From: Hahella chejuensis KCTC 2396
GTDB lineage: Bacteria; Pseudomonadota; Gammaproteobacteria; Pseudomonadales; Oleiphilaceae
Reading direction: 5' to 3'
DNA length: 64,000 nt
NCBI RefSeq assembly: GCF_000012985.1
Contig: NC_007645.1
Span: forward strand, 682,001-746,000
Made by a program: the position numbers and the translations under genes. Below, piece by piece: positions 1 to 64,000 of the stretch. The notes under the pieces were generated by a model that made no database searches, had not been told where the DNA came from, and saw only the letters and a list, made by a program, of their open reading frames with translations. The first letter of the stretch is position 1. The number at the start of each line of letters is the position of its first letter.

Positions 1-7
1 ACGGAAG

Positions 8-337
8 ATGGTCGCAAATCTGTTGATTTTCTTTGTATTTTCTCTACTTTTTTTCGTTGGATATACCCGGTCTTCCGGAGACCTCAGCAATTGGATAATC
101 CTGTGTTTCGTTATGCTTCCAGTCTTGCATGGGGTATGGCTCTTGTCTGAATTTAATACCCTGGTGAAAGCCATTTTCGCAAGACGTATCCCGAACCCGG
201 ACCTTAATCCACACTTTACCTTATGTGAGGAATTCGATGTTCGTTGCTCTGACGATATCAGAGGCCCATTTAAAGAGTGGCGTAGTATCTTTCGCGCTCG
301 CGCCGCACTGAAAAAGCAATTACGTGCGGCGGCTTGA
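8..337 (+). CDS. Small two-helix membrane protein, unknown function
   Basis: I do not recognise this 109-residue protein. It has two hydrophobic segments (about residues 4-20 and 29-47) followed by a polar, charged tail of some 60 residues rich in Arg/Lys, so it is probably an inner-membrane protein with a cytoplasmic tail. The start is uncertain because only seven bases precede this ATG in the window: GGAAG lies immediately before it, too close for a normal ribosome site, so the gene may begin upstream of the window. It is convergent with the next gene, 15 bases away. Confidence 0.55.
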   Translation: MVANLLIFFVFSLLFFVGYTRSSGDLSNWIILCFVMLPVLHGVWLLSEFNTLVKAIFARRIPNPDLNPHFTLCEEFDVRCSDDIRGPFKEWRSIFRARAALKKQLRAAA

Positions 338-352
338 GGCGATTTCCAGTCG

Positions 353-1309
353 TCATCCGCGGCCGTTTACTTCTCCACTAGCCAGATAAGCCCTTGCTAT
401 TTCCGCTATTTCATGGGCGCGGTCGCGCCCGTTGATGCAGCGGCGGGCGTTAATAAAGTCCTTTTTGTTTTCGTTGATGTAATCCGAAATTTTGTGGCCG
501 GTGAAGGCGCCGGTCATGAAGCCATGCGTTAGCACAAACAGTGCGATTTCCGGCTGCATGGCGAGGTCGGGGTCTTGCACCAGCGGCGCACCCAGGAGCT
601 GCTGATATTTCCGGTAGTTGTTCTCCCAGGTGAGCTGCACATAGCCGCGCCCGTAGTAAGGATAATAGCGCAGGTTGTGCTTTCTCCATTCCTCACTTAG
701 CCAAAACGCTTCTTTGACTGGTTCAAAGGTTTGCGCCGTTTCCCACTGAACCGTCGCCAGCACGTAGGCGATTTGTTGTGGCAGCCCGATGCCCTGCTTT
801 CTGCACTCGCCACAAATGGCCTGTTTAACGCTGGACGTGCTGGAAAAATCATAGCGTACGGATTCATAGCACTCTGTCGCCCGCCGGATCAGTTCCGCCA
901 GAGATTGGGGGCCGACCAGCGTTGGATTGCCGGGAAACACGTCAATTTTGAATTCGGCCCAGGCGCTGCGGGTCTTGGGGCCATAGAGGCCGTCGATCTC
1001 GCCGACGGGGTATCCCAGCCGATGCAATGCGATTTGTAATTCGCGTAGTTGTTCAGAGCTGAGTGTTTCCAGTGGCCTGGCGCAGGCGATTTCAGTGAGT
1101 TCTTTGAACCTGGCTGGTTGTTCGGTGGCGGGCGCCTCCCGAACAATAGAAGAAACGCTGACGTTGTCACGGACTGTATCAACCATCATCCCACCCCCGA
1201 TAAGAATGCATGTGAAGGCAACCGGAAGTTTCCACCGCGCCTCCCTGGACTGGTCCGGAAAAGACTCGGGATATGGCTTAAGCTTGGTCGAAGATCGGCG
1301 CAGTGGCAA
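353..1309 (-). CDS. Membrane-anchored peptidoglycan-binding GH19-type chitinase/lysozyme
   Basis: Predicted cell-wall or chitin hydrolase of 318 residues. An N-terminal hydrophobic segment (about 28-46) should export or anchor it. Residues about 83-122 form a PG_binding_1 repeat (LGYPVGEIDGLYGPKT). The rest resembles glycoside hydrolase family 19 as found in phage endolysins: Glu190 in WETA is the likely acid catalyst, and YGRGYVQLTW (219-228) is the family signature around the substrate cleft. No holin or phage structural genes lie next to it, so it looks like a chromosomal wall-remodelling or antibacterial enzyme rather than part of a prophage. The family assignment is firm; substrate (peptidoglycan or chitin) cannot be decided from sequence. 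Confidence 0.85.
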   Translation of the reverse strand: MPLRRSSTKLKPYPESFPDQSREARWKLPVAFTCILIGGGMMVDTVRDNVSVSSIVREAPATEQPARFKELTEIACARPLETLSSEQLRELQIALHRLGYPVGEIDGLYGPKTRSAWAEFKIDVFPGNPTLVGPQSLAELIRRATECYESVRYDFSSTSSVKQAICGECRKQGIGLPQQIAYVLATVQWETAQTFEPVKEAFWLSEEWRKHNLRYYPYYGRGYVQLTWENNYRKYQQLLGAPLVQDPDLAMQPEIALFVLTHGFMTGAFTGHKISDYINENKKDFINARRCINGRDRAHEIAEIARAYLASGEVNGRG

Positions 1310-1344
1310 TGAACTTTCGCTCTAATTCGACGTTATAGGTAATC

Positions 1345-1388
1345 GGCTTTGCAAAATATGCAATTTTACGCAAGGGCTTTGCAAAAAT
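1345..1388 (+). promoter_or_regulatory. Direct repeat, possible enhancer for the sigma-54 promoter at 1473
   Basis: GGCTTTGCAAAAT at 1345 recurs as GGCTTTGCAAAAAT at 1375, 30 bases apart (about three helical turns). The first copy also contains the inverted repeat TTGCA-N5-TGCAA (1349-1363). They lie 110-155 bases upstream of the predicted transcription start, the usual place for activator sites of sigma-54 promoters. Which activator binds is unknown. Confidence 0.4.
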
Positions 1389-1472
1389 TACGCTGCACTC
1401 AGAGCTGATTTATGCATGTCAGTCAGCCCGCTGATTTCCGCAACACCCCAACGGAAAGGACGTTTCGTGGAT

Positions 1473-1488
1473 CGGCACGGTATTTGCC
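1473..1488 (+). promoter_or_regulatory. Sigma-54 promoter of the yqjD-like cluster
   Basis: CGGCACGGTATTTGCC matches the -24/-12 consensus TGGCACG-N4-TTGCW with exact GG-N10-GC spacing; only the first and last positions deviate. The predicted start is near 1499, giving a leader of about 50 bases before the gene at 1552. Confidence 0.65.
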
Positions 1489-1551
1489 GCCTCCCTGTTG
1501 CAGACAGGCGACCATTCAAGCGACGCCTGCTAACTAACAAGGAGACTTGAA

Positions 1552-1845
1552 ATGAGTGTCAGAGAAGAAGCATTTGTTCGCGACAGAACTGAAAACCCCG
1601 ATTACGCCAACCTGAAACGCGACTTGGACGCGCTGCGCAAAGACATCGCTAAATTGTCCGCAGGCGTTTACAACGACACTAAAGCCCGCGCGGGTGAAGC
1701 CGTCAGCGCTGTCAATGAAAAGTCCAGCAAAGCGGTGCATGCGGCGGAGGAGAAAATCGGTGAACGCCCGTTTTTGAGCCTGCTGATGAGCTTTGTACTG
1801 GGGCTGGTGTTGGCGAAGGTGTTGGAATCCAGAAATCACTCCTGA
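1552..1845 (+). CDS. YqjD/ElaB-type tail-anchored membrane protein (DUF883)
   Basis: A 97-residue protein with a charged, Ala-rich helical N-terminal region (about 20-65, heptad-like) and one C-terminal transmembrane helix (about 73-92). This layout is that of the DUF883 family (ElaB, YqjD, YgaM), inner-membrane proteins reported in E. coli to associate with ribosomes in stationary phase. The ATG is preceded by AAGGAG at ideal distance. It opens a three-gene set with the YqjE-like and phosphoribosyltransferase genes downstream and is itself preceded by a sigma-54 promoter. Confidence 0.8.
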   Translation: MSVREEAFVRDRTENPDYANLKRDLDALRKDIAKLSAGVYNDTKARAGEAVSAVNEKSSKAVHAAEEKIGERPFLSLLMSFVLGLVLAKVLESRNHS

Positions 1846-1930
1846 ACGACCGGACCCTCCCGCTCAAGCTGAGCGAGTGTAGTGAGGCCGCATTGGCGGC
1901 CTTGTTAATTTCGGCATGGAGGAATTTACC

Positions 1931-2335
1931 ATGAAAGAAGCGGTGCGATGGCTGTTGTTCTACGTGCTGACAGCCGTGGGAATATGGCTGCTCGCGTTGG
2001 CCTTGATTCTTGGCGGTCTGGCTTTTCAGTTTAAGGCGCTGGTCACGCTGTTGCAGCCTATGCTGGGGGCTGCTGCGGCGTATTCCCTGACGGGGCTGGC
2101 CTGCTTTCTGGCCTTGGCGGTCCCGTGTCTGTTGGTTTGGGGCGGCTTGCGCAGAAAAGCGCGACGCCAGACCGCTGCTGCGAGCGAAGACGCCCATGAT
2201 CCTTATGCCGGTGCGGCCACGTTAGTAAAGAAATACCCTCTGGAATCAGTAACGATTGCATTTGCAGCCGGATTTTCCGCTAATGATCGAGAGCAGTTAC
2301 AGACCCTGTTGACCACTGTCGCCAAAGAACGTTGA
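1931..2335 (+). CDS. YqjE/holin-superfamily-III-like membrane protein
   Basis: A 134-residue protein with two strongly hydrophobic helical segments (about 8-35 and 44-70) followed by a basic stretch and a soluble tail; the tail's YPLESVTIAFAAGF resembles the C-terminal helix of DUF883 proteins. In enterobacteria yqjD is followed by yqjE in the same way. I chose the ATG at 1931 because GGAGGAA sits seven bases before it; the in-frame ATG 15 bases upstream has no such site. The role is unknown; co-expression with the YqjD-like protein at 1552 is likely. Confidence 0.7.
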   Translation: MKEAVRWLLFYVLTAVGIWLLALALILGGLAFQFKALVTLLQPMLGAAAAYSLTGLACFLALAVPCLLVWGGLRRKARRQTAAASEDAHDPYAGAATLVKKYPLESVTIAFAAGFSANDREQLQTLLTTVAKER

Positions 2336-2484
2336 GAAAAATTTGTCCTTTCCTTGTGCAGACTGCGCTTGAGGGAGTTACAGTTATTGTCAGACGCGGC
2401 GAGGCTGCGAAATGGCCCGCTTTCTCCATTCATCGTCGTACAGTCTATCCACATACAGTCTATTTACATACAAGGGGGATAATC

Positions 2485-3507
2485 ATGGAACTCCCGATCA
2501 AAAACCGTACTACCGCCGGCCGGATGCTGGCGCAGTCCCTTATTTCCTACCGCTCCCGCAATAACCTGCTTATATTGGCCCTACCCAGAGGCGGCGCGCC
2601 TGTGGCCCGGGAAATCGCTTCCGCCCTGGCGGCGCCGCTGGACCTGCTTCTGGTGCGAAAGCTGGGCGCGCCCATGTATCCGGAATTGGCGATGGGAGCC
2701 ATCGCCAGCGGCGGCGCAATTGTCATGAACGACGATGTCGTGAACATCCACCATATCAGTGAAGATGATATCGCCATTGTCAGAGAGAGGGAGGAGAAGG
2801 AGCTGCGGCGCAGAGACCTGGCGTATCGCGGCGACAGGCCCATGCCGGAGATTAAAGGCCGTTGCGTGATAGTTGTGGATGATGGGATGGCCACCGGCGC
2901 GACTATGAAAGCGGGCGTCGCAGCGCTGCGGGGAATGCAGCCTGAACGTATCGTGGTGGCCATCCCTGTGGCGCCCAGGGATACGGTGACGGAATTAAAA
3001 GCGATGGTCGATGAAGTCGTGTGCCTGGACACGCCTGAGCCGTTCTACGCGATTGGCGGTTGTTATACGGACTTTGGACAGACGTCAGATAAGGAAGTGA
3101 CGGACATTCTGCAGGCCGCCTGGGCGCAGGAAGCGACAAACGCCGATGAAGAGCCTCATTCCCTGGAGAAAACCAGCTGGACCGAATACTGCCGGCAATT
3201 CAGCCATGAGCATCATGGCTGGTTAGTGTCTTTTCGCGAGGAAGAACCGGCGGCGAAGCAGCGACATAGAGAAATGAAGTTTCAGAATTTGCCGCTGCAG
3301 AGTCTGGATTATGACGAACATGACGATGTCTTTCAGCTCAGTGTGCTCGATACTGGCAAGCCACATGAGATCTCCATTTTTTGCCCCAAGCGTCTGGCTG
3401 AAGCGCCCCATGGCGCGAGCAGCGCATTACTGCAGATCGATACCGGTGAGGGCGGCAGCATACTGTTGGGCTTCAGCGAAACCTATGCCGTCGCCAAAGC
3501 GAGGTAG
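2485..3507 (+). CDS. Phosphoribosyltransferase fused to a DUF5335-like domain
   Basis: Residues 1-215 form a type I phosphoribosyltransferase; VIVVDDGMATGATMKA (about 128-142) is the PRPP-binding loop. Such stand-alone PRTases of stress clusters act on unidentified bases. Residues about 225-340 resemble DUF5335 (pattern around NLPLQSLDYDEHDDVFQLSV), a small domain with no known function, here fused to the enzyme. The ATG at 2485 has GGGGGAT upstream; a longer reading from 2332 overlaps the previous gene and lacks a ribosome site. It lies 150 bases after the YqjE-like gene and may share its transcript. Confidence 0.75.
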   Translation: MELPIKNRTTAGRMLAQSLISYRSRNNLLILALPRGGAPVAREIASALAAPLDLLLVRKLGAPMYPELAMGAIASGGAIVMNDDVVNIHHISEDDIAIVREREEKELRRRDLAYRGDRPMPEIKGRCVIVVDDGMATGATMKAGVAALRGMQPERIVVAIPVAPRDTVTELKAMVDEVVCLDTPEPFYAIGGCYTDFGQTSDKEVTDILQAAWAQEATNADEEPHSLEKTSWTEYCRQFSHEHHGWLVSFREEEPAAKQRHREMKFQNLPLQSLDYDEHDDVFQLSVLDTGKPHEISIFCPKRLAEAPHGASSALLQIDTGEGGSILLGFSETYAVAKAR

Positions 3508-3525
3508 CCTTTGGCGCAGTGGCGT

Positions 3526-4071
3526 TTAAATCACGCCGCTGCGCATCAGGATGAGCATTAACGCCATGGCCGCCATGCCCAGATCCTCCGTTAACGTCAC
3601 TGTGCTCAGGGGAACATCCAGCACGGTGCCCATACAGGGGCAGTTAATGTCCAGCCCCTTGCGCAAAGCGGAGAGCACGCCAGCGGCCCCAAAAGACAAG
3701 ACGATAATCGTCAGAACATATGTCAGATAAGGCGCTGTGAAGGATAAATACGCCAGTCCCAACCCAAGCTCGATATAAGGATAAACGTAAGCATAGCCGC
3801 GAAACCGTTTGGCCAGCAGATCGTACATTTCAAAGCCATTGGCGAAGGCTTTGGGGTGGAACAACTTGAGCATGGCGAAAATACACAGGAAAAATCCCAT
3901 AAAGTAATGCATCCAGACCATTCCGCTGAAAGGTTCGGGCAGTGACGCGGCCAGCGCGGCGAGAGCGGACACGGCGAGCAAAGCCAGCAGGGGCTGATAG
4001 TCGGAGAGATGCGCGCCGCGCTCGTTCTCGCGTGTCTGAAAAACCGGCTTACTGTTCATCTTGCTATTCAT
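3526..4071 (-). CDS. MauE/DoxX-like membrane protein
   Basis: A 181-residue membrane protein with four or five hydrophobic segments. The loop CPCMGT (about 143-148) with its close cysteine pair and the overall pattern match the MauE/DoxX group, membrane proteins related to thiol handling and, in methylamine users, to disulfide formation in MauA. No methylamine genes are present, so its electron partner is unknown. AAGGAGG precedes the ATG at ideal spacing. It is the last gene of a set with the MgtC-like and outer-membrane genes upstream. Confidence 0.7.
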   Translation of the reverse strand: MNSKMNSKPVFQTRENERGAHLSDYQPLLALLAVSALAALAASLPEPFSGMVWMHYFMGFFLCIFAMLKLFHPKAFANGFEMYDLLAKRFRGYAYVYPYIELGLGLAYLSFTAPYLTYVLTIIVLSFGAAGVLSALRKGLDINCPCMGTVLDVPLSTVTLTEDLGMAAMALMLILMRSGVI

Positions 4072-4110
4072 GATGACCTCCTTGTTTTCCTTGTTTGTCG
4101 GTTGCGAATA

Positions 4111-4587
4111 TCAGGGGCCGTCGCCATTGTCCGTCAGGCGATTGCTGAGACATCCCAAGGCACTTAGAACAATTAGCACAATAATGGTCAGGCCGACGGC
4201 CAGCACATATTGCTCCAGCGCCGCCGCTACGCCCAATGCGCTGGCCATCAGCAATGTTGCGGCGGTGGTGAGGCCGGTGACGCCATCCTCGCTGCGGAAG
4301 ATAGTGCCGGCGCCGAGAAAACTGATGCCGGTGGCGATGGCGACAATCACTCTGGTTGGGTCCGCATTGACCGTGGAGGTGAGATTGGCGTCTATGGATG
4401 ACGTCAGTAACGTCGCCAGATCCGTAAACAGCGCGGCGGTGGCGGCCACCAGCATATGGGTGCGAAACCCGGCGGGGCGCTTTTTCATTTCCCGCTCAAA
4501 GCCGATGGCTCCGCCCAGGACAAGGGCGATGCAGACATGCATCAGCACCCACAACTGCCCTTGATATTCGGTAAGAAAAGCGTCCAT
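4111..4587 (-). CDS. MgtC/SapB family membrane protein
   Basis: A 158-residue protein with four to five transmembrane helices. The N-terminal LGGAIGFERE and GISFLGAGTIFR are the hallmark motifs of the MgtC/SapB domain. It lacks the C-terminal soluble domain of Salmonella MgtC, so it is the short type common in environmental bacteria, often tied to magnesium limitation or ATP synthase control. It starts eight bases after the stop of the outer-membrane protein gene, so the two are probably co-transcribed. Confidence 0.85.
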   Translation of the reverse strand: MDAFLTEYQGQLWVLMHVCIALVLGGAIGFEREMKKRPAGFRTHMLVAATAALFTDLATLLTSSIDANLTSTVNADPTRVIVAIATGISFLGAGTIFRSEDGVTGLTTAATLLMASALGVAAALEQYVLAVGLTIIVLIVLSALGCLSNRLTDNGDGP

Positions 4588-4595
4588 AGCAGGAA

Positions 4596-5105
4596 CTAGA
4601 AGTTATAGCCCATTCCGACGCCATAGACGAATACGCCGTCGCTGAAGCGATTGTCCGCCTCGTCTGCGTCTTCAAATAAAAACTGATACTCAACCTGACC
4701 GACTACGAAAGTGCTGTCCGCCACGTAGTATTTCAAACCGGCTTCGGGTGCGGCGATAAAGCTTTCATCCACTGATTCTCCGTAGATGTAGCCGAGGTTG
4801 GCGCCGAGATAAGGCTTCAGAGTGTCGCGGCCAAAGTGATGGTCGTAAAAGACCCGGGTGGAGCCGTTCCAGACGCTTTCTTCTCCCTCGTGGTCAGAGA
4901 CGCTGACCGATTGGCGCACGCCCACTTCCGCATCGGGCGACAGATATTGCCCGTAAGCGGCGTCCATGGAGAAGATGTTGCTGTCGAAGTCTTTATCGCT
5001 GGACCCTGATCCGGAAATGGAAAACTCTTGCGTTCCCACATCCGGCGCGGAGTATGCGATGGGAGGGATGGCGATCAGACCGATGGCGGCAATTAAGTGT
5101 TTCAT
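4596..5105 (-). CDS. Outer-membrane beta-barrel protein, small
   Basis: 169 residues with a clear signal peptide (about 1-19, ending YSA). The mature part alternates polar and hydrophobic residues as in an eight-strand OmpA/OmpW-like barrel and ends in a Phe (GMGYNF), the insertion signal of outer-membrane barrels. AAGGAAAAG precedes the ATG. First gene of the set with MgtC- and MauE-like genes. Function unknown; a porin or adhesin is possible. Confidence 0.7.
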   Translation of the reverse strand: MKHLIAAIGLIAIPPIAYSAPDVGTQEFSISGSGSSDKDFDSNIFSMDAAYGQYLSPDAEVGVRQSVSVSDHEGEESVWNGSTRVFYDHHFGRDTLKPYLGANLGYIYGESVDESFIAAPEAGLKYYVADSTFVVGQVEYQFLFEDADEADNRFSDGVFVYGVGMGYNF

Positions 5106-5369
5106 GGCTACTTTTCCTTTTCGTTTTTTAATGACTCAATAGATTGCATTCAACGCCGCGCTGACGTTTTTGCGTGGCTGCCTGAACCTGAAACGCAGAA
5201 AGTGTGCCGATTTGATGAAGCCCTTGGGACGCGTTGAATTAGAGATTATTGGCTGGCGGTCGAGGAGCGTTGATTGAGAGCAATAGACGGTAATTATTCC
5301 AGGGAATTGTAAGGCTTACATGAAAATGCAGAGTGCTTCGGGGCGTTTTTAAGACCTGAATGGGAGAGG

Positions 5370-5858
5370 TTAACGTTGCATTAACCTGAGCAAGAGCATG
5401 GTCAGAGCGCCGCAGGTCGTCCCGGCGATAGCGCAGGAAAACCCGAAAAATACGATGACTCCCGCCATGCCGTCGTTTTTAGCGTCACCCTGGACTGCAG
5501 TTAACGCGGCGAATATCAGTATGGGCGCCAACCCGCAGTACAAGCCGCGCAGCCAGCCGTTATCGTTGGGTAACTGTTGGGTTCGGTAGTCGATGTATAT
5601 CAGACTCGCTCCGAACAGCGCGCCGGCGAAGGCGGCTGGAATGCCGCCAATCATGTAAACGACGCCAATCAAAGGCGTAAATGAAAACAGGTGTCCGCCG
5701 ACAAAGGGACCCGCCAAAGTGAAATTCAGGAGAGAGGTCAGCATTAGCAGAAATGCGCGTATGCAGCTACGTAGCTTGTTTCTGCGGATGCACCCCTCGC
5801 TTTGAATGGGGTGGATACTGATATCGGAAACGGTTTCCGTCGCCACTAGCTCACTCAT
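5370..5858 (-). CDS. Unknown four-helix membrane protein at the end of the cio operon
   Basis: I do not recognise this 162-residue protein. After a 35-residue polar N-terminus it has about four hydrophobic segments (about 36-50, 58-92, 108-124, 133-157). GGAG stands seven bases before the ATG. It begins 27 bases after the tiny gene at 5886 and on the same strand, so it is probably the last gene of the oxidase operon and could help assemble or insert the oxidase (inference). The 264 bases beyond it to the next gene hold no reading frame I can support. Confidence 0.6.
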   Translation of the reverse strand: MSELVATETVSDISIHPIQSEGCIRRNKLRSCIRAFLLMLTSLLNFTLAGPFVGGHLFSFTPLIGVVYMIGGIPAAFAGALFGASLIYIDYRTQQLPNDNGWLRGLYCGLAPILIFAALTAVQGDAKNDGMAGVIVFFGFSCAIAGTTCGALTMLLLRLMQR

Positions 5859-5885
5859 CGTTCAGCTCCGCCAAATACCCAGACT

Positions 5886-5999
5886 TCAAGTAAACAATGT
5901 CTGCATAGCCATACGCACTGCGCCGGCGGCGAGCGTCAGAACGACGACTCCCGCCAGATAGAGCAGGACGGCGTTGCGCGCCTGACGCCATTTGTTCAT
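5886..5999 (-). CDS. Tiny bd-oxidase accessory subunit (DUF2474/CydX/CioZ-like)
   Basis: A 37-residue frame starting MNKWRQARN with one transmembrane helix (about 11-30) and a short tail. Its ATG shares one base with the TGA of cioB, a sign of translational coupling. Third-position cioAB genes of this size encode CydX or DUF2474-type subunits that stabilise the oxidase; the basic head, single helix and R-M-A-M-Q tail fit DUF2474. It is too short for routine gene finding. The identification rests on size, topology and position. Confidence 0.72.
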   Translation of the reverse strand: MNKWRQARNAVLLYLAGVVVLTLAAGAVRMAMQTLFT

Positions 6000-6994
6000 C
6001 AGTAGCCATCCTGTGTGTTGGTTTTTCCGCTGAACACCCGGTAGTTGTAGATGTTGTAAGCGATGACAATGGGAAGGAACAGCACAATCCCTATTAGAGT
6101 GAAGCTGGTGCTGCGCTCAGGAGCGATAGCCTCCCAGATGGTGAGTTGGCCAGGAATGATGTAGGGGAACATACCGGCCGCCAGGCCAATAAAGGCTAGC
6201 CCGAACAGCGCCATGGCCAGTCCTAAAGGCTTCAGGTCGTTGCCTTCGCCGCTGCGCAGCATCTGCCACAGACGGAGCCCCACATAGGCGCTCAGCAAAG
6301 GCACGGGCGCCAGCAGCAGGCCAGTGGGCCAGGTCAGCCAGCGCTGGAATACCTGGGGCTGGGCGAGCAACATCCAGACGCTGACCAGCGCCAGGAAGAA
6401 CATAACGGCGAACAGACTGATGATGCCCAGGCGCCTCACGGATACCTGCAGACGACCCGAGCTCTTGCGCACCAGCCAGCAACTGCCGAGCAGGGCGTAG
6501 CCGCAGACCAGGGCGACGGCGGTCATCAAAGAAAAAGGCGTAAACCAGGCGATCTGCTCGGAAGGTTGGGGCTCGAGAGAAAAGCCCTGCACCAAAGAGC
6601 CGAGAACAATGCCCTGACTCAACGTCGCCAACGTGGAGCCGAAGCTGAAACTGAAGTCCCACCAACCGCGACTGGTGTGAGATTTAAAGTAAAACTCAAA
6701 CGCCACGCCGCGAAAAATCAGCGCGATCAGCATCAGGATTATCGGCAGGTAAAGCTGCGACAGCACGGTTGCGTAAGCTTTGGGAAATCCTGCGAACAGC
6801 ACGACGCCGCCGAACACCAGCCAAGTCTGGTTGCTGTCCCAGAGATGGGAGAGGCTTTTTATGGCGATAGCGCGGTCATCCGCTTTGCTAAGCCAGGGCG
6901 AGAGGATGCCTACGCCAAGGGAAAAGCCGTCCAGCAATACGTACATCAGAACGCCGACGGCGATGAGTAACAGGTAGATAAGCGCAAAGTCCAT
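5999..6994 (-). CDS. cioB: Cyanide-insensitive bd-type quinol oxidase subunit II
   Basis: 331 residues with eight hydrophobic segments, matching CydB/CioB. The N-terminal YVLLDGFSLGVGIL and the following SHLWDSNQTWLVFGG are conserved family motifs. It forms the haem-free partner of subunit I in the inner-membrane quinol oxidase. It starts 11 bases after the stop of cioA and is coupled to the tiny gene that follows. Assignment to the cyanide-insensitive branch follows from the short Q-loop of the partner subunit. Confidence 0.92.
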   Translation of the reverse strand: MDFALIYLLLIAVGVLMYVLLDGFSLGVGILSPWLSKADDRAIAIKSLSHLWDSNQTWLVFGGVVLFAGFPKAYATVLSQLYLPIILMLIALIFRGVAFEFYFKSHTSRGWWDFSFSFGSTLATLSQGIVLGSLVQGFSLEPQPSEQIAWFTPFSLMTAVALVCGYALLGSCWLVRKSSGRLQVSVRRLGIISLFAVMFFLALVSVWMLLAQPQVFQRWLTWPTGLLLAPVPLLSAYVGLRLWQMLRSGEGNDLKPLGLAMALFGLAFIGLAAGMFPYIIPGQLTIWEAIAPERSTSFTLIGIVLFLPIVIAYNIYNYRVFSGKTNTQDGY

Positions 6995-7005
6995 GGCGAT
7001 CCTCC

Positions 7006-8367
7006 TTAATGTGCGGGATTTAGCGTAGTGGGCAGATCTTCGTCCTGAGCTGCGCCGGTGACGTCAGGGGGACCCTGGCGGATCAACTTGCGCATGAAGT
7101 ACAGATAGACGCCGAACAGCAGGGAGTACACTGCGACAAACAGAATCAGCGTAGACATGACTTGCGAGGCCGGCAGCGGCGACGTCACATCCATGGTGCG
7201 CACCAGTCCCTGCACCAGCCAGGGCTGACGACCGACCTCGACCACGTACCAGCCCGCCAGGGTGGCGATGACCCCCGCGGGAATCATCAGGCGAGAGAAG
7301 TTCAGCAGCAGGCGGTGATCGAACAGACGGCCCTTGCGGCGGGCCCAAAAGCCCAATACGCCCAGCAATAGCATTAGCCCACCCAGCGCCAGCATGATGC
7401 GGAAGGAAAAGAACACCACGGCGACGGGCGGCCGGTTTTCCGGCGCCACTTGATCCAGTCCGGCGATTTCGCCGTTGATGTCATGAGTCAGAATCAGGCT
7501 GGCGGCCTTGGGAATAACGATCTCGAAATCATTCTTGGCTTCCTTTTGGTTGGGTAGCGCGAACAGGCGGAACCCCGCGCCCTGTTCGGTTTCCCATACC
7601 GCTTCCATGGCGGCCACTTTTACTGGCTGGTGCTCATGCACATTCAGACCGTGCATGTCCCCCGCCAGAATCTGCAGCGGCGCCAGAACCAGAATCGCCC
7701 ACATGGAGATGGAAAAGCCGCTTTTGGCGAACTCGGTATGCTGCTTCCGCAACAGATAGATCGCATTGACGCCGGCGAACAACAGCGACGCAGACAGAAA
7801 ACTGGCCAGCAGCATATGAGTCAGTCGATAGGGGAAAGAAGGGTTGAAGATCACTGCCCACCAGTCTGTCGGATGGAATACGCCGTCAACGATTTCATAG
7901 CCAGCCGGGGTGTGCATCCAGGAGTTGGCCGCCAGAATCCAGAAGGCGGAAATCATGGTGCCGACGCAGACCACGCAGGTAGCCATGAAATGCACGCGAG
8001 GCGAGACTTTCTTCCAACCGAACAACATGATGCCGAGGAAGCCTGCTTCCAGAAAGAAAGCTGTGAGCACTTCATAGGTCAGCAGGGGACTCAAAACGGG
8101 CCCGACTATCTCTGAAAAGCGACTGAAGTTGGTTCCAAATTCATAAGAAAGCACGACGCCGGAGACGACGCCCATGCCGAAGGTGATGGCGAAAGGTTTC
8201 TGCCAGAAGCGCGCCTGTTGCAGGTATACCTGGCGACGAGTCTTGAGCCAGAGTCCTTCCATCAGCGCCAGATACAGCGACAGCCCGATGGTGATAGTGG
8301 GAAATATGATGTGATAACTAATCGTGAATGCGAACTGGAAGCGTGACAGTAACGCGGGATCAGGCAT
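7006..8367 (-). CDS. cioA: Cyanide-insensitive bd-type quinol oxidase subunit I
   Basis: 453 residues, the haem-bearing subunit that oxidises ubiquinol and reduces oxygen to water. His19 (YHIIFP), the His in PYRLTHMLL and the Met in SFRIM are the haem b595/b558 ligands; GRQPW and the GDMHGLNVHEHQPVK quinol-site region are present. The Q-loop between these is short, as in CioA of Pseudomonas rather than E. coli CydA, so a cyanide-tolerant enzyme is expected. GGAGGA precedes the ATG; the start overlaps the small gene at 8360 by eight bases. Confidence 0.93.
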   Translation of the reverse strand: MPDPALLSRFQFAFTISYHIIFPTITIGLSLYLALMEGLWLKTRRQVYLQQARFWQKPFAITFGMGVVSGVVLSYEFGTNFSRFSEIVGPVLSPLLTYEVLTAFFLEAGFLGIMLFGWKKVSPRVHFMATCVVCVGTMISAFWILAANSWMHTPAGYEIVDGVFHPTDWWAVIFNPSFPYRLTHMLLASFLSASLLFAGVNAIYLLRKQHTEFAKSGFSISMWAILVLAPLQILAGDMHGLNVHEHQPVKVAAMEAVWETEQGAGFRLFALPNQKEAKNDFEIVIPKAASLILTHDINGEIAGLDQVAPENRPPVAVVFFSFRIMLALGGLMLLLGVLGFWARRKGRLFDHRLLLNFSRLMIPAGVIATLAGWYVVEVGRQPWLVQGLVRTMDVTSPLPASQVMSTLILFVAVYSLLFGVYLYFMRKLIRQGPPDVTGAAQDEDLPTTLNPAH

Positions 8368-8518
8368 TTTGCTCTCCTCCCTCGAATTGTAGGCGTGAGG
8401 TTCTGAGCGCGGCTTTGCGGGAACGTCGATTGCGTTGCAGCACTGGGGCGAGGGTCATGCCACAAGCTAACAGAATGACGGCGGAAACGGAAAGCAGATC
8501 GATTAACCAGGCGCTCAT
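8360..8518 (-). CDS. Small single-helix membrane protein leading the cio operon
   Basis: A 52-residue frame with one transmembrane helix (about 4-25) and a basic tail rich in Arg. GGAG stands eight bases before the ATG. Its last codons and stop contain the cioA ribosome site and overlap the cioA start by eight bases, so translation of the two is probably coupled. It is the first frame after the sigma-54 promoter at 8649. I know no named family for it; a leader-coupled oxidase accessory peptide is one option, a chance frame the other. Confidence 0.55.
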   Translation of the reverse strand: MSAWLIDLLSVSAVILLACGMTLAPVLQRNRRSRKAALRTSRLQFEGGEQNA

Positions 8519-8648
8519 ACGAATACTCCTATCTCTTATTACTTCAAAGGTTCTATGACTTCACAACTTTGATTTCGCCGCTTCGACTGAGGTGATCGCT
8601 TGTCACTATGGATGCGGCTGGGTATGAAATTCGCTTTGCAGGAATAAG

Positions 8649-8664
8649 AGCAACATGCGCGCCA
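8649..8664 (-). promoter_or_regulatory. Sigma-54 promoter of the cio operon
   Basis: Read on the minus strand, TGGCGCGCATGTTGCT matches TGGCACG-N4-TTGCW with exact GG-N10-GC spacing and one mismatch. Predicted start near 8638, about 120 bases before the small gene at 8518. Both palindromes at 8728-8778 lie upstream at about -97 and -131, where a sigma-54 activator would bind. Confidence 0.72.
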
Positions 8665-8727
8665 ATCACAAAATGCGCCGAGACGCCTTGATGTACGGCA
8701 ATTTTTTCCTAATTTTGGGTTCTGGGT

Positions 8728-8778
8728 GTAAACTTCGTTTACTGTTTTTGGGGAGGCTGGCGTAAACAAAGTTTACGC
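8728..8778. promoter_or_regulatory. Paired palindromic activator sites between cio and the kinase gene
   Basis: Two perfect inverted repeats of the same design: GTAAAC-TTC-GTTTAC (8728-8742) and GTAAAC-AAA-GTTTAC (8762-8776, extended to GCGTAAAC/GTTTACGC at 8760-8778). Their centres are 34 bases apart. They sit at enhancer distance from the cio sigma-54 promoter and directly before the kinase gene (start 8787), so the neighbouring response regulator probably binds both to activate cio and to control its own operon (inference). Confidence 0.7.
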
Positions 8779-8786
8779 TTGGAGAC

Positions 8787-10655
8787 ATGAATACGATTCA
8801 GCTTTTTTCCGTTTCCATGTGGACCACGGTGTTGTCCGCCGGTGGCGTCTCACTGTGGCTGTGGTCGCGGCGTCGGCAAGAGCCCGCGCTGAGGGCATTG
8901 TCCGGGTTTTGCCTGTCGATGGCAATCTGGTGTTTTGGCCATATCCTGGTGCTTCAGGACCATCAAGCGGTGGGGACGCTGATCCTGCTGGGCAACCCAT
9001 TAATGCCGACTGCTTTCCTCCATTTTGTTCTGCTATGGCTGGGCGATCCCCTGGATCTCCCGCAACAGCTTCGTAAACTCGCCCCCTTGTTCTACTTCAC
9101 TGCAGTGGCGGTTGTGTTGGCCAGCTGGGTGACGGGCGGCGGCTACATTTCTCCCTGGATGCAGTTTGAGGGCTTTTTTCATCTGGCTTTCACCGGCTGG
9201 TTGAATCTGGCGTACACCGTTGCGATTGGCGTTGTCGGGCATTTGCTTTTGCTGATGGCGTTCCGGCGCAGCAAAGGTAATCTTAGACGCTCCATTACCG
9301 CAATGTTTATCACTGGCGGCTGGGGATTCACCCTTTCCACCAGTTTTATTTTCCCTTCGCTGGATATCAACCTGTTCCCCTACGCGATGCTGGCGCTGCC
9401 CAGTTACGCCGTGCTGGTGGTATACAGCGTGGTGCGCTATCGCCTGGTGGAGGTGAATCGCTGGGTGAATCAGGCGGTGATCTGGCTGGCGTTGCTCGCC
9501 ACCAGTATGCTGGCCATGTCGCTGATTCTGGCGCTGCTGGCGCCCCTGGGACTGGAGGAACTGGCGCAGGCGCCGCTGAGTCAGCTGGTGGTTTACTCCG
9601 GTATCTTGCTGGTGTTCGCCTGGTTGGCGTACGGGCCCGCCAAAGAGTTCGCCGACCGTCTGGTGTATCCGGGGGCGGTGCTGGATAAGTCTACGTTGGA
9701 TCAATGGGTCACCCGTCTCAATGCGGTAAGAGGCTGGGGAGAGCTGCGCCAGACGGCGGAGCAGCTTTGGTTGAGAAAGAGTGGTGTGGCCGCCAGTGTG
9801 AATATCGACGGTCGTTTCGATTACCCACAGGGACCTGTGTTCGTCTGCGAAAAGCGGGAGCAGTGGGATTGCCGCTTGCAGGGCTGGGAGGACGTAGCGC
9901 CGTCTCATCAGCGTCTGGCGGAATTTATGGCGAAACTGTTGCCGTCCGCCTGTGCGACTTTGGAGCGTTCATTGTTGTTGGCTGAAGCGGAGCGCAAACG
10001 TTTGGAGCAACAACACTTGGTGGAGCTGGGCGGCCTGACGGCGGCGATTGCTCACGAACTTCGCAACCCTCTGAATATCATCACCATGGCGGCGGCGCAG
10101 ACCGATCCACGCATCCGCGAGCATATTTCCAAGCAGGTGGAGCGGGCGGAGCTGTTGATCAAGGACGTACTCACCTACGCGGGCCAGATTCGCCTGGAGC
10201 TGAAGCCGACCAACCTGTATGCACTGACGGCCGCCACCGTGGCGCAGATTCGGCAACTGCACGGGGTGGAAATAGCACTGCAGGCTCCTGAAGAAGTCTG
10301 GCTATCCGTTGATCCACAACGTCTGCAGCAAGTGTTGATCAACCTGTTGGATAACGCCGCCGCCTTTGTCAGGCAAATACCGCTGGGCCGGATTCTGGTG
10401 GCGGTGACGCATGATGAGCATGGCGTCTTGATAGCGATTCATAACAACGGACCGGCGGTGCCTGAAGCGATGAAGCCGCGCCTGTTTCAGGCCTTTGTCA
10501 GCAAAAGAGCGGGCGGGAGCGGATTAGGATTGGCGATAGTCCGACGCATCGTCGACGCTCACCGTGGCGAGGTCTGGCATAGCGATGAAGAAGGGTGGCC
10601 GGTTAGCTTCATGATTCGCCTTCCTCTGGAACAGAATGAAAAGGAAACAGCATGA
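8787..10655 (+). CDS. Seven-helix sensor histidine kinase, PrsK-like
   Basis: 622 residues. The first 285 hold about seven or eight transmembrane helices of the HisKA_7TM type, ending in VVYSVVRYRLVEVNRWVNQ. Then comes a degenerate GAF-like stretch (about 300-400), a HisKA dimerisation domain with phospho-acceptor His423 (IAHELRNPLN) and an ATPase domain with N-box NLLDNAA and G-box GGSGLGLAIVRR. This layout is that of PrsK, the kinase paired with sigma-54 activator PrsR. Its stop overlaps the start of the response regulator by four bases (ATGA). The stimulus is unknown; divergence from the oxidase operon suggests a respiratory signal. Confidence 0.85.
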   Translation: MNTIQLFSVSMWTTVLSAGGVSLWLWSRRRQEPALRALSGFCLSMAIWCFGHILVLQDHQAVGTLILLGNPLMPTAFLHFVLLWLGDPLDLPQQLRKLAPLFYFTAVAVVLASWVTGGGYISPWMQFEGFFHLAFTGWLNLAYTVAIGVVGHLLLLMAFRRSKGNLRRSITAMFITGGWGFTLSTSFIFPSLDINLFPYAMLALPSYAVLVVYSVVRYRLVEVNRWVNQAVIWLALLATSMLAMSLILALLAPLGLEELAQAPLSQLVVYSGILLVFAWLAYGPAKEFADRLVYPGAVLDKSTLDQWVTRLNAVRGWGELRQTAEQLWLRKSGVAASVNIDGRFDYPQGPVFVCEKREQWDCRLQGWEDVAPSHQRLAEFMAKLLPSACATLERSLLLAEAERKRLEQQHLVELGGLTAAIAHELRNPLNIITMAAAQTDPRIREHISKQVERAELLIKDVLTYAGQIRLELKPTNLYALTAATVAQIRQLHGVEIALQAPEEVWLSVDPQRLQQVLINLLDNAAAFVRQIPLGRILVAVTHDEHGVLIAIHNNGPAVPEAMKPRLFQAFVSKRAGGSGLGLAIVRRIVDAHRGEVWHSDEEGWPVSFMIRLPLEQNEKETA

Positions 10656-12013
10656 GCGCAGCGAAAATTTTAATAGTGGATGATGAAAGCGCCTTTTGCG
10701 AGCTGTGCGCATTATGGCTTGAGCAAGCGGGATACGAGGTCAGCAGTTGCGGCGACGCAGAGTCGGCGCGACGCCTGTTCAATGAGCAGGACTTTGACCT
10801 GGTATTGCAGGACCTGGCGTTGCCGCCGACCTTCCTGCCGGAAGAGGGACTGCAACTGATCGCACTGTACGCGGACACCCCGGTGGTGGTGTTGACGGGG
10901 CACGACGAAAAGGAACTGGCGATTAAGGCGATGCAGGCGGGCGCCTGGGATTTTATCGGCAAGCCTGTCGATCCGGATATGTTGCGGGTGGTGGCGCAAC
11001 GCGCCATCGAGCGGCGACGTCTGGCGAAGGAAGTGGAGCGCCTGCGGCGGGTGGTGGGGCGTCCCCCGGAGTCCGATGATTTGGGTTTGATCGGCGCCAG
11101 CGCGAGCATGGACGCCCTGCGCGAATTAGTCCGCCGTATCGCCCCCACCGACGTGCCGGTATTGATTCAGGGCCCCAGCGGTACCGGTAAAGAAGTGATC
11201 GCCCAGGCGTTGCACCGTCTGAGCCAGCGTTCGGGAGAGGCGTTTATTTCCGTCCACTGCGGCGCCATTCCAGGCGAACTGCTGGAAAGTGAACTTTTCG
11301 GCTATAAAAAAGGCGCGTTCACCGGCGCGGACAAAGATCGCAAGGGATTGTTGTTCATGGCGGATAAAGGCACTTTGTTTCTCGACGAAATAGGGGAAAT
11401 GCCCCTGCCCATGCAGGTGAAACTGCTGCGGGTGCTGCAGGAAGGATGTTATTACCCGGTTGGCAGTCGGGAAGTGGAACATATTGATGTGCGTCTGGTC
11501 AGCGCCACTAACCGGAACCTGCCTAAAGCGGTTGAGGAGGGTAGTTTCCGTGACGATCTGTACTATCGGATCAAGGGGCTCACCTTGATGACGCCTCCAC
11601 TACAGGAGCGGCGCTCGGATATTCCGCTGCTGGTGCGCCACTTTTTGCAAGGCATGGCGCGTAAGAGCGGGCGCGAGTTACAGGTGGACGGCGAAACCAT
11701 GCGCTGGTTCTGCGCGCACCCCTGGCCCGGCGCCGTACGGGAGCTGAAAAACACCCTGGAAAGCGCCGCCGCTATTTGCATGGGAGACGTGCTGACCATG
11801 CAGGAAGTCAACCTGATCAGCGGAACCGCCTCCGTCCCGACAGCGCAAATCAAAGGCGACACGCTGGACGAACAAGTCAGTTCACTGGAGATCCACCTGA
11901 TCCAACAGGCCCTGAGCGAACAGCAAGGCAACAAAACCCGCGCCGCCGCGCAATTAGGGCTTACAAGACAGGGGTTGCTGAAGAAAATGGCGAGATATGG
12001 GGTGGGGGGCTGA
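10652..12013 (+). CDS. Sigma-54-dependent response regulator, PrsR-like
   Basis: 453 residues: receiver domain (1-120) with phospho-acceptor Asp54 (QDLALPP), AAA+ domain with Walker A GPSGTGK (174-180), intact sigma-54-contact loop GAFTGA (221-226) and Walker B LFLDE (242-246), and a C-terminal Fis helix-turn-helix (about 420-450, [17 protein letters not shown]). The DLxLPP pattern and EGL near the phosphorylation site resemble PrsR. It should activate sigma-54 promoters; the one at 8649 with paired palindromes is the obvious target, and the PEP-CTERM gene promoters in the window are possible further targets. Confidence 0.88.
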
Positions 12014-12016
12014 GCG

Positions 12017-12042
12017 CTGGACGTTGCGGAGGCGACGTCCAG
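12017..12042. terminator. Hairpin between convergent genes
   Basis: CTGGACGT (12017-12024) pairs with ACGTCCAG (12035-12042) around a ten-base loop, just after the response-regulator stop and before the end of the convergent outer-membrane gene. There is no U-run on either side, so it is at best an imperfect terminator. Confidence 0.4.
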
Positions 12043-12051
12043 CTCAAAGGC

Positions 12052-12750
12052 TTAACGGTACTTACGGTCTCTGTCTTTCAGACTGACTTTGGTTCCGAAG
12101 AAGTAATTGAAGCCCACAGAAAAGGTGTCATCTTTTCTACCATCGGAGTAGGAAAAGTCGACGCTTGCTGCGTTCTGAAATAACTCTGGCTGGTACTCGA
12201 CGGCAATACCGTAGTTGTCTTTTGAATCCATGCCAGAAGCATGGAGCGATGTACGCACGTTTTCATTAGCGTACCAAGTGGCGCCTAGATTCCAACTGTT
12301 GTGATTGTCTTCCAGGTTGTCGAATTTTGCGATGTTACGTGAAGCGCTCAAAGTGAAGTCTGTTAGGTAATATTGCGCAAATACTCCGTAGTTATCGGTA
12401 TCTGCTGTATCTGCCCATGGTAAGTCAAAGTCGGTTTCTGAGTATGAGTAACTCAAACCAATTTTTCCGAGGAAGTAATCTCGCGCAAAAACAGTTGCGC
12501 CCAAACTGTAGACATCAGCATTAACGCGTTCGTTGTGACCATCTACCTGTGTGGCGTTACCGTGTAGGTTGCCGCCGATAAAACTGTAAATGGGAAGGTT
12601 TGCACTTCCCGCCAGTTGATAGCTGTCAGAATGCCGACTATGAGTGTAGTCCAGACCTGCGTCAAAGTTTACGTCGGCGACGCCGCCATCAACGGCAAAA
12701 GCAAAAACAGGGAAAAGGGTAAGGGAGGCGAACTTGATTACTGCGTTCAC
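12052..12750 (-). CDS. Putative outer-membrane porin-like protein
   Basis: 232 residues with a signal peptide (about 1-19, VFAFA). The mature part is a run of alternating amphipathic strands with many aromatic and Asp/Asn turns (NYGVFAQYYLTDFTLSASR, SVDFSYSDG), typical of a 10-12 strand barrel. The barrel probably ends at VGFNYFFGTKV; the last dozen residues are a charged tail, so the usual terminal Phe is missing. No function can be assigned. It is not linked to the opp genes by spacing (about 240 bases, the intervening DNA holding only a doubtful 43-codon frame). Confidence 0.6.
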   Translation of the reverse strand: MNAVIKFASLTLFPVFAFAVDGGVADVNFDAGLDYTHSRHSDSYQLAGSANLPIYSFIGGNLHGNATQVDGHNERVNADVYSLGATVFARDYFLGKIGLSYSYSETDFDLPWADTADTDNYGVFAQYYLTDFTLSASRNIAKFDNLEDNHNSWNLGATWYANENVRTSLHASGMDSKDNYGIAVEYQPELFQNAASVDFSYSDGRKDDTFSVGFNYFFGTKVSLKDRDRKYR

Positions 12751-12947
12751 GAAGTCAATCCTTGTGAGTGTATAGATAACGGAAGTCTAAGGGGCGGCAT
12801 CATAGCGTAACGCTAACAAGAGTGGAATAACGCTATGGAGCGACTAACAGAGCTGTTTTTTATTCAGGAAAGAGAAAAAGAGCCGGCGGTCAAACTGCGA
12901 CGCCGGCGAGAGTGGAATAAACTTTTGTTGCAGGACTGGTTGGAAAT

Positions 12948-12977
12948 CCCGCTTCCGCTTGGGTAAGTGGAAGCGGG
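12948..12977 (-). terminator. Hairpin after the opp operon
   Basis: CCCGCTTCC (12948-12956) pairs with GGAAGCGGG (12969-12977), extended by a G-U and three more pairs to a four-base loop. It lies about ten bases beyond the oppF stop. Only a short ATTT follows on the minus strand, so termination may be weak or Rho-assisted. Confidence 0.45.
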
Positions 12978-12987
12978 GACTACAAGA

Positions 12988-14031
12988 TTAGTCAGTGATT
13001 TCCTTCCATTTCAGGCATGAGACCTGATGGTCCACACCGGTTTGCTCTAGAACGGGAACTTTCTCCGCGCAGCGGCTTTCGGCGTAGTTGCAACGCGTGC
13101 GGAACACGCAGCCGCTGGGCGGATTGATCGGCGAGGGCAGGTCGCCCTTCAATACGACCTGTTCTTTCTGGCGCTCGATATCCGGGTCAGGAATCGGCAC
13201 GGCGGAAATCAGGGCCTTGGTGTAAGGATGCTTGGGGTCCCGATAAATAGAGTCCTTGTCCGCGAGCTCCATTACCTTGCCCAGATACAACACCATCACC
13301 CGATGGCTCACGTGGCGCACCACCGACAGGTCGTGACTGATGAACAGCAGCGACATGCCGAATTCTTTTTGCAGCTCCGTCAGCAAGTTGATGATCTGCG
13401 CCTGAATCGAGACGTCCAGCGCCGAAACCGGCTCGTCGCAGACAATCAGCTTGGGTTGCAGAATCATCGCCCGCGCGATGCCGATACGCTGGCATTGGCC
13501 GCCGGAGAATTCATGCGGATAGCGGTTGATCATCTGCGGCAACAGACCCACTTTATCCATCATCGCTTTGACTTTGTCGCGACGCTCCTGTTTGCTGAGC
13601 TGAGGATAGAACGTCATCAACGGCTCCGCGATGATGTCGCCGATGGTGCGACGGGGGTTAAGGCTGGCCAGCGGGTCCTGAAAAATGATCTGCATGGACT
13701 TGCGGTGGGGACGCATGGTTTTGCTGTCCAGCCCTGCGATGTCCTGTCCCAGCCAGACGACCTTGCCGTCCGTGGGTGAGATTAATTGCAGCACGGCGCG
13801 TCCCAGTGTGGACTTGCCGCAGCCGGACTCGCCGACGATGCCCAGTGTTTCTCCCTCGCGCACTTCAAAGGAGACCCCGTCCACCGCCTTGACGAAGCGA
13901 TCGTTTTTCTTGAAAAAACCGTCGCTGCCGAGAGGGAAATGCACCTTCAGGTTGTTAACGGTCAGGATCGTTTTGCCACTGGAGACTGCGTTAGCCTCGG
14001 AGTTTGTTTGAATAGAAGATATTTGGGTCAT
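12988..14031 (-). CDS. oppF: Oligopeptide ABC importer ATPase OppF
   Basis: 347 residues. Walker A GESGCGKST, ABC signature FSGGQCQRIGIARA, Walker B LIVCDEP and the C-terminal oligopeptide/dipeptide domain with its cysteine cluster (CVFRTRCNYAESRCAEKVPVL, which binds an iron-sulfur cluster in relatives) are present. With OppD it powers uptake of peptides at the inner membrane. Last gene of oppABCDF; its ATG overlaps the oppD stop by four bases. Confidence 0.93.
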   Translation of the reverse strand: MTQISSIQTNSEANAVSSGKTILTVNNLKVHFPLGSDGFFKKNDRFVKAVDGVSFEVREGETLGIVGESGCGKSTLGRAVLQLISPTDGKVVWLGQDIAGLDSKTMRPHRKSMQIIFQDPLASLNPRRTIGDIIAEPLMTFYPQLSKQERRDKVKAMMDKVGLLPQMINRYPHEFSGGQCQRIGIARAMILQPKLIVCDEPVSALDVSIQAQIINLLTELQKEFGMSLLFISHDLSVVRHVSHRVMVLYLGKVMELADKDSIYRDPKHPYTKALISAVPIPDPDIERQKEQVVLKGDLPSPINPPSGCVFRTRCNYAESRCAEKVPVLEQTGVDHQVSCLKWKEITD

Positions 14032-14996
14032 GAAAACGACTCCAGAAGGCAGGCGCTTAATCGATTATCCCCTACTTTACGTAGTGGTGGATGGTCAAGC
14101 TTGCAGCGGTCTTGAGCGTACGGGCAACGTGGGTGGAAAGAGCATCCTTTAGGGAGATTTTGCAGGTTAGGGGGCTGCCCCGGTATTGCTTGCAAGGAAG
14201 TATGCCCAGATCCGTCCAGCCGTGGCATAGAGGCCAGCAGTCCCATGGTGTAAGGGTGTTTGGGGTTATAAAAGATTTCCCGAACGGTTCCAGACTCTAC
14301 GATGCGTCCGCCGTACATGACCAACACGCGATCACATAATCCCGCTACAACGCCCAGATCATGGGTGATCATAACGATGGCGGTGTTCATTTCTCGTTTG
14401 AGGTCATTCATCAATTTGAGAATTTGCGCCTGTATAGTGACGTCCAGTGCGGTTGTAGGCTCATCAGCAATCAAAAGGTCCGGCTGACATAACAGCGCCA
14501 TGGCGATCATCACTCGTTGACGCATCCCACCGGAGAACTCATGTGGGTACATATCGAATCGCTTGATAGGTTCAGGTATTCCCACTTTGCTCAGCATTTC
14601 GATGCAAACGGCGCGCGCTTCCTGCATGGAAATTCCGGTGTGCTCAATCAGTACTTCCGTAAGCTGCTTAGATACTTTTAAGAAAGGGTTCAGGGACGTC
14701 ATTGGGTCTTGAAATATCAATGACATATCACTACCGCGAACCTCATTGAGCCTTTCTCTGGACATTAGTAGAAGTTCCTGTCCTTTAAAGCGGACGCTGC
14801 CGGAGGTTTTACCGTTTTCCGCCAACAGTCCCATGATGGACATGAAGACTTGGGTCTTGCCGGAACCGGATTCTCCCACTATTCCCAGGCTTTCCCCGGG
14901 AAACAATTGAAAGCTAACGTCATTGACCGCGTTCACTTGTCCGTCGGGAGTGCTGAACTTGGTGGAGAGATAGCTTACTTCCAATAAGGGTTGCAT
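14028..14996 (-). CDS. oppD: Oligopeptide ABC importer ATPase OppD
   Basis: 322 residues with Walker A GESGSGKT, signature [14 protein letters not shown], Walker [13 protein letters not shown] and the C-terminal oligopeptide domain containing the cysteine-rich [15 protein letters not shown]. It pairs with OppF as the ATPase dimer of the oligopeptide importer. It starts 17 bases after oppC ends. Base composition of this gene looks somewhat more A+T-rich than its neighbours oppC and oppB, but the reading frame is intact. Confidence 0.93.
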
Positions 14997-15013
14997 GTTG
15001 AAAATCTCCGCCG

Positions 15014-15943
15014 TTATCTGTCTTTGGGATCGAGCGCGTCACGCAGCCCGTCGCCGATGAAGTTGAAGCAAAACAGGGTGGTGGCCAGGAAAATAGCCGG
15101 GTAAATCAGCATCCAGGGAGCCATTTCCATCAGCTTGGCGCCTTCGGAAATCAGCACGCCCCAGCTGGTCAGCGGCTCCTGCACCCCTAAGCCCAGGAAC
15201 GACAGGAAACTTTCGGTCAGAATGACCTGGGGCACTGTCAGAGTGACGTAAACGATCACCGGACCCAGAACATTCGGAATGATATGACGGAAGATAATCT
15301 TCAGGTTGCTGACGCCGCCTGCATGGGCCGCTTCCACGTATTCCTTGCGCTTGATGGACAGCGTCTGGCCGCGCACGATACGCGCCATGGTCAGCCATTC
15401 CACCGCCCCCAGGGCGACGAAGATCAGGAATATGTTGCGACCGAACACCACCATCAACAGGATGACGAAAAACATGAATGGCAGGGAATACATGATGTCG
15501 ACGAAGCGCATCATCAGGTTATCCACTCTGCCGCCGAAATAGCCGGCGATGGCGCCGTAAGTTACACCGATAATCAGACTCACGCCGGTGGCGAGAATGC
15601 CCACCATCAAAGACACGCGGGCGCCGTAGAGAACGCGGATAAACAGGTCGCGTCCGCTGCTGTCGGTGCCGAACCAGTGTGCGTTGGCGTAATCCGGGGC
15701 GGCCTGAATGCGGTCCCAATAGATTTCATCGAGTGGGTGCGGGCTCAGTAAAGGCGCGAAGATAGCCATGAGCGCGATGATGGCGAGTATCACCATGGAC
15801 ACCACCGCCGCCTTGTTCTGAAACAAACGGCGTCTGGCGTCCTGCCACAGACTGCGGCCTTCGACGGCGTTTTCCGCGTCGGGCATCATGGCGGCGAGCT
15901 TACTTTTTTGACTGTACATGACTTGGTCCTGGGATTGATTCAT
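15014..15943 (-). CDS. oppC: Oligopeptide ABC importer permease OppC
   Basis: 309 residues with six transmembrane helices. The long cytoplasmic N-terminus, the GTDSSGRDLFIRVLYGARVSL motif region and the EAAHAGGVSNLKIIFRHIIPN coupling loop identify OppC of the DppC/OppC permease family. It starts about a dozen bases after the oppB stop. Confidence 0.92.
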   Translation of the reverse strand: MNQSQDQVMYSQKSKLAAMMPDAENAVEGRSLWQDARRRLFQNKAAVVSMVILAIIALMAIFAPLLSPHPLDEIYWDRIQAAPDYANAHWFGTDSSGRDLFIRVLYGARVSLMVGILATGVSLIIGVTYGAIAGYFGGRVDNLMMRFVDIMYSLPFMFFVILLMVVFGRNIFLIFVALGAVEWLTMARIVRGQTLSIKRKEYVEAAHAGGVSNLKIIFRHIIPNVLGPVIVYVTLTVPQVILTESFLSFLGLGVQEPLTSWGVLISEGAKLMEMAPWMLIYPAIFLATTLFCFNFIGDGLRDALDPKDR

Positions 15944-15955
15944 CTGCGCCTCCCG

Positions 15956-16882
15956 TCAGTCGTGAAGACGGACTTTAGGGTCGAGCAGGCCGTACAGCAT
16001 GTCGACGATGAGGTTCAGAACGATAATGAGCACGCCGTAGAAAATGACGGTTCCCATCACCAGGGGATAGTCCCGGTTGAGGGCGCCCTGAATGAAGTAA
16101 CGACCGATGCCGGGAATATCGAAAATCGTTTCGATGACGACCGAACCGGTGATGACGGCGGCGGTGGCGGGTCCAAGGTAAGAGACCACGGGCAACATGG
16201 CGCCTTTCAGAGCATGGCGCAGCAATACCAGACGCTCGCGCAGACCTTTGGCGCGGGCGGTGCGAATGTAGTTGGAGTGCAGGACCTCAATCATGCTGCC
16301 GCGGGTCAAACGCGCGATGTAGGCGATTTGCGGCAACGCCAGGGCGAGCACCGGCAGAATTTTGTATTGGAGCGAACCGTCTCCCCAGCCCGCGACGGGC
16401 AACCAGGATAGATAGACGCCGAAAATCAGAGTAAGCACCGGCGCCATGACGAAGTTGGGGATGGCGATGCCCGTCATGGCCATGGTCATCACGGAGTAAT
16501 CGGTTGCGCTGTTTTTGCGCAAAGCGGCCATTGCTCCAAATAAGGTGCCGAATATGACCGCGAGGATAATCGCCATGCCGCCTATCTGTAAGCTCGCGGG
16601 GAAGCCGCTCATCAACAGGTCGGTGACGCTGAAGTCGCGAAACTTGTAAGACGGGCCGAAATCTCCCACCAGGATTTTGCCCAGGTAGATGGCGTATTGC
16701 TCCACCAGGGGCTTATCCATGTCGTAGGCTTTCATAATGTTCGCCTCGATTTCCGGAGGCAGCGAACGTTCCTTATCCCAGGGACCGCCAGGTGCGATCC
16801 GCATCATGAAAAAAGCAATAGTAATAACGATGAGCAGGGTTGGAATAGACGCCAACACCCGCCGAATGAAATAGTTCAACAT
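15956..16882 (-). CDS. oppB: Oligopeptide ABC importer permease OppB
   Basis: 308 residues with six transmembrane helices. The N-terminal MLNYFIRRVLASIPTLLIV, the APGGPWDKER periplasmic motif and the coupling loop YIRTARAKGLRERLVLLRHALK identify OppB. It forms the membrane channel with OppC. It follows oppA after 67 bases. Confidence 0.92.
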   Translation of the reverse strand: MLNYFIRRVLASIPTLLIVITIAFFMMRIAPGGPWDKERSLPPEIEANIMKAYDMDKPLVEQYAIYLGKILVGDFGPSYKFRDFSVTDLLMSGFPASLQIGGMAIILAVIFGTLFGAMAALRKNSATDYSVMTMAMTGIAIPNFVMAPVLTLIFGVYLSWLPVAGWGDGSLQYKILPVLALALPQIAYIARLTRGSMIEVLHSNYIRTARAKGLRERLVLLRHALKGAMLPVVSYLGPATAAVITGSVVIETIFDIPGIGRYFIQGALNRDYPLVMGTVIFYGVLIIVLNLIVDMLYGLLDPKVRLHD

Positions 16883-16949
16883 AACGGTTACGCAGAATAG
16901 GCTGAGCGGAGGCCGCCCACAGGGGCGCCTCCGCGAAAAGGTTTAGCGA

Positions 16950-18542
16950 TTAATTCTCGATACTTAACCAGCGAGTGCGGTGGGTATCGTTGATAGCGTC
17001 TTTCCAGCCTTTGATCTTGGTGGAGACCAGGTTTTTGGACACGTAGTAGTAGATAGGGATGATAGGCGCGTCTTCCATGGCGATTGCTTCCGCTTTGCCC
17101 ATGATCTGCGCGCGTTTCTTCAGGTCAGACTCAAGATAGGCTTCTTCCATCAGCTTATCGTAGTCAGGATTGTCGTAGTTACCGTAGTTGAGAGACTTGG
17201 AAGTGCTTTCCAGCAGGAACAGGAAGTTCTGCGGATCGTTGTAGTCAGCCACCCAACCTGCGCGGGCGACTTCAAAGTTACCTTGCTTCAGTTCTGCGTA
17301 GTGAACTTTTACTTCGCTGTTGAACAGTTCGGTTTCAACGCCGATTTTCTTCCACATCTGCGCAACCGCGATGGCGATACGCTTGTGGTTGTCGTCGGTG
17401 TTGTAGCGCAGCTGCACTTTCAGGTTCTTGCCGTCGCCGTAACCCGCTTCTTTCATCAGCTCTTTGGCTTTAGTGATGCGGTCCGCCATCGGCATGCTTT
17501 TCCAGGTGACGTAAGAAGGTTCTTTGTAGTTGCTGGTGCCAGGAGGAACCATGCTGTAAGCAGGCAGCTCACCGGTTTTCAGCACTTTGTCCATGATGAT
17601 TTCGCGGTCGATGGCCATGGACAGGGCCTGACGGATACGTTTGTCAGTGAAGGGCGCGCGCTTGGTGTTGATCGGATAGTAGTAAGTGCCGAGGTAAGGC
17701 GCGATTTTGGTTTCCTCCGGCATGTTTTGACGCAGCCAGTCGATCTGGCCGGAAGGGAACTTGTAGATGCAGTCGATTTCGCCAGCGCGCATACGCTTGA
17801 TCAGCGCCGCTGCGTCTTCCTGGGGATAGAAGATGACGTTGTCGATTTTGACGTTCGCCGTGTCCCAGAACTGTTCATTCTTGGTCACTTTGACGTGGGT
17901 GTTAGGCAGCCATTCCACCAGCTTGTAGGGGCCGTTGGTGGCGATATGTTCTTTCTTGGTCCAGTCCTTACCGTACTTCTCAACAATATGCTTGGGCACA
18001 GGGAAGGCGGTGTAATGGGTCAGCATGCTGATCAGGAAAGGCGCAGGTCCTTTCAGTGTGATTTCCAGAGTCTTGTCGTCCAGCGCATGCACGCCCAGGT
18101 CTTCCGGCTTGGCTTTGCCAGTGTTCAACTCTTCGCCGTTTTTGATGATATACAGCAGTGATGCGTATTCCGCGGCGGTTTCCGGCAACAGGATGCGACG
18201 CATGGCGTACTCGAAATCCTGCGCGGTGACGGGCTGGCCGTCGCTCCATTTGTGATCGCGAATTTTAAATGTATACACCAGTCCGTCGTCGCTCACGGTC
18301 CAGCTCTCTGCAGCGCCGGGGATGGCGTTGCCTTCAGGGTCTTCAGTCGTCAGGCCCATAAAAAGATCCCCAGCGATGCGGTTTTCCCAGTCACCGCTGA
18401 GGAAATGAGGGTCCAGTGACGCCGGCTCTCCCTGGTTGCCGATTCTAAGTGTTGTGTCAGCTTGGGCGATGGGCGCTCCCAGCAGTGAAAGTGTCAGCGT
18501 TAAGGCGGAAAATATTTTCCCTGTGCGAGATTTAAAACTCAT
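16950..18542 (-). CDS. oppA: Oligopeptide-binding periplasmic protein OppA
   Basis: Solute-binding protein of SBP family 5, 530 residues from the ATG at 18542. Signal peptide about 1-28 (ALTLTLSLLGAPIAQA) followed by the mature start DTTLRIGNQGEPASLDPHF. It captures peptides in the periplasm and hands them to OppBCDF. I chose 18542 over the longer reading to 18596 because AGAGG precedes it and the next residues form a proper signal peptide. First gene of oppABCDF. Confidence 0.92.
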   Translation of the reverse strand: MSFKSRTGKIFSALTLTLSLLGAPIAQADTTLRIGNQGEPASLDPHFLSGDWENRIAGDLFMGLTTEDPEGNAIPGAAESWTVSDDGLVYTFKIRDHKWSDGQPVTAQDFEYAMRRILLPETAAEYASLLYIIKNGEELNTGKAKPEDLGVHALDDKTLEITLKGPAPFLISMLTHYTAFPVPKHIVEKYGKDWTKKEHIATNGPYKLVEWLPNTHVKVTKNEQFWDTANVKIDNVIFYPQEDAAALIKRMRAGEIDCIYKFPSGQIDWLRQNMPEETKIAPYLGTYYYPINTKRAPFTDKRIRQALSMAIDREIIMDKVLKTGELPAYSMVPPGTSNYKEPSYVTWKSMPMADRITKAKELMKEAGYGDGKNLKVQLRYNTDDNHKRIAIAVAQMWKKIGVETELFNSEVKVHYAELKQGNFEVARAGWVADYNDPQNFLFLLESTSKSLNYGNYDNPDYDKLMEEAYLESDLKKRAQIMGKAEAIAMEDAPIIPIYYYVSKNLVSTKIKGWKDAINDTHRTRWLSIEN

Positions 18543-18596
18543 AAAATCCTCTCGTCTTAATGTTGATGTCCTCAATGGTTTTATTGTTTTTTCCAT

Positions 18597-18972
18597 AGCG
18601 GACTGGTTACGAGGCTGACCCGTTTTCAGAGCGCAGAAGGCCTCTGTGATGGTACAGCATCAGTTTTAAGTTATTGTTAATTACGCATCATGCCAGTCAT
18701 TGGACAACGAGTGTGGAGAGAGGCGCTAACTTGGTCAATCGAAATGCCGTATACCTATATGTACTTTTTGTATATCTACGTATTGATGTGGGGCGCCGGC
18801 CATGCTGTGCGTATCAAAACGGGGCGAAAGCGGTTATTTGGGGATAACGCTTAACCTTGGTTCCCCGCAAAGCGGAAGTGCGCAGCTCGCTAACTACTGT
18901 TTTTTGTCCCCGGCGCCATTTACACTTTGCGCGATTTTTTAAGCTTAAGAATGACGCCCAGGCCTGCTTTTT
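18597..18972. other. Intergenic region upstream of oppA and the spermidine-synthase-like gene
   Basis: 376 bases between divergent genes with no reading frame or RNA gene that I can support. It should hold the opp promoter and that of the gene at 18973. A run of A+T-rich sequence around 18735-18785 is the likely promoter zone; I could not assign -35/-10 boxes with confidence. Confidence 0.4.
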
Positions 18973-19722
18973 ATGGCGATTCCCGGTAGAGAAATATTCC
19001 GCACCTACGACGAGTTTGGGTGCATCCAGGTGTTTGACGACGGCCAGAAGCGCTACCTGGGGTTTGGCTCCAACGATGAGCAAAGCTGTCTGTTGAAAGA
19101 CAACCCCTCTTTGCTGGCGCACGGCTATACCCGCGCCATGCTGTTGTGTCTGTTGCTGCATGAGCCGCGCCGCGCGGTCATGTTGGGTTTGGGCGGCGGC
19201 AGTCTGATCAACTGTCTGTATCATCGGGTTCCGAACCTGCAGTTGCAGGCGGTGGAGCTGCGGGCGGAAGTGGTGCGAGTGGCGCAGCGCTTTTTCCAGT
19301 TGCCGCGGGACGAGCGGGTGCAGATTACGATTGCTGACTTCGCCGCCTATTTGGAGACGGTGGCGGCGCATTCAGCCGATTTGCTTCTATGCGACGTATT
19401 CACAGGGGACGGACTGGACGGCCGCCTGCTGCAGCCGACTTTCCTTGAACAGAGCGAGCGCCTTTTGAGCGACGACGGCTGGCTGGTGATGAACTGCTGG
19501 GTGGACCATCGCCTGGAGAAAGTCATGCTGGCGGAGTTGGGGCGACGTTTTCGCAGCGTATACCTGTGCGCCACTCAGGAAGGCAACTGGATTATCCTGG
19601 CGGGCAAGCCCGCCGTTACGTTTGCGGAGAAGCAACTGACTGCGGCGGCGAAGAGGTTTTCGCCGCAGCTGGGCTTTTCCCTGGCCCCTTTCGTTAAACG
19701 CATGACTCGGTATCAGGCCTAG
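18973..19722 (+). CDS. Spermidine-synthase-like methyltransferase-fold protein
   Basis: 249 residues of the spermine/spermidine synthase fold. GLGGGSLINCLYH (about 74-86) is the nucleotide-binding glycine motif, followed by an acidic residue at the end of strand two (VELRAEVVRVA) and LLLCDVFTGDG at the active site. It is shorter than SpeE (about 280) and lacks the N-terminal tetramer domain, so it belongs to the group of uncharacterised spermidine-synthase-like proteins; polyamine synthesis is not proven. Convergent with the decarboxylase gene. Confidence 0.7.
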   Translation: MAIPGREIFRTYDEFGCIQVFDDGQKRYLGFGSNDEQSCLLKDNPSLLAHGYTRAMLLCLLLHEPRRAVMLGLGGGSLINCLYHRVPNLQLQAVELRAEVVRVAQRFFQLPRDERVQITIADFAAYLETVAAHSADLLLCDVFTGDGLDGRLLQPTFLEQSERLLSDDGWLVMNCWVDHRLEKVMLAELGRRFRSVYLCATQEGNWIILAGKPAVTFAEKQLTAAAKRFSPQLGFSLAPFVKRMTRYQA

Positions 19723-19747
19723 ATGCTGTTGGCGCTCTAGGCTCCGA

Positions 19748-21130
19748 TTACCGCCGTGCGCAACTTTCCAGTAGGGCGCAGACATGGTCGACATCGTCCT
19801 GTGTGGTGCGCCAGTTACTGAAGGCCGCCCGAATGGCGCTGCGTCCCCGCCATTGTCCCGGCGTCATGAAGACCTCTCCGGTGGCGTTGAGTCGCTGCAG
19901 AAAAGGGGCGACCTCTGCGTCATCTATTCCTTGAGGACGAAACACCACCACATTGAGTTTGGCCGACTTGAGTAATTCGTAGTCAGGCGACTGCTCCAGC
20001 CACTGGGCCAAGCGTTCCGCTTGCGAACAATTGTCTTGCACTATCTGGCGGATACCTGCCTTGCCGTAAGCCAACAGGCTGATCCACAAGGGCAGGGCGC
20101 GAAAACGTCGCGAGTTCTCGATACCCAGATTCATGAACGATGGCGTGACGCTGTCTACCGCCAGATAAGGGGCGGGGACTTCCAGGCAGGACTGTAATAG
20201 TGGCATGTGGCGGCAGAAGAAAATGCCGCAGTCATAAGGCGTATTCAGCCATTTATGCGCATCGGAGGTGATGGAGTCCGCGCGCTCCAGCCCTTTGGTC
20301 CAATCGCGACGGTCCTCCAATAAGCGTGAAAATAAACCGAAAGCGCCGTCTACGTGCAGCCAGGCGTCATGTTGTTCGCATAGTTCAGCAATGGCTTCGA
20401 GGTCATCGAAATCCGTACCTGTCACCGTTCCTGCGCTGGCGAGTACGATTTTCCCTGCGCTGTCGCTGTTCTCCAGGGCATTACGCAAGGCGTCCACATC
20501 CATAGCTTCACTGTCAGCGAGACGCGCTACCTGAACCAGACGCTTGCGTCCCAATCCGGCGATCGCCATGCCTTTCAGGGCGCTGGCGTGAGGCGTGGCG
20601 GAGAACACTTCCACCTCCACACCGGATAAACCGTCAGCGGCGATATCCACGCCTTGTCTTTGTCCTGCGAACTGGCGGCCACAGAGAATGCCCAATAAAT
20701 TGGATGCCGTGGCGCCGGTAGTCAGACAACCGGAGAAACTGTCCGGCAGATCGCAAAGGGCGAGCAGCCACTCAATGGTTTGAACTTCAAGCGCAGACGC
20801 GATGGAGTCTCCGGGGGTAGACAGATTCTGGTCCACCGCAGCCGCAATCCAGTCGCCCAGCAGCGCCGCCGGAGTCACTCCGCCAGTAACGAAACCCCAA
20901 TACCTGGGACCAATGGCGGCGGCGAGATGGGGGCTTATCTCTCTGATGAAGCGCGCGACGGCGGCTTCCGCGCCCTCTCCAAGCTCAGGCGCTGCTAATG
21001 CGGGGGGGGTTGTGTCGGAGATCATGGCGGCTGGGCGATCGTTGGCGGAGCGGATGAAGTCCAGACACCATTGGCGGACGTCAGTGGTCAGTCTGTCCAG
21101 GTCGTGAAAGTCGTCGTGTAGCTGCGACAT
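19748..21130 (-). CDS. PLP-dependent group II amino-acid decarboxylase
   Basis: 460 residues of the pyridoxal-dependent decarboxylase family (aromatic amino acid, glutamate and diaminobutyrate decarboxylases). HVDGAFGLF contains the Asp that contacts the pyridine nitrogen, and SDAHKWLNTPYDCG the PLP-binding Lys. The substrate cannot be told from sequence. It is divergent from a MocR-type regulator at 21230 with only 99 bases between, so that regulator probably controls it. Confidence 0.87.
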   Translation of the reverse strand: MSQLHDDFHDLDRLTTDVRQWCLDFIRSANDRPAAMISDTTPPALAAPELGEGAEAAVARFIREISPHLAAAIGPRYWGFVTGGVTPAALLGDWIAAAVDQNLSTPGDSIASALEVQTIEWLLALCDLPDSFSGCLTTGATASNLLGILCGRQFAGQRQGVDIAADGLSGVEVEVFSATPHASALKGMAIAGLGRKRLVQVARLADSEAMDVDALRNALENSDSAGKIVLASAGTVTGTDFDDLEAIAELCEQHDAWLHVDGAFGLFSRLLEDRRDWTKGLERADSITSDAHKWLNTPYDCGIFFCRHMPLLQSCLEVPAPYLAVDSVTPSFMNLGIENSRRFRALPLWISLLAYGKAGIRQIVQDNCSQAERLAQWLEQSPDYELLKSAKLNVVVFRPQGIDDAEVAPFLQRLNATGEVFMTPGQWRGRSAIRAAFSNWRTTQDDVDHVCALLESCARR

Positions 21131-21229
21131 GGCGGTGCTCCTTAATGAGGTTACTGAATCGGAATTGCATTATCGGAGCAGGAGTGAAAGCATAACAGTA
21201 ACAATTATCTATCTTAAAAAGAGTACAAT

Positions 21230-22642
21230 TTGCCTGCGCTATACCAGACCCTCGCGGAAAGCCTGATGCAGGATATCCTCAGTGGACGCCTGCAACCGGG
21301 TGAGCGACTGCCCTCGGTGCGGCATTTCAGTCGCCAGCATGAAGTCAGCCTGACGACGGCGCTGCAATGCTATCGCCAGTTGGAGGCCGACGGGTTCGTC
21401 CAGGCGCGGCCGCAATCCGGTTTTTACGTGAGGCATAAAGAAAAGCCCCCTGCGGGGCCGGAGTTGCCGGTTTTCACCGGGCGCGCCGCGCGAGTCGCCA
21501 ACATTGGGGCGATCGAAGAAGTGCAGGCTGTCTCCAGCCGTCGGAATTTCGCTCCTTTCGGCGTTTCCCTGTTAGCGCCTTCGCTGGTTCCTTCCGACAT
21601 GCTGCAGCGCAGCCTGGTCCGCGCATCCCGGCGCTTGGGCGAGCGTCTGTTCCATTATGGTCCCGCGCAAGGCGATGCTGGTTTGCGGGAGGCGCTGGCG
21701 CGGCATTTCAAAGAGGACGGCATGGCGTTCTCGCCGGATGATCTGATGATCTGCAACGGTGGCATGGATGCGGTGAGTTTGGGGTTGCAGCTGTGTACGC
21801 AACCCGGAGAAACAGTGGCGGTGCTGACTCCCTGCTTCAGCGGGCTATTGCAGGTGATAGAGAGCCTTGGGCGCAAGGTGTTGGAGATACCATTGCACTA
21901 CCGGGGGATTTATCCGGATCGTTTGCGTGAAGCGATGGCGGAGCCGGATGTGAAAGCCTGTCTGTTGAGCGCCAATAACCATAATCCGCTAGGGTTTACT
22001 TTGTCGGCGCAGGAGAAAAAGGATATCGCCGCCTGGGCGGCGGCGTACCAGTGCCCTGTGATTGAAGATGATATCTTCGGCGAGTGTGGTTATGGCCGCC
22101 AGCGGCCGTTGCCGATTAAAGCCTGGGATGAAGAGGGATGGGTGTTCTGGTGCGGCTCAGTATCGAAAACGCTGACGCCGGCGTATCGCCTGGGTTGGTG
22201 CGCGCCAGGTAAGTGGCGACAGGCGGCGTTGCAGCATCGCCGGGCGCTCACGATCAGTATCAACCTGCCTTTGCAAGCCGCCTTGGCGGACTTCATTCAT
22301 TGCGGCGAGTATCGCAGTCACTTGCGCAAGTTACGCTTGAGCCTGGCGCAGCAGGTGGACGCCATGAGCCGGGCCGTATTGCAGTTTTTCCCTGATGGCT
22401 CAACCGTTACGGAGCCGGAAGGCGGTTATGTGCTATGGGTGACTCTGCCGCCGCAGTGCGACGGCTGGCGGGTGTTTCAAAGGGCGGCGCAGGAAGGCCT
22501 GAGTATCTCCCCGGGGACGGTTTTTTCCATTACAGAACGCTATCGTCACTGCATCAGATTAAATGCGGGCTGGCCGTTTGACGACAGCGCGCTGGCGGCG
22601 GTGAGCCGGCTGGGGGAAATCTGTCGGGAGGAAACGCTTTAG
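21230..22642 (+). CDS. MocR/PdxR-type regulator (GntR helix-turn-helix plus aminotransferase fold)
   Basis: 470 residues. The N-terminal 75 form a GntR winged helix (LQPGERLPSVRHFSRQHEVS), the rest a class I aminotransferase domain with PLP lysine in SVSKTLTPAYR and the NNHNPLGF substrate-loop motif. MocR proteins sense PLP or amino compounds and regulate a neighbouring gene, here the divergent decarboxylase. The start is a TTG: an in-frame TAA lies 15 bases upstream, no ATG intervenes, and the next ATG would cut off the first helix of the DNA-binding domain. The stop is four bases from the convergent next gene. Confidence 0.87.
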   Translation: MPALYQTLAESLMQDILSGRLQPGERLPSVRHFSRQHEVSLTTALQCYRQLEADGFVQARPQSGFYVRHKEKPPAGPELPVFTGRAARVANIGAIEEVQAVSSRRNFAPFGVSLLAPSLVPSDMLQRSLVRASRRLGERLFHYGPAQGDAGLREALARHFKEDGMAFSPDDLMICNGGMDAVSLGLQLCTQPGETVAVLTPCFSGLLQVIESLGRKVLEIPLHYRGIYPDRLREAMAEPDVKACLLSANNHNPLGFTLSAQEKKDIAAWAAAYQCPVIEDDIFGECGYGRQRPLPIKAWDEEGWVFWCGSVSKTLTPAYRLGWCAPGKWRQAALQHRRALTISINLPLQAALADFIHCGEYRSHLRKLRLSLAQQVDAMSRAVLQFFPDGSTVTEPEGGYVLWVTLPPQCDGWRVFQRAAQEGLSISPGTVFSITERYRHCIRLNAGWPFDDSALAAVSRLGEICREETL

Positions 22643-22645
22643 CGG

Positions 22646-23431
22646 CTATTTTTTCTGGATGAAGTCGCCCATGCGGGACTTTTCAAACAAAGACTCCAGG
22701 CGTCCGCTGGCGCGCATTTTCTTCAAGCCGCGATTGAAGGCCTCTATCAGTTCATTGGCGTCAGGAATGCGGCGGGACATAAGGAGATAGTGTTTCTCCT
22801 CGGACAACGGCTTCAAATGGCTGGTGACCATGCGGTCGACCCCGGGGGCGAACTCGCTGGATAAAATGAAGTAACCCACTTCAACGTCTTCCGGCACCAC
22901 ATCCACCCGGTGTTTGAACATCATTTTGAAGCTGCTGACGATGTCGCTGGCGTAGTCGTGGGGGAGCTCCTCATTGCGGACCATCTCCATGAACCTTTCG
23001 TTGTAGTTGTACCCCAGCGTTAGTCCGAAGCGGTACTTTTTCAGGTCGCTGAAGTCCTTCCAGTCAAAATCGGTGTTACGCAGATGAAAAAACACGTATT
23101 GGGTGCTGGAGATGGGGTCGCTGTAGATGAAATACTGGGTGCGCTCTTCGCGGTAGGCCCACAGGATGGAGCCGTCCCACTCGCCGTCCTGAGCGCTTTG
23201 CAGGGCGCGTTTCCAGGGCATGAAGGTGAATTTCACTTCGTAGCCTTCGCTGGCGAAGGCTTCTTTGACAATCAGCGACACGACGCCATCGTACTTGAGG
23301 TCCTGGGAGACATAGGGCGGCCATTCGCCATTGGTAAGACGAACGACGCGTTTGGCGTCGGCGGCGTGAGCCGAGCCCAACAGGCTCAAAGCCCACCCGA
23401 GAAACAAGAAGCGCCAGAGAAAGGTATTCAT
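22646..23431 (-). CDS. Orphan periplasmic solute-binding protein, family 3
   Basis: 261 residues from the ATG at 23431, with signal peptide (FLWRFLFLGWALSLLGSAHA). The mature protein resembles SBP family 3 amino-acid-binding proteins: NGEWPPYVSQDLKYDGVVSLIVKEAF, FMPWKRALQSAQDGEWDG and the C-terminal NRGLKKMRASGRLESLFEK. No permease or ATPase gene is adjacent, so it may act as a sensor-like or exported protein, or serve a transporter elsewhere. A second such gene is divergent at 23789 and a third is at 32892. Confidence 0.75.
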   Translation of the reverse strand: MNTFLWRFLFLGWALSLLGSAHAADAKRVVRLTNGEWPPYVSQDLKYDGVVSLIVKEAFASEGYEVKFTFMPWKRALQSAQDGEWDGSILWAYREERTQYFIYSDPISSTQYVFFHLRNTDFDWKDFSDLKKYRFGLTLGYNYNERFMEMVRNEELPHDYASDIVSSFKMMFKHRVDVVPEDVEVGYFILSSEFAPGVDRMVTSHLKPLSEEKHYLLMSRRIPDANELIEAFNRGLKKMRASGRLESLFEKSRMGDFIQKK

Positions 23432-23515
23432 GGTTAGACGGCCGTACAAGTGAAAAACATATCCTGCGACAGACTTTGGGTCTCTCCCGTTATGTCATCA
23501 TGACAATCCGCTAAT

Positions 23516-23553
23516 AGATTATTAACGTGGCAATGATCTTGGCATGTTAATAA
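23516..23553. repeat. Dispersed palindromic element, copy 1
   Basis: A 29-base imperfect palindrome (23522-23550) with arms TTAACGTGGCAAT and TTGGCATGTTAA. With its flanks it matches, in reverse orientation, the element at 37936-37975; the cores differ at two bases. It lies about 90 bases upstream of the binding-protein gene that starts at 23431. It could be an operator shared by distant genes or a small repeat family. Confidence 0.65.
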
Positions 23554-23578
23554 TCAGACGCATGAATGCGCCTGCGCG

Positions 23579-23694
23579 GCGGCTAGCCGCGGGAGACAGA
23601 GCCTGACATGTGCAGGCTCTGTCGTTGCAGACAAATAGAAGGCAGCTATTTGTCTACCTGATTAATAAGTGTATGCGAATTGCCGCAGTTCGCA
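23579..23694. repeat. Cluster of consecutive hairpins
   Basis: Four inverted repeats follow each other without overlap: GCGGCTAGCCGC (23579-23590); GACAGAGCCTG paired with CAGGCTCTGTC (23595-23623, seven-base loop); AGACAAATAG paired with CTATTTGTCT (23629-23655, seven-base loop); TGCGAA paired with TTCGCA (23674-23694). The arms differ in sequence, so this is not a repeat array but a structured stretch, in the gap between two divergent binding-protein genes. A small RNA, a long structured leader of the gene at 23789 or a protein-binding region are possible. Confidence 0.6.
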
Positions 23695-23788
23695 AACGCA
23701 GGCAAGGAACGCAGTGGCTAACCACGACGGAGGCTATACTCATTAAAGCGTCGCCCCGTGCGGCTCAATTTCTATCTAAGGAATCCTG

Positions 23789-24637
23789 ATGAGGCGCCTA
23801 ACGGAAAATTTACTATTTACCCTTGTTTTAATCGCCATGATTGGCGGCGCGACGGCGAAAGAAAAAATATTGCTGGTGACGCAGGAGTTTCCTCCATTGC
23901 AGGTGATGACTGGTCATGGCGAGTATACCGGCTTCGTCATCGACTTTATGAAGGAAGTGATGGCGGACGTCGGCAAAGAAAACGACATTGAGAGCAGCAT
24001 TATGTTCGCCCCCTGGAAGCGGGCCATGCTGTTAGCGGAGAGCCAGCCGAACGTCGTCTTCTTTTCTCTGTCGCGCACCCCTGAGCGGGAAACCAAGTTT
24101 CACTGGCTGGGATGGGTGGCGCCCTATGATGTGTACCTGTACAAACTCAGCTCCCGGGAAGATGTTCAAGCAAAAGGCTGGGAGGACATCATAGGCAAGG
24201 GTTACAGCATCAGCGTGCAAAGCGGCAGTAATTTCGAGGAACTGCTGAAGCGCAAGGGAATCGGCTTTCCGCCGGACAATACAATGGTGGAGACAGTGGT
24301 GCATAACTCCCAGAACATCATGCGGGCATACCGGGGCTTCACAGATTTAATGATGCAGGTCGAAGTCAGTTTCCCCATTCGCCTGAAAGAGGCGAATCTC
24401 AACCCATCTAATTTTGAAAAGCTGTTCAGAATTGACGAGTTGTCAGGGCGGTTGTGGGCGGTGGTCAGCCCGAAAACGTCTGACGCTATCAAACAGGCGT
24501 TACAAAAAAGCTTTGATCGTTTGAAAGCGGCGGGACGGGATAAGGCGCTGATGCGCCGTTACTTTGTGGAGCCGCCGGCGGACGCCTTGCTAGAGGTGGA
24601 AAGGACGTTGGAAAACGCCACTGCCTGGCCTGGGTGA
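23789..24637 (+). CDS. Orphan periplasmic solute-binding protein, family 3
   Basis: 282 residues with a signal peptide (LLFTLVLIAMIGGATA). Mature start EKILLVTQEFPPLQVM, then IMFAPWKRAMLLAESQPNVVFFSLSRTPERE and KSFDRLKAAGRDKALMRRYF place it in SBP family 3, related to the divergent gene at 22646 but clearly diverged. No transporter partner is adjacent. Preceded by an unusually structured intergenic region. Confidence 0.75.
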   Translation: MRRLTENLLFTLVLIAMIGGATAKEKILLVTQEFPPLQVMTGHGEYTGFVIDFMKEVMADVGKENDIESSIMFAPWKRAMLLAESQPNVVFFSLSRTPERETKFHWLGWVAPYDVYLYKLSSREDVQAKGWEDIIGKGYSISVQSGSNFEELLKRKGIGFPPDNTMVETVVHNSQNIMRAYRGFTDLMMQVEVSFPIRLKEANLNPSNFEKLFRIDELSGRLWAVVSPKTSDAIKQALQKSFDRLKAAGRDKALMRRYFVEPPADALLEVERTLENATAWPG

Positions 24638-24659
24638 CTCTGCAGTAGGGCTGAACGGG

Positions 24660-24995
24660 TCAGGAAATCCTGATGCTGGCGACGACCCCTTCACAGCGCA
24701 GCGAGCCCAGGGTGGAGCTGGATGTGTAAATAAAAAAGCTGCCGCCATCCACGTCAATCGCCGCGACTTCGATGGAAAACTGTTCTGACATGCGGTTCGC
24801 TTCCGTCAGCGCGCTATGGCCTGATTTCAGGAGGACGGTGGCGCCATTTTCTACCCCGGCGATATCTCCGCTCAGCGGCGCGGGATCATTGCAGCCTGAG
24901 TTCACGCCGAGGCGGAACTGAGCGTCGTCGCAACCGCCAAGCCAGGGCGTTGCGCCTAGTACTACGAATGTGGCTGCTGTAAGAAGCTTTTTCAT
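24660..24995 (-). CDS. Small lipoprotein, unknown function
   Basis: 111 residues from the ATG at 24995, chosen because AAGGAG precedes it by six bases and it yields a proper lipoprotein signal ending in LGGC (lipobox). The mature part has three further cysteines that could form disulfides and a beta-rich look (TVLLKSGHSALTEANR, GGSFFIYTSS). I recognise no family. Confidence 0.65.
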   Translation of the reverse strand: MKKLLTAATFVVLGATPWLGGCDDAQFRLGVNSGCNDPAPLSGDIAGVENGATVLLKSGHSALTEANRMSEQFSIEVAAIDVDGGSFFIYTSSSTLGSLRCEGVVASIRIS

Positions 24996-25051
24996 CTCCG
25001 GCTCCTTTCCCATCGACTTTGTTCGAGTATACGCCTTTGTGATTGCGAGCG

Positions 25052-25771
25052 TCAGGGCAGGGCTGCGCGCTGACGGCTTTCCCAGATGGCGAAGGTGTCG
25101 AGCAGGGTGCGGGCGCAGGCGGCGGGGTTGGCCTGAAGCAGAAAATGAGGGCCTTTAATGCGCATCAGACGGTTGTTAGGGAAGTACTGTTGTATTTCCT
25201 GCACTTTTCCCGGCGACACCAGATAGTCGTCACTGGCCTGTAAGTAGATAGAGGGGATGGGGGCTGGCTCATGGCGCCAGTGCAGCTGTTGCAGGGACTT
25301 CAAGCGGGCCTTGAGGGTGTTCGGCGGTACGGTGCGCACGGCGGCGTTGAAGCGCTGCAGAAAATCGTCTCCAACGTCGGAGCCGAGCAGCAGGCGTCGC
25401 TGCGTCCAGCTGGAAAAAGGCAGTCGCATCATCCTGTGCAGCGGCAATCTGCGTCCAATGCACACCGCCAAGGGGCTTGGGATGGACAGAAAGGTGGCGA
25501 CGAAAATCACGCCACGCAGACCGGGCGTCGCATCCGCCGCCAGTATGGCGCCGATGGGGCCGGAAAAGGATTCCGCCAACAGATAAAATTCATCATCAGG
25601 AAGTTGTTCGCGGACATGTGAGGCCAACGAATCGTAATCCTGGGGGCCGGTTTGCGGCAGCGGAATAACCTGGGCTTGCACGTTAGGCAGGCACTCCAAA
25701 AACGGACCGAATAATTCACCGGTCCCGTCCATCCCCGGCAACATCACCAATTTAGGCTGAGATCTCATCAT
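25052..25771 (-). CDS. Alpha/beta hydrolase
   Basis: 239 residues with the alpha/beta hydrolase fold. MLPGMDGTGELFGPFLE gives the oxyanion-hole region, LLAESFSGPIGA the nucleophile elbow (Ser in ESFSG) and GPHFLLQANP the catalytic His. Substrate unknown. Its ATG overlaps the stop of the HxlR-type regulator gene by four bases, so the regulator gene comes first in a two-gene operon. Confidence 0.8.
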   Translation of the reverse strand: MMRSQPKLVMLPGMDGTGELFGPFLECLPNVQAQVIPLPQTGPQDYDSLASHVREQLPDDEFYLLAESFSGPIGAILAADATPGLRGVIFVATFLSIPSPLAVCIGRRLPLHRMMRLPFSSWTQRRLLLGSDVGDDFLQRFNAAVRTVPPNTLKARLKSLQQLHWRHEPAPIPSIYLQASDDYLVSPGKVQEIQQYFPNNRLMRIKGPHFLLQANPAACARTLLDTFAIWESRQRAALP

Positions 25772-26118
25772 TGGGGGGAATCCTTGGTGGCGGCGACGAT
25801 TTCCTCTTGCAGCTTTTCCAGGTCGTCCAGTATTCGGATGAATTTACGCCCGAAAGGGGTGATTTCATATTCCACACGCGGGGGAATTTCCGGATAAGCG
25901 ATGCGTTTGATAATGCCGAAGCTTTGGTTTTTGCGCAGGCAGTCGTTAAGCACTTTGGTGGTCAGTCCATCCACCCGACGCACCATTTCGCCAGGTCGGT
26001 TAACGCCATTCGCCAGCAGGCTGAACACAGTCAGCGACCATTTACAGCCATAAATGGTTTCCACCATACGGGCGCTTTGCAAAGGGGGCGTTTTCAGGGG
26101 GACGGTATCTTCGGACAT
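25768..26118 (-). CDS. HxlR-family transcriptional regulator
   Basis: 116 residues with the HxlR winged helix: IYGCKWSLTVFSLLANGVNRPGEMVRRVDGLTTKVLNDCLRKN, then PPRVEYEITPFGRKF. The single Cys in the first helix (YGCKW, replacing the usual GGKW) is placed like the redox-active Cys of HypR/QorR-type members, so it might sense oxidants or aldehydes (inference). Coupled to the hydrolase gene downstream. Confidence 0.85.
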   Translation of the reverse strand: MSEDTVPLKTPPLQSARMVETIYGCKWSLTVFSLLANGVNRPGEMVRRVDGLTTKVLNDCLRKNQSFGIIKRIAYPEIPPRVEYEITPFGRKFIRILDDLEKLQEEIVAATKDSPQ

Positions 26119-26180
26119 AGACTCGGAACCAATTACGGGCGACGGATGCGTCAGGGTTGCAATGAATCCAGATAATAAAC

Positions 26181-26214
26181 AAAAAGACCCGGAAACCTGA
26201 ACAGGAATTCCGGG
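26181..26214 (-). terminator. Rho-independent terminator of ric-norB
   Basis: On the minus strand a stem of CCCGGAA with TTCCGGG (26208-26214 and 26188-26194), containing an inner CCTG/CAGG stem, is followed by TCTTTTTGTTT. It lies 20 bases after the norB stop. Confidence 0.85.
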
Positions 26215-26235
26215 CCGGGCGTTATGTAAGGCTCA

Positions 26236-28506
26236 TTAGTCAGCGACAGCCTCAGGCTGCAGCGTTTCCCCCGATTCGCCGAACAGGCCGCGTACAACCT
26301 GTAAGCCAACGGCGAAAGCGCCGATGATAAAAATGACGTCGCCGAAGGTGCGCGCCCAGCGCAGGGTTTCCATGATGTCCTGCTGCATGAAAATTTCGCT
26401 GCGCGCGTACCAAAGCCCCTGACTGGCGCTGGCGTGGAATTGCAGCAGCCCTATCGGCGCCAGACTGGCGACCACCATCAACGCCAGACCGGCGTTCAGC
26501 CACCAGAAGCCGGTTTTCATCAAGCGGTCGCTGAAGACCATTTGCGGGCGGATATAGCGCAACACCAGTAAAGTGAAACCAATGGCCAGGAATCCGTAGA
26601 CGCCAAACAGCGCCGAATGGGCATGCACTGGCGTGGTGTTCAACCCCTGGATGTAATACAGCGAGATGGGCGGATTGATCAGGAAACCGAAAACTCCCGC
26701 GCCAAGCATATTCCAGAACGCCACGGCGACGAAGCACAGCAGCGGCCATTTCAGGTTTTCCATCCATGGCGCGCGCGCTTTCAGGCGCCAGTTCTCCCAG
26801 GCTTCGTAGCCCAGCACGATCAGAGGAACCACTTCCAGCGCGCTGAAGGTGGCGCCTACCGCCATCACCGGCGTAGTGGTCCCAGAGAAGTAAAGATGGT
26901 GAAACGTTCCGGGAACGCCCCCGAGCATAAACAGCGAGGCCGAAGCCAGACTGGCGGTGGTCGCCATGGAGCGGGACACCAGTCCCATGGTGGAGAAAAT
27001 AAACGCCAGCGCCGTTGTGGCGAACACTTCGAAGAACCCTTCCACCCACAAGTGCACCACCCACCAGCGCCAGTATTCCATGATGGAAAGATGCGTGCGT
27101 TCGCCGTAGAAGAAGGCGGAACCGTAAAACAGCCCAATAGCGATCACTGACGCGGTCAACAACGCTAACAGGTTTTTGTCGCCAGGGCGTCGCAACCCAT
27201 TGACGATTCCACGCAGCATCAATACGAGCCAGAACGCGACGCCGAGGAATTTTCCGATCTGCCAGAGCCTTCCCAGATCCACATATTCATACCCTTGATG
27301 GCCGAGCCAGAAATTCAGTTCTGGAGGCAGGATTTGTGCGATCGCCAGCCAGTTGCCGACAAAGGAGCCGACGACGACCGCCACCAACGCCCAAAACAGA
27401 ATGTCGACGCCCAGCTTTTGATATTTGGGATCTTTGCCGCCGTTAATAATCGGCGCCAGAAACAACCCCGCGGCGAGAAAGCCGGTGGCGATCCAGAACA
27501 GCGCGCTCTGAATATGCCAGGTGCGCACCAGGGAGTAGGGAAACCACTGTGAAACATCAAGACCGTAAAAGTGGTGACCTTCAACGGTGTAATGGGCGGT
27601 AAAGCCGCCCAGCAACACCTGGAAGGCGAATAACGCGACGATCAGGAACAGGTATTTGCCCAGCGCCAGTTGCGAGGGCGTCAGCGCGAAGCGACTCAAT
27701 GGATCTGACTGCGGCGCCGCAGGCTCCGCCTCATTGTGTTTATGCAGGAACGCCCATCCCCAGATCAACAAGCCGACGCCGGCGATCAGCAGCGCGACGC
27801 TGACAATGGACCACATGATGTTTTCCGCGGTAGGGCGGTTGTCTATCAAGGGCTCGTGAGGCCAGTTATTGGTGTAGGTGACCTCGCTGTCAGGCCTTTG
27901 CGTGGCGGCGGCCCAGGCGGTCCAGAAGAAGAAAGCGGTCAGGTCTTCTCGGCGCTGGGCGTCGGGCAGAGTATTTTCTTTCATCGCATAGCTTTCACGG
28001 GTTCCCCGCAAGTCTGGCGCATCGCTGAACAGGCGGCTGTAGTATTTCGCGGTATCCGTTATCGCTTGCGCGCGGCGGTTGCTGACTGATGCGGAGCGGC
28101 TCTCCGCGTCGTAGGTGTTGCGGCGGTATTCGCTTTTCAGGCGATGGCGCAGGATGCTCTGTTGCTCGTCATCCAGCTCGGCATAGGATGCCCCGTACAC
28201 GTCCTGCGCGGCGAGTTGCAACCAACGCTCCAGTTCGCGATGCAGCCAGTCTGCGGTCCAATCCGGCGCCTGATAGGCGCCATGTCCCCAAATTGAGCCC
28301 AATTGCATGCCGCCCACGGATTGCCAGGCGGTTTGTCCATCAAGAATATTTTCCTGGGTAAAAATGGTCTCGCCTGTAGCGTTGACGTAACGCTCTGGAA
28401 TCGGCGGCGCCTGCCGATAAACCTCGCGGCCAAAGAAGCCGAGCAAGCAGAAAGTGACGCCCAATACGGCGATGAGCAGCCACCAGAGTTTGCGGTATTC
28501 AGCCAT
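26236..28506 (-). CDS. norB: Quinol-dependent nitric oxide reductase (qNor)
   Basis: 756 residues, the single-subunit qNor that reduces nitric oxide to nitrous oxide with quinol. The N-terminal 220 residues form the periplasmic cytochrome-c-like extension that lacks haem in qNor (PIPERYVNATGETIFTQENILDGQTAWQSVGGMQLGSIWGHGAYQAPDW region), followed by some twelve helices of the haem-copper oxidase type (HLWVEGFFEVFATTALAF, PVHAHSALFGVYGF). GGAGGA precedes the ATG at 28506, which overlaps the ric stop by eight bases. Expected to protect against nitric oxide under NorR control. Confidence 0.93.
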   Translation of the reverse strand: MAEYRKLWWLLIAVLGVTFCLLGFFGREVYRQAPPIPERYVNATGETIFTQENILDGQTAWQSVGGMQLGSIWGHGAYQAPDWTADWLHRELERWLQLAAQDVYGASYAELDDEQQSILRHRLKSEYRRNTYDAESRSASVSNRRAQAITDTAKYYSRLFSDAPDLRGTRESYAMKENTLPDAQRREDLTAFFFWTAWAAATQRPDSEVTYTNNWPHEPLIDNRPTAENIMWSIVSVALLIAGVGLLIWGWAFLHKHNEAEPAAPQSDPLSRFALTPSQLALGKYLFLIVALFAFQVLLGGFTAHYTVEGHHFYGLDVSQWFPYSLVRTWHIQSALFWIATGFLAAGLFLAPIINGGKDPKYQKLGVDILFWALVAVVVGSFVGNWLAIAQILPPELNFWLGHQGYEYVDLGRLWQIGKFLGVAFWLVLMLRGIVNGLRRPGDKNLLALLTASVIAIGLFYGSAFFYGERTHLSIMEYWRWWVVHLWVEGFFEVFATTALAFIFSTMGLVSRSMATTASLASASLFMLGGVPGTFHHLYFSGTTTPVMAVGATFSALEVVPLIVLGYEAWENWRLKARAPWMENLKWPLLCFVAVAFWNMLGAGVFGFLINPPISLYYIQGLNTTPVHAHSALFGVYGFLAIGFTLLVLRYIRPQMVFSDRLMKTGFWWLNAGLALMVVASLAPIGLLQFHASASQGLWYARSEIFMQQDIMETLRWARTFGDVIFIIGAFAVGLQVVRGLFGESGETLQPEAVAD

Positions 28507-29167
28507 GGGCGTCCTCCACAACGTCGGTGAACAGAATGTTGTTCTCCAGATGGATATGCTGCATTAAATCGTCTCGCAATTGGGCGAGGCCGGCGTAAAG
28601 CGCGCGCCAGGTATTGCAGGCGCCTTTGGGAGGGGTGATGTTGTTGGTTAACGCCTCTAATTGCGCCAACGCTTCGCCATGGTGATCATGCTCCATGCGC
28701 ATGACGGAAATAGGGCCTTGCGCCTGCATGCCGCTCATCCCGGCCAATAGTATGGGAAATAGAATGTTCTCCTCTTTCATCATGTGGCTTTCCAGCTCTT
28801 GAAACATTTCCGTCAGATGCTGAGCCAGTCCGTTCGGACACTCGTCTCGCTCCCCATGGACATGCTCCACACGGCGGGCGAGGTGTATCAGTTCCGGAAG
28901 TTGCTCGCGATGGCGGGCGTGGTAGCGGGTGAGAATATGGTCAATCAGCTCAGGGCGACCGGCGTTGCTCCAGTTATCATCCGGCTCCTCCTGTAGGGCG
29001 TTGAGTCGTTCCAGCACAACGTCTGGCTCCAGCTCCTTCTCAGTCAGGGCGTCCCGCAGCTTCTTCGCGCCTCCGCAACAAAAATCCAGTTGGTATTCAC
29101 GAAACAGGCGAGTGGAGCCGGGGAGGTTGCGAGCGATCCAGCCGACGGGACGATCAAGTAAGGTCAT
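28499..29167 (-). CDS. ytfE: Di-iron RIC protein (YtfE/ScdA/NorA family)
   Basis: 222 residues. The N-terminal DUF542 part has FCCGGAKKL with the paired Cys, and the C-terminal hemerythrin-like domain has the iron ligands in HMMKEENILFP, EHDHHGEAL and HIHLENNILF. YtfE repairs nitrosatively damaged iron-sulfur clusters or releases nitric oxide from them. First gene of an operon with norB, divergent from norR, about 30 bases after the predicted sigma-54 start site; AAGGAAAC is the ribosome site. Confidence 0.92.
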   Translation of the reverse strand: MTLLDRPVGWIARNLPGSTRLFREYQLDFCCGGAKKLRDALTEKELEPDVVLERLNALQEEPDDNWSNAGRPELIDHILTRYHARHREQLPELIHLARRVEHVHGERDECPNGLAQHLTEMFQELESHMMKEENILFPILLAGMSGMQAQGPISVMRMEHDHHGEALAQLEALTNNITPPKGACNTWRALYAGLAQLRDDLMQHIHLENNILFTDVVEDAHG

Positions 29168-29208
29168 GGCGGGTTTCCTTCAATAGTGTTTAACTCGCAA
29201 CAGGTTTG

Positions 29209-29223
29209 GCAACCTTTGTGCCA
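29209..29223 (-). promoter_or_regulatory. Sigma-54 promoter of ric-norB
   Basis: On the minus strand TGGCACAAAGGTTGC matches the -24/-12 consensus with exact GG-N10-GC spacing. The predicted start is near 29197. Confidence 0.88.
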
Positions 29224-29264
29224 TTTATTAACATTATGATTTTTAAGTATTTAAAATTAACTGT

Positions 29265-29322
29265 GGTGTTTTATACCCGAATCTAATAGGGTTATAAAAA
29301 CCCTTTTAAGGTGATTAGTACC
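29265..29322. promoter_or_regulatory. Three NorR enhancer sites
   Basis: Three GGT-N7-ACC elements: 29265-29277, 29290-29302 (extended to GGGT-N7-ACCC at 29289-29303) and 29310-29322. Centres are about 25 and 20 bases apart and fall at -74, -99 and -119 from the ric start. NorR of E. coli is known to need three GT-N7-AC sites at similar distance. The third site ends one base before the norR ATG, so NorR bound there would also block its own gene. Confidence 0.88.
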
Positions 29323-30852
29323 ATGATTGAGGCCAGCCTGTTGGCGGATCTGGTGACGGAACTGCCCCACGCCGTGCGTTACCAGCGTTTGATGAACGCC
29401 ATGCGAGAATATTTTCGGTGCGGCGCAGTGGCGCTGTTGCGGGCTGACGGCGACAGCCTGCGGCCGTTGGCGGCGGAAGGGCTGGTGCAGGAAACCCTGG
29501 GACGCCGCTTTATCATCGCCCAGCACCCCCGTCTTGCAGCCATATTGGCCAGCCGGCGACCGGTGTGCTTTGCGAGCGACTCAGGCTTGCCCGATCCCTA
29601 TGACGGTCTGTTGGAGAGCTGCGTCGGCGAACCTTTGCCTGTGCATGATTGCATGGGTGTGAGCCTGTATGTGGATGGCCTCCTGTGGGGGGCGGTGACC
29701 CTGGACGCCCTGCAGGAAGGGACTTTTGATGCGCAGGCGCAGCAGGATCTGGCGCGGTTCACGTTGATCATCGAAGCCTCAGTAAGAGTGACCCGGTTAG
29801 AACAGGAGCGGAGAAATCTGGCGCTCATGCGGCAGGATGGAGACCGGCGCGGCGTGACCCAGGATGAAAGCGAGATCATTGGCTCCAGCGATTGCATTCG
29901 AAACCTGCTGCGGGAACTGGATGTGGTGGCGGACTCCGAGTTGCCGGTGCTGCTGATGGGCGAGACCGGGGTGGGAAAAGAGTTGTTCGCCCGACGCCTG
30001 CATGGTCGTTCGCCGCGCAGAGAGCGTCCGTTGATTCATGTGAACTGCGCCGCATTGCCGGAATCCCTGGTGGAAAGCGAGTTGTTCGGCCACAGCAAGG
30101 GGGCATTCTCCGGCGCGTCGGCGGATCGCGCAGGGCGCTTTGAAGCGGCGCATGGCGGCGTGATTTTCCTGGATGAAGTGGGGGAGCTGCCCCTGAGCGT
30201 GCAGGCGAAATTATTACGAACGTTGCAGAACGGTGAGATACAGCGTTTGGGCGAAGACAAACCGAGACAAGTGGATGTGCGGGTCATCGCAGCCACCAAT
30301 CGACAATTGAAAGAGAGCGTTCGCTCCGGCGACTTTCGAGCGGATCTGTATCACCGTCTGTCCGTCTACCCTGTCTGGATTCCGCCGCTGCGTGAGCGCG
30401 ACGCCGATGTGCTGGTGCTGGCGGGTCATTTTCTGGAGCTTAATCGCTCACGTCTGGGCGTGCGCAGTCTGCGGCTGTCGCGAGCGGCGGAGCAGGCCTT
30501 GTGCGCTTACTCCTGGCCAGGCAATGTGCGGGAGCTGGAGCATGTCATCAGTCGCGCAGCGCTCAAAGCCATCAGCCGCGGCGCCAGCCGAAACGATATC
30601 GTGACGCTGGATGCGGCGTTGCTGGACCTGGATTATGGCGAAGAAGCGACGGCTCCCAGTGAGAGCCCGCCGTTGACTCTTGCAAAAGTCACCCACGTTC
30701 GCTCGCTGCGCGCCACAGTGGAGGACTGTCAACGCGAAGCCATCCGTGAGGCGGTGAATCGTCACGATGGTTCCTGGGCCGCCGCCGCCCGTGAGCTGGA
30801 GGTGGATTCGAGCAATCTGCACAAAATGGCCAAGAAGTTGGGGCTGAAATGA
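29323..30852 (+). CDS. norR: Nitric oxide-sensing sigma-54 activator NorR
   Basis: 509 residues from the ATG at 29323 (AAGGTG upstream; a GTG at 29311 is less likely). GAF domain with Cys110 and Asp128 in place of the iron ligands of E. coli NorR, AAA+ domain with Walker A GETGVGKE, sigma-54 loop GAFSGA (260-265, Ser where most activators have Thr), Walker B VIFLDE and a Fis helix-turn-helix at the end (AAARELEVDSSNLHKMAKKL). Nitric oxide binding to the GAF iron frees the ATPase to open the ric-norB promoter. Divergent from its target. Confidence 0.93.
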   Translation: MIEASLLADLVTELPHAVRYQRLMNAMREYFRCGAVALLRADGDSLRPLAAEGLVQETLGRRFIIAQHPRLAAILASRRPVCFASDSGLPDPYDGLLESCVGEPLPVHDCMGVSLYVDGLLWGAVTLDALQEGTFDAQAQQDLARFTLIIEASVRVTRLEQERRNLALMRQDGDRRGVTQDESEIIGSSDCIRNLLRELDVVADSELPVLLMGETGVGKELFARRLHGRSPRRERPLIHVNCAALPESLVESELFGHSKGAFSGASADRAGRFEAAHGGVIFLDEVGELPLSVQAKLLRTLQNGEIQRLGEDKPRQVDVRVIAATNRQLKESVRSGDFRADLYHRLSVYPVWIPPLRERDADVLVLAGHFLELNRSRLGVRSLRLSRAAEQALCAYSWPGNVRELEHVISRAALKAISRGASRNDIVTLDAALLDLDYGEEATAPSESPPLTLAKVTHVRSLRATVEDCQREAIREAVNRHDGSWAAAARELEVDSSNLHKMAKKLGLK

Positions 30853-30973
30853 ACCAGATGCTGGCGGCGTTCATGCACGTTAAACTCTGGCCGCCAGCGT
30901 TAAAAAATAGTCAGCAAGATCAATCAGGCGAATCTGCGCACGCGCCGCCACACTGCTCTCTGTTGAGGCGAAT

Positions 30974-31319
30974 ATGGCGAATGAGACGACTGTAAGCACA
31001 TATCAAAACCGGCTACGGCGTGTGCTGGCATACATTGACCAGCCTTCAAAAAAACATGCGGACAAACGCCTTCCCAATTTCGGCGAGATCCGCGGTGGGA
31101 GCCTTGGCGAGATCATGATGAATTTCTTTTCAAAGCGAGGGCGGACATTATGCAGACGGATAACCAGAACTATTCAGTCAATATCGTGGAGCAGGAGGCC
31201 ATTCCGGTCGCGGCGCTGGAACATTGCGCGACACGCCTTGTTTTCTCCAACGCGTGACCATGTACCCGGACGTTCCTGAACATGAAGCGATCATCGATAT
31301 CTATTTGCCATTGGCTTGA
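30974..31319 (+). pseudogene. Remnant of an AraC-family regulator with GyrI-like domain
   Basis: The frame from 30974 begins like an AraC/GyrI-type regulator (TYQNRLRRVLAYIDQ) but loses the family sequence where the helix-turn-helix should follow. In other frames the effector domain reappears: NYSVNIVEQEAIPVAALEHC (codons from 31150 to a TGA at 31255) and, after a further deletion, DVPEHEAIIDIYLPLA ending at 31319. Intact relatives have about 280-300 residues, so most of the DNA-binding domain and the middle of the effector domain are gone. I read it as a decayed gene. Confidence 0.75.
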
Positions 31320-31408
31320 TCAGCGGCGCGCCGCCAAAAAGGTTCTTCTTCGACCCAAATCCGGCAATAATGCGAGCCAACGTTGAAAATCAGGAATGAG
31401 AGATAGAG

Positions 31409-31912
31409 ATGCTGCGCGTTTTGGGGATTGTATTATTACTGTCACTGGCCAGTTGCGGTTTTGTGGAAGGCGTTGATGACGCCAAGGCTGCCGCCGCGAC
31501 CTTTTTTGACGACAGAATCAAGGAAGGCGGCCCCGGAGCGGATCGCTTTTACTCGTCGCACTTTATGGACTCCGTGGACCCTGAAGAGTGGGAGAGCATT
31601 CGTCGGCTGGTGCAAAAGGCCAATGGCGACTTGCGTAGTTACTCCCTTGATACATGGCGCGCGCAGGACAAAGTGCAGACAAATGGGTTGTCCGGCATGT
31701 TTGTGACACTCACTTACAAGACGACCTATACAAACGGGGAGGGCGTGGAGACGCTGATTTTGTTCAGGAATGACGACAACCCGGAATACAAGGTGATGTA
31801 CCATCACTTTAACAGTGAGTCGATCAACCGGCTCGTCAAGCAGGGGATCGATGAGGCCGCTAGTAAACCGGAAGTGATTAAGCCCATCGCTGTCAAAGGT
31901 GCTGGCAAGTAG
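31409..31912 (+). CDS. Lipoprotein, unknown function
   Basis: 167 residues with a lipoprotein signal (LGIVLLLSLASC, lipobox LASC). The mature domain (KAAAATFFDDRI through NPEYKVMYHHFNSESINRLV) has the size and pattern of a small cystatin- or NTF2-like fold, as in DUF4019-type proteins, but I cannot assign it. Followed after 17 bases by a membrane-protein gene. Confidence 0.7.
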   Translation: MLRVLGIVLLLSLASCGFVEGVDDAKAAAATFFDDRIKEGGPGADRFYSSHFMDSVDPEEWESIRRLVQKANGDLRSYSLDTWRAQDKVQTNGLSGMFVTLTYKTTYTNGEGVETLILFRNDDNPEYKVMYHHFNSESINRLVKQGIDEAASKPEVIKPIAVKGAGK

Positions 31913-31929
31913 CTTATTGTGGCGCCTGA

Positions 31930-32340
31930 ATGAAATTTACTAAGACACTGGCCGCGTGGCGTCTGGGGTGGAAACTTTATTTCTTGCTGTACGCGCTGAT
32001 TGCCGTCGTGTTTGCGATGATTATTACGCAGGCGCTGTTTGCCTGGCATGACTATGTGGATTTTGCGTTTTTCTACATCAATCTGGCGGCGATTTATGGC
32101 TACGCCTTTAACAAAAGAGTAGGGCGGGCCGGGCTCTGGAAATGCCTGTTATGGGTTTACCCTGTCTGGTCGCTGCTGTATCAGTTTGTCTTGCCGTTTG
32201 GCTATGATTTCCCGCTGCTGGGCATGCGAGCATACGTAAACTGGACCATGATATTCCCGCTGGGCGTCACCGTTGTAAGTTCCCGGTGTATTTATAATTA
32301 TGGATTTAAGTCGCAGCCTTTGTGGATGGGTAATGCATGA
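31930..32340 (+). CDS. Four-helix membrane protein, paralogue A
   Basis: 136 residues with about four hydrophobic segments. Its second half, WVYPVWSLLYQFVLPFGYDF and the ending YNYGFKSQPLW, matches the next gene (YVVWFVSYAFILPFGFGV and YLYGFSSDHLW), so the two arose by tandem duplication. Function unknown. Starts 17 bases after the lipoprotein gene and probably shares its transcript. Confidence 0.65.
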   Translation: MKFTKTLAAWRLGWKLYFLLYALIAVVFAMIITQALFAWHDYVDFAFFYINLAAIYGYAFNKRVGRAGLWKCLLWVYPVWSLLYQFVLPFGYDFPLLGMRAYVNWTMIFPLGVTVVSSRCIYNYGFKSQPLWMGNA

Positions 32341-32386
32341 CCTCTTTCACGTCGTGAAGCGAGATCAGAATAGTTAGGAGATAAAT

Positions 32387-32863
32387 ATGAGTGACTTGTA
32401 CGCGCCGCCCAAAAGTCAGGTTTCGGATGTCGCGATGTCGGTTAAAGAGCCAAACGTCATCTGGAAAATATTCTTTGTGATCTGTGTGCTGTTGAATCTG
32501 ATCGTGGCGCCATTTCTGATTATGTCTTTCATTGGTGCAGACTATGTGGATTTAGATTTTAACGCTGGCGCGCTGGATTACTTTGATTGGCTCATACAGT
32601 GCGTCATGTTGGCTGGGTTATTTGGGTATGCTTTTTCCAAACGCATCGGCATGCAGAAGTTGTGGAAGGCTGCGCTGCCAGTATATGTCGTCTGGTTTGT
32701 CTCATATGCCTTTATCCTGCCGTTCGGGTTTGGCGTGTATCAATTTAATGAGCCGCCCGCGCTGGACTGGACACTGGTGATTGATCCACTGTTCACACTG
32801 GCCGTGGCGCAGGCGATATATCTTTACGGTTTCTCCTCGGACCACCTTTGGCGTGAGCAGTGA
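32387..32863 (+). CDS. Four-helix membrane protein, paralogue B
   Basis: 158 residues, paralogue of the protein encoded at 31930 but with an extra soluble head (SDLYAPPKSQVSDVA) of the kind found in proteins with a DUF-type YAPPKSxV N-terminal motif. About four hydrophobic segments. AGGAG precedes the ATG. Function unknown. Confidence 0.65.
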   Translation: MSDLYAPPKSQVSDVAMSVKEPNVIWKIFFVICVLLNLIVAPFLIMSFIGADYVDLDFNAGALDYFDWLIQCVMLAGLFGYAFSKRIGMQKLWKAALPVYVVWFVSYAFILPFGFGVYQFNEPPALDWTLVIDPLFTLAVAQAIYLYGFSSDHLWREQ

Positions 32864-32891
32864 AAGCGGATCGATAGCCCATTAAGAGGCG

Positions 32892-33620
32892 TTACTCAAT
32901 GGGATACTCTCTGCCATATTTTTCGTAAAGCGGCAGGAGCTGATGGGTTTCAATGAGGTAAGCGACGCCTTCGTTATACTTCTCCCGTAGATATTCGCCA
33001 CGCTCGTTATTGGCGAAGGTCATGTACAAGAAGACCCGGGTCACCGGCTCAGTGCGAAACTGGGTTTTATCTACCAGAATATTGCTGAAAGTAATGTTGG
33101 TCTGACGCAGGTTGTCGAAGTAGTAATCCGCCCGTTTCAGATAGACTTTGGAGAGCGCGCTTTCTCTGGAGTTCAGATCTTCTCCCTGGAGATACTGCTT
33201 CACCTTATCGTCGATATAGTCCGTATAACCTCGAATCCACACGCCGTTTTTCCCCGCTAGCGATTCCAGTCCTTTCCACTCTCCGAAATGATCCGGCAAA
33301 AAGGTGACAGCTTCGGTGATAACGGAAACAGGGTAGCGCGCCTGCGGGTACTCTTCAGTGGGATCAAGCCCGCCATACATATCGGCGTGTCCGTCTTTCA
33401 CCATCAGCTCGGCCCGCTTCCAGGGCACGATAATCTGGTTTACCTCGATATTCACATGCCTGAATGCGGCGAAAATGATTTCGTTGTAGAGTCCTTTGCC
33501 GTCTTTTTCCACGCTGCCTTCCCACTCTGGCGTAACCCAGATAATGCGATCGACGTTCTCCGCATATGAGGCGTGGTTTATTAAGCTTGTGAGAATAAGA
33601 ATTGCGAGTTGTTTGAGCAT
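32892..33620 (-). CDS. Orphan periplasmic solute-binding protein, family 3-like
   Basis: 242 residues from the ATG at 33620, which gives a signal peptide (LAILILTSLINHASYA) and has GGAAG upstream; the longer frame to 33704 adds an unlikely head. Mature motifs IWVTPEWEGSVEKDGKGLYNEI, IIVPWKRAELMVKDGHADMYGG fit SBP family 3, as in the genes at 22646 and 23789. No transporter genes are adjacent. Confidence 0.72.
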   Translation of the reverse strand: MLKQLAILILTSLINHASYAENVDRIIWVTPEWEGSVEKDGKGLYNEIIFAAFRHVNIEVNQIIVPWKRAELMVKDGHADMYGGLDPTEEYPQARYPVSVITEAVTFLPDHFGEWKGLESLAGKNGVWIRGYTDYIDDKVKQYLQGEDLNSRESALSKVYLKRADYYFDNLRQTNITFSNILVDKTQFRTEPVTRVFLYMTFANNERGEYLREKYNEGVAYLIETHQLLPLYEKYGREYPIE

Positions 33621-33871
33621 CTTGCTTCCAATCAGATAATGCCCGGGATATCCGGCGGAATAATAGAACAAGCCGGGCCCAATGCGAAGGTCAGAAGGCG
33701 ACATTTATGCGTCTCTAGACGAAGTCAGCGCGCAATAATATTTTTTCCTTCATGAAATCAACAATCTATACCAGTATGTGCCTACCTGACCAATTTGTGC
33801 TTACTTTTTTGATGCATCCAGCAAGCCTACTCTGAGCGCCTGTTTCGAATGACTTCAGAGAGGTGATGCAA

Positions 33872-34639
33872 ATGCAATTGGTACAAGGTTCATGGGCTTT
33901 AATCGTCGGTGGCTCCAGCGGGATGGGATTGGAAATTGCGCGGCGGATGGGGGCGGCTGGCGTGAACATCATGCTGGTCGGCAAGCGTCAGGAAAAACTG
34001 CAACAAGCCGGCGAAGCGTTACGCGGAAATGTAGAGGTCGAGACATTGAATGTGGACCTCTATGAACAGGAGCAAGTGACGCAGCTGATAAAACAACTGA
34101 ACGCTTTCGATGAACCTGTTCGCTATCTGGTGAACGCCGCGGGCTACTTCAGTCCCAAACCGTTTCTTGAGCATACGCCGGCGGATTACGACGCATATCT
34201 GGGTTTGAATAAAGCCTTGTTCTTTATCTCCCAGGCCGTTGCTGCAAACATGCGCGATCATGGCGGGGGCGCTGTACTTAATATCGGCTCTATGTGGGCG
34301 AAACAGGCGGTCAAAGCGACGCCGTCTTCAGCCTACTCTATGGCCAAAGCGGGATTGCATGCGCTAACTCAACATATGGCGATGGAACTGGCGGAGTATG
34401 GCGTGCGCGTCAACGCCATCGCGCCTGCGGTGGTGAGAACGCCAATCTATGAGGCCTTTATCGCTCCGCAAGAGGTCGACGAGACACTGGCGACGCTAAA
34501 CGCATTTCATCCCATTGGGCGTATTGGTGAAGTCGGGGATGTAGCGAGCGCCGCGATGTTTCTGTTGTCGGATCAGGCTGGCTGGGTGACCGGCGCGATC
34601 TGGGACGTGGACGGCGGCGTCATGGCGGGACGCAATTAG
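33872..34639 (+). CDS. Short-chain dehydrogenase/reductase
   Basis: 255 residues of the classical SDR family. Cofactor loop [11 protein letters not shown] (about 13-23), LVNAAG structural motif, catalytic Ser in [14 protein letters not shown] with the Tyr and Lys, and the C-terminal [14 protein letters not shown]. The motif order fits FabG-like NAD(P)-dependent alcohol/ketone reductases. I chose the ATG at 33872, eight bases after AGAGAGG; ATG at 33866 and GTG at 33863 are in frame but too close. Substrate unknown. Confidence 0.85.
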
Positions 34640-34737
34640 CTCGCCTTATACAGGGCTCGCTCGCTGCGTGGTAAGCGAGAGCCCTGCTATACTGCCGCGC
34701 CATATCTCTTAATACGATATACAGGAGTAGCACTGTA

Positions 34738-35715
34738 ATGGATGAGATAGTGAACAGGAGACTGCGCTGTGCGGTATTGGACGACTATCAGAATGTGGCT
34801 AAGACCTATGCGGATTGGAGTGCGCTGGAAACGCGCATAGATCTACAGGTGTTCAATCGCCATCTTGGCAATGAAGATGAGGTCGCCGCGCAACTGGCGG
34901 AATTCGATATTATTGTCATCATGCGTGAAAGAACGCCCTTTGGCGCTTCTTTGTTAAATCGCTTGCCGAGGTTGAAGCTCCTGGTGACCTCCGGGCCTCG
35001 TAACGCCGCTATAGATCTTGCCGCAGCAAAGGCCAACGGCGTGACAGTGTGTGGCACCCAGGCCTCTAAAGCGCCGCCGACCGAGCTTACCTGGGCCTTG
35101 ATACTGGGGTTGGCGCGCCACACTGCGATAGAGGATGCTGCATTTAAAGCTAATGGGCCTTGGCAAAATACAGTAGGCGTTGACCTCGCAGGTAAAACGC
35201 TTGGGCTGCTGGGATTTGGTCATATCGGACAGAAAGTGGCGACGATTGGTCAGGCGTTTGGCATGAATATCATCGCCTGGAGCGCCAATCTCACTGAGGA
35301 TTTGACCCGCTCAATGGGCGTGACGCTTGCGGAATCGAAGGACGCTCTGCTGGAGTGCAGCGATATCGTCTCCATACATCTGGTGTTAGGAGAGCGCAGC
35401 TGGGGGCTGATTGATGCGGAGGCGTTGTCGCGGATGAAAAAGTCTGCGTTGTTGATTAATACTTCCCGCGCTCAAATCGTCGACCAGACGGCGCTGGTGG
35501 AAGCGCTGCAGCAGAAGCGCATCGCCGGGGCGGGATTGGATGTATTTGAACAGGAGCCTCTGCCGGAAGGACATGTTCTGCGCACGCTGCCGAATGTGCT
35601 GGCGATTCCTCATCAGGGCTATGTCACAGAGAATAACTATCGCACTTACTACACTCAGATCGTCGAGGCGATTCAAGCTTACCTGGATGGCGCGCCGGTT
35701 CGGGAGATGAGCTGA
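34738..35715 (+). CDS. D-2-hydroxyacid dehydrogenase family protein
   Basis: 325 residues. NAD loop GLLGFGHIGQKVA, then the catalytic set Arg in NTSRAQIVD, Glu in VFEQEPLPEGH and His in IPHQGYVT. It resembles phosphoglycerate/hydroxypyruvate-type dehydrogenases of the D-isomer-specific family. The substrate is not evident. A hairpin (34652-34685) separates it from the SDR gene upstream. Confidence 0.87.
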   Translation: MDEIVNRRLRCAVLDDYQNVAKTYADWSALETRIDLQVFNRHLGNEDEVAAQLAEFDIIVIMRERTPFGASLLNRLPRLKLLVTSGPRNAAIDLAAAKANGVTVCGTQASKAPPTELTWALILGLARHTAIEDAAFKANGPWQNTVGVDLAGKTLGLLGFGHIGQKVATIGQAFGMNIIAWSANLTEDLTRSMGVTLAESKDALLECSDIVSIHLVLGERSWGLIDAEALSRMKKSALLINTSRAQIVDQTALVEALQQKRIAGAGLDVFEQEPLPEGHVLRTLPNVLAIPHQGYVTENNYRTYYTQIVEAIQAYLDGAPVREMS

Positions 35716-35725
35716 TCTGTAGCGA

Positions 35726-36178
35726 TCAGCGCCACTCGCAGTTACTTTCAATGCTGGCCGCGCCCAGATGCACATATCTTCGTTCCCGCGTCAGCTCGCA
35801 GGTGAAGCGCAAAGGGCGTCCCGCTAGCTCGTCATTGGGGGCGGGGCCGATTTTGATTGTGCTCCAGATCAGGTGTTCAGTACCGTTTACATCGACGTAA
35901 ATGGTTTGCGCCGCCCGGAACGGGATCGGCAACAGCGTCGCCAGCAGAGAAGCTTTATATAGAGCGGGCAGACGGAAGCTCCCATCCTGGGCGGTGCGTA
36001 CGCTGTCGGAAGATTTTTGACGCCATTCGACCCAGCGGGTCACAGTGGCGCCTGATACAGGTTCGCCGGCGTAGGTAATCACGCCGTAAACTTCTGAAAA
36101 CAGGCATACTTTGCCGATCATATCCAAGACTCCCATGTCCTGCGCAGACATCATGGCTAGCGTAGAGAATGATAGCAT
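35726..36178 (-). CDS. DUF6795-like secreted protein
   Basis: 150 residues. A short hydrophobic head is followed by VCLFSEVYGVITYAGEPVSGATVTRWVEWRQK, the start of a carboxypeptidase-regulatory-like (transthyretin-like) domain of the DUF6795 type. Two cysteines near the end could pair. Convergent with the dehydrogenase gene, 10 bases apart. The start is uncertain because the first 20 residues form a poor signal peptide. Confidence 0.6.
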   Translation of the reverse strand: MLSFSTLAMMSAQDMGVLDMIGKVCLFSEVYGVITYAGEPVSGATVTRWVEWRQKSSDSVRTAQDGSFRLPALYKASLLATLLPIPFRAAQTIYVDVNGTEHLIWSTIKIGPAPNDELAGRPLRFTCELTRERRYVHLGAASIESNCEWR

Positions 36179-36304
36179 GTTTCCCTGTAAGTATTATGTA
36201 AGAGGTTAATTTTAATATATATTTCATGCTTGTCTCCCTGTTGGCGAAAAGGCTTTTGGGAGACTTGCGCATCAACAGATTCTGGTCAGAACGGAGAGTG
36301 AAGA

Positions 36305-37054
36305 ATGAGCTTCAGGAGAAACGGATATAGGGATATCAAAAAGATTCTCGCAGTGGGGATGGCGCTGGCGTTGAGCGCCTGCGCCCAGCAGAGCGTCAAG
36401 CCGCCTTTGCAGAAAAACCTGGATCAGGCGTACGCCAATGCGGTCAGAGATGCTGAAATTGTGGAGCCGAATGAAATTTCAAAAAATCTGACGGCGATTA
36501 CGACGTTGAATCCAGCTCTGGAATGGAGTGGAGATCGACAGAAAGTGTTGGTGACCACCTGGACATCCTGGGACGGTTACGACAACTCAGTGGGCCAGAC
36601 GCAGACTCTGTCCAGAGAAGTTTGGGTGACGGTGGTTCCTGAAGTGAAAAGCTTCTGTCGCGCTCGCTATAAGTTTCCAGAGCAGACCATTTTGCGCCTG
36701 GAGCAATTACTGGGTTTGCCGCCTGGGGATAATAAAACCAAGTTCGTGGAAATGTGGGTGAGTCCGTCAGATCTGTTCCGCCCCTCTCCAGATCCGGAAA
36801 TCAGCGATCATGAAGCAGAGTTGGACTTCCCTGTGTCGGACCGTTTTGTCACTGTAAGCAAGGATCACAAGGCGTGGTTCAAGAACTTGCGTAAAACCTC
36901 ATATGGCGAGAACGGCTACCCCTGGACTCGCTTGGGTTACACCTATGATTGGGGTAACCCCGAGTCGGAAGTAGGATTGAGCGAGTTTGTCATACGCGCT
37001 GGAGCCAGTGTAAAAGTGCACAGCGTGACCAATACGATCAAATACTGCGAATAA
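36305..37054 (+). CDS. Lipoprotein, unknown function
   Basis: 249 residues with a lipoprotein signal (ILAVGMALALSAC). The mature domain has TWTSWDGYDNSVGQT, VTVVPEVKSFCRARYKFPEQTILRLEQLLGLPPGDNKTKFVEMWVSP and a PSPDPEISDHEAELDFP segment; similar proteins occur as uncharacterised lipoproteins in marine gammaproteobacteria (recalled, not searched). Function unknown. Confidence 0.7.
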   Translation: MSFRRNGYRDIKKILAVGMALALSACAQQSVKPPLQKNLDQAYANAVRDAEIVEPNEISKNLTAITTLNPALEWSGDRQKVLVTTWTSWDGYDNSVGQTQTLSREVWVTVVPEVKSFCRARYKFPEQTILRLEQLLGLPPGDNKTKFVEMWVSPSDLFRPSPDPEISDHEAELDFPVSDRFVTVSKDHKAWFKNLRKTSYGENGYPWTRLGYTYDWGNPESEVGLSEFVIRAGASVKVHSVTNTIKYCE

Positions 37055-37066
37055 CCGATAACGCTG

Positions 37067-37087
37067 GCTCCGGGCGCGGCCCGGAGC
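37067..37087. terminator. Strong hairpin between convergent genes
   Basis: GCTCCGGGC (37067-37075) pairs perfectly with GCCCGGAGC (37079-37087) around a three-base loop. It touches the stop codon of the minus-strand gene. A T-run is lacking, so it is terminator-like rather than a clear intrinsic terminator. Confidence 0.45.
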
Positions 37088-37726
37088 TTAGTCCAGGTAA
37101 ATCTCCACACGTTCTTTGTCCTTGCCGACATTCTTACGTTTCATGGAGATGCGTCCCACTTCGCCTGTGCGGGTCAGGTGCGTGCCGCCGCAAGGAACCT
37201 CCGCGAATCCCTCCACCCGCCAATAGCGTCTTTCCGCATCTTCGTCACTGAAAGCGCTGATGATGTCGCGGTTTTCGTCGATGAGACGTTGCGCGTCGGC
37301 GTCAATATCCGGCAACAGTGGGGAAATGCTTTGGGGCCAGGAGAAATCGATACGCGCCTTTTCCTCGGCGATATGCGCACCGACTTTATCGACTCTGCCC
37401 AGCTTGCGATAGAACAGTTCGAGCACCAGCTCCGCTGCAAAATGCAGCCGCATAAGGCGATATCGTCTTTCCCAGTCAATGGTGATTTCCACTGGATCGC
37501 CGACCTGAAGCGCATGATCTTCCGGCAGCTCGTAAAAAATTTCCTGCTCTTCCTTGCGCGCGCTGATCACTCTGAATCCGCCAATGGTTCCATGGTCGCT
37601 TTCCTGACCGCCGGAGAGCGCATAAAAGATAGTTTCCTCGACCGTAATCACGGCGTCCTGGACGCTGGTGACGTAGGTGCTGAGAGTTGTGAGATAGGGG
37701 TCTTCCCAGAATATTTTTCTTGTCAT
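37088..37726 (-). CDS. AlaX-like alanyl-tRNA editing domain protein with altered metal motif
   Basis: 212 residues of the alanyl-tRNA editing family (free-standing AlaRS editing domain). FYALSGGQESDHGTIGG is the family signature, and Cys178 with His182 (CGGTHL) the second half of the zinc site. The first half, normally HxxxH, reads H95-F-A-A-E99, so one histidine is replaced by Glu. Glu can bind zinc, hence activity is not excluded. It would remove serine or glycine wrongly attached to tRNA-Ala. Confidence 0.78.
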   Translation of the reverse strand: MTRKIFWEDPYLTTLSTYVTSVQDAVITVEETIFYALSGGQESDHGTIGGFRVISARKEEQEIFYELPEDHALQVGDPVEITIDWERRYRLMRLHFAAELVLELFYRKLGRVDKVGAHIAEEKARIDFSWPQSISPLLPDIDADAQRLIDENRDIISAFSDEDAERRYWRVEGFAEVPCGGTHLTRTGEVGRISMKRKNVGKDKERVEIYLD

Positions 37727-37935
37727 ACTTCAGCCTGAAAAAGTCCTTTAAACAGATACGCGGAATCTTCGCCAACCATAAGCGCGTTTGCAAGAGGGGC
37801 GCTTAATGGGGCCCCTGAACACTGTCCCTGACCAGGCCAAGAATGTTGCGCCAGAGCTGTAGTAGCGGGATACCGGCGTAACCAGATTCCTGGGTGTCGT
37901 TACATTCGATAATTACCCAATCCCATCGCAGGGTC

Positions 37936-37975
37936 TTATTAACATGCCAATATCATTGCCATGTTAATATAATCT
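37936..37975. repeat. Dispersed palindromic element, copy 2
   Basis: A 29-base core at 37939-37967 with arms TTAACATGCCAA and ATTGCCATGTTAA, nearly identical in reverse orientation to the core at 23522-23550, with the flanking TTA and AATCT also shared. It lies in a 285-base gap between the AlaX-like gene start and the aldehyde dehydrogenase stop; the rest of that gap shows no gene. Confidence 0.65.
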
Positions 37976-38011
37976 GATCATCCCTGAGACGAAAGGATGT
38001 TATGTATCAGG

Positions 38012-39388
38012 TTAAGCCATACGCAAATAGTAAGATTTGGCCTGGGTGAGTTGCGTGTAGGCGAGCTCCGATAACAGTGAGCCGCATCCAGATTGCTTAA
38101 CGCCTCCCCAAGCCAGGGCGGGATCAATATGAATACCTGGGTTCATCAGCACCGCGCCGGTCTGTAGTTGCTCCCCAATTGCCTGGGCGCGGGCGATATC
38201 CTGGGCCCACAGTGAGGCCCTCAGTCCGTAGAGGCTGTCATTCATAAAGTGGACGGCTTCAGCATCATCCTTCACTTTCATGACGCCCATAACTGGACCG
38301 AATGTTTCACTTGCCATCAATGTCATGGAGTGATCGACATTCGTTAATATCTGTGGCGCGAGGTAGGTGGAGCCCAGACATGAGTCCGAGAAGTGAGCGC
38401 TCTCAATGCAAGGCGTGGCCCCTTGGGCGATAGCAGCGTCCAGTTGTGTTCTGACCGCCATGGCTTTTTGTGCGCTCACCATTGGCCCCAATGTGGTGGT
38501 GGGTTGCATGGGGTTTGCTAACTTGTAGTGTTTAACTTCAGCCACCAAAGCGTCTAAGAAGTCCTCATAGATGTCTTCATGAGCGTATATGCGCTCGATT
38601 GCGTGATTGGATTGCCCGCAATTTAATAAAGCGCCTTTGGCAATACCAGCGGCGCTCATGTGCAATGGTGCATCTGGAAAAACATAAGCAGGATTATTGC
38701 CGCCTAATTCAAGGGTTAGTTTCTTGAAAGTCCCTGCGGCGGCGCGCTCTATAGCTACGCCGGTCGCACTGGAGCCTGTAAAGGAGACATGTCTGACTCT
38801 GTGATCACTGATCAAACGCAACATATCGGCGTCTTTGACGTGTAAATGTTGAAATACACCGTCCGGTAGTCCGGCCTCAAAGAAAATGTGAGAGAACCGC
38901 TCCGCGCACAATAGCGTCTGTGTGGAATGTTTGAGAATAACGCAGTTGCCAGCCATGAGTGCGGGGATAATCGCACTGGCTGCGGCGAGATAAGGATGGC
39001 TCCAGGGGGCGATACACAATGCTACGCCTAGCGGCTCGCGCCTCATGTAGCGGCGGAAGCCGGTTTTGGGTTGCGTTATGATGTCTTCAAGATACCTTTC
39101 AGCGATATCAATCATATACTCGACACAAGTTTCAGTGTCTTTGATTTCTTGGGGCGTCTCGCGTACTGGACGGCCTATTAATAAGGTGATCTCAGGAGCG
39201 ATTTCACGCGTTTGCGCCGCCAGCGTGGCGACTGCGAGACGGCAGTAGCGCGCCCGTTCTGTGATGGAGACGGTGCGCCAGATTCTTTGGGCTGTGAGTG
39301 CGCGTTCGAGCGCTGTGTTGATTTGAGTGTCCGTGGCTGGTTCCCTTTCCGCCACTAATGATCCGTCAATGGGTGAAATGATTCTCAT
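38012..39388 (-). CDS. Aldehyde dehydrogenase family protein with altered active site
   Basis: 458 residues from the ATG at 39388 (GGGAAG upstream; longer frame to 39523 lacks a ribosome site). The fold and order of motifs are those of NAD-dependent aldehyde dehydrogenases: CIAPWSHPYL, FTGSSATG, LTLELGGNNPAYV with general base Glu227. But the catalytic-loop motif GQSCC reads GQSNH, so Cys261 is Asn, and the oxyanion Asn of PWN is Ser130. Both losses suggest it does not oxidise aldehydes in the standard way. A glutamine synthetase-like gene lies upstream on the same strand, separated by a PEP-CTERM gene of opposite direction. Confidence 0.85.
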   Translation of the reverse strand: MRIISPIDGSLVAEREPATDTQINTALERALTAQRIWRTVSITERARYCRLAVATLAAQTREIAPEITLLIGRPVRETPQEIKDTETCVEYMIDIAERYLEDIITQPKTGFRRYMRREPLGVALCIAPWSHPYLAAASAIIPALMAGNCVILKHSTQTLLCAERFSHIFFEAGLPDGVFQHLHVKDADMLRLISDHRVRHVSFTGSSATGVAIERAAAGTFKKLTLELGGNNPAYVFPDAPLHMSAAGIAKGALLNCGQSNHAIERIYAHEDIYEDFLDALVAEVKHYKLANPMQPTTTLGPMVSAQKAMAVRTQLDAAIAQGATPCIESAHFSDSCLGSTYLAPQILTNVDHSMTLMASETFGPVMGVMKVKDDAEAVHFMNDSLYGLRASLWAQDIARAQAIGEQLQTGAVLMNPGIHIDPALAWGGVKQSGCGSLLSELAYTQLTQAKSYYLRMA

Positions 39389-39674
39389 AATCGTTGCTTC
39401 CCTATGCTTGTCGTCGCAATAAATTTCCCTCTGCTCAGCTTTAATTATTGCAAATTCCTGGGGGTTGTCGCGGGGTTTTACAAATCTTGTGGAACGTTTC
39501 CTATTTGATATTGAAGCTCCCATAGGCGGACGAAAGGGAGGGAGTTGGGGTTCCGATTTTAATATGCGTTAGGGTGTCAATGAGCTCTGCACTAGTTCTG
39601 TCGAATAGTCCATTATTTTTACATGCCGTGTAAGACAAAAATGCTTTGTCCTTATAAATCAAAGGTCTAATAGT

Positions 39675-39690
39675 TGGCATGCTGGTTGCT
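39675..39690 (+). promoter_or_regulatory. Sigma-54 promoter of PEP-CTERM gene 1
   Basis: TGGCATGCTGGTTGCT has the -24/-12 pattern with exact GG-N10-GC spacing and one consensus mismatch. Predicted start near 39701, 81 bases before the gene. Upstream, TTACA-N5-TGTAA (39619-39633) and GACAAA-N5-TTTGTC (39634-39650) are inverted repeats at about -75 and -59 that could bind an activator. The remaining part of the gap 39389-39618 shows no gene. Confidence 0.78.
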
Positions 39691-39781
39691 ATATAACGGG
39701 GACAATAAGGGTAAGACTCTTCACTATAAAAACTAGTATTTACGCTAAAACAATTTAACCGACATTTGTTCAGAGGACATC

Positions 39782-40474
39782 ATGAAGAAACTCGCATTTC
39801 TAGCAAGCCTTCCACTAATGCTGGGTGCAGCCAGCGCGTACGCTATTCCAGCTTCTTACGGCACTGCTACTCACGACACAACTGCGTGGCAAGAACTGGC
39901 TGACGCGCCTAATGGCGATTCCTACGGCGTTTCCTGGACTACTGACGGCGGCGCAAGCTGGGGTCGTAATGACCTGACCGTCGGTCAAACCGTTCAATTC
40001 AAATTCAACGTTCACAAGCAAAACGTGGGTACTCACTACGCCGACCTGATGAAGGCCTGGATTGACTGGGACCAAAATGGCGTATTCGACGCTAGTGACG
40101 AAATCGCATACGGCGAGCACAAGCTGGATGACTTCGAGCATGTTCAAGGTATGTGGCAAGCGCCGACTAACCCCGATTTCTCATTTTTCTCAAGCGAATA
40201 TACTCTGACCAACTCTGACGTGGGCGACTTCTGGTTGCGCGCTATCGTTACTTGCACCCACTCTATCACCAACATGTATGGTGGTTCTTGGGGCGATCAG
40301 TGGACTCCAACCTACACTGGCAACTATCAGAACCTGATGACTCCAACCGGTCACTACTATCAAGGTGAAACGGAAGAGTGGAAAATCTCCGTTCACTCTG
40401 TGCCTGAGCCCACTACTTTCGCACTGTTGGGCCTGGGTCTAGTTGGCCTGGTGGCTAGAAAGCGCGTTAAATAA
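39782..40474 (+). CDS. PEP-CTERM sorted secreted protein with GEVED-like domain
   Basis: 230 residues: signal peptide (1-22, ASAYA), a mature beta domain containing MKAWIDWDQNGVFDASDEIAYGE, the signature of GEVED domains, and a C-terminal sorting signal VPEPTTFALLGLGLVGL followed by RKRVK. Exosortase cuts such tails and the proteins go to the cell surface or exopolysaccharide matrix. No exosortase is in the window. AGAGGACATC precedes the ATG. It lies between two minus-strand metabolic genes, as if inserted. Confidence 0.92.
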   Translation: MKKLAFLASLPLMLGAASAYAIPASYGTATHDTTAWQELADAPNGDSYGVSWTTDGGASWGRNDLTVGQTVQFKFNVHKQNVGTHYADLMKAWIDWDQNGVFDASDEIAYGEHKLDDFEHVQGMWQAPTNPDFSFFSSEYTLTNSDVGDFWLRAIVTCTHSITNMYGGSWGDQWTPTYTGNYQNLMTPTGHYYQGETEEWKISVHSVPEPTTFALLGLGLVGLVARKRVK

Positions 40475-40571
40475 GATATAACTACCGCTAGCTTAATGAT
40501 TCTGGATCGGAGGGAGAGTCTTTTCCTCTGGTCCAGGCATCGTTACTCCCTTCTTGACTTGGCGCTGATAT

Positions 40572-41939
40572 TCAGATTATTTCGAAGTAGCGTTCCAACT
40601 CCCACATTGAAATATGTTTTCTATATTCCCGCTCTTCCCATTCGCGAGTTGCTGCAAAGTGTTCGACAAAAGGGGAACCAAAGAAGTCTCTGGCCATCTG
40701 ACAGTTTTTCAGGCGTTGCGCCGCCTCCCATAAAGTCGAGGGAAACTGTAAGTGTTCGGGAAATGTCTTGTCATAGGCGTTGCCTTCCACCATGCATTCT
40801 GGTTCAAGCTTGTTTTCCATTCCCCACAGTCCTGAAGCGATGACCGCCGCGAGAATGACATAGGGGTTGGCGTCTGCGGCGCCAATTCGATATTCCAAGC
40901 GTTGAGACTGTATGTCTCCGGGAATAACTCGGATAGCACAGGTTCTGTTGTCGATTCCTATACTGGCTTCAGTGGGCGCCCAGAAGCCTGGAATCAGCCG
41001 CCGGTAAGAATTAATTGTTGGCGCAATCATCGCCATTAGGTCCGGCATAAGCTTTTGTTGACCTGCGACGAAATGGCGCATTGTTGCGCTCATATTGGCC
41101 TCTCTTTCTCCGTCATAAAAGAGGTTCAGCCCGTCCCTGTCTTTTAACGATAAATGTATGTGACCGCTTTGTCCTGGATAGTCTTTTGACCACTTAGCCA
41201 TGAATGTGGCCGTCTTGCCTTGTTTTTGCAGCGCAACTTTAGTGAAAGTTTTAAATAAGGCGGCTTTATCGGCTGCATTTATTGCCTCATCATGGGCAAT
41301 TGCCGCCTCCAGGACTCCGGGACCAGTTTCCTCATGAAGGCCTTCAAGTGGGAAATCCATATCGTCCGCCAACTGGAGCAGACTCAAATACGTATCCGAT
41401 TCCACACTGTTGCGGATAACGGAGTAGCCAAACTCCGACGGCGCCATGGGGGTGAGGCCTTGGAACGACTTCTCCCGGATACTGTGAGGCGTTTCTTCAA
41501 AAACAAAGAATTCATACTCAAAGCCGCAATCGACTTCTACTCCCATGTCTTTAGCTTTGCTTACAACTCTTTTGAGCAAGCTGCGCGGACAAACTGCCTC
41601 CGCTTTATCAGCAAATTCAGCCAGAAAAAATACGCCGCCGCTTTCAAGAGGCAAAGTGCGGCAACTTGAGGGGATAATGCGAACCTGGGCGTCGGGATAT
41701 CCAGTATGCCAACCAGTGTATGCGACATTGTCATAGAGTTGATCCTTCACATCCCAACCCAGGACGACATCGCAGAAGCCAAAGCCTTTGTGGAGAGCGG
41801 ACAGGAACTTGTCTCGCGACATATATTTGCCGCGCATGACGCCGTCTATATCAAACACACCGACTTTAATGTGTTTGAACATGGAATCTTCGATAAGCGT
41901 GCGTGCGTCTTCGACGGATTTCACTTCCCTTGGGTCCAT
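40572..41939 (-). CDS. Glutamine synthetase-like ligase (PuuA/GlnT type)
   Basis: 455 residues of the glutamine synthetase superfamily. CGFEYEFFVFE and EETGPGVLEAAIAHDEAI carry metal-binding Glu residues, GQSGHIHLSL the ATP/ammonia-site His, and NSYRRLIPGFWAPTEASIGIDNRTCAIRVI the glutamate site. It lacks the adenylylation tail of GlnA and is more like gamma-glutamylpolyamine or related amide ligases. The usual partner of such genes is an aldehyde dehydrogenase, here the unusual one at 38012. Confidence 0.85.
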   Translation of the reverse strand: MDPREVKSVEDARTLIEDSMFKHIKVGVFDIDGVMRGKYMSRDKFLSALHKGFGFCDVVLGWDVKDQLYDNVAYTGWHTGYPDAQVRIIPSSCRTLPLESGGVFFLAEFADKAEAVCPRSLLKRVVSKAKDMGVEVDCGFEYEFFVFEETPHSIREKSFQGLTPMAPSEFGYSVIRNSVESDTYLSLLQLADDMDFPLEGLHEETGPGVLEAAIAHDEAINAADKAALFKTFTKVALQKQGKTATFMAKWSKDYPGQSGHIHLSLKDRDGLNLFYDGEREANMSATMRHFVAGQQKLMPDLMAMIAPTINSYRRLIPGFWAPTEASIGIDNRTCAIRVIPGDIQSQRLEYRIGAADANPYVILAAVIASGLWGMENKLEPECMVEGNAYDKTFPEHLQFPSTLWEAAQRLKNCQMARDFFGSPFVEHFAATREWEEREYRKHISMWELERYFEII

Positions 41940-42195
41940 AACGTCACCTGTGCAGTTCGCGGATGAAGAGGGCGCATTAATAAATATAACAGCTCTGAGG
42001 GAACCTGACGGGATATTGCAAGTCTGACTATCCTGGGTCTGACGTGTTTAAGACAGCAGTTGGACTAAAGTCTAGGAGTGGAAGCTGGGTCTGTGAGCGC
42101 TTTACCAGATACAAGGCGCCTATCGATCTGAATTAATATTTCAGTTCGCCGCTTCCGTTACTTTTTACTCTGGATGTTGCCTCTGAGGCGGTGGG
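41940..42195. other. Intergenic region between divergent genes
   Basis: About 300 bases between the glutamine synthetase-like gene and the YopT-type protease gene. It should hold both promoters. Apart from the inverted repeat at 42196 I see no gene or RNA. Confidence 0.4.
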
Positions 42196-42212
42196 GTAAA
42201 AAGAATTTTTAC
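42196..42212. promoter_or_regulatory. Perfect inverted repeat before the YopT-type gene
   Basis: GTAAAAA-GAA-TTTTTAC is a perfect 7-base inverted repeat with three-base spacer, ending 29 bases before the protease ATG. A repressor operator is likely from its place; it could also be a hairpin in the leader. Confidence 0.5.
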
Positions 42213-42241
42213 GAGATTTGTTGTTATCAGGAGTACGTAAA

Positions 42242-43024
42242 ATGCCCGTTATGTTTGATTGGTTAGCGCACAATATTTTGTCATTGCGTGTGGCGGGAGT
42301 ACAGAACTCCGCAACAGCCGCTGGCGGTCATTGCACTTGGCGCTTTTCGCAAGTTAAGAATCCGGTTCGAAGCTTAATTCTTACCAATTCGGATACCAGT
42401 GGCGGTATTTGCGAAATGTTGGCGGCAAAGTGGCTGGAAGTTCACGCCAATGCTGAGAAATATGCCCGCTCCGGTGAGGCGACTTCTTTGGCTGGCTGGA
42501 TCAGTCGCACTGGCGGAGAGATCGACCCTAATAAAGTCCGTCAGATTATGCAGATGTTTATAATCGGCAGTACGATGAACTCTGGGGCTGTCGTTGGCCA
42601 GCCAGGCATCGGCAGAGAAGATCAAAACTACGCGACGGAGCGTTGGTTGCAATCTAAAGGCGTGACCAGACGTAAGCATGTTTCCAGTGGTCCAAGTTGG
42701 TTTAAAGGCATGTCGCGAGGATCGACAGGTGATAGGGGCGGGCGCCGCAGAGATTTTTCGGCGGAAATCGGGCGGGCGATTACCTCCAGTGCGAAGTCAT
42801 ACAAAATGATTGGCGTCGCCGGGCCGAATTTCGCTCATGCCGTGGCTGCATGGAGCGATACGGATGTAACCTTTTTTGATCCTAACTTTGGAGAGTTCTG
42901 GTTCCCGACGACGACCGCTTTCCAGGGATGGTTTCCCCGTTTCTGGCATCTGGCGGGATATGGAACGCCAGCGATAGGCCTGAGCGAATCCTATGAAATC
43001 ATGGAGTATGATACGGTAGCTTAG
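42242..43024 (+). CDS. YopT/AvrPphB-family cysteine protease (peptidase C58)
   Basis: 260 residues from the ATG at 42242, which has CAGGAG upstream. The invariant triad of family C58 is present in order and spacing: Cys57 (GGICEMLAAKWL), His199 (GPNFAHAVAAW) and Asp213 (FFDPNFGEFWFP). YopT cleaves prenylated Rho GTPases and AvrPphB cleaves plant kinases after delivery into host cells. No type III secretion gene, chaperone or secretion signal is visible here, so the delivery route is unknown. A bacterial or toxin-antitoxin role is possible. The following genes encode an M50-like membrane protein and a DUF427 protein on the same strand. Confidence 0.88.
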   Translation: MPVMFDWLAHNILSLRVAGVQNSATAAGGHCTWRFSQVKNPVRSLILTNSDTSGGICEMLAAKWLEVHANAEKYARSGEATSLAGWISRTGGEIDPNKVRQIMQMFIIGSTMNSGAVVGQPGIGREDQNYATERWLQSKGVTRRKHVSSGPSWFKGMSRGSTGDRGGRRRDFSAEIGRAITSSAKSYKMIGVAGPNFAHAVAAWSDTDVTFFDPNFGEFWFPTTTAFQGWFPRFWHLAGYGTPAIGLSESYEIMEYDTVA

Positions 43025-43125
43025 TTTTTCAGGTAAGATAGCGGCCGAATATAAACGGCGAATAGCCTGAGAAGCGCCTGCAGTGTCGCTTCCTGTATTT
43101 CAGTCCAGCGATAAAGGAGCTAATT

Positions 43126-43791
43126 TTGGCCAAAGCATACCTTCCTCTTATTGGCGTTATTCTTTTGGTTGTGGTGCTTTGGCCTTATCCGGTGCTGATT
43201 CCTCTTAAAATACTCGTGGTTTTCTTTCATGAAGCTTCACACGCCATTATGACGGTGGCGACGGGAGGTGAAGTGGTGGAAATGGTTATCTCCGTTGATC
43301 AAGGCGGACACGTGCTATCCCGCGGCGGTAATCGGTTTCTGACATTGTCCGCCGGCTATCTTGGGTCGTTGATCTGGGGCGTATTAATTTATCTGACAGC
43401 GCTATTGAGTCGCCTTGATCGCGCGCTTATGTTCATTCTTGGACTGTCTTTATTGGCGATAGCCGCCTGGTGGATAAGAGATGTTTTTGCCCTGGGTTTT
43501 GCGCTCGCTACAGGAGGCGCCATGATAGCCAGCGCGATATGGCTGCCGATGTCATTTAATGATGCGGTCCTGCGAGTTATTGGCGTCACCAGTATGTTGT
43601 ACGCCCCATTGGACATTTACAGCGATACGATTGAACGCTCTCACCTGCGGTCTGACGCAGTTATGCTTGGTGAGGCTTATGGTGGCTCAGGCATGCTTTG
43701 GGGCGTAGGCTGGTTTCTGTTGAGTCTGGCCGTTATCTACGTCGCATTTAAATTCGGGCATCGAAGCCCGCCTTCTTCACAAGATAATTGA
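43126..43791 (+). CDS. M50B-like membrane metalloprotease family protein
   Basis: 221 residues with five or six transmembrane helices. HEASHA (35-40) in the first helices is the zinc motif of the M50/M50B group, and a GYLGSLIWG motif follows as in these proteins; APLDIYSDTI supplies an Asp in a late helix as a possible third ligand. Family members include uncharacterised intramembrane peptidases. Start is a TTG with AAGGAG seven bases before it; no ATG fits. It lies 100 bases after the YopT-type gene. Confidence 0.75.
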   Translation: MAKAYLPLIGVILLVVVLWPYPVLIPLKILVVFFHEASHAIMTVATGGEVVEMVISVDQGGHVLSRGGNRFLTLSAGYLGSLIWGVLIYLTALLSRLDRALMFILGLSLLAIAAWWIRDVFALGFALATGGAMIASAIWLPMSFNDAVLRVIGVTSMLYAPLDIYSDTIERSHLRSDAVMLGEAYGGSGMLWGVGWFLLSLAVIYVAFKFGHRSPPSSQDN

Positions 43792-43910
43792 TACCTTTTC
43801 CCTGCGACGCCGTATATCTATACTGAGTTCGCGCATGCAGTGCTGTCGGTATTGAAACGCGGGATGCGAACAAGAATAACAAAAATCGATAGACAATCAG
43901 GAGAGAGACT

Positions 43911-44195
43911 ATGAAAGCTATATGGAATGGCGCAGTTATTGCCGAATGTGAGAACACGATCATTTTGGAAGGAAACCATTACTTTCCTCCTTCCGCCATC
44001 CGGTCAGAATATTTTAAGCCAAGCGATACCCGTACAGTTTGTGGATGGAAAGGCACAGCCTGCTACTACGACATTGAAGTTGAGGGCTCCACCAATCGAG
44101 ATGCAGCTTGGTATTACCCTACAGCCTCAGAAACGGCCAGTAATATTCAAAACTATGTTGCTTTCTGGAGAGGGGTGACAATAGAAGAAGGTTAG
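43911..44195 (+). CDS. DUF427 family protein
   Basis: 94 residues. WNGAVIAECENTIILEGNHYFPPSAI, TRTVCGWKGTACYYDI and AAWYYPTASETASNIQNYVAFW are the complete DUF427 pattern, a small beta-barrel fold widespread in bacteria with no agreed function. AGGAGAG precedes the ATG. Confidence 0.88.
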   Translation: MKAIWNGAVIAECENTIILEGNHYFPPSAIRSEYFKPSDTRTVCGWKGTACYYDIEVEGSTNRDAAWYYPTASETASNIQNYVAFWRGVTIEEG

Positions 44196-44217
44196 CCAGA
44201 TTGGTGTGGCGTGAGTG

Positions 44218-44925
44218 TTACTCCAAACTCCACTCAGCAAGGACGCTCACGCCATTATAGTCGTAGCTCATACTGAGGTAGTTGCTACGCATTTCAACTT
44301 GCGCCGGGGCTGAAAAACCTTTCTCCCAGGTAAGGTCATTGCTTGATGTAATCAGCAGGCGCCAAGCGCCGTTTTCTTGATAGAGCCTGCCCGTGTAGTA
44401 GTAAATAACAGGCAGGCCAAAGTCAGTGTAAGACTCAATATCTGCGATCCATTCATACGTATTGTCTTCTGTTGGGCGAATATCCATTGATCCGCTGAGC
44501 TGCTGGGGCGTTCCATTAACGCTATAAGACAGCAGATCGAAAGAGCCAGCTTTAGCGCTTTTTCTGTCGGAAGGAGTCTGCTCCGGAGCTCGAATAACTG
44601 AGTCGGTGAATAATGTCGGGCTGCTGCGCACCATTATGCCGGTATCATAAACAGATCCCGCTGCGGGAGGCGGTAACTGCTCAAGTTGCGTTAGTTCTGG
44701 CTGTAGCGTCGGAATCAGTGTTACGCCAACGCCGGCGGCCGTGAGCATAAGGGCGGGATATAAAATATCTGGCGGAAGCCGGCCCTGATGGTTGTGATGC
44801 ATTATCTTTTCAGCAACAAACAAAACTAGCCCGGCGATAACTAAGGCCGTACCGGATATTGCTAACAGCGCATCGAAATCTGACATAGCTTTCGCTTGAT
44901 GTTTAGCTTTGCGGGTTGACTTCAT
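44218..44925 (-). CDS. Membrane protein, unknown function
   Basis: 235 residues with two transmembrane helices (about 21-41 and 55-73) and a periplasmic C-terminal domain of 150 residues with many Tyr and Ser (YYYTGRLYQENGAWRLLITSSND). I recognise no family. The start could also be the ATG 39 bases later (MSDFDALL). Convergent with the DUF427 gene. Confidence 0.6.
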   Translation of the reverse strand: MKSTRKAKHQAKAMSDFDALLAISGTALVIAGLVLFVAEKIMHHNHQGRLPPDILYPALMLTAAGVGVTLIPTLQPELTQLEQLPPPAAGSVYDTGIMVRSSPTLFTDSVIRAPEQTPSDRKSAKAGSFDLLSYSVNGTPQQLSGSMDIRPTEDNTYEWIADIESYTDFGLPVIYYYTGRLYQENGAWRLLITSSNDLTWEKGFSAPAQVEMRSNYLSMSYDYNGVSVLAEWSLE

Positions 44926-45178
44926 CCTGGCCGCAGTGGAGATGACATTCAGAGTGAAACTCCCACACTATGAGTCTCATCCTCCTTATCTAAAGGTAGA
45001 ACAAATTAAGTAAAGTGCACTCACAAGCAATCGTCATGTGAGAGGTCTGCATTGCTCAACGAGACCTTACAGTTCGCCGGTTAATATGTCGGTTAAATTT
45101 ACACCATTAAGCTATAGATCTGACGAGTTATACCCTGGTCTCTTTTTTGAGCCAATAATATCAATGGATTGTAAAAGA

Positions 45179-45194
45179 TGGCGCCAAAAATGCT
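45179..45194 (+). promoter_or_regulatory. Sigma-54-like promoter of PEP-CTERM gene 2
   Basis: TGGCGCCAAAAATGCT keeps the invariant GG and GC at N10 spacing, with three mismatches elsewhere. Predicted start near 45205, 64 bases before the ATG at 45269. Further upstream (45076-45100) CGGTTAA occurs twice, 12 bases apart. The rest of the 343-base gap shows no gene. Confidence 0.58.
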
Positions 45195-45268
45195 AATACT
45201 TGGCCACTAATTTGGGCAGGCCTTATGGCTTACAAATCAATAAACCAATAATCGAGTAGTAATTGTCT

Positions 45269-46054
45269 ATGAAAACTTTCAAAGTACTGGCTGCAGTAGT
45301 GGCGCTGGGTTCTTCTGTCTCTGCATATGCTTACCAAATTAACGATGAATATGTGGGCAAGGATCATGGGTATGGCGATGTCATTGGAGACACCTCGAAA
45401 TTCGATGTAAAGGGAATTGATGTAAGTGTTTCAGGCACTATGTTGACTGTCGACGTCTACACGCACTTTGTAAATCATGTTGGTGTTTTTAATAACTACG
45501 TCACCGACACAGCATTGAGCCAGAAAAAAGGTATTGCATTCGGAGACTTGTTCCTTTCTTCAACTTGGACGCCAAATGGCGAGGCTGATACCGGTTATTT
45601 GGATGACAGGCATAGCACTGGCACCAAGTGGACCTATGGCTTCAATCTAGATGACCGTTGGAGCTCCGTAGGCGGAGATGGCGCTTTGTATGAGCTGAAT
45701 GGCGCTGCAAACCGTGATAATGCATATCTGTCCAACAACTTTATCAACGGCAGATATGCCACTTACCGTCACGGTCAGGAAGTTGCTGTTAAAACCAGCA
45801 GCTCTACCGTAACTTCCGTTGGCTCCGGCTCTTGGTTGGTTGATACCGTAAACGGTAAAGTATCTTTCACCTTTGACATTGCGGGTACTGATCTGCTGAA
45901 AGGCGATGAGATTGCTTTCCACTGGGGTATGACCTGCGGTAACGATACTATCGAAGGCAAGATTCCTTTCTCTGTACCGGAGCCTGGCGCACTGGCTTTG
46001 ATGGGCCTTGGTCTGGCGGTGGTTGGTCTGCGTCGTCGTAAGCAGTCTGCTTAA
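45269..46054 (+). CDS. PEP-CTERM sorted secreted protein
   Basis: 261 residues from the ATG at 45269 (an in-frame TTG six bases upstream is less likely). Signal peptide about 1-18 (SVSAYA), a mature domain of 210 residues (DEYVGKDHGYGDVIGDTSKFDVKGIDV region, SWLVDTVNGKVSFTFDIAG) of the kind found in XDD4 or similar PEP-CTERM proteins, and a sorting signal VPEPGALALMGLGLAVVGL with RRRKQ tail. Followed by a strong terminator. Confidence 0.92.
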   Translation: MKTFKVLAAVVALGSSVSAYAYQINDEYVGKDHGYGDVIGDTSKFDVKGIDVSVSGTMLTVDVYTHFVNHVGVFNNYVTDTALSQKKGIAFGDLFLSSTWTPNGEADTGYLDDRHSTGTKWTYGFNLDDRWSSVGGDGALYELNGAANRDNAYLSNNFINGRYATYRHGQEVAVKTSSSTVTSVGSGSWLVDTVNGKVSFTFDIAGTDLLKGDEIAFHWGMTCGNDTIEGKIPFSVPEPGALALMGLGLAVVGLRRRKQSA

Positions 46055-46102
46055 GACAGTATTGCAAGCAGGGCGGGGCATTTAGATTCTCCGCTCAGAA
46101 TT

Positions 46103-46139
46103 AAAAAACCGCGTTGGCTTATCCCAGCGCGGTTTTTTT
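46103..46139. terminator. Bidirectional intrinsic terminator
   Basis: ACCGCG...CGCGGT forms a ten-pair stem with six-base loop, flanked by an A-run on the left and a T-run on the right, between the convergent genes ending at 46054 and 46164. It serves both strands. Confidence 0.9.
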
Positions 46140-46163
46140 ATGTTTTAGCGTTTGATAGTGGAA

Positions 46164-47273
46164 CTAGCTCTCTTTGGCTATATAGAGCTTTCTGACTGCC
46201 ATGTTGAATGCTTCAACGCAATCCGGATCGAACAGCGAGCCGTTGTAACTGTTCACGTAGCGCACAGCTTCAAACAACGACTTCTTATACGAGCGATCTT
46301 CACGTTCACTGGTTATCTCGAAAAATGCGTCACATATGGCCAGGACTCTGGAGCCGAGGGGGATATCTTTGCCGCTGACGCCAAAAGGGTAACCACTCCC
46401 GTCATAGTGTTCGTGATGATGCAGAACGATCTGCGCTGCGTCTTCCCAGCCGCCGAAGCGGTGCAGTATCTGTGAACTGGTGGCGACATGGGCGGCCATT
46501 ATTTTCTGTTCTTCTCGCGACAACAGCTCTTCATGTTTGTGGGCCAAGCCTACGGGTACGAAAGCCATGCCCAAATCGTGCAGCAACACAGCGGCGCTGA
46601 GTTGTTCTTCGTTGAGCTGTCCGCCTAATTCTTCGTTGACGGCCATACAGAGCTCTAATTCCTTCTGAGTACGATCCTTGCGATATATGCTGAGCTGATC
46701 CAACTGGCGCGCCAGGAAGCGAAATAACTGTTGGTCTGAGTCTTTGCCTGGAGCGAAGTAGCTCGGCATGGAGGCTTCCGGACGCGCGACCTCTCCAGCA
46801 TCTTTAGGCCCAGACAGCAGTTCGTCCAGCCCCTCGTTGATAACGGCTATCACGTTTCCGGGGGAGGCGTTACGTACTTTGGCGATAACGTTAAGCAACG
46901 ACTCCTGTAGATCTCCATCGGCGGTGTGATCACTCGCTAACTGTCCGACCAGGGTTTCGACGTAGCCGATGATGCTCATAAAGAAAACGCCGAACATCGG
47001 CTGATAGGGGAGTTCTCCCTTACGCATGTCGGAGACGATTTCCTCCAATTCATGGATAACATCCACCATGGCGTCCAGGAAAACCATTCTGCAGTTGCCT
47101 TTGAGGGAGTGCATGCTGCGGAACAGCTCGTTGATTAACTCAGGATTGACCTGATGCTCCAGGGTTTGAATTGTGTGCTCTATCTCTTCGACGTTTTCCT
47201 GAAAGCAGGCGACAAACTCGTCAATCAGGTCTTTTTCCAACTCAACAAACTGCGGGCAGGTAATTGGCTTCAT
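46164..47273 (-). CDS. Hpt domain plus HD-GYP phosphodiesterase
   Basis: 369 residues. Hpt domain (about 12-115) with phospho-acceptor His55 (SMHSLKGN) and a C-terminal HD-GYP domain with LLHDLGM and HHEHYDGSGYPFG intact, plus RVLAICDAFFEITSER. It should hydrolyse cyclic di-GMP under control of a phosphorelay. The fusion of Hpt to HD-GYP is uncommon; receiver-HD-GYP is the usual form. No kinase is adjacent. Confidence 0.87.
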   Translation of the reverse strand: MKPITCPQFVELEKDLIDEFVACFQENVEEIEHTIQTLEHQVNPELINELFRSMHSLKGNCRMVFLDAMVDVIHELEEIVSDMRKGELPYQPMFGVFFMSIIGYVETLVGQLASDHTADGDLQESLLNVIAKVRNASPGNVIAVINEGLDELLSGPKDAGEVARPEASMPSYFAPGKDSDQQLFRFLARQLDQLSIYRKDRTQKELELCMAVNEELGGQLNEEQLSAAVLLHDLGMAFVPVGLAHKHEELLSREEQKIMAAHVATSSQILHRFGGWEDAAQIVLHHHEHYDGSGYPFGVSGKDIPLGSRVLAICDAFFEITSEREDRSYKKSLFEAVRYVNSYNGSLFDPDCVEAFNMAVRKLYIAKES

Positions 47274-47381
47274 GACATATCGGGCTCCTGTTGAATACGG
47301 ACATCCCCTTGTGCGACTACGCCGCGATGCGGAGGCGATTGCTTTTAGTATAGACGTTGGCTGGGCATATCGAGCGGATGC

Positions 47382-48182
47382 TCAATCAAACTCAAGTAAC
47401 GCCAGCTTTTCACCAAACAGGTAACGATGCCAGGGAGACCAGGCGAGTAGGCTTAAGGCCCCCCAGCGTTCCCAATGATAGTCGAGGATGCACCACTCCT
47501 GTCTGACCTTTATGTGAGAGTTCCAACTTTCCAGACGACGGATATTGTGCAGAGTCCATTGAAAAGCGGCGTTCATCCAACCAATGGCTTCATGTAAGTG
47601 CGCCTGACCCAGTGCTCCGTGAGGCAGCATCTCCAATAGCATACGGGCATGCGGGATACGTTCGGCAAGGTCATTGAAGAACTGTTTGATGCGTTGCTCG
47701 GTGAAATACATAAGGACGCCTTCCGCCAAAATCAGACAATTGTCAGACTCTCCGGCGGCGTGCTCCAACCAGGAGACGTCAAACAGCGACTGCTCCAACA
47801 TGCGGTAGCGGTCAGAATCGCTGAAAAACAGACGGCGAGCGGCGATGACATTAGGCAGGTCGAGATCGAACCAGTGTATCTGGCCGTTGTCCACGCGCAG
47901 ATAGCGACTGTCGAAACCCGCTCCGAGATTGATGATAACCGCCTGAGGATGGGCGTTGATAAAATCCATCACCAGTTTGTCGATGAGGTCTGTACGGATT
48001 GCGATGGCTAACTGTGATAACCAGGCGTTACTGAAGCGCTTGAAGTCATAATTGAGGCGCTGGTACATTTCCAGAGCCTTGTCGTCATGAATGATGGCGT
48101 CGGGGCGCAAGGTTTCCATCGCCCTGGCCCACAAAGGGAGAAGTGCGGTTTCTGAAATATCCCGCAATTGCAGCGTCTCCAT
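47382..48182 (-). CDS. SAM-dependent methyltransferase, leucine carboxyl methyltransferase family
   Basis: 266 residues of the PPM1/LCMT-like family. INLGAGFDSRYLR is the SAM motif, FDLDLPNVIAARR the acidic binding strand and ILAEGVLMYFTEQRI a family signature. In bacteria these act on small molecules (for example in polyketide and tetracenomycin pathways) or are uncharacterised. No biosynthetic cluster is near. Confidence 0.83.
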   Translation of the reverse strand: METLQLRDISETALLPLWARAMETLRPDAIIHDDKALEMYQRLNYDFKRFSNAWLSQLAIAIRTDLIDKLVMDFINAHPQAVIINLGAGFDSRYLRVDNGQIHWFDLDLPNVIAARRLFFSDSDRYRMLEQSLFDVSWLEHAAGESDNCLILAEGVLMYFTEQRIKQFFNDLAERIPHARMLLEMLPHGALGQAHLHEAIGWMNAAFQWTLHNIRRLESWNSHIKVRQEWCILDYHWERWGALSLLAWSPWHRYLFGEKLALLEFD

Positions 48183-48340
48183 CGTCGTGCTCCCTGAATG
48201 TCCCCATGCCTGTTTCAGCCGTTAAACGGCATCAACAAGTCTGGTATATTTTCACGAAATATCCAGCGACTACTTAGTCAAGCGGAGAACGTGCGTGCGT
48301 CCGGGAGGAAGTGGGGCGCACGCGAAGAACGCTGTTTTGG

Positions 48341-48370
48341 CGTTTATTCAGATAACGTTTATTCAGATAA
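48341..48370. repeat. Exact 15-base tandem duplication at a gene end
   Basis: CGTTTATTCAGATAA occurs twice back to back (48341-48355 and 48356-48370). The second unit contains the stop and last codons of the minus-strand gene, so the coding end LSE-stop is repeated just beyond the stop. Confidence 0.85.
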
Positions 48371-48556
48371 ATAGTAGTCTTCGGTAGCCTCACGCAACCG
48401 CTTGTTTTCGAGGTAGTCCTCTATTGCCCGGCGGGCTTGAAGGCGTCGCTTGGAGGCTTGCTTCTCTTTGCTTTTCCTCTCTTGAGTTTCGGTTTCGTAA
48501 AAAACGTCAAGAATGGTACTGGCGACGGAATCGGAAGGTTGATTCATGTTTTGCAT
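48359..48556 (-). CDS. PA3496-family small protein
   Basis: 65 residues, highly charged and helical: ERKSKEKQASKRRLQARRAIEDYLENKRLREATEDYY. The RRAIEDYLExxRLRE pattern is that of the PA3496 family of small proteins linked to envelope integrity in pseudomonads. GGGGAA precedes the ATG. It ends in the duplicated 15-mer. Confidence 0.75.
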   Translation of the reverse strand: MQNMNQPSDSVASTILDVFYETETQERKSKEKQASKRRLQARRAIEDYLENKRLREATEDYYLSE

Positions 48557-48735
48557 GGCTTTCCCCTTAGCCTAGTGACGGTTCACTGTAATTGTTATTT
48601 TTTACACTGGAATGACAACCGGCTTACTGCTTGATAACGCCTGTTATCAATCCGTTCCTGCGTTGGTGTGATGTCTTGTCCAGCCGACTGAGGAGCGTCG
48701 GTCTTATGCTGTATATTATTTCACCGATAGTACAA

Positions 48736-49593
48736 TTAATTAGGCGAGAGCCGCAACGAGCTTAGATTCTTTTTCGCTTGGTTGAGCTTTTGCACATGCT
48801 GCTCATCAAGCTTTTGAAATAGATTGCTGGCGATCGTGTCCAGAATCATCAAGTGGGCAAGGCGAGAAGCCAAGGGCGTGAAGGCGTCAGCGTTTTCGTC
48901 CACTGAGACGCCGATGTTAAGGTTGGCGATATTGGCCAGCGCCGATTGTGGCGGGCTGATGGCGACAACTTTGGCGCCGGAGGCGCGCGCCTGCATGCAG
49001 GATTGAATCAGGTTATTCGTGCGGCCGCTATGGGATATGGCGATTATAACGTCGTTGGTTTCCACCAGGCCGGCGATCAACATTTGCGTATCAGGATCGG
49101 GGCAGGCATGGGTACTCGGCTTCAGGCGAAAGAATTTCTGCTGAGCGTCCGCCGCCACGGCGGCGGACGCTCCATAGCCGAAAAAGTATAAGCGTGGGGA
49201 GTTGGAAATCCAGGCGCATGCCTGCTCAATCCGATCCCAGGCGAGCTGATTGAAGACCTGCTGCAATGACGACTGTACGTCGCTAAATATTTTGGCGCCG
49301 AGTTGCTGCAGGCTATCTCCAGATCGTGCTCGGAATGGCGTTTGCCTCTGCATGCTTGCTAGCTGTTGGGCGAGGCTCACCTTAAAGCTTTGAAAACTGT
49401 CGAAGCAGATAGTGCGACAGAATCGCACAATGGTTGGTTCGCTAACGCCCGCCTCGGTAGCCAGGTCGACGATACGCATATGAATGACATCATTGGGGTT
49501 GCGCAACACGCATTCCGCGACTTTTTGTTCGCTTTTGCGCAGCGTGTCCCGGTTCTGTCGAAGCCAGCTCAATATATCGTGGGGGCGTCCCAT
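48736..49593 (-). CDS. MurR/RpiR-family regulator (HexR-like)
   Basis: 285 residues from the ATG at 49593 (AAGG eight bases upstream; the longer start at 49614 lacks one). Helix-turn-helix domain (1-77: KSEQKVAECVLRNPNDVIHMRIVDLATEAGVSEPTIVRFCR) and a C-terminal SIS sugar-phosphate-binding domain (YFFGYGASAAVA, AISHSGRTNNLIQS). The sequence is closest in feel to HexR, the regulator of central sugar metabolism, but zwf or edd is not adjacent, so I leave the symbol open. Confidence 0.87.
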   Translation of the reverse strand: MGRPHDILSWLRQNRDTLRKSEQKVAECVLRNPNDVIHMRIVDLATEAGVSEPTIVRFCRTICFDSFQSFKVSLAQQLASMQRQTPFRARSGDSLQQLGAKIFSDVQSSLQQVFNQLAWDRIEQACAWISNSPRLYFFGYGASAAVAADAQQKFFRLKPSTHACPDPDTQMLIAGLVETNDVIIAISHSGRTNNLIQSCMQARASGAKVVAISPPQSALANIANLNIGVSVDENADAFTPLASRLAHLMILDTIASNLFQKLDEQHVQKLNQAKKNLSSLRLSPN

Positions 49594-49743
49594 CCAATTA
49601 CCTTGGTGTGTCATATCAGCCTGACGGCGGGGTTCAGCAGGCGGGATGGCTTGAGAATCCGCTTTTGGGGCCAGGCATTGGAAATCGTGTTTTAAGGATA
49701 GACAAAAGCGAAGCAGTATTGCACAAACAAATAGTCGTTGGCG

Positions 49744-52700
49744 TTATTGAATAACCGGAGTTGGACTTTGCAGCGTTACAGGGCCTACGCTTTGTTCGCG
49801 CAAAAGGCTCGCCATCTGTTCGGCCCCCAGCGGCTCGGCGATCAGATATCCCTGCACGGTGTGGCAGCCGCTCTCCCGCAAGAACTGCAAATGCCCTTCA
49901 TGTTCTACGCCTTCAGCGATGACTTCCAGGTTCAGACTTTTACCCAGCATGATGACGGCGCGAGTGATGGCTGCATCGTCAGCGTTGTGGTGTGCGTCTT
50001 TGATGAACATCCGGTCTATTTTCAGTGCGTTTAGCGGAAAGCGCTTGAGATAGGATAGAGAGGAGTATCCCGTACCAAAATCATCCACGGTAATGCGTAC
50101 CCCCATCTCTCGCAGGCGGGACAGCATAAACTGGGTGCGGCTCATGTTTTCCATTAGCGTGCTTTCCGTCAGCTCAAGGTCGAGCAGATGCGGAGGCAGT
50201 TCAGTGTCTTGCAGTACTTTGCGCACCATTTGCGGCAGGTTGCTCTGGCGTAACTGGTGAGCGGAAAGGTTGACGGACACTTGGATATTATCCAGCCCCT
50301 CCCGGCTCCAGGCGGCGGCTTGAGCGCAGGCGGCGCCGAGCATTTGCTCTCCCAGCTCCGTGATCAAGCCGCTTTCTTCCGCCATAGGCACGAAGTCGCT
50401 GGGAGCGATCAGGCCTCTTTGTGGGTGTCGCCAGCGCGCCAGCGCCTCCACACCGGTGATGCGGCCGCTATCCAGTGAGAGCTTGGGTTGGAAAAAAACT
50501 TCCATTTGTTGATTCTGTATCGCCCGGCGTAGCTCGGTCTCCACATCCAAACGCATGCGCGACATGCTGCGCAACATGCGACTGTAAAATTCATAGGTGT
50601 TGCCGCCGAGGTATTTTGCCTGCCGCACAGCCATATTGGCCTGTTGCATCAGGGTTTGAATTTCCCAGCCGTTATCGGGCGCTTGGGTGACGCCTATTGA
50701 GGTGGATACGTAGAATTCATGTCCGTCGATATTGAAGGGCGCTTTCAGTTCATCCAGCAGCTGCTCACAGAAACGGCTTATCTGGGAACGGCTCTTCGCG
50801 GGGGTGAGGATCGCAAACTCATCGCTGCCGAGGCGCGCCAGGGTATGTGCGTGGGATGCGGTTTGTGAGATCCGCGTAGCAACCTGTTTTAACAGTTCAT
50901 CCCCTCGGTCCTGACCCAGGCTTTCGTTGACCTGACGAAAACGGTCGACATTCAGAAGAAGCATATTGATGCTGAGTCCTTGCTCCCGTACTTTACGTAG
51001 AATTTTATCCAGACGCTCACGGAACAGCATGCGGTTCGCCAGTCCGGTCAGCTCATCGTAGTTGAGCAGATAATGGAGCTTCTCGTCTGCTTGTTTTCGT
51101 TCAGTAAGATCGGAAAATAAGCCTGCGTAATGGGTGGTTGCGCCTTCTGTATTGATGATGGAGGTAATTTGCAGCCACTGACAATAGAACTCACCGGATT
51201 TACGCTTTTCATATAACTCACCTTGCCAGCGGCCCCGCAAAAACAGCTCGTCGCGAATACGACTGAACACTTGCCGCTTGTTGGGAGCCTGGCTGAAATC
51301 CTCCAGGCTGCTGCCAATCACTTCTTCCGTCTCATAACCGGTGATCTGGCTAAACGCGTTGTTGACGGTGAGGAATCGGAACTCGGTATCCAGTGCGAAC
51401 ACGCCCTGGGGCGTATGGTCAAAGACGGACTTGGCCAGAAGCAGCTGCTCATCGCGACTTTTCTCTTTGCTGATGTCGCGGCGCGACCCGATCATGCGGG
51501 TAATGCGGCCGAGTTTGTCGAAACTTACCGGCTTGCCGCAATCTTCCACCCAGATCCAGGCGTCTTTAGCAGTGGTGACGCGATATTGCACCCGGTATGT
51601 ATTACTCAAGCCCTTCAGACAGAGCATCATTTCCTTTCTGATGCGCGGACGGTCGTCAGTATGTATCAACCCATGCATGCGCTCCACGAATGCGGTCGCC
51701 GACATTTCTCGGGGACCGAAGGCGTCATGAAAGAATGATTGATAGAGAGAGTTTCTCGGAATATCCCAGTCCCACAAGGCCAACCCTGTGGCTTCAATAG
51801 CCTGCGATAAACGGGTTTGGCTTTTCATCAGCGCATCGCTGATGTTTTTCCGCAATTTGATTTGCTGGCTCAAAATACGATTGGCTTCGGACAATTCGTC
51901 TGTGCGCTCGCAGATAGCGTTTTCCAGCTCTTTTTGAGTCTCGCGCAGCTCGTGTTCTATTTCCTCGCGACGAGTAATTTCATAGGCGAGCTGTTGGTTA
52001 AGCTGTTCTGAGGCGGAGCGGGCGTTATCCAAGTAGGCGATGAGGCCTTGCATCTGCAGGTTCTGATTAAGGTAGCGGCTGGACGCAAGATACCAGAGCG
52101 CGGCGAGTGGGTAGAGAAAGACGCTGAGGATGGCTGCGTTGGTCATTAACTCCGTGGGGAGGGGGGATCTGCCGCTTAACAGGACCGACAACCAGAGAAG
52201 TGGCATGGCGCTAAGAATGATAAATGGAGTGCGCCAGATGCCGAGAAAAAAGGATAGAAGGCCCGCGGCGACGAACTGGGCGATGGTGGCGCTGTCAAGC
52301 CAGGACGAAGGGAGCTCCAGGATGATGTAAGCGGCTACTGGCCCCAACACGGTCGCGATTGCGGCGCTGAGCAACACATAAAGCCTGCTAAGGTTGGCGA
52401 CGTTGCGAGGTAAGTTGGCGCTTTCATCCTGTAATAGAGCCTGAGCCCGTGAGCCGAAGACGGCGAGCAGAACGGCGCAGATAGCTCCCAGCGTGGCAAG
52501 TCCTATCAAGGGCGCTACAGCGTGATAGGGAGAGGCGGTGGCGACGAAGCCCATGGTAATGAAAAAAAGCAATGCAGCGGCGTGGCGACTACGACGCCCC
52601 AGCTTTATAAGTTGCTCCCGACGCACCTTGAGAGGTTTAGGGCGCGCCATGGTCGACATCAGCTTTAAACTGCTTGCTTGAATATCGTTTGTCCCGGGGT

Positions 52701-52746
52701 GCATGTTAGTATAATTGTCCGATTTCACTGGAATCCCGCCGCACAA
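49744..52746 (-). CDS. Membrane PAS-GGDEF-EAL signalling protein
   Basis: About 1000 residues: N-terminal membrane sensor with six or so helices (about 50-235), coiled coil (about 240-310), two PAS domains with PAC motifs (about 315-430 and 440-560), GGDEF domain (about 570-725) and EAL domain (about 745-985). The cyclase signature reads GSDEF rather than GGDEF, so synthesis of cyclic di-GMP is doubtful; the phosphodiesterase motifs GVEALARWRHP, DLELTESTLME and VDDFGTGYSSLSYL are intact. The 5' end is uncertain: TTG at 52746, GTG at 52728 (GGCGGGA upstream) and ATG at 52704 are possible. Confidence 0.87.
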   Translation of the reverse strand: MCGGIPVKSDNYTNMHPGTNDIQASSLKLMSTMARPKPLKVRREQLIKLGRRSRHAAALLFFITMGFVATASPYHAVAPLIGLATLGAICAVLLAVFGSRAQALLQDESANLPRNVANLSRLYVLLSAAIATVLGPVAAYIILELPSSWLDSATIAQFVAAGLLSFFLGIWRTPFIILSAMPLLWLSVLLSGRSPLPTELMTNAAILSVFLYPLAALWYLASSRYLNQNLQMQGLIAYLDNARSASEQLNQQLAYEITRREEIEHELRETQKELENAICERTDELSEANRILSQQIKLRKNISDALMKSQTRLSQAIEATGLALWDWDIPRNSLYQSFFHDAFGPREMSATAFVERMHGLIHTDDRPRIRKEMMLCLKGLSNTYRVQYRVTTAKDAWIWVEDCGKPVSFDKLGRITRMIGSRRDISKEKSRDEQLLLAKSVFDHTPQGVFALDTEFRFLTVNNAFSQITGYETEEVIGSSLEDFSQAPNKRQVFSRIRDELFLRGRWQGELYEKRKSGEFYCQWLQITSIINTEGATTHYAGLFSDLTERKQADEKLHYLLNYDELTGLANRMLFRERLDKILRKVREQGLSINMLLLNVDRFRQVNESLGQDRGDELLKQVATRISQTASHAHTLARLGSDEFAILTPAKSRSQISRFCEQLLDELKAPFNIDGHEFYVSTSIGVTQAPDNGWEIQTLMQQANMAVRQAKYLGGNTYEFYSRMLRSMSRMRLDVETELRRAIQNQQMEVFFQPKLSLDSGRITGVEALARWRHPQRGLIAPSDFVPMAEESGLITELGEQMLGAACAQAAAWSREGLDNIQVSVNLSAHQLRQSNLPQMVRKVLQDTELPPHLLDLELTESTLMENMSRTQFMLSRLREMGVRITVDDFGTGYSSLSYLKRFPLNALKIDRMFIKDAHHNADDAAITRAVIMLGKSLNLEVIAEGVEHEGHLQFLRESGCHTVQGYLIAEPLGAEQMASLLREQSVGPVTLQSPTPVIQ

Positions 52747-52814
52747 ACAAACCCGTCATATCTGCTTTTGACGGTCGGCGAACCTGGAAAGCAGCGATGC
52801 AATGTTGTAATGGG

Positions 52815-52830
52815 CTGTAAAATTATCCAG
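52815..52830. promoter_or_regulatory. LexA-like SOS box before uvrD
   Basis: CTGTAAAATTATCCAG has the CTG-N10-CAG frame of gammaproteobacterial LexA sites. uvrD is an SOS gene in E. coli with a similar site. It is 235 bases before the uvrD ATG, so a long leader or an intermediate promoter is implied. The rest of the gap 52747-53064 shows no gene. Confidence 0.55.
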
Positions 52831-53064
52831 TATTAATCGCCGCAAATGTGCAAGGCGGCGACTCCGGTTGGCGGTTCAGTGTGCTTATTGTATGTAACAT
52901 TTTGTTATTTTTTGTTCGTTGTCCCATTTAACCCGATAGTGAACTCGCGCACAAGCACTTCGAATAAAATCGGAGATGAGTCTGCGGTTTAATTTCCTGG
53001 CGTGTCTTTCGCGGAAAGCCGTTAACAACAAAGCCCTTCAAACAAAGAGAGGTAAGTCTCAGCA

Positions 53065-55230
53065 ATGGACGTAACGGCGGTTTTGGACCCGCTTAACGAT
53101 GCTCAACGTGAGGCGGTTACCGCCAGCGCTCGCAACCTGCTGGTGCTGGCCGGCGCCGGCAGCGGCAAAACCCGCGTTCTTGTGCACCGCATGGCATGGT
53201 TGATTCAAGTCGAGCGTATTGGCGCTCACGCAATAATGGCGGTGACGTTCACCAACAAGGCGGCGCGGGAAATGCGTGAGCGGGTGGAGTCGCTGTTGCA
53301 TATACCGACGCGTGGAATGTGGCTGGGAACCTTTCACAGCCTGGCGCACAGACTGCTGCGCGCGCACTGGCGAGAAGCCGGTTTGCCGGAAAACTTCCAG
53401 GTGATCGACTCAGATGACCAGCAGCGCATGCTGAAGCGAGTGATTCGCGAATTGGGACTGGATGAGTCCAAGTGGCCTGCGCGCCAGGCGCAGTATTTTA
53501 TCAACAGCCAGAAAGACGAAGGGCTGCGACCGGATAATATTGAACCGGGTAGCGACGCCTGGCGGCAGACCATGAACAAGATATACCAGCGCTACGACGA
53601 ATATTGTCGGCAGAGCGGGTTGGTGGACTTTGGCGAGTTATTGCTGCGCTCTCATGAACTCTGGCTGCAAAAGCCGGATCTGTTGCGGCACTATCAGCAG
53701 CGCTTCCAGCATATTCTGGTTGACGAGTTTCAGGATACCAACACCATTCAATATGCGTGGCTGCGCGTGTTGGCGGGGGACCGCGTTCCCATGACCGTGG
53801 TCGGAGACGACGACCAGTCCATCTACGGCTGGCGCGGCGCCAAGATTGAGAATATTCAGCGTTTCCAGAATGACTTCGGCGAAGCGGCGCTGGTGCGCCT
53901 TGAGCAGAACTACCGGTCAACGCAGACCATTCTGCGGGCCGCCAACCACGTCATTGCCCACAACCCCAGTCGTCTGGGCAAACAGCTATGGACGGATCAG
54001 GGCGAAGGCGAAGCGATTGACGTGTACGCTGCGTTTAACGAGCAGGATGAAGCCAACTATATTGTCGAATCCGTGCAGTCATGGGTGAATCAGGGGCGGT
54101 CGCGTTCGGAAGTGGCGCTGTTGTACCGGTCCAACGTGCAGTCGCGGGTATTGGAAGAAGCGTTGATCCGCCACGGCGTGCCATATCGGATATATGGCGG
54201 TTTACGCTTCTATGATCGTCTGGAGGTTAAAAACGCAGTGGCGTATTTGCGCCTGGCCCATTTCGCGGATGATGACGCCGCCTTTGAGCGGGTGGTCAAC
54301 ATTCCGTCTCGCGGCGTTGGCGCCAAGTCGTTGGAAACCTTGCGCGACGCAGCGCGCGAGCGCAGAGGGTCGTTATGGCGGACTTCTGTGGCGGCGGTCA
54401 GCGCAGGCTTAATCAAAGGCAAAGCGGGAGCTGGGCTGAAGCATTTTATTGAAATAGTCGAAAATCTGCGCGAATTTGCGAAAGAGAACAGTTTGCAGGA
54501 TCTCACCAAGCATATGCTGGAAGTCAGCGGCATATTGGAGCATCACGCCAATGAAAAGGGAGATAAGGCGGAAGCGCGCAAGGAAAACCTGCTGGAACTG
54601 GTGAATGCGGTTGCCGAGTACGAAACACTCGACAATGAATCGCCCTTGGCGGAGTTCCTGACCCAGGCGGCGCTGGACGCAGGCGAGCGTCAGGCGGAGG
54701 TGGATCAGGATGCGGTGCAACTGATGACATTGCACTCCGCCAAAGGTTTGGAGTTTCCCCTGGTGTTTCTGACAGGCATGGAGGAAGAGCTGTTTCCTCA
54801 TTCGATGGCTTTGGAAGAGGCGGGACGTTTGGAGGAAGAACGCCGGTTGTGCTACGTCGGCATTACTCGCGCCATGGAGAAGTTGGTGCTTACTTTTGCA
54901 GAAAGTCGCCGTTTGTATGGCCAGGATAAATATCACTCCATTTCTCGTTTTGTCCGCGAAATCCCCAATGAGCTATTGCGTGAAGTGCGCTTACGCTCCG
55001 TCGTGAGCAAACCTATGTTTTGGGATCGTGGGCCTGCGCATGGCGCGATTGGCGAGTCTGCGCAACAGTCAGGTATTTCTCTTGGGCAGCGGGTGCGACA
55101 TGAAAAGTTTGGTGAAGGCGTTGTGCTGAACTATGAAGGCAGTGGTCCGCATTCCCGGATTCAGGTGAACTTCGACGATCAGGGCAGTAAGTGGCTGGTG
55201 CTTTCATACGCCAAACTGGAAGCGATTTGA
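53065..55230 (+). CDS. uvrD: DNA helicase II
   Basis: 721 residues of superfamily I. Walker A GAGSGKT (30-36), DEFQDTN (motif II), QSIYGWRGA (motif III), LEQNYRST (motif IV), VQLMTLHSAKGLEFPLVFL (motif V) and EERRLCYVGITRA (motif VI) are all present. The C-terminal GQRVRHEKFGEGVVLNYEG Tudor-like tail, which binds RNA polymerase, is typical of UvrD rather than Rep. It acts in nucleotide excision and mismatch repair. Confidence 0.95.
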   Translation: MDVTAVLDPLNDAQREAVTASARNLLVLAGAGSGKTRVLVHRMAWLIQVERIGAHAIMAVTFTNKAAREMRERVESLLHIPTRGMWLGTFHSLAHRLLRAHWREAGLPENFQVIDSDDQQRMLKRVIRELGLDESKWPARQAQYFINSQKDEGLRPDNIEPGSDAWRQTMNKIYQRYDEYCRQSGLVDFGELLLRSHELWLQKPDLLRHYQQRFQHILVDEFQDTNTIQYAWLRVLAGDRVPMTVVGDDDQSIYGWRGAKIENIQRFQNDFGEAALVRLEQNYRSTQTILRAANHVIAHNPSRLGKQLWTDQGEGEAIDVYAAFNEQDEANYIVESVQSWVNQGRSRSEVALLYRSNVQSRVLEEALIRHGVPYRIYGGLRFYDRLEVKNAVAYLRLAHFADDDAAFERVVNIPSRGVGAKSLETLRDAARERRGSLWRTSVAAVSAGLIKGKAGAGLKHFIEIVENLREFAKENSLQDLTKHMLEVSGILEHHANEKGDKAEARKENLLELVNAVAEYETLDNESPLAEFLTQAALDAGERQAEVDQDAVQLMTLHSAKGLEFPLVFLTGMEEELFPHSMALEEAGRLEEERRLCYVGITRAMEKLVLTFAESRRLYGQDKYHSISRFVREIPNELLREVRLRSVVSKPMFWDRGPAHGAIGESAQQSGISLGQRVRHEKFGEGVVLNYEGSGPHSRIQVNFDDQGSKWLVLSYAKLEAI

Positions 55231-55447
55231 TCGGCCTGGCTGTTAACTGATCCGTTAGATTTTGCGTGCGCTTCGCCAGTGTCCTTTTGCCGGATAATCG
55301 AGTTATACTGCGGAACGCAGCCTTTTCGTCGGCTCATCTAAGCAGGTTTTATCCGCCTTTTTAGATGGCCTGGCGGCTGGCGCTGGATGCTTGGCTGCGC
55401 AAGGCGCCGAGATCACATAAGAATAAAGACAAAGGAAACGCAATCGA

Positions 55448-56551
55448 ATGAAAAGACGCTATCTGTTTTCCCTGATGGGCGCAGGCATGTTGGGAATGCT
55501 TCTGGGCGGATGCTCCGCCGAGAAGGAAGCGGCGGCCCCGGTTGCCCAGCAGGCGCCCAAGCAAACCATTCAATGGAAGTTGGTGACTTCCTGGCCGAAA
55601 AACTTCCCTGGTCTGGGCGAAGCCCCAGAGCGTTTCGCTAAAGAAGTTGAGCGCATGAGCGACGGACGCCTAAAGGTCAAAGTCTATGGCGCTGGCGAAC
55701 TGGTTCCTGCACTGGAGGTATTTGACGCCGTCTCTCAAGGCACTGCGGAAGCAGGCCATGCCGCATCATACTACTGGAAAGGCAAAATTCCCGCCGCACA
55801 GTTTTTCTCTACAGTTCCCTTTGGTTTGAATGCGCAGGAAATCAACTCATGGATCAGCTACGGCGGTGGCCTGGAGTTGTGGCGTGAATTGTATGAACCA
55901 TTCGGCGTTATTCCTATGCTTGGCGGTAATACCGGTGTGCAGATGGGGGGCTGGTTCAACAAAGAGATCAACTCTCTGGATGACCTGAAAGGACTCAAGA
56001 TGCGCATTCCTGGATTAGGCGGAGAAGTCTTGCAACGGGCTGGCGGTACGCCGGTGCAATTGCCGGGCGGCGAAATTTTCACCGCTTTGCAGACTGGCGC
56101 CATTGACGCCACAGAGTGGGTAGGCCCATACAATGATTTGGCGTTCGGTCTGCATAAAGCGGCCAAATACTATTATTATCCCGGCTGGCATGAGCCCGGC
56201 ACTTCCTTGGAGTTCACGTTTAACAAGAAAGCGTTCGAAGCCTTGCCTAAAGATCTGCAAGCCATTGTGGAAGTGGCTGCGCGTATGACCAACCAGGATA
56301 TGCTGGATGAATATACGGCGCGCAACAACGCGGCTCTGAATGAACTGGTGAACAACCATGGGGTGGACGTCCGCCGCTTTCCTGACGACGTGCTGAAGGA
56401 GCTGCAGGATATCTCCCGTCAGACAATTCAGGAGATTGCAGATAAAGATCCCGCAGTGAAAAGGGTTTATGAATCTTATGAGAAATTCCGCAGCAATGTG
56501 TGGAAATACCATGAGATCTCAGAAAGAGCGTATATCAACGCCAGGTCATAA
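55448..56551 (+). CDS. dctP: TRAP transporter solute-binding lipoprotein DctP (TakP-like)
   Basis: 367 residues with a lipoprotein signal (LLGGC). The mature sequence, WKLVTSWPKNFPGLGEAPER, VYGAGELVPALEVFDAV, YYWKGKIPAAQFF and MRIPGLGGEVLQRAGGTPVQLPGGEIFTAL, matches the TakP group that binds 2-oxo acids. The lipobox makes it anchored, unlike free TakP. Its permease genes are at 57121-59041 on the opposite strand. Followed by a strong terminator. Confidence 0.9.
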   Translation: MKRRYLFSLMGAGMLGMLLGGCSAEKEAAAPVAQQAPKQTIQWKLVTSWPKNFPGLGEAPERFAKEVERMSDGRLKVKVYGAGELVPALEVFDAVSQGTAEAGHAASYYWKGKIPAAQFFSTVPFGLNAQEINSWISYGGGLELWRELYEPFGVIPMLGGNTGVQMGGWFNKEINSLDDLKGLKMRIPGLGGEVLQRAGGTPVQLPGGEIFTALQTGAIDATEWVGPYNDLAFGLHKAAKYYYYPGWHEPGTSLEFTFNKKAFEALPKDLQAIVEVAARMTNQDMLDEYTARNNAALNELVNNHGVDVRRFPDDVLKELQDISRQTIQEIADKDPAVKRVYESYEKFRSNVWKYHEISERAYINARS

Positions 56552-56569
56552 GGCGCGCACTACAGACAC

Positions 56570-56600
56570 AAAAAACCGCAGCTTAGACTGCGGTTTTTTT
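56570..56600. terminator. Bidirectional intrinsic terminator
   Basis: ACCGCAG pairs with CTGCGGT around CTTAGA, with an A-run before and a T-run after, between the convergent dctP and thioesterase genes. Confidence 0.92.
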
Positions 56601-56622
56601 ATGCCTGGCGTCTTACCCCGGA

Positions 56623-57018
56623 TCACTCTCCGGCAGGCACCGCGCGGATGCGTCCGGAGTCGTCAATCGCCACCAGAACAAATACGCCTTCCGTTACCTT
56701 GCGGGGCGTATTTTGATGGTTGTCGCGGGTCCAGACCTCCACTTCTATATGCATGGAGCTGGTGCCGATATTAACCATGCGCGCATAGCAACTGACTTCC
56801 GCGCCGACTCTCACCGGAGACAGAAAATCTAACTGTTTGACGGATACGGTCGCGGTGCGGCCTTTGGCGATACGACCGGCCATGCTGGCTGCGGCCAGGT
56901 CCATCTGCGACATCAACCAGCCAGCGTAGATATCGCCGTTGGAGTTGGTGTCCTTATCGAGAGCAATGACGCGAAGCGCCAGTTCTCCGTTGGGGGCTGA
57001 GCTACTAGAAGCTTTCAT
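56623..57018 (-). CDS. Acyl-CoA thioesterase, YciA-type hotdog fold
   Basis: 131 residues from the ATG at 57018. ANTxGDIYAGWLMSQMD-like pattern (SNGDIYAGWLMSQMDLAAA) gives the catalytic Asp, then GRTATVSVKQLDFLSPVRVGAEV and EVEVWTRDNH complete the BFIT/YciA hotdog fold. It hydrolyses acyl-CoAs. It sits between the TRAP binding protein and permease genes, on the permease strand, 100 bases after dctM. Confidence 0.85.
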   Translation of the reverse strand: MKASSSSAPNGELALRVIALDKDTNSNGDIYAGWLMSQMDLAAASMAGRIAKGRTATVSVKQLDFLSPVRVGAEVSCYARMVNIGTSSMHIEVEVWTRDNHQNTPRKVTEGVFVLVAIDDSGRIRAVPAGE

Positions 57019-57120
57019 GACAGTTCTCTTGTATTTATGAAAATCCGTTATCTGCAAGTTTAGGCGCTGGGGAGGCGATTCTCCGCCATTGTATCAATTG
57101 CGCCTAAACGGTGGAGGGGA

Positions 57121-58500
57121 TTACGGCCCGTAAACCACCTCAGGCAACCAGGTGGCCAGTGACGGCCAGGCCGCCAGCAGACAGAGCATTAATACCTGGA
57201 TGACGATAAAAGGTGCCACGCCTATATAAATGTCCGTTGTTTTCACGTGGCTTGGGGCGACCCCGCGTAAATAAAACAGCGAAAATCCGAATGGCGGGGT
57301 CAGGAACGATGTCTGTAAATTTAAACCGATCATAATACCCAACCAAATCGGGTCGACTCCCATTGCCAACAATACCGGGCCGACGATCGGCACGACTACG
57401 AAGGTGATCTCGATAAAGTCGAGAATAAAGCCCAATAGGAAAATAACCAGCATCACCACCAGCACCGCCATGAATACGCCGCCGGGCATGGATGTGAAAA
57501 TCTCTTTGATCAGTTCATCGCCGCCATAGGCGCGGAACACCAGTGAAAAAACAGTAGCGCCAATCAGTATCATAAACACCATACAGGTGACGCGGGTGGT
57601 TTGCTGACAAACGTCCCTTAATACAGAAACTGAAATCTGGCGTTTATAGGTCGCCAGGATAATAGCGCCAAATGCGCCGACGCCAGCTGCTTCCGTCGGC
57701 GTGGCGATACCTGACAGGATTGAGCCCAGAACCGCGATGATCAGCGCCAATGGTGGCGTCAGATCCTTCAGAAGAGAGAGTTCACGAGAGTGCATTTCCT
57801 GTTTGCTAAGCTTTTCGCCGGCGGGCATTAGGTCTGGCTTAACAAGCGCTAATACAAACAGATAAATGATGTACAACAGAACCAGTACCAGGCCTGGAAT
57901 CAGCGCCCCGACGAAAAGGTCGCCCACGGAGACGGTGTCCGGGTTGAAAATACCCATATCCCGTTGTGCTTGTTGATAGGAGCTGGATAACACATCTCCC
58001 AACAAAACCAGGGCGATCGAAGGAGGAATGATCTGGCCCAGAGTGCCCGTGGCGCAGATGGTTCCGGTGGCCACCGCTTTGCTGTATCTGCTTTTCAGCA
58101 TGGTCGGCAGGGAAATGAGGCCCATTGTCACTACCGTGGCGCCGACGATGCCTGTACTGGCCGCCAGCAACATACCGACGATGGCTACAGAGATACCCAG
58201 GCCGCCGGGAACATTGCGGAACAACATGGCCATGCTTTCCAGTAGATTTTCAGCGATCTTTGACTTCTGCAGCATACAGCCCATAAACACGAACAAGGGC
58301 ACCGCCAATAAGGTCTGGTTATTCATTAACCCATATAGGCGGCTGGGCGTGGCCAGTAAGAAGCTATGGTCAAAAACGCCGGCCATGGCCCCAATGCCTG
58401 CAAAGGCGAGGGCGGTGCCGGCGAGGGAGAAGGCCACGGGATAACCACAGAGTAATACCAGACAGACCACCGCGAACATGATCAGCGACATATATTCCAT
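57121..58500 (-). CDS. dctM: TRAP transporter large permease DctM
   Basis: 459 residues with twelve hydrophobic segments. Motifs GATVVTMGLISLPTMLKSRYSKAVATGTICATGTLGQIIPPSIALVL region and GLNLQTSFLTPPFGFSLFYLRG are typical of DctM. It couples sodium flow to uptake of the ligand captured by DctP. It starts one base after dctQ ends. Confidence 0.92.
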   Translation of the reverse strand: MEYMSLIMFAVVCLVLLCGYPVAFSLAGTALAFAGIGAMAGVFDHSFLLATPSRLYGLMNNQTLLAVPLFVFMGCMLQKSKIAENLLESMAMLFRNVPGGLGISVAIVGMLLAASTGIVGATVVTMGLISLPTMLKSRYSKAVATGTICATGTLGQIIPPSIALVLLGDVLSSSYQQAQRDMGIFNPDTVSVGDLFVGALIPGLVLVLLYIIYLFVLALVKPDLMPAGEKLSKQEMHSRELSLLKDLTPPLALIIAVLGSILSGIATPTEAAGVGAFGAIILATYKRQISVSVLRDVCQQTTRVTCMVFMILIGATVFSLVFRAYGGDELIKEIFTSMPGGVFMAVLVVMLVIFLLGFILDFIEITFVVVPIVGPVLLAMGVDPIWLGIMIGLNLQTSFLTPPFGFSLFYLRGVAPSHVKTTDIYIGVAPFIVIQVLMLCLLAAWPSLATWLPEVVYGP

Positions 58501-58501
58501 A

Positions 58502-59041
58502 TTAGTCGTGCTCCTCTTGTCCGTTGGAATGGCTGGGGTTGATTATCAGACAGAGGTTACGCAGCACTTCCGCAGTTCCTTGGGCGCCAAGGACAAATAC
58601 CAACGCCAGAATCAGCGATTTGAGGATGAAGACTGCAGGCAATCCGGCTGTTTCAGGAGAAATTTCGCGAATACGCCAGCTCTGCGCTATGTATGGCCAG
58701 CTTTCTATGCCGATATAAATAAGCAGAGGGAATAAGAGAAGAAGCGTTCCCAATAAGTTCACAATGGCTTTGCCGCGCACGGAAAATCGTTGATAGAGAA
58801 TATCCACTCTCACATGTTCATCGTGTTTCAGGGTGTAGGCGGAAGCAATCATGAATACGAAGCCATGCATATAAAGCACGGATTCCTGAAGGGCGATGGA
58901 ACTGTTATTGAAGACATACCGGAGCAGGACGACGGCGACAGTTCCGACTACCATTCCGATATTGAGCCAGGAAATAATGGCGCCGGTTTTCTCGGTGAAT
59001 GCGTCAATGAGTCTCACAACCGCAGTGAGGCCGTTAGTCAT
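58502..59041 (-). CDS. dctQ: TRAP transporter small permease DctQ
   Basis: 179 residues with four transmembrane helices. FVFMIASAYTLKHDEHVRVDILYQRFS is the DctQ signature. First gene of dctQM. The binding-protein gene lies beyond the permeases in opposite direction instead of leading the operon. Confidence 0.9.
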   Translation of the reverse strand: MTNGLTAVVRLIDAFTEKTGAIISWLNIGMVVGTVAVVLLRYVFNNSSIALQESVLYMHGFVFMIASAYTLKHDEHVRVDILYQRFSVRGKAIVNLLGTLLLLFPLLIYIGIESWPYIAQSWRIREISPETAGLPAVFILKSLILALVFVLGAQGTAEVLRNLCLIINPSHSNGQEEHD

Positions 59042-59293
59042 TATGGATTTTCCTTCTTGTTGTTAGATGGGGCTATCGGTGTAGCGACCGAGTCAGCAGC
59101 CCTTCATGTCCACAGCTCTTACTTCTGACATATCTATGCATACGACGCCCGAAAAATCCCTAATGTGCAGCAGTCTCTTGTTTCCTTAACCGGGGGGCGG
59201 GAATTCAACCGCTAAGTTTAACCTGAGTGAAATGGGAATGCGATGAGCCTTGGGTGAAAACAGGTTGCAATCTGAATGTCACAAGGCGTCACT
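59042..59293. other. Intergenic region before dctQ and pstS
   Basis: About 250 bases with no gene that I can support. It should hold the dctQM promoter on the minus strand. An additional half-site ATGTCAC at 59276-59282 lies just upstream of the Pho box of pstS. Confidence 0.4.
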
Positions 59294-59327
59294 TTGTAAC
59301 ATCCTTGTCACATTCGAATCCTATAGT
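59294..59327 (+). promoter_or_regulatory. Pho box and -10 element of pstS
   Basis: TTGTAAC-ATCC-TTGTCAC (59294-59311) matches the PhoB direct repeat (7+4+7). Ten bases later TATAGT (59322-59327) is a -10 hexamer at the exact distance found in PhoB-activated promoters. The gene starts at 59387. Confidence 0.85.
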
Positions 59328-59386
59328 GGCGATCAATCCGACGAACCTATCGGATACGTCGCAATCGAAACCAGGAGTTCATCCCT

Positions 59387-60358
59387 ATGCAATTAAAAAA
59401 ATTTTTTGCGGCAGCCACAGTTGTTGCTGCTTCATTCTGGGCAGGCGCAGCTTCTGCGGATTTGGATCCGAAGCTGTCTGATTACAGTAAAGCAAGTGGT
59501 GTTTCCGGCAATCTATCCAGCGTAGGTTCCGATACTCTGGCCAACCTGATGACGCTGTGGGCCGAAGAGTTCAAGCGTAATTATCCAAACGTCAATATTC
59601 AGATCCAGGCTGCAGGCTCCTCCACTGCGCCTCCAGCGTTGACTGAAGGCACTTCCAACATGGGCCCGATGAGCCGCAAGATGAAAGACAAAGAGTTGGA
59701 AGCGTTCGAAAAGAAATTCGGCTACAAGCCAACCGCTATTCCTGTCGCGATCGACGCCCTGGCGGTGTTCGTCCACAAAGACAACCCTATTAAAGGCATG
59801 ACCATGGCGCAAATCGACGCTGTGTTCTCCTCTACTCGCAAGTGCGGTTACAGCAAAGACGTCACTACTTGGGGCGATTTGGGGCTGACTGGCTCCATGG
59901 CTAACCGTTCCGTACAGTTGTTTGGTCGTAACTCTGTTTCCGGCACCTACGGTTACTTTAAAGAGCACGCACTGTGTAAAGGCGACTTCAAAAACAACGT
60001 TAACGAACAGCCTGGCTCTGCGTCAGTTGTTCAGGGCGTATCTGAATCCGTGAATGGCATTGGTTATTCCGGTATCGGCTACAAGACAGCCAGCGTGCGT
60101 CTGGTTCCTCTTGCCAAGAAAGAAGGCGACAAGTTTGTAGAAGCTTCGCCTGCAACGGCAATCACTGGCGAGTACCCACTGTCGCGCTTCTTGTACGTAT
60201 ACGTTAACAAGGCTCCAAACAAAGACCTGGACCCGATCGTTGGCGAATTCATCAAAATGATCATGTCCAAGCAAGGCCAGGAAGTGGTCGTGAAAGACGG
60301 TTATGTGCCTCTGCCTTCTTCCGTCACCAGCAAGTACCTGAAGGAGCTGTCACTGTAA
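59387..60358 (+). CDS. pstS: Phosphate-binding periplasmic protein PstS
   Basis: 323 residues with signal peptide ([17 protein letters not shown]). [52 protein letters not shown] and [18 protein letters not shown] form the phosphate pocket of the PstS-like group common in marine gammaproteobacteria. Under a Pho box. It captures phosphate for the Pst importer, whose permease gene begins at 62524 after one intervening gene. Confidence 0.93.
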
Positions 60359-60388
60359 GACTTTCTTACAGACAAAGCTTAAAGGTCG

Positions 60389-60418
60389 AAAAAAACCGCC
60401 TCATTCAGGCGGTTTTTT
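60389..60418 (+). terminator. Intrinsic terminator after pstS
   Basis: ACCGCCT pairs with AGGCGGT around CATTC, followed by TTTTTTCTTTT. It separates pstS from the gene at 60557. Confidence 0.92.
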
Positions 60419-60556
60419 CTTTTGTGAAGCGCACTTACCTGCTTGGGTCTTACGCATAATCCCCGCGATCCCGCCATACACTTTTCACATCTGCGCTGCT
60501 ATCTTATGCGGTTATCGGGGTAACTCTCTCGCCAAAGAAAAGCATAAGGAAAAGCC

Positions 60557-62248
60557 ATGCGCGCACTTAAGTTTGTTGGCTATATATTCGTTCTGTTGAT
60601 CGTAATTGTTATAGCCGCTCTCTTTTTTATAGATATCATCGCCAAGTTTGCGATTGAAGAAGAAGGCACCAAAGCAGTAAAGGCCAAGGTTGAAGTGGAT
60701 TCGGTGGATGTCCGTTTCTTTCCTCTTGGCGCCTCAATTTATGGTTTGAAGGTGACCAATCCTCAGGCGCCGATGACCAACGCATTTGAAGCGGAACTGA
60801 TCGACGCCAATCTGGACTGGGAACCACTGTTAAAGTCCAAAGTGATTGTGGAAACCGCTGCGTTGGAAGGCATGCGCTTTAATACAGCGCGCTCCGTTAC
60901 CGGCGCTGTACCAGGATTGACGCCTCCTCCCAGCCAGGAGCCTTCGCTGGTTGATCAGTTCAAAGAAGATATGAAGCTGCCGGCCATTGATATTCCAGAT
61001 CCAAGTGAGCTGCTGGCCAGAGTGGATCTTAAGACCGTGAGTATGGCCAAGGAGATGGAGGCTTCTCTGTCTGCGCGCAAGAAAGCCTGGAAAGAACGCA
61101 TCGACGCTCTGCCTAACAAAGAAACCCTGGAAAGCTACAAGCAGCGTATCAAAGCGCTGAAAGAGGCGAAAAATCCTCTCGAAAGGCTGCAGGCCGTCGC
61201 CAAAGTGAAAGACTTGCAGAGCGACGCCAAGAAAGACTTACAGAAAATCCGCGACGCCAAGTCTGATCTGGAGAAAGAAGTCGCTCAGTTAAAAGCGGAT
61301 CTGGCTAAAGTAAAAGCAGCCCCGCAAGAAGATATGAAGCGCGTGATGGAACTGGCTGGTTTGAATCCGGGCGCCTGGGAAGGTTTGGCGAAAGCCTTGT
61401 TCGGCGATGAAGTGGCGAAATGGGCGAACAACGCCTACATGTGGTACGGTCGCTTGCAACCCTACATCAATGGTTCTGGTGAGGAAGCGCAGAAGTCCGC
61501 CCCCGAGCCTGATACGACGGACTACAGCGACGGCTTGCCGCGTTTCCTGGTGAAGACGTTGAGCATCAGCGGTAAGTTGCCGATTCCGCAGCAGGATGTG
61601 CCATTCTCCGGTAAGTTCAACAACTTGACGGATCGCGCCGATGTTTGGGGCAAGCCTGCGCAATTGGCCCTGCAAAGCCAGGCGCAGGGCGTTGGCAAGC
61701 TGGACTTCAAGGGCGTCCTTGATCATGTCACCGCTGTCGCTAAGGATTCTTTCTCCTTCGACCTGACGGATCTGCCCGTCACTGATATTGTTTTCTCCGA
61801 TAAAGAAGATTTCCCCGTCACCTTGAGCAAAGCGATCGCCGCGATAGCAGGCAAGGCGGATATCACTGACGGCAAGTTGGCGATGAATGTCGACGCCAAA
61901 TTCCTGGAAGTGCAACTGGCCAACCTGTTGGAAGGAGAGAGCGCTCCGCTGAAGAAGGCGCTGCTGAATGCATTGAAGAATATTTCTCAGTTCGATGTGA
62001 ATATGCTGGCCTCCGGCGCGCTGCAGGACCCTGAAGTGAAAATCACTTCCAGTCTGGACAAAATATTGTCGCAGAGCGTGAAAGGGCTGATCGACGAGGA
62101 GAAGAAAAAGCTTTCCGGCAAGGTGCAGGCGAAACTGAATGAGATCGTCAGTGAGAAAGTCGGCGGGCTGGACAGTGAGTTGAATGGATTGGTGGATATC
62201 AACGCGCTGTTGCAAGAACGCATCGGCGACTTTTCCAACCTGTTGTAA
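60557..62248 (+). CDS. TIGR03545-family membrane protein (AsmA-like)
   Basis: 563 residues: N-terminal transmembrane helix (about 8-28), an AsmA-like segment (EVDSVDVRFFPLGASIYGLKVTNP), a long charged coiled coil (about 160-260, rich in Lys/Glu/Ala), and a beta-rich C-terminal half (LPRFLVKTLSISGKLPIPQ, FNNLTDRADVWGKP). This matches family TIGR03545, conserved but uncharacterised, probably an inner-membrane anchored periplasmic protein related to lipid transport bridges (inference). AAGGAAAAG precedes the ATG. It stands between pstS and pstC, with its own terminator-separated unit. Confidence 0.8.
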   Translation: MRALKFVGYIFVLLIVIVIAALFFIDIIAKFAIEEEGTKAVKAKVEVDSVDVRFFPLGASIYGLKVTNPQAPMTNAFEAELIDANLDWEPLLKSKVIVETAALEGMRFNTARSVTGAVPGLTPPPSQEPSLVDQFKEDMKLPAIDIPDPSELLARVDLKTVSMAKEMEASLSARKKAWKERIDALPNKETLESYKQRIKALKEAKNPLERLQAVAKVKDLQSDAKKDLQKIRDAKSDLEKEVAQLKADLAKVKAAPQEDMKRVMELAGLNPGAWEGLAKALFGDEVAKWANNAYMWYGRLQPYINGSGEEAQKSAPEPDTTDYSDGLPRFLVKTLSISGKLPIPQQDVPFSGKFNNLTDRADVWGKPAQLALQSQAQGVGKLDFKGVLDHVTAVAKDSFSFDLTDLPVTDIVFSDKEDFPVTLSKAIAAIAGKADITDGKLAMNVDAKFLEVQLANLLEGESAPLKKALLNALKNISQFDVNMLASGALQDPEVKITSSLDKILSQSVKGLIDEEKKKLSGKVQAKLNEIVSEKVGGLDSELNGLVDINALLQERIGDFSNLL

Positions 62249-62448
62249 TTCACTTTCCGCTGTCATCAGCATCAATACGCGGGGACGAAACAGCTTCGTC
62301 CCCGCTAACGCCACCCCACTTATTTCCCTTAAATCCCGCGTTACTCGCACGCTGCGCTGAAGTTCGGCGGATAATGGGACTGCGTCCTGATAAGCTGTCA
62401 CAGAAGCTTAAAATCCCTTTGCTTTAATGAAGACTCCGCCAGCGACAA

Positions 62449-62477
62449 ATGTGACAGGGTTGTAACATAACTGTCAC
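62449..62477 (+). promoter_or_regulatory. Pho box of pstC
   Basis: TTGTAAC-ATAA-CTGTCAC (62460-62477) is a PhoB direct repeat; a third, weaker unit ATGTGAC (62449-62455) precedes it in the same 11-base phase. A possible -10 (TTATCG) lies about nine bases further. The gene begins at 62524. The other part of the gap from 62249 shows no gene. Confidence 0.82.
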
Positions 62478-62523
62478 ATTGTGCCGTTATCGTTTGCGCA
62501 TCTTTTAATATTGGGATTTCACT

Positions 62524-64000
62524 ATGAATGAGGCGGTATCTGTCAAAGCCCCAGAGATAGACTTCAATACCCCCCAGCTCAAGCGCCACCGCAGTATCCG
62601 AACCCTGAAAGACAAAATGGCGAAAGGGTTTATAGCCGCCGGCGGCGTGAGCGTCATTGTTGCAGTCACCCTGATCTTCTTTTACTTACTGTATGAAGTG
62701 GCGCCGATTTTTAAATCCGCGTCCGTAGATGCTATCGCCAGCTATGACGCTCCCGGCGAGAAGGGCGCAACCCTGTTGCTGGGCATGGAAGAGCAGGCCG
62801 AGAAGGGGCTGAGGCTGAATGATAATGGCAATGTCGCCTTCTTTAATTTAAAAGACGGCTCTGTCGATTCCGCTACCCGACTGCCTATTCCAGATAGCGC
62901 GACGCTGACCGGCGTCAACGAAGGCGCGCCAGGCTCCAACACTGTGGTGGCTGGCGTGAGTGACGGCAGCGTCGTTATCTTTAAACACACATACAAGATC
63001 ACCTGGCCGAACAATGTCCGGGTGATCACGCCATCCCTGGAGTTTCCTTATGGCGAGTCTCCGATGGCGTTGGATCCTTCCGGGGCGGCGCTGACTCATG
63101 TGGCGGTGCGTGATAATAATGATTATCTGCTGGTCGTGGGCGCCAATGCCTCCAACAAGCTGTTCGCCAGCTTTTATGAGAAAGAAGCGAACTTCCTGAC
63201 TGGCGACGTGACGCTGGAAGAATCAACCGTCACCATGCCTTCAGTGAATGGCGATATCGTTTCCATTCAGATCAGTCCGGACACCCGTTGGCTGTATATC
63301 GCCACCAAGAGCGGCAAGCTGGACATGTACGACATTTCCAACAAGCAGTCGCCGGATCTGATCGCTCGCGTCGACGCTGTGGCGTCAGGCTCCCAGATTA
63401 CTGACATGCGCTTTCTGCTGGGCGGCTATTCCTTGTTGATTGCCAACAACCGTGGCGAAATTCGTCAGTGGTTCCCAGTCCGCGACACTGAAAACCAGTA
63501 TCACTTGCAGCATGTGCGCAGCTTCCAGGCGGGCAAGGCGGCAATCGCCAAGATCGCAGTGGAGCCAAGACGGAAAGGTTTTCTGGTCGCTACCGCTCAG
63601 GGCGAAGCGGCGATTTTCAACACCACTGCTGAGCGCAATCTGCTGCAGGCGCAGATCGTTGACAGCGACGTCAAGCATCTGTCGATTGCGCCCAGAGCTA
63701 ACTTCATGCTGCTGCAGTCGCAAGATGACCGCCTGCATTTCTGGAGCATCGACAATGAACACCCGGACGTGTCCTGGTCCGCGCTTTGGAACGAAGTGTG
63801 GTATGAGGGCTATGCCGAGCCAGACTATGTTTGGCAGTCTTCCGCCGCCAGTAATGATTTTGAACCCAAGTACAGTCTGACGCCTCTGGTATTCGGCACG
63901 ATCAAAGCGGCGTTCTACGCCATGTTGATCGCAATTCCTCTGGCGATCTGCGGCGCCTTGTATACCGCTCATTTCATGTCGCCGACTTTGCGTCGGAAAG
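62524..64000 (+). CDS. pstC: Phosphate ABC importer permease PstC, large form (runs off the window)
   Basis: 492 codons are visible and the frame stays open to the end. Residues 1-33 cytoplasmic, helix at about 36-57 (AAGGVSVIVAVTLIFFYLLYEVAPIF), then a periplasmic insertion of nearly 400 residues with repeated WD/propeller-like blades (SIQISPDTRWLYIATKSGKLDMYDI, IAPRANFMLLQSQDDRLHFWSI), then the permease part starts (LVFGTIKAAFYAMLIAIPLAICGALYTAHFM). This large PstC occurs in Pseudomonas, Vibrio and marine relatives; E. coli PstC lacks the insertion. GGGAT precedes the ATG. Confidence 0.9.
   Translation, partial: MNEAVSVKAPEIDFNTPQLKRHRSIRTLKDKMAKGFIAAGGVSVIVAVTLIFFYLLYEVAPIFKSASVDAIASYDAPGEKGATLLLGMEEQAEKGLRLNDNGNVAFFNLKDGSVDSATRLPIPDSATLTGVNEGAPGSNTVVAGVSDGSVVIFKHTYKITWPNNVRVITPSLEFPYGESPMALDPSGAALTHVAVRDNNDYLLVVGANASNKLFASFYEKEANFLTGDVTLEESTVTMPSVNGDIVSIQISPDTRWLYIATKSGKLDMYDISNKQSPDLIARVDAVASGSQITDMRFLLGGYSLLIANNRGEIRQWFPVRDTENQYHLQHVRSFQAGKAAIAKIAVEPRRKGFLVATAQGEAAIFNTTAERNLLQAQIVDSDVKHLSIAPRANFMLLQSQDDRLHFWSIDNEHPDVSWSALWNEVWYEGYAEPDYVWQSSAASNDFEPKYSLTPLVFGTIKAAFYAMLIAIPLAICGALYTAHFMSPTLRRK

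What the first reader, a model, noticed from the sequence alone, without database searches (positions are those of the whole stretch)
8649..8778. A sigma-54 promoter with paired enhancer palindromes controls the cyanide-insensitive oxidase, next to a PrsK/PrsR-like pair
The minus strand carries TGGCGCGCATGTTGCT with exact -24/-12 spacing before the cio operon. Two identical-design palindromes, GTAAAC-N3-GTTTAC, sit at about -97 and -131 and directly in front of the divergent kinase-regulator operon, whose regulator has an intact GAFTGA loop. Known regulators of cio genes (RoxSR, Anr) are not sigma-54 activators, so a sigma-54 two-component switch for a bd oxidase would be a new regulatory link. 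Motifs are seen; the regulator-target pairing is inferred.
Basis: partly seen in the sequence, partly recalled or inferred. Interest (0 to 1): 0.82.

Follow-up and report, generated by a model that had tools for sequence, protein, structure and literature searches.

The report
Sigma-54 switch for cyanide-insensitive oxidase
Marine bacteria related to Hahella and Marinomonas carry a backup respiratory oxidase next to a private sensor-regulator pair, and the control elements between them (a sigma-54 promoter and two matching regulator sites) are conserved across genera, so this looks like a dedicated switch for the oxidase.

Summary
Observation confirmed; main interpretation well supported. At 8649-8664 (minus) a sigma-54-type promoter precedes short-Q-loop (CIO-type) cydAB. 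Two exact GTAAAC-N3-GTTTAC palindromes lie 34 bp apart upstream; the 7.2 Mb genome has one other exact copy. All 43 fetched loci with a true kinase homologue have divergent cydA. In 390 genomes of the order, the 26 with the kinase are the 26 with the highest-scoring cydA. The pair scores 19/24 or more in 52 of 53 distinct upstream regions and at most 15 in 40 kinase-free cydA controls. TGGC-N7-TTGC lies 69-80 bp from the proximal site in 41 of 55 loci, TTGT in 5; controls have neither. Four distant loci of another class keep the layout, but before a DUF2269 operon instead of cydAB. 'PrsK/PrsR-like' is not supported. Novelty is reduced by a mapped sigma-54 promoter at the Acidithiobacillus ferrooxidans cyd operon (PMC5506826). 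New in the searches made: this dedicated kinase-regulator circuit, its conserved enhancer pair, and a WCxGH kinase signature that goes with cydAB. Signal unknown; no expression data.

The parts
8649..8664 (-). sigma-54 -24/-12 promoter element TGGCGCGCATGTTGCT of the cio operon; start site predicted near 8638
   Evidence: TGGC-N7-TTGC at 69-80 bp from the proximal palindrome in 41 of 55 loci, TTGT variant in 5 more; 0 of 40 controls
8728..8742 (.). proximal palindrome GTAAACTTCGTTTAC, predicted regulator (enhancer) site, centre about -97
8762..8776 (.). distal palindrome GTAAACAAAGTTTAC, predicted regulator site, centre about -131, ending 10 bp before the kinase start codon
8689..8692 (-). conserved ATCA element 28 bp upstream of the -24 box, in the stretch where an IHF site is expected (role inferred)
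   Evidence: ATCA 24-32 bp upstream of -24 in 43 of 55 loci; the strict IHF consensus is not met in Hahella
8360..8518 (-). small 52-aa single-TM protein gene, first gene of the cio operon, overlapping the cydA start
   Evidence: no Pfam family above cut-off
7006..8367 (-). cydA/cioA, bd-type oxidase subunit I with short Q-loop
   Evidence: PF01654, 564.5 bits
5999..6994 (-). cydB/cioB, bd-type oxidase subunit II
   Evidence: TIGR00203 above cut-off; PF02322
5886..5999 (-). 37-aa hydrophobic ORF after cydB, CydX/DUF2474-like by position only
   Evidence: no Pfam hit
8787..10655 (+). histidine kinase: 7TM N-terminus (HisKA_7TM), further TM-type helices, small alpha/beta domain, HisKA and HATPase
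10652..12013 (+). NtrC-type response regulator: receiver, sigma-54 AAA+ domain with GAFTGA, Fis-type HTH

Best explanation
A dedicated two-component system controls a CIO-type bd oxidase. The membrane kinase (8787-10655) detects an unknown signal of respiratory stress and phosphorylates the NtrC-type regulator (10652-12013). The regulator binds the two palindromes (8728-8742, 8762-8776), probably as a higher-order complex on one face of the helix (34 bp, about 3.2 turns), and drives sigma-54 polymerase at 8649-8664 to transcribe a small membrane protein gene, cydA and cydB. The sites end 10 bp before the kinase start codon, so binding probably also represses the kinase-regulator operon. In Marinomonas and Oceanospirillum an FNR/Anr-like box just past the promoter probably blocks it without oxygen. 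Shown here: anatomy, conservation, linkage, specificity against controls. Inferred: binding, activation, autoregulation, FNR effect, signal.
For: Divergent cydA beside the kinase in 43 of 43 loci (two pairs are the same sequence) and in two genomes outside the order. Kinase in 26 of 390 genomes of the order; those are the 26 best cydA genomes, 582 bits or more, next best 529. Linked CydA lies on one side of a branch, 22 rows against 24 controls, support 100/99. Pair score 19/24 or more in 52 of 53 distinct regions; 40 controls at most 15, 212 first-order shuffles at most 18. With the two best palindromes taken freely, their spacing is 31-35 bp in 42 of 43 loci. TGGC-N7-TTG[CT] in 48 of 53 cases and 0 of 40 controls. 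In 9 divergent loci motif blocks are 85-100% identical, spacers, loops and flanks 26-34%. Receiver residues and GAFTGA intact in 16 of 16. One rpoN match. In four distant loci of another class the best pair in about 10 kb again lies just before the kinase with a GG-N10-GC element exactly 67 bp away, 4 of 4.
Against: No expression, footprint or start-site data. L009 (same genus) keeps the promoter but has lost the pair. Three Oleispira-type loci have CCGC at -12, five loci TTGT, L085 and L164 have no convincing -12, and three loci with TTGC lie at odd distances (61, 111, 124 bp). The pair search allowed only 31-36 bp, so those calls cannot show the spacing; the selection of TGGC and of the best pair flatters those blocks, whose nine loci were chosen among those with the promoter at the usual distance. 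Controls are 40 of the 168 kinase-free cydA genomes, picked by me. Strict IHF consensus missing in Hahella. No sigma-70-like promoter found for the kinase. In another class the same circuit faces a different operon, so the pairing with cydAB is not universal.
Confidence: 0.89

Rival explanations
1. The palindromes are operators for autoregulation of the kinase-regulator operon only, and cio is run by another promoter and another regulator (RoxSR/Anr type).
For: The distal site ends 10 bp before the kinase start codon, and the pair stays at the kinase even where cydA is absent. FNR-like boxes stand next to the promoter in 30 of 53 loci. In P. aeruginosa cioAB answers to RoxR (PMC5506826 passage) and Anr (recalled).
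Against: A -24/-12 element is held at 69-80 bp from the proximal site in 47 of 55 loci if TTGC, TTGT and ATGC at -12 are counted, while the sequence between is not conserved; it also lies at 67 bp in 4 of 4 loci with another target operon. 0 of 40 controls have TGGC-N7-TTG[CT]. The regulator is a GAFTGA sigma-54 activator. A pure operator would not need a fixed distance to a promoter of the divergent operon.
Confidence: 0.07
2. The -24/-12 match is a chance hit; the conservation reflects common descent of a short intergenic region.
For: In the window alone the motif is not over-represented; many of the loci are close relatives.
Against: In 9 divergent representatives flanks and spacers are at 26-34% identity while the motifs are at 85-100%; 0 of 40 controls carry the motif.
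Confidence: 0.03
3. It is a PrsK/PrsR system whose real targets are PEP-CTERM/exosortase genes.
For: The regulator's best NCBIfam hit is the PEP-CTERM response regulator, 387 bits.
Against: Below the 502.6 cut-off; the kinase scores 47 bits against a 300 cut-off, catalytic half only; the genome has its own PrsK (728 bits) about 10 kb from XrtA at 2.82 Mb.
Confidence: 0.01

Closest known systems
Acidithiobacillus ferrooxidans cyd operon (PMC5506826; listing, section 26 and passages seen)
   Same: bd oxidase operon with a 5'RACE-mapped sigma-54 promoter (TGGCACAGAGATTGCT), a sigma-54 regulator gene (AFE_0957) predicted upstream and a predicted IHF site
   Different: It also has a sigma-70 promoter and RegA binding; the authors mention perfect palindromes upstream of the cyd promoters without showing them, so whether they resemble the pair here is unknown; the regulator was only predicted. 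Orthology of AFE_0957 with this regulator could not be tested (one search found no match to the published promoter in 41 genomes, which may not include Acidithiobacillus)
Pseudomonas aeruginosa / P. pseudoalcaligenes cioAB
   Same: CIO-type bd quinol oxidase, A then B
   Different: Regulated by RoxR (PMC5506826 passage) and Anr (recalled); no sigma-54 control of cioAB appears in the passages read of PMC6825135, PMC6627978, PMC6368324 and PMC11049912
NtrBC / AtoSC / ZraSR sigma-54 two-component systems
   Same: Regulator architecture receiver-AAA+(GAFTGA)-Fis HTH; paired upstream sites (recalled for NtrC)
   Different: The kinase has a 7TM sensor; the regulator is below the cut-off of all 25 NCBIfam models shown (of 103 that matched)
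PrsK/PrsR of the PEP-CTERM/exosortase system
   Same: PrsR is the regulator's best NCBIfam hit, sub-threshold
   Different: No match of the kinase's sensor half to PrsK; the genome has a separate PrsK near XrtA

Membership tests
sigma-54-dependent promoter with NtrC-type activator | -24 GG and -12 GC with exact spacing | tested here: met
sigma-54-dependent promoter with NtrC-type activator | activator with AAA+ domain and GAFTGA loop | tested here: met
sigma-54-dependent promoter with NtrC-type activator | upstream activator sites conserved with the activator | tested here: met
sigma-54-dependent promoter with NtrC-type activator | rpoN present in the genome | tested here: met
sigma-54-dependent promoter with NtrC-type activator | rpoN- and activator-dependent transcription | not testable with these tools
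   needs mutants
sigma-54-dependent promoter with NtrC-type activator | IHF site between enhancer and promoter (common, not obligatory) | tested here: inconclusive
   30 of 52 with at most 1 mismatch against 9.5 expected, but not in Hahella; ATCA in 43 of 55
CIO-type bd oxidase | CydA lacks the long Q-loop extension | tested here: met
   E. coli bd-I residues about 315-369 have no counterpart in the alignment; 453 against 522 aa. Criterion from PMC5322542 passages
CIO-type bd oxidase | cyanide-insensitive activity | not testable with these tools
   needs enzyme assay
PrsK/PrsR | kinase scores above TIGR02916 cut-off | tested here: not met
   47.3 against 300 bits
PrsK/PrsR | regulator scores above TIGR02915 cut-off | tested here: not met
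   387.4 against 502.6 bits
HisKA_7TM histidine kinases (PF16927) | N-terminal 7TM domain above gathering score | tested here: met
   48.2 against 28.6 bits

The most novel reading that the evidence does not exclude
This is one branch of a modular sigma-54 circuit: a 7TM kinase, its regulator and a fixed enhancer pair with a promoter 67-80 bp away, whose divergent target operon was exchanged (cydAB here, an epimerase/DoxX-DUF2269 operon in another class). With the oxidase came a change in the sensor: an intramembrane W-C-x-G-H signature (W48, C49, H52, beside H79 and H152) that reads the respiratory chain by binding heme, quinone or a ligand such as cyanide or NO. W48, C49, H52 and H152 are invariant in 18 of 18 cyd-linked kinases and H79 in 17; W48, C49 and H52 are replaced in 4 of 4 unlinked ones, where H79 is kept in 3 and H152 in 2. 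No solved structure matched the sensor half among the 60 of 66 hits shown.
Probability: 0.35. Interest if true: 0.74.

Novelty: new variant of a known kind. Interest (0 to 1): 0.6.

Why it matters
Regulation of cyanide-insensitive oxidases is known mostly from RoxSR and Anr in Pseudomonas (recalled). A sigma-54 switch with its own membrane sensor means that one oxidase clade has carried a private control circuit through several families of an order and two genomes outside it. It offers an experimentally tractable sensor, possibly of respiratory inhibition, with one predicted target. With Acidithiobacillus it suggests that sigma-54 control of bd oxidases is more widespread than the Pseudomonas picture, and the distant loci show how such a circuit can change its target.

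Tried and rejected
PrsK/PrsR assignment: rejected. Other regulon sites in Hahella: the third exact palindrome and seven 1-mismatch sites were read. The first motif used there was too strict and would have missed the cio promoter itself; with a looser score (9 of 12 or more, within 250 bp) one weak match appears, beside L050's site, which is 1-mismatch and lies inside an ORF. The first sigma-54 scan had an index error and found nothing; it was repeated correctly. IHF: suggestive only. Sigma-70 promoter for the kinase: none found. The structure model is moderate (mean pLDDT 74.9, pTM 0.44); no coordinates were read, so histidine geometry is untested. No fold search ran.

Full report
Setting. The window lies at 682001-746000 of a complete 7.2 Mb genome. 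Its close relatives include Hahella sp. HN01, whose kinase is 94% identical. The divergent region 8519-8786 separates a minus-strand operon (small TM ORF, cydA, cydB, a 37-aa ORF) from a plus-strand pair (kinase, regulator).

Observation. The promoter motif alone would not stand out from chance in the window. The genome has 3 exact palindromes, 2 of them 34 bp apart here; with one mismatch allowed it has 10 sites against 16 for the reversed control, so single near-copies mean nothing. The other exact copy and the seven 1-mismatch copies give no convincing sigma-54 promoter nearby. The pair therefore has one predicted target in this genome.

Gene identities. CydA and CydB match PF01654 and PF02322. 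CydA lacks the long Q-loop stretch of E. coli bd-I and is 453 aa, the feature by which PMC5322542 recognises the CIO type (passages; section 14). The regulator has a receiver, a sigma-54 AAA+ domain and a Fis HTH. Its nearest solved relatives are NtrC-family regulators such as 4l4u and 1ny5. The kinase has a HisKA_7TM N-terminus above Pfam's cut-off. The model shows, by my reading, about nine membrane-type helices, with low confidence after residue 190, then a small mixed domain, HisKA and HATPase.

Linkage. All 43 loci with a true homologue of the kinase (L005-L047; two pairs are the same sequence) have cydA divergent next door. Locus L048 matched only in the kinase domain and shows no cydA. 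Among 97 near relatives 13 have the kinase, own genome included; in a class sample 1 of 369, the own genome; in an order sample 26 of 390; in a phylum sample 8 of 299. In the order sample 194 of 390 genomes have a cydA at E 1e-80 or better. The 26 best of them (582 bits or more) are exactly the 26 kinase genomes, and the next scores 529. A maximum-likelihood tree places 22 linked CydA (a selection of those held) on one side of a branch with support 100/99, apart from 24 kinase-free ones. Two gammaproteobacterial genomes outside the order (L164, L165) keep kinase, regulator, cydA and cydB together.

Control elements. After removal of 18 duplicate rows there are 53 distinct upstream regions, and 40 controls taken upstream of cydA in kinase-free genomes of the same order, 40 of 168. 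The best palindrome pair, sought at 31-36 bp, scores 19 or more of 24 in 52 of 53; controls reach at most 15 and 212 first-order shuffles at most 18. Without the spacing limit the two best palindromes are 31-35 bp apart in 42 of 43 loci. The exception, L009, keeps the promoter but has lost the pair. With L164 and L165 added (n=55), TGGC-N7-TTGC at 69-80 bp from the proximal site is in 41, TTGT at -12 in 5, ATGC in 1. TTGC at another distance is in 3, CCGC in 3, and no convincing -12 in 2. TGGC-N7-TTG[CT] occurs in 48 of 53 cases and 0 of 40 controls. In nine divergent representatives with the usual layout the palindrome arms are 86% identical and the -12 box 85%, while loops, spacers, the middle and the flanks are 26-34%; the -24 value of 100% is fixed by the selection. 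ATCA stands 24-32 bp before the -24 box in 43 of 55. A near-IHF match is seen in 30 of 52 against 9.5 expected, and not in Hahella.

The distant branch. Four genomes of another class carry a distant pair (kinase 30-33%, regulator 47-49% identity) with no cydA in the 9.5-10.9 kb fetched. In all four the best palindrome pair of the stretch (17-20 of 24, GTTAAC type, 33-34 bp apart) lies between the kinase and the divergent operon, and a GG-N10-GC element with TTGC at -12 lies exactly 67 bp from the proximal site. The divergent operon holds an epimerase-like gene and a DUF2269 gene in 4 of 4; Pfam confirms DUF2269 and an epimerase with a DoxX-like tail in the two loci tested. The pair scores alone are near the shuffle maximum; the position and the constant 67 bp are what make them persuasive. 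So the circuit is probably older than its link to cydAB, and the target was exchanged on one branch (inferred).

Mechanism. The simplest reading is an enhancer pair bound by the neighbouring regulator, contacting sigma-54 polymerase; the centre of the proximal site is 82-86 bp from the -12 element in most loci. The pair abuts the kinase start codon, so autorepression is likely (inferred). Where an FNR box is present it lies just downstream of the predicted start and would block transcription when FNR is active, that is without oxygen (inferred, using the recalled role of Anr at cio). The signal is unknown. Within the kinase, W48, C49, H52 and H152 are invariant in 18 of 18 cyd-linked proteins and H79 in 17. 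W48, C49 and H52 are replaced in all 4 unlinked homologues, which keep H79 in 3 and H152 in 2. H52, H79 and H152 fall in predicted helices of the membrane part. This makes a heme, quinone or ligand sensor a fair hypothesis, not a result.

Known or new. Seven text searches looked for a sigma-54/RpoN link to cio, cyd or bd oxidases, one for known cio regulators, one for PrsK/PrsR and one for the genera. Several lists were capped (40 of 431; 15 of 51; 15 of 16), and most papers were seen as listings only; passages of eleven were sought, and PMC12194929 gave none. The only precedent found is A. ferrooxidans: its cyd operon has a 5'RACE-mapped sigma-54 promoter, a second sigma-70 promoter, a predicted IHF site, a predicted sigma-54 regulator AFE_0957 and palindromes mentioned but not shown (PMC5506826). 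In A. baumannii cydAB is induced by sulfide; the passages read describe the sigma-54 activator FisR as driving the sulfide-oxidation operon, and do not tie it to cydAB (PMC7315123). The general link is thus in print; this two-component circuit, its paired sites, its conservation and the kinase signature were not found in these searches, which cover open-licence papers only.

Noticed in passing
   Followed up: partly
8360-8518 (minus): 52-aa single-TM ORF between promoter and cydA. A comparable small TM ORF lies there in 37 of 53 linked loci against 2 of 40 controls by a script that cannot see ORFs overlapping cydA, so Hahella's own is not among the 37.
   Followed up: partly
L166-L169: Same kinase-regulator circuit with paired sites and a sigma-54-like element at 67 bp, but before an epimerase/DoxX-like and DUF2269 operon of unknown function instead of cydAB.
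   Followed up: partly
G000:C1:2817191-2829847 (outside the window): This genome has a true PrsK (728 bits) and an XrtA exosortase about 10 kb apart, with lower-scoring exosortase-like hits at 3.52 and 6.62 Mb.
   Followed up: no
39675-39690 (plus): Another sigma-54-like element, TGGCATGCTGGTTGCT, 1 mismatch.
   Followed up: no
L009 upstream region: A genome of the same genus that kept the sigma-54 promoter but has short CCAAACTAT-type repeats where the palindrome pair would be.
   Followed up: partly
L015, L079, L082, L086, L087: Family f34 genomes share a TTGT instead of TTGC -12 box at the usual spacing.
   Followed up: partly
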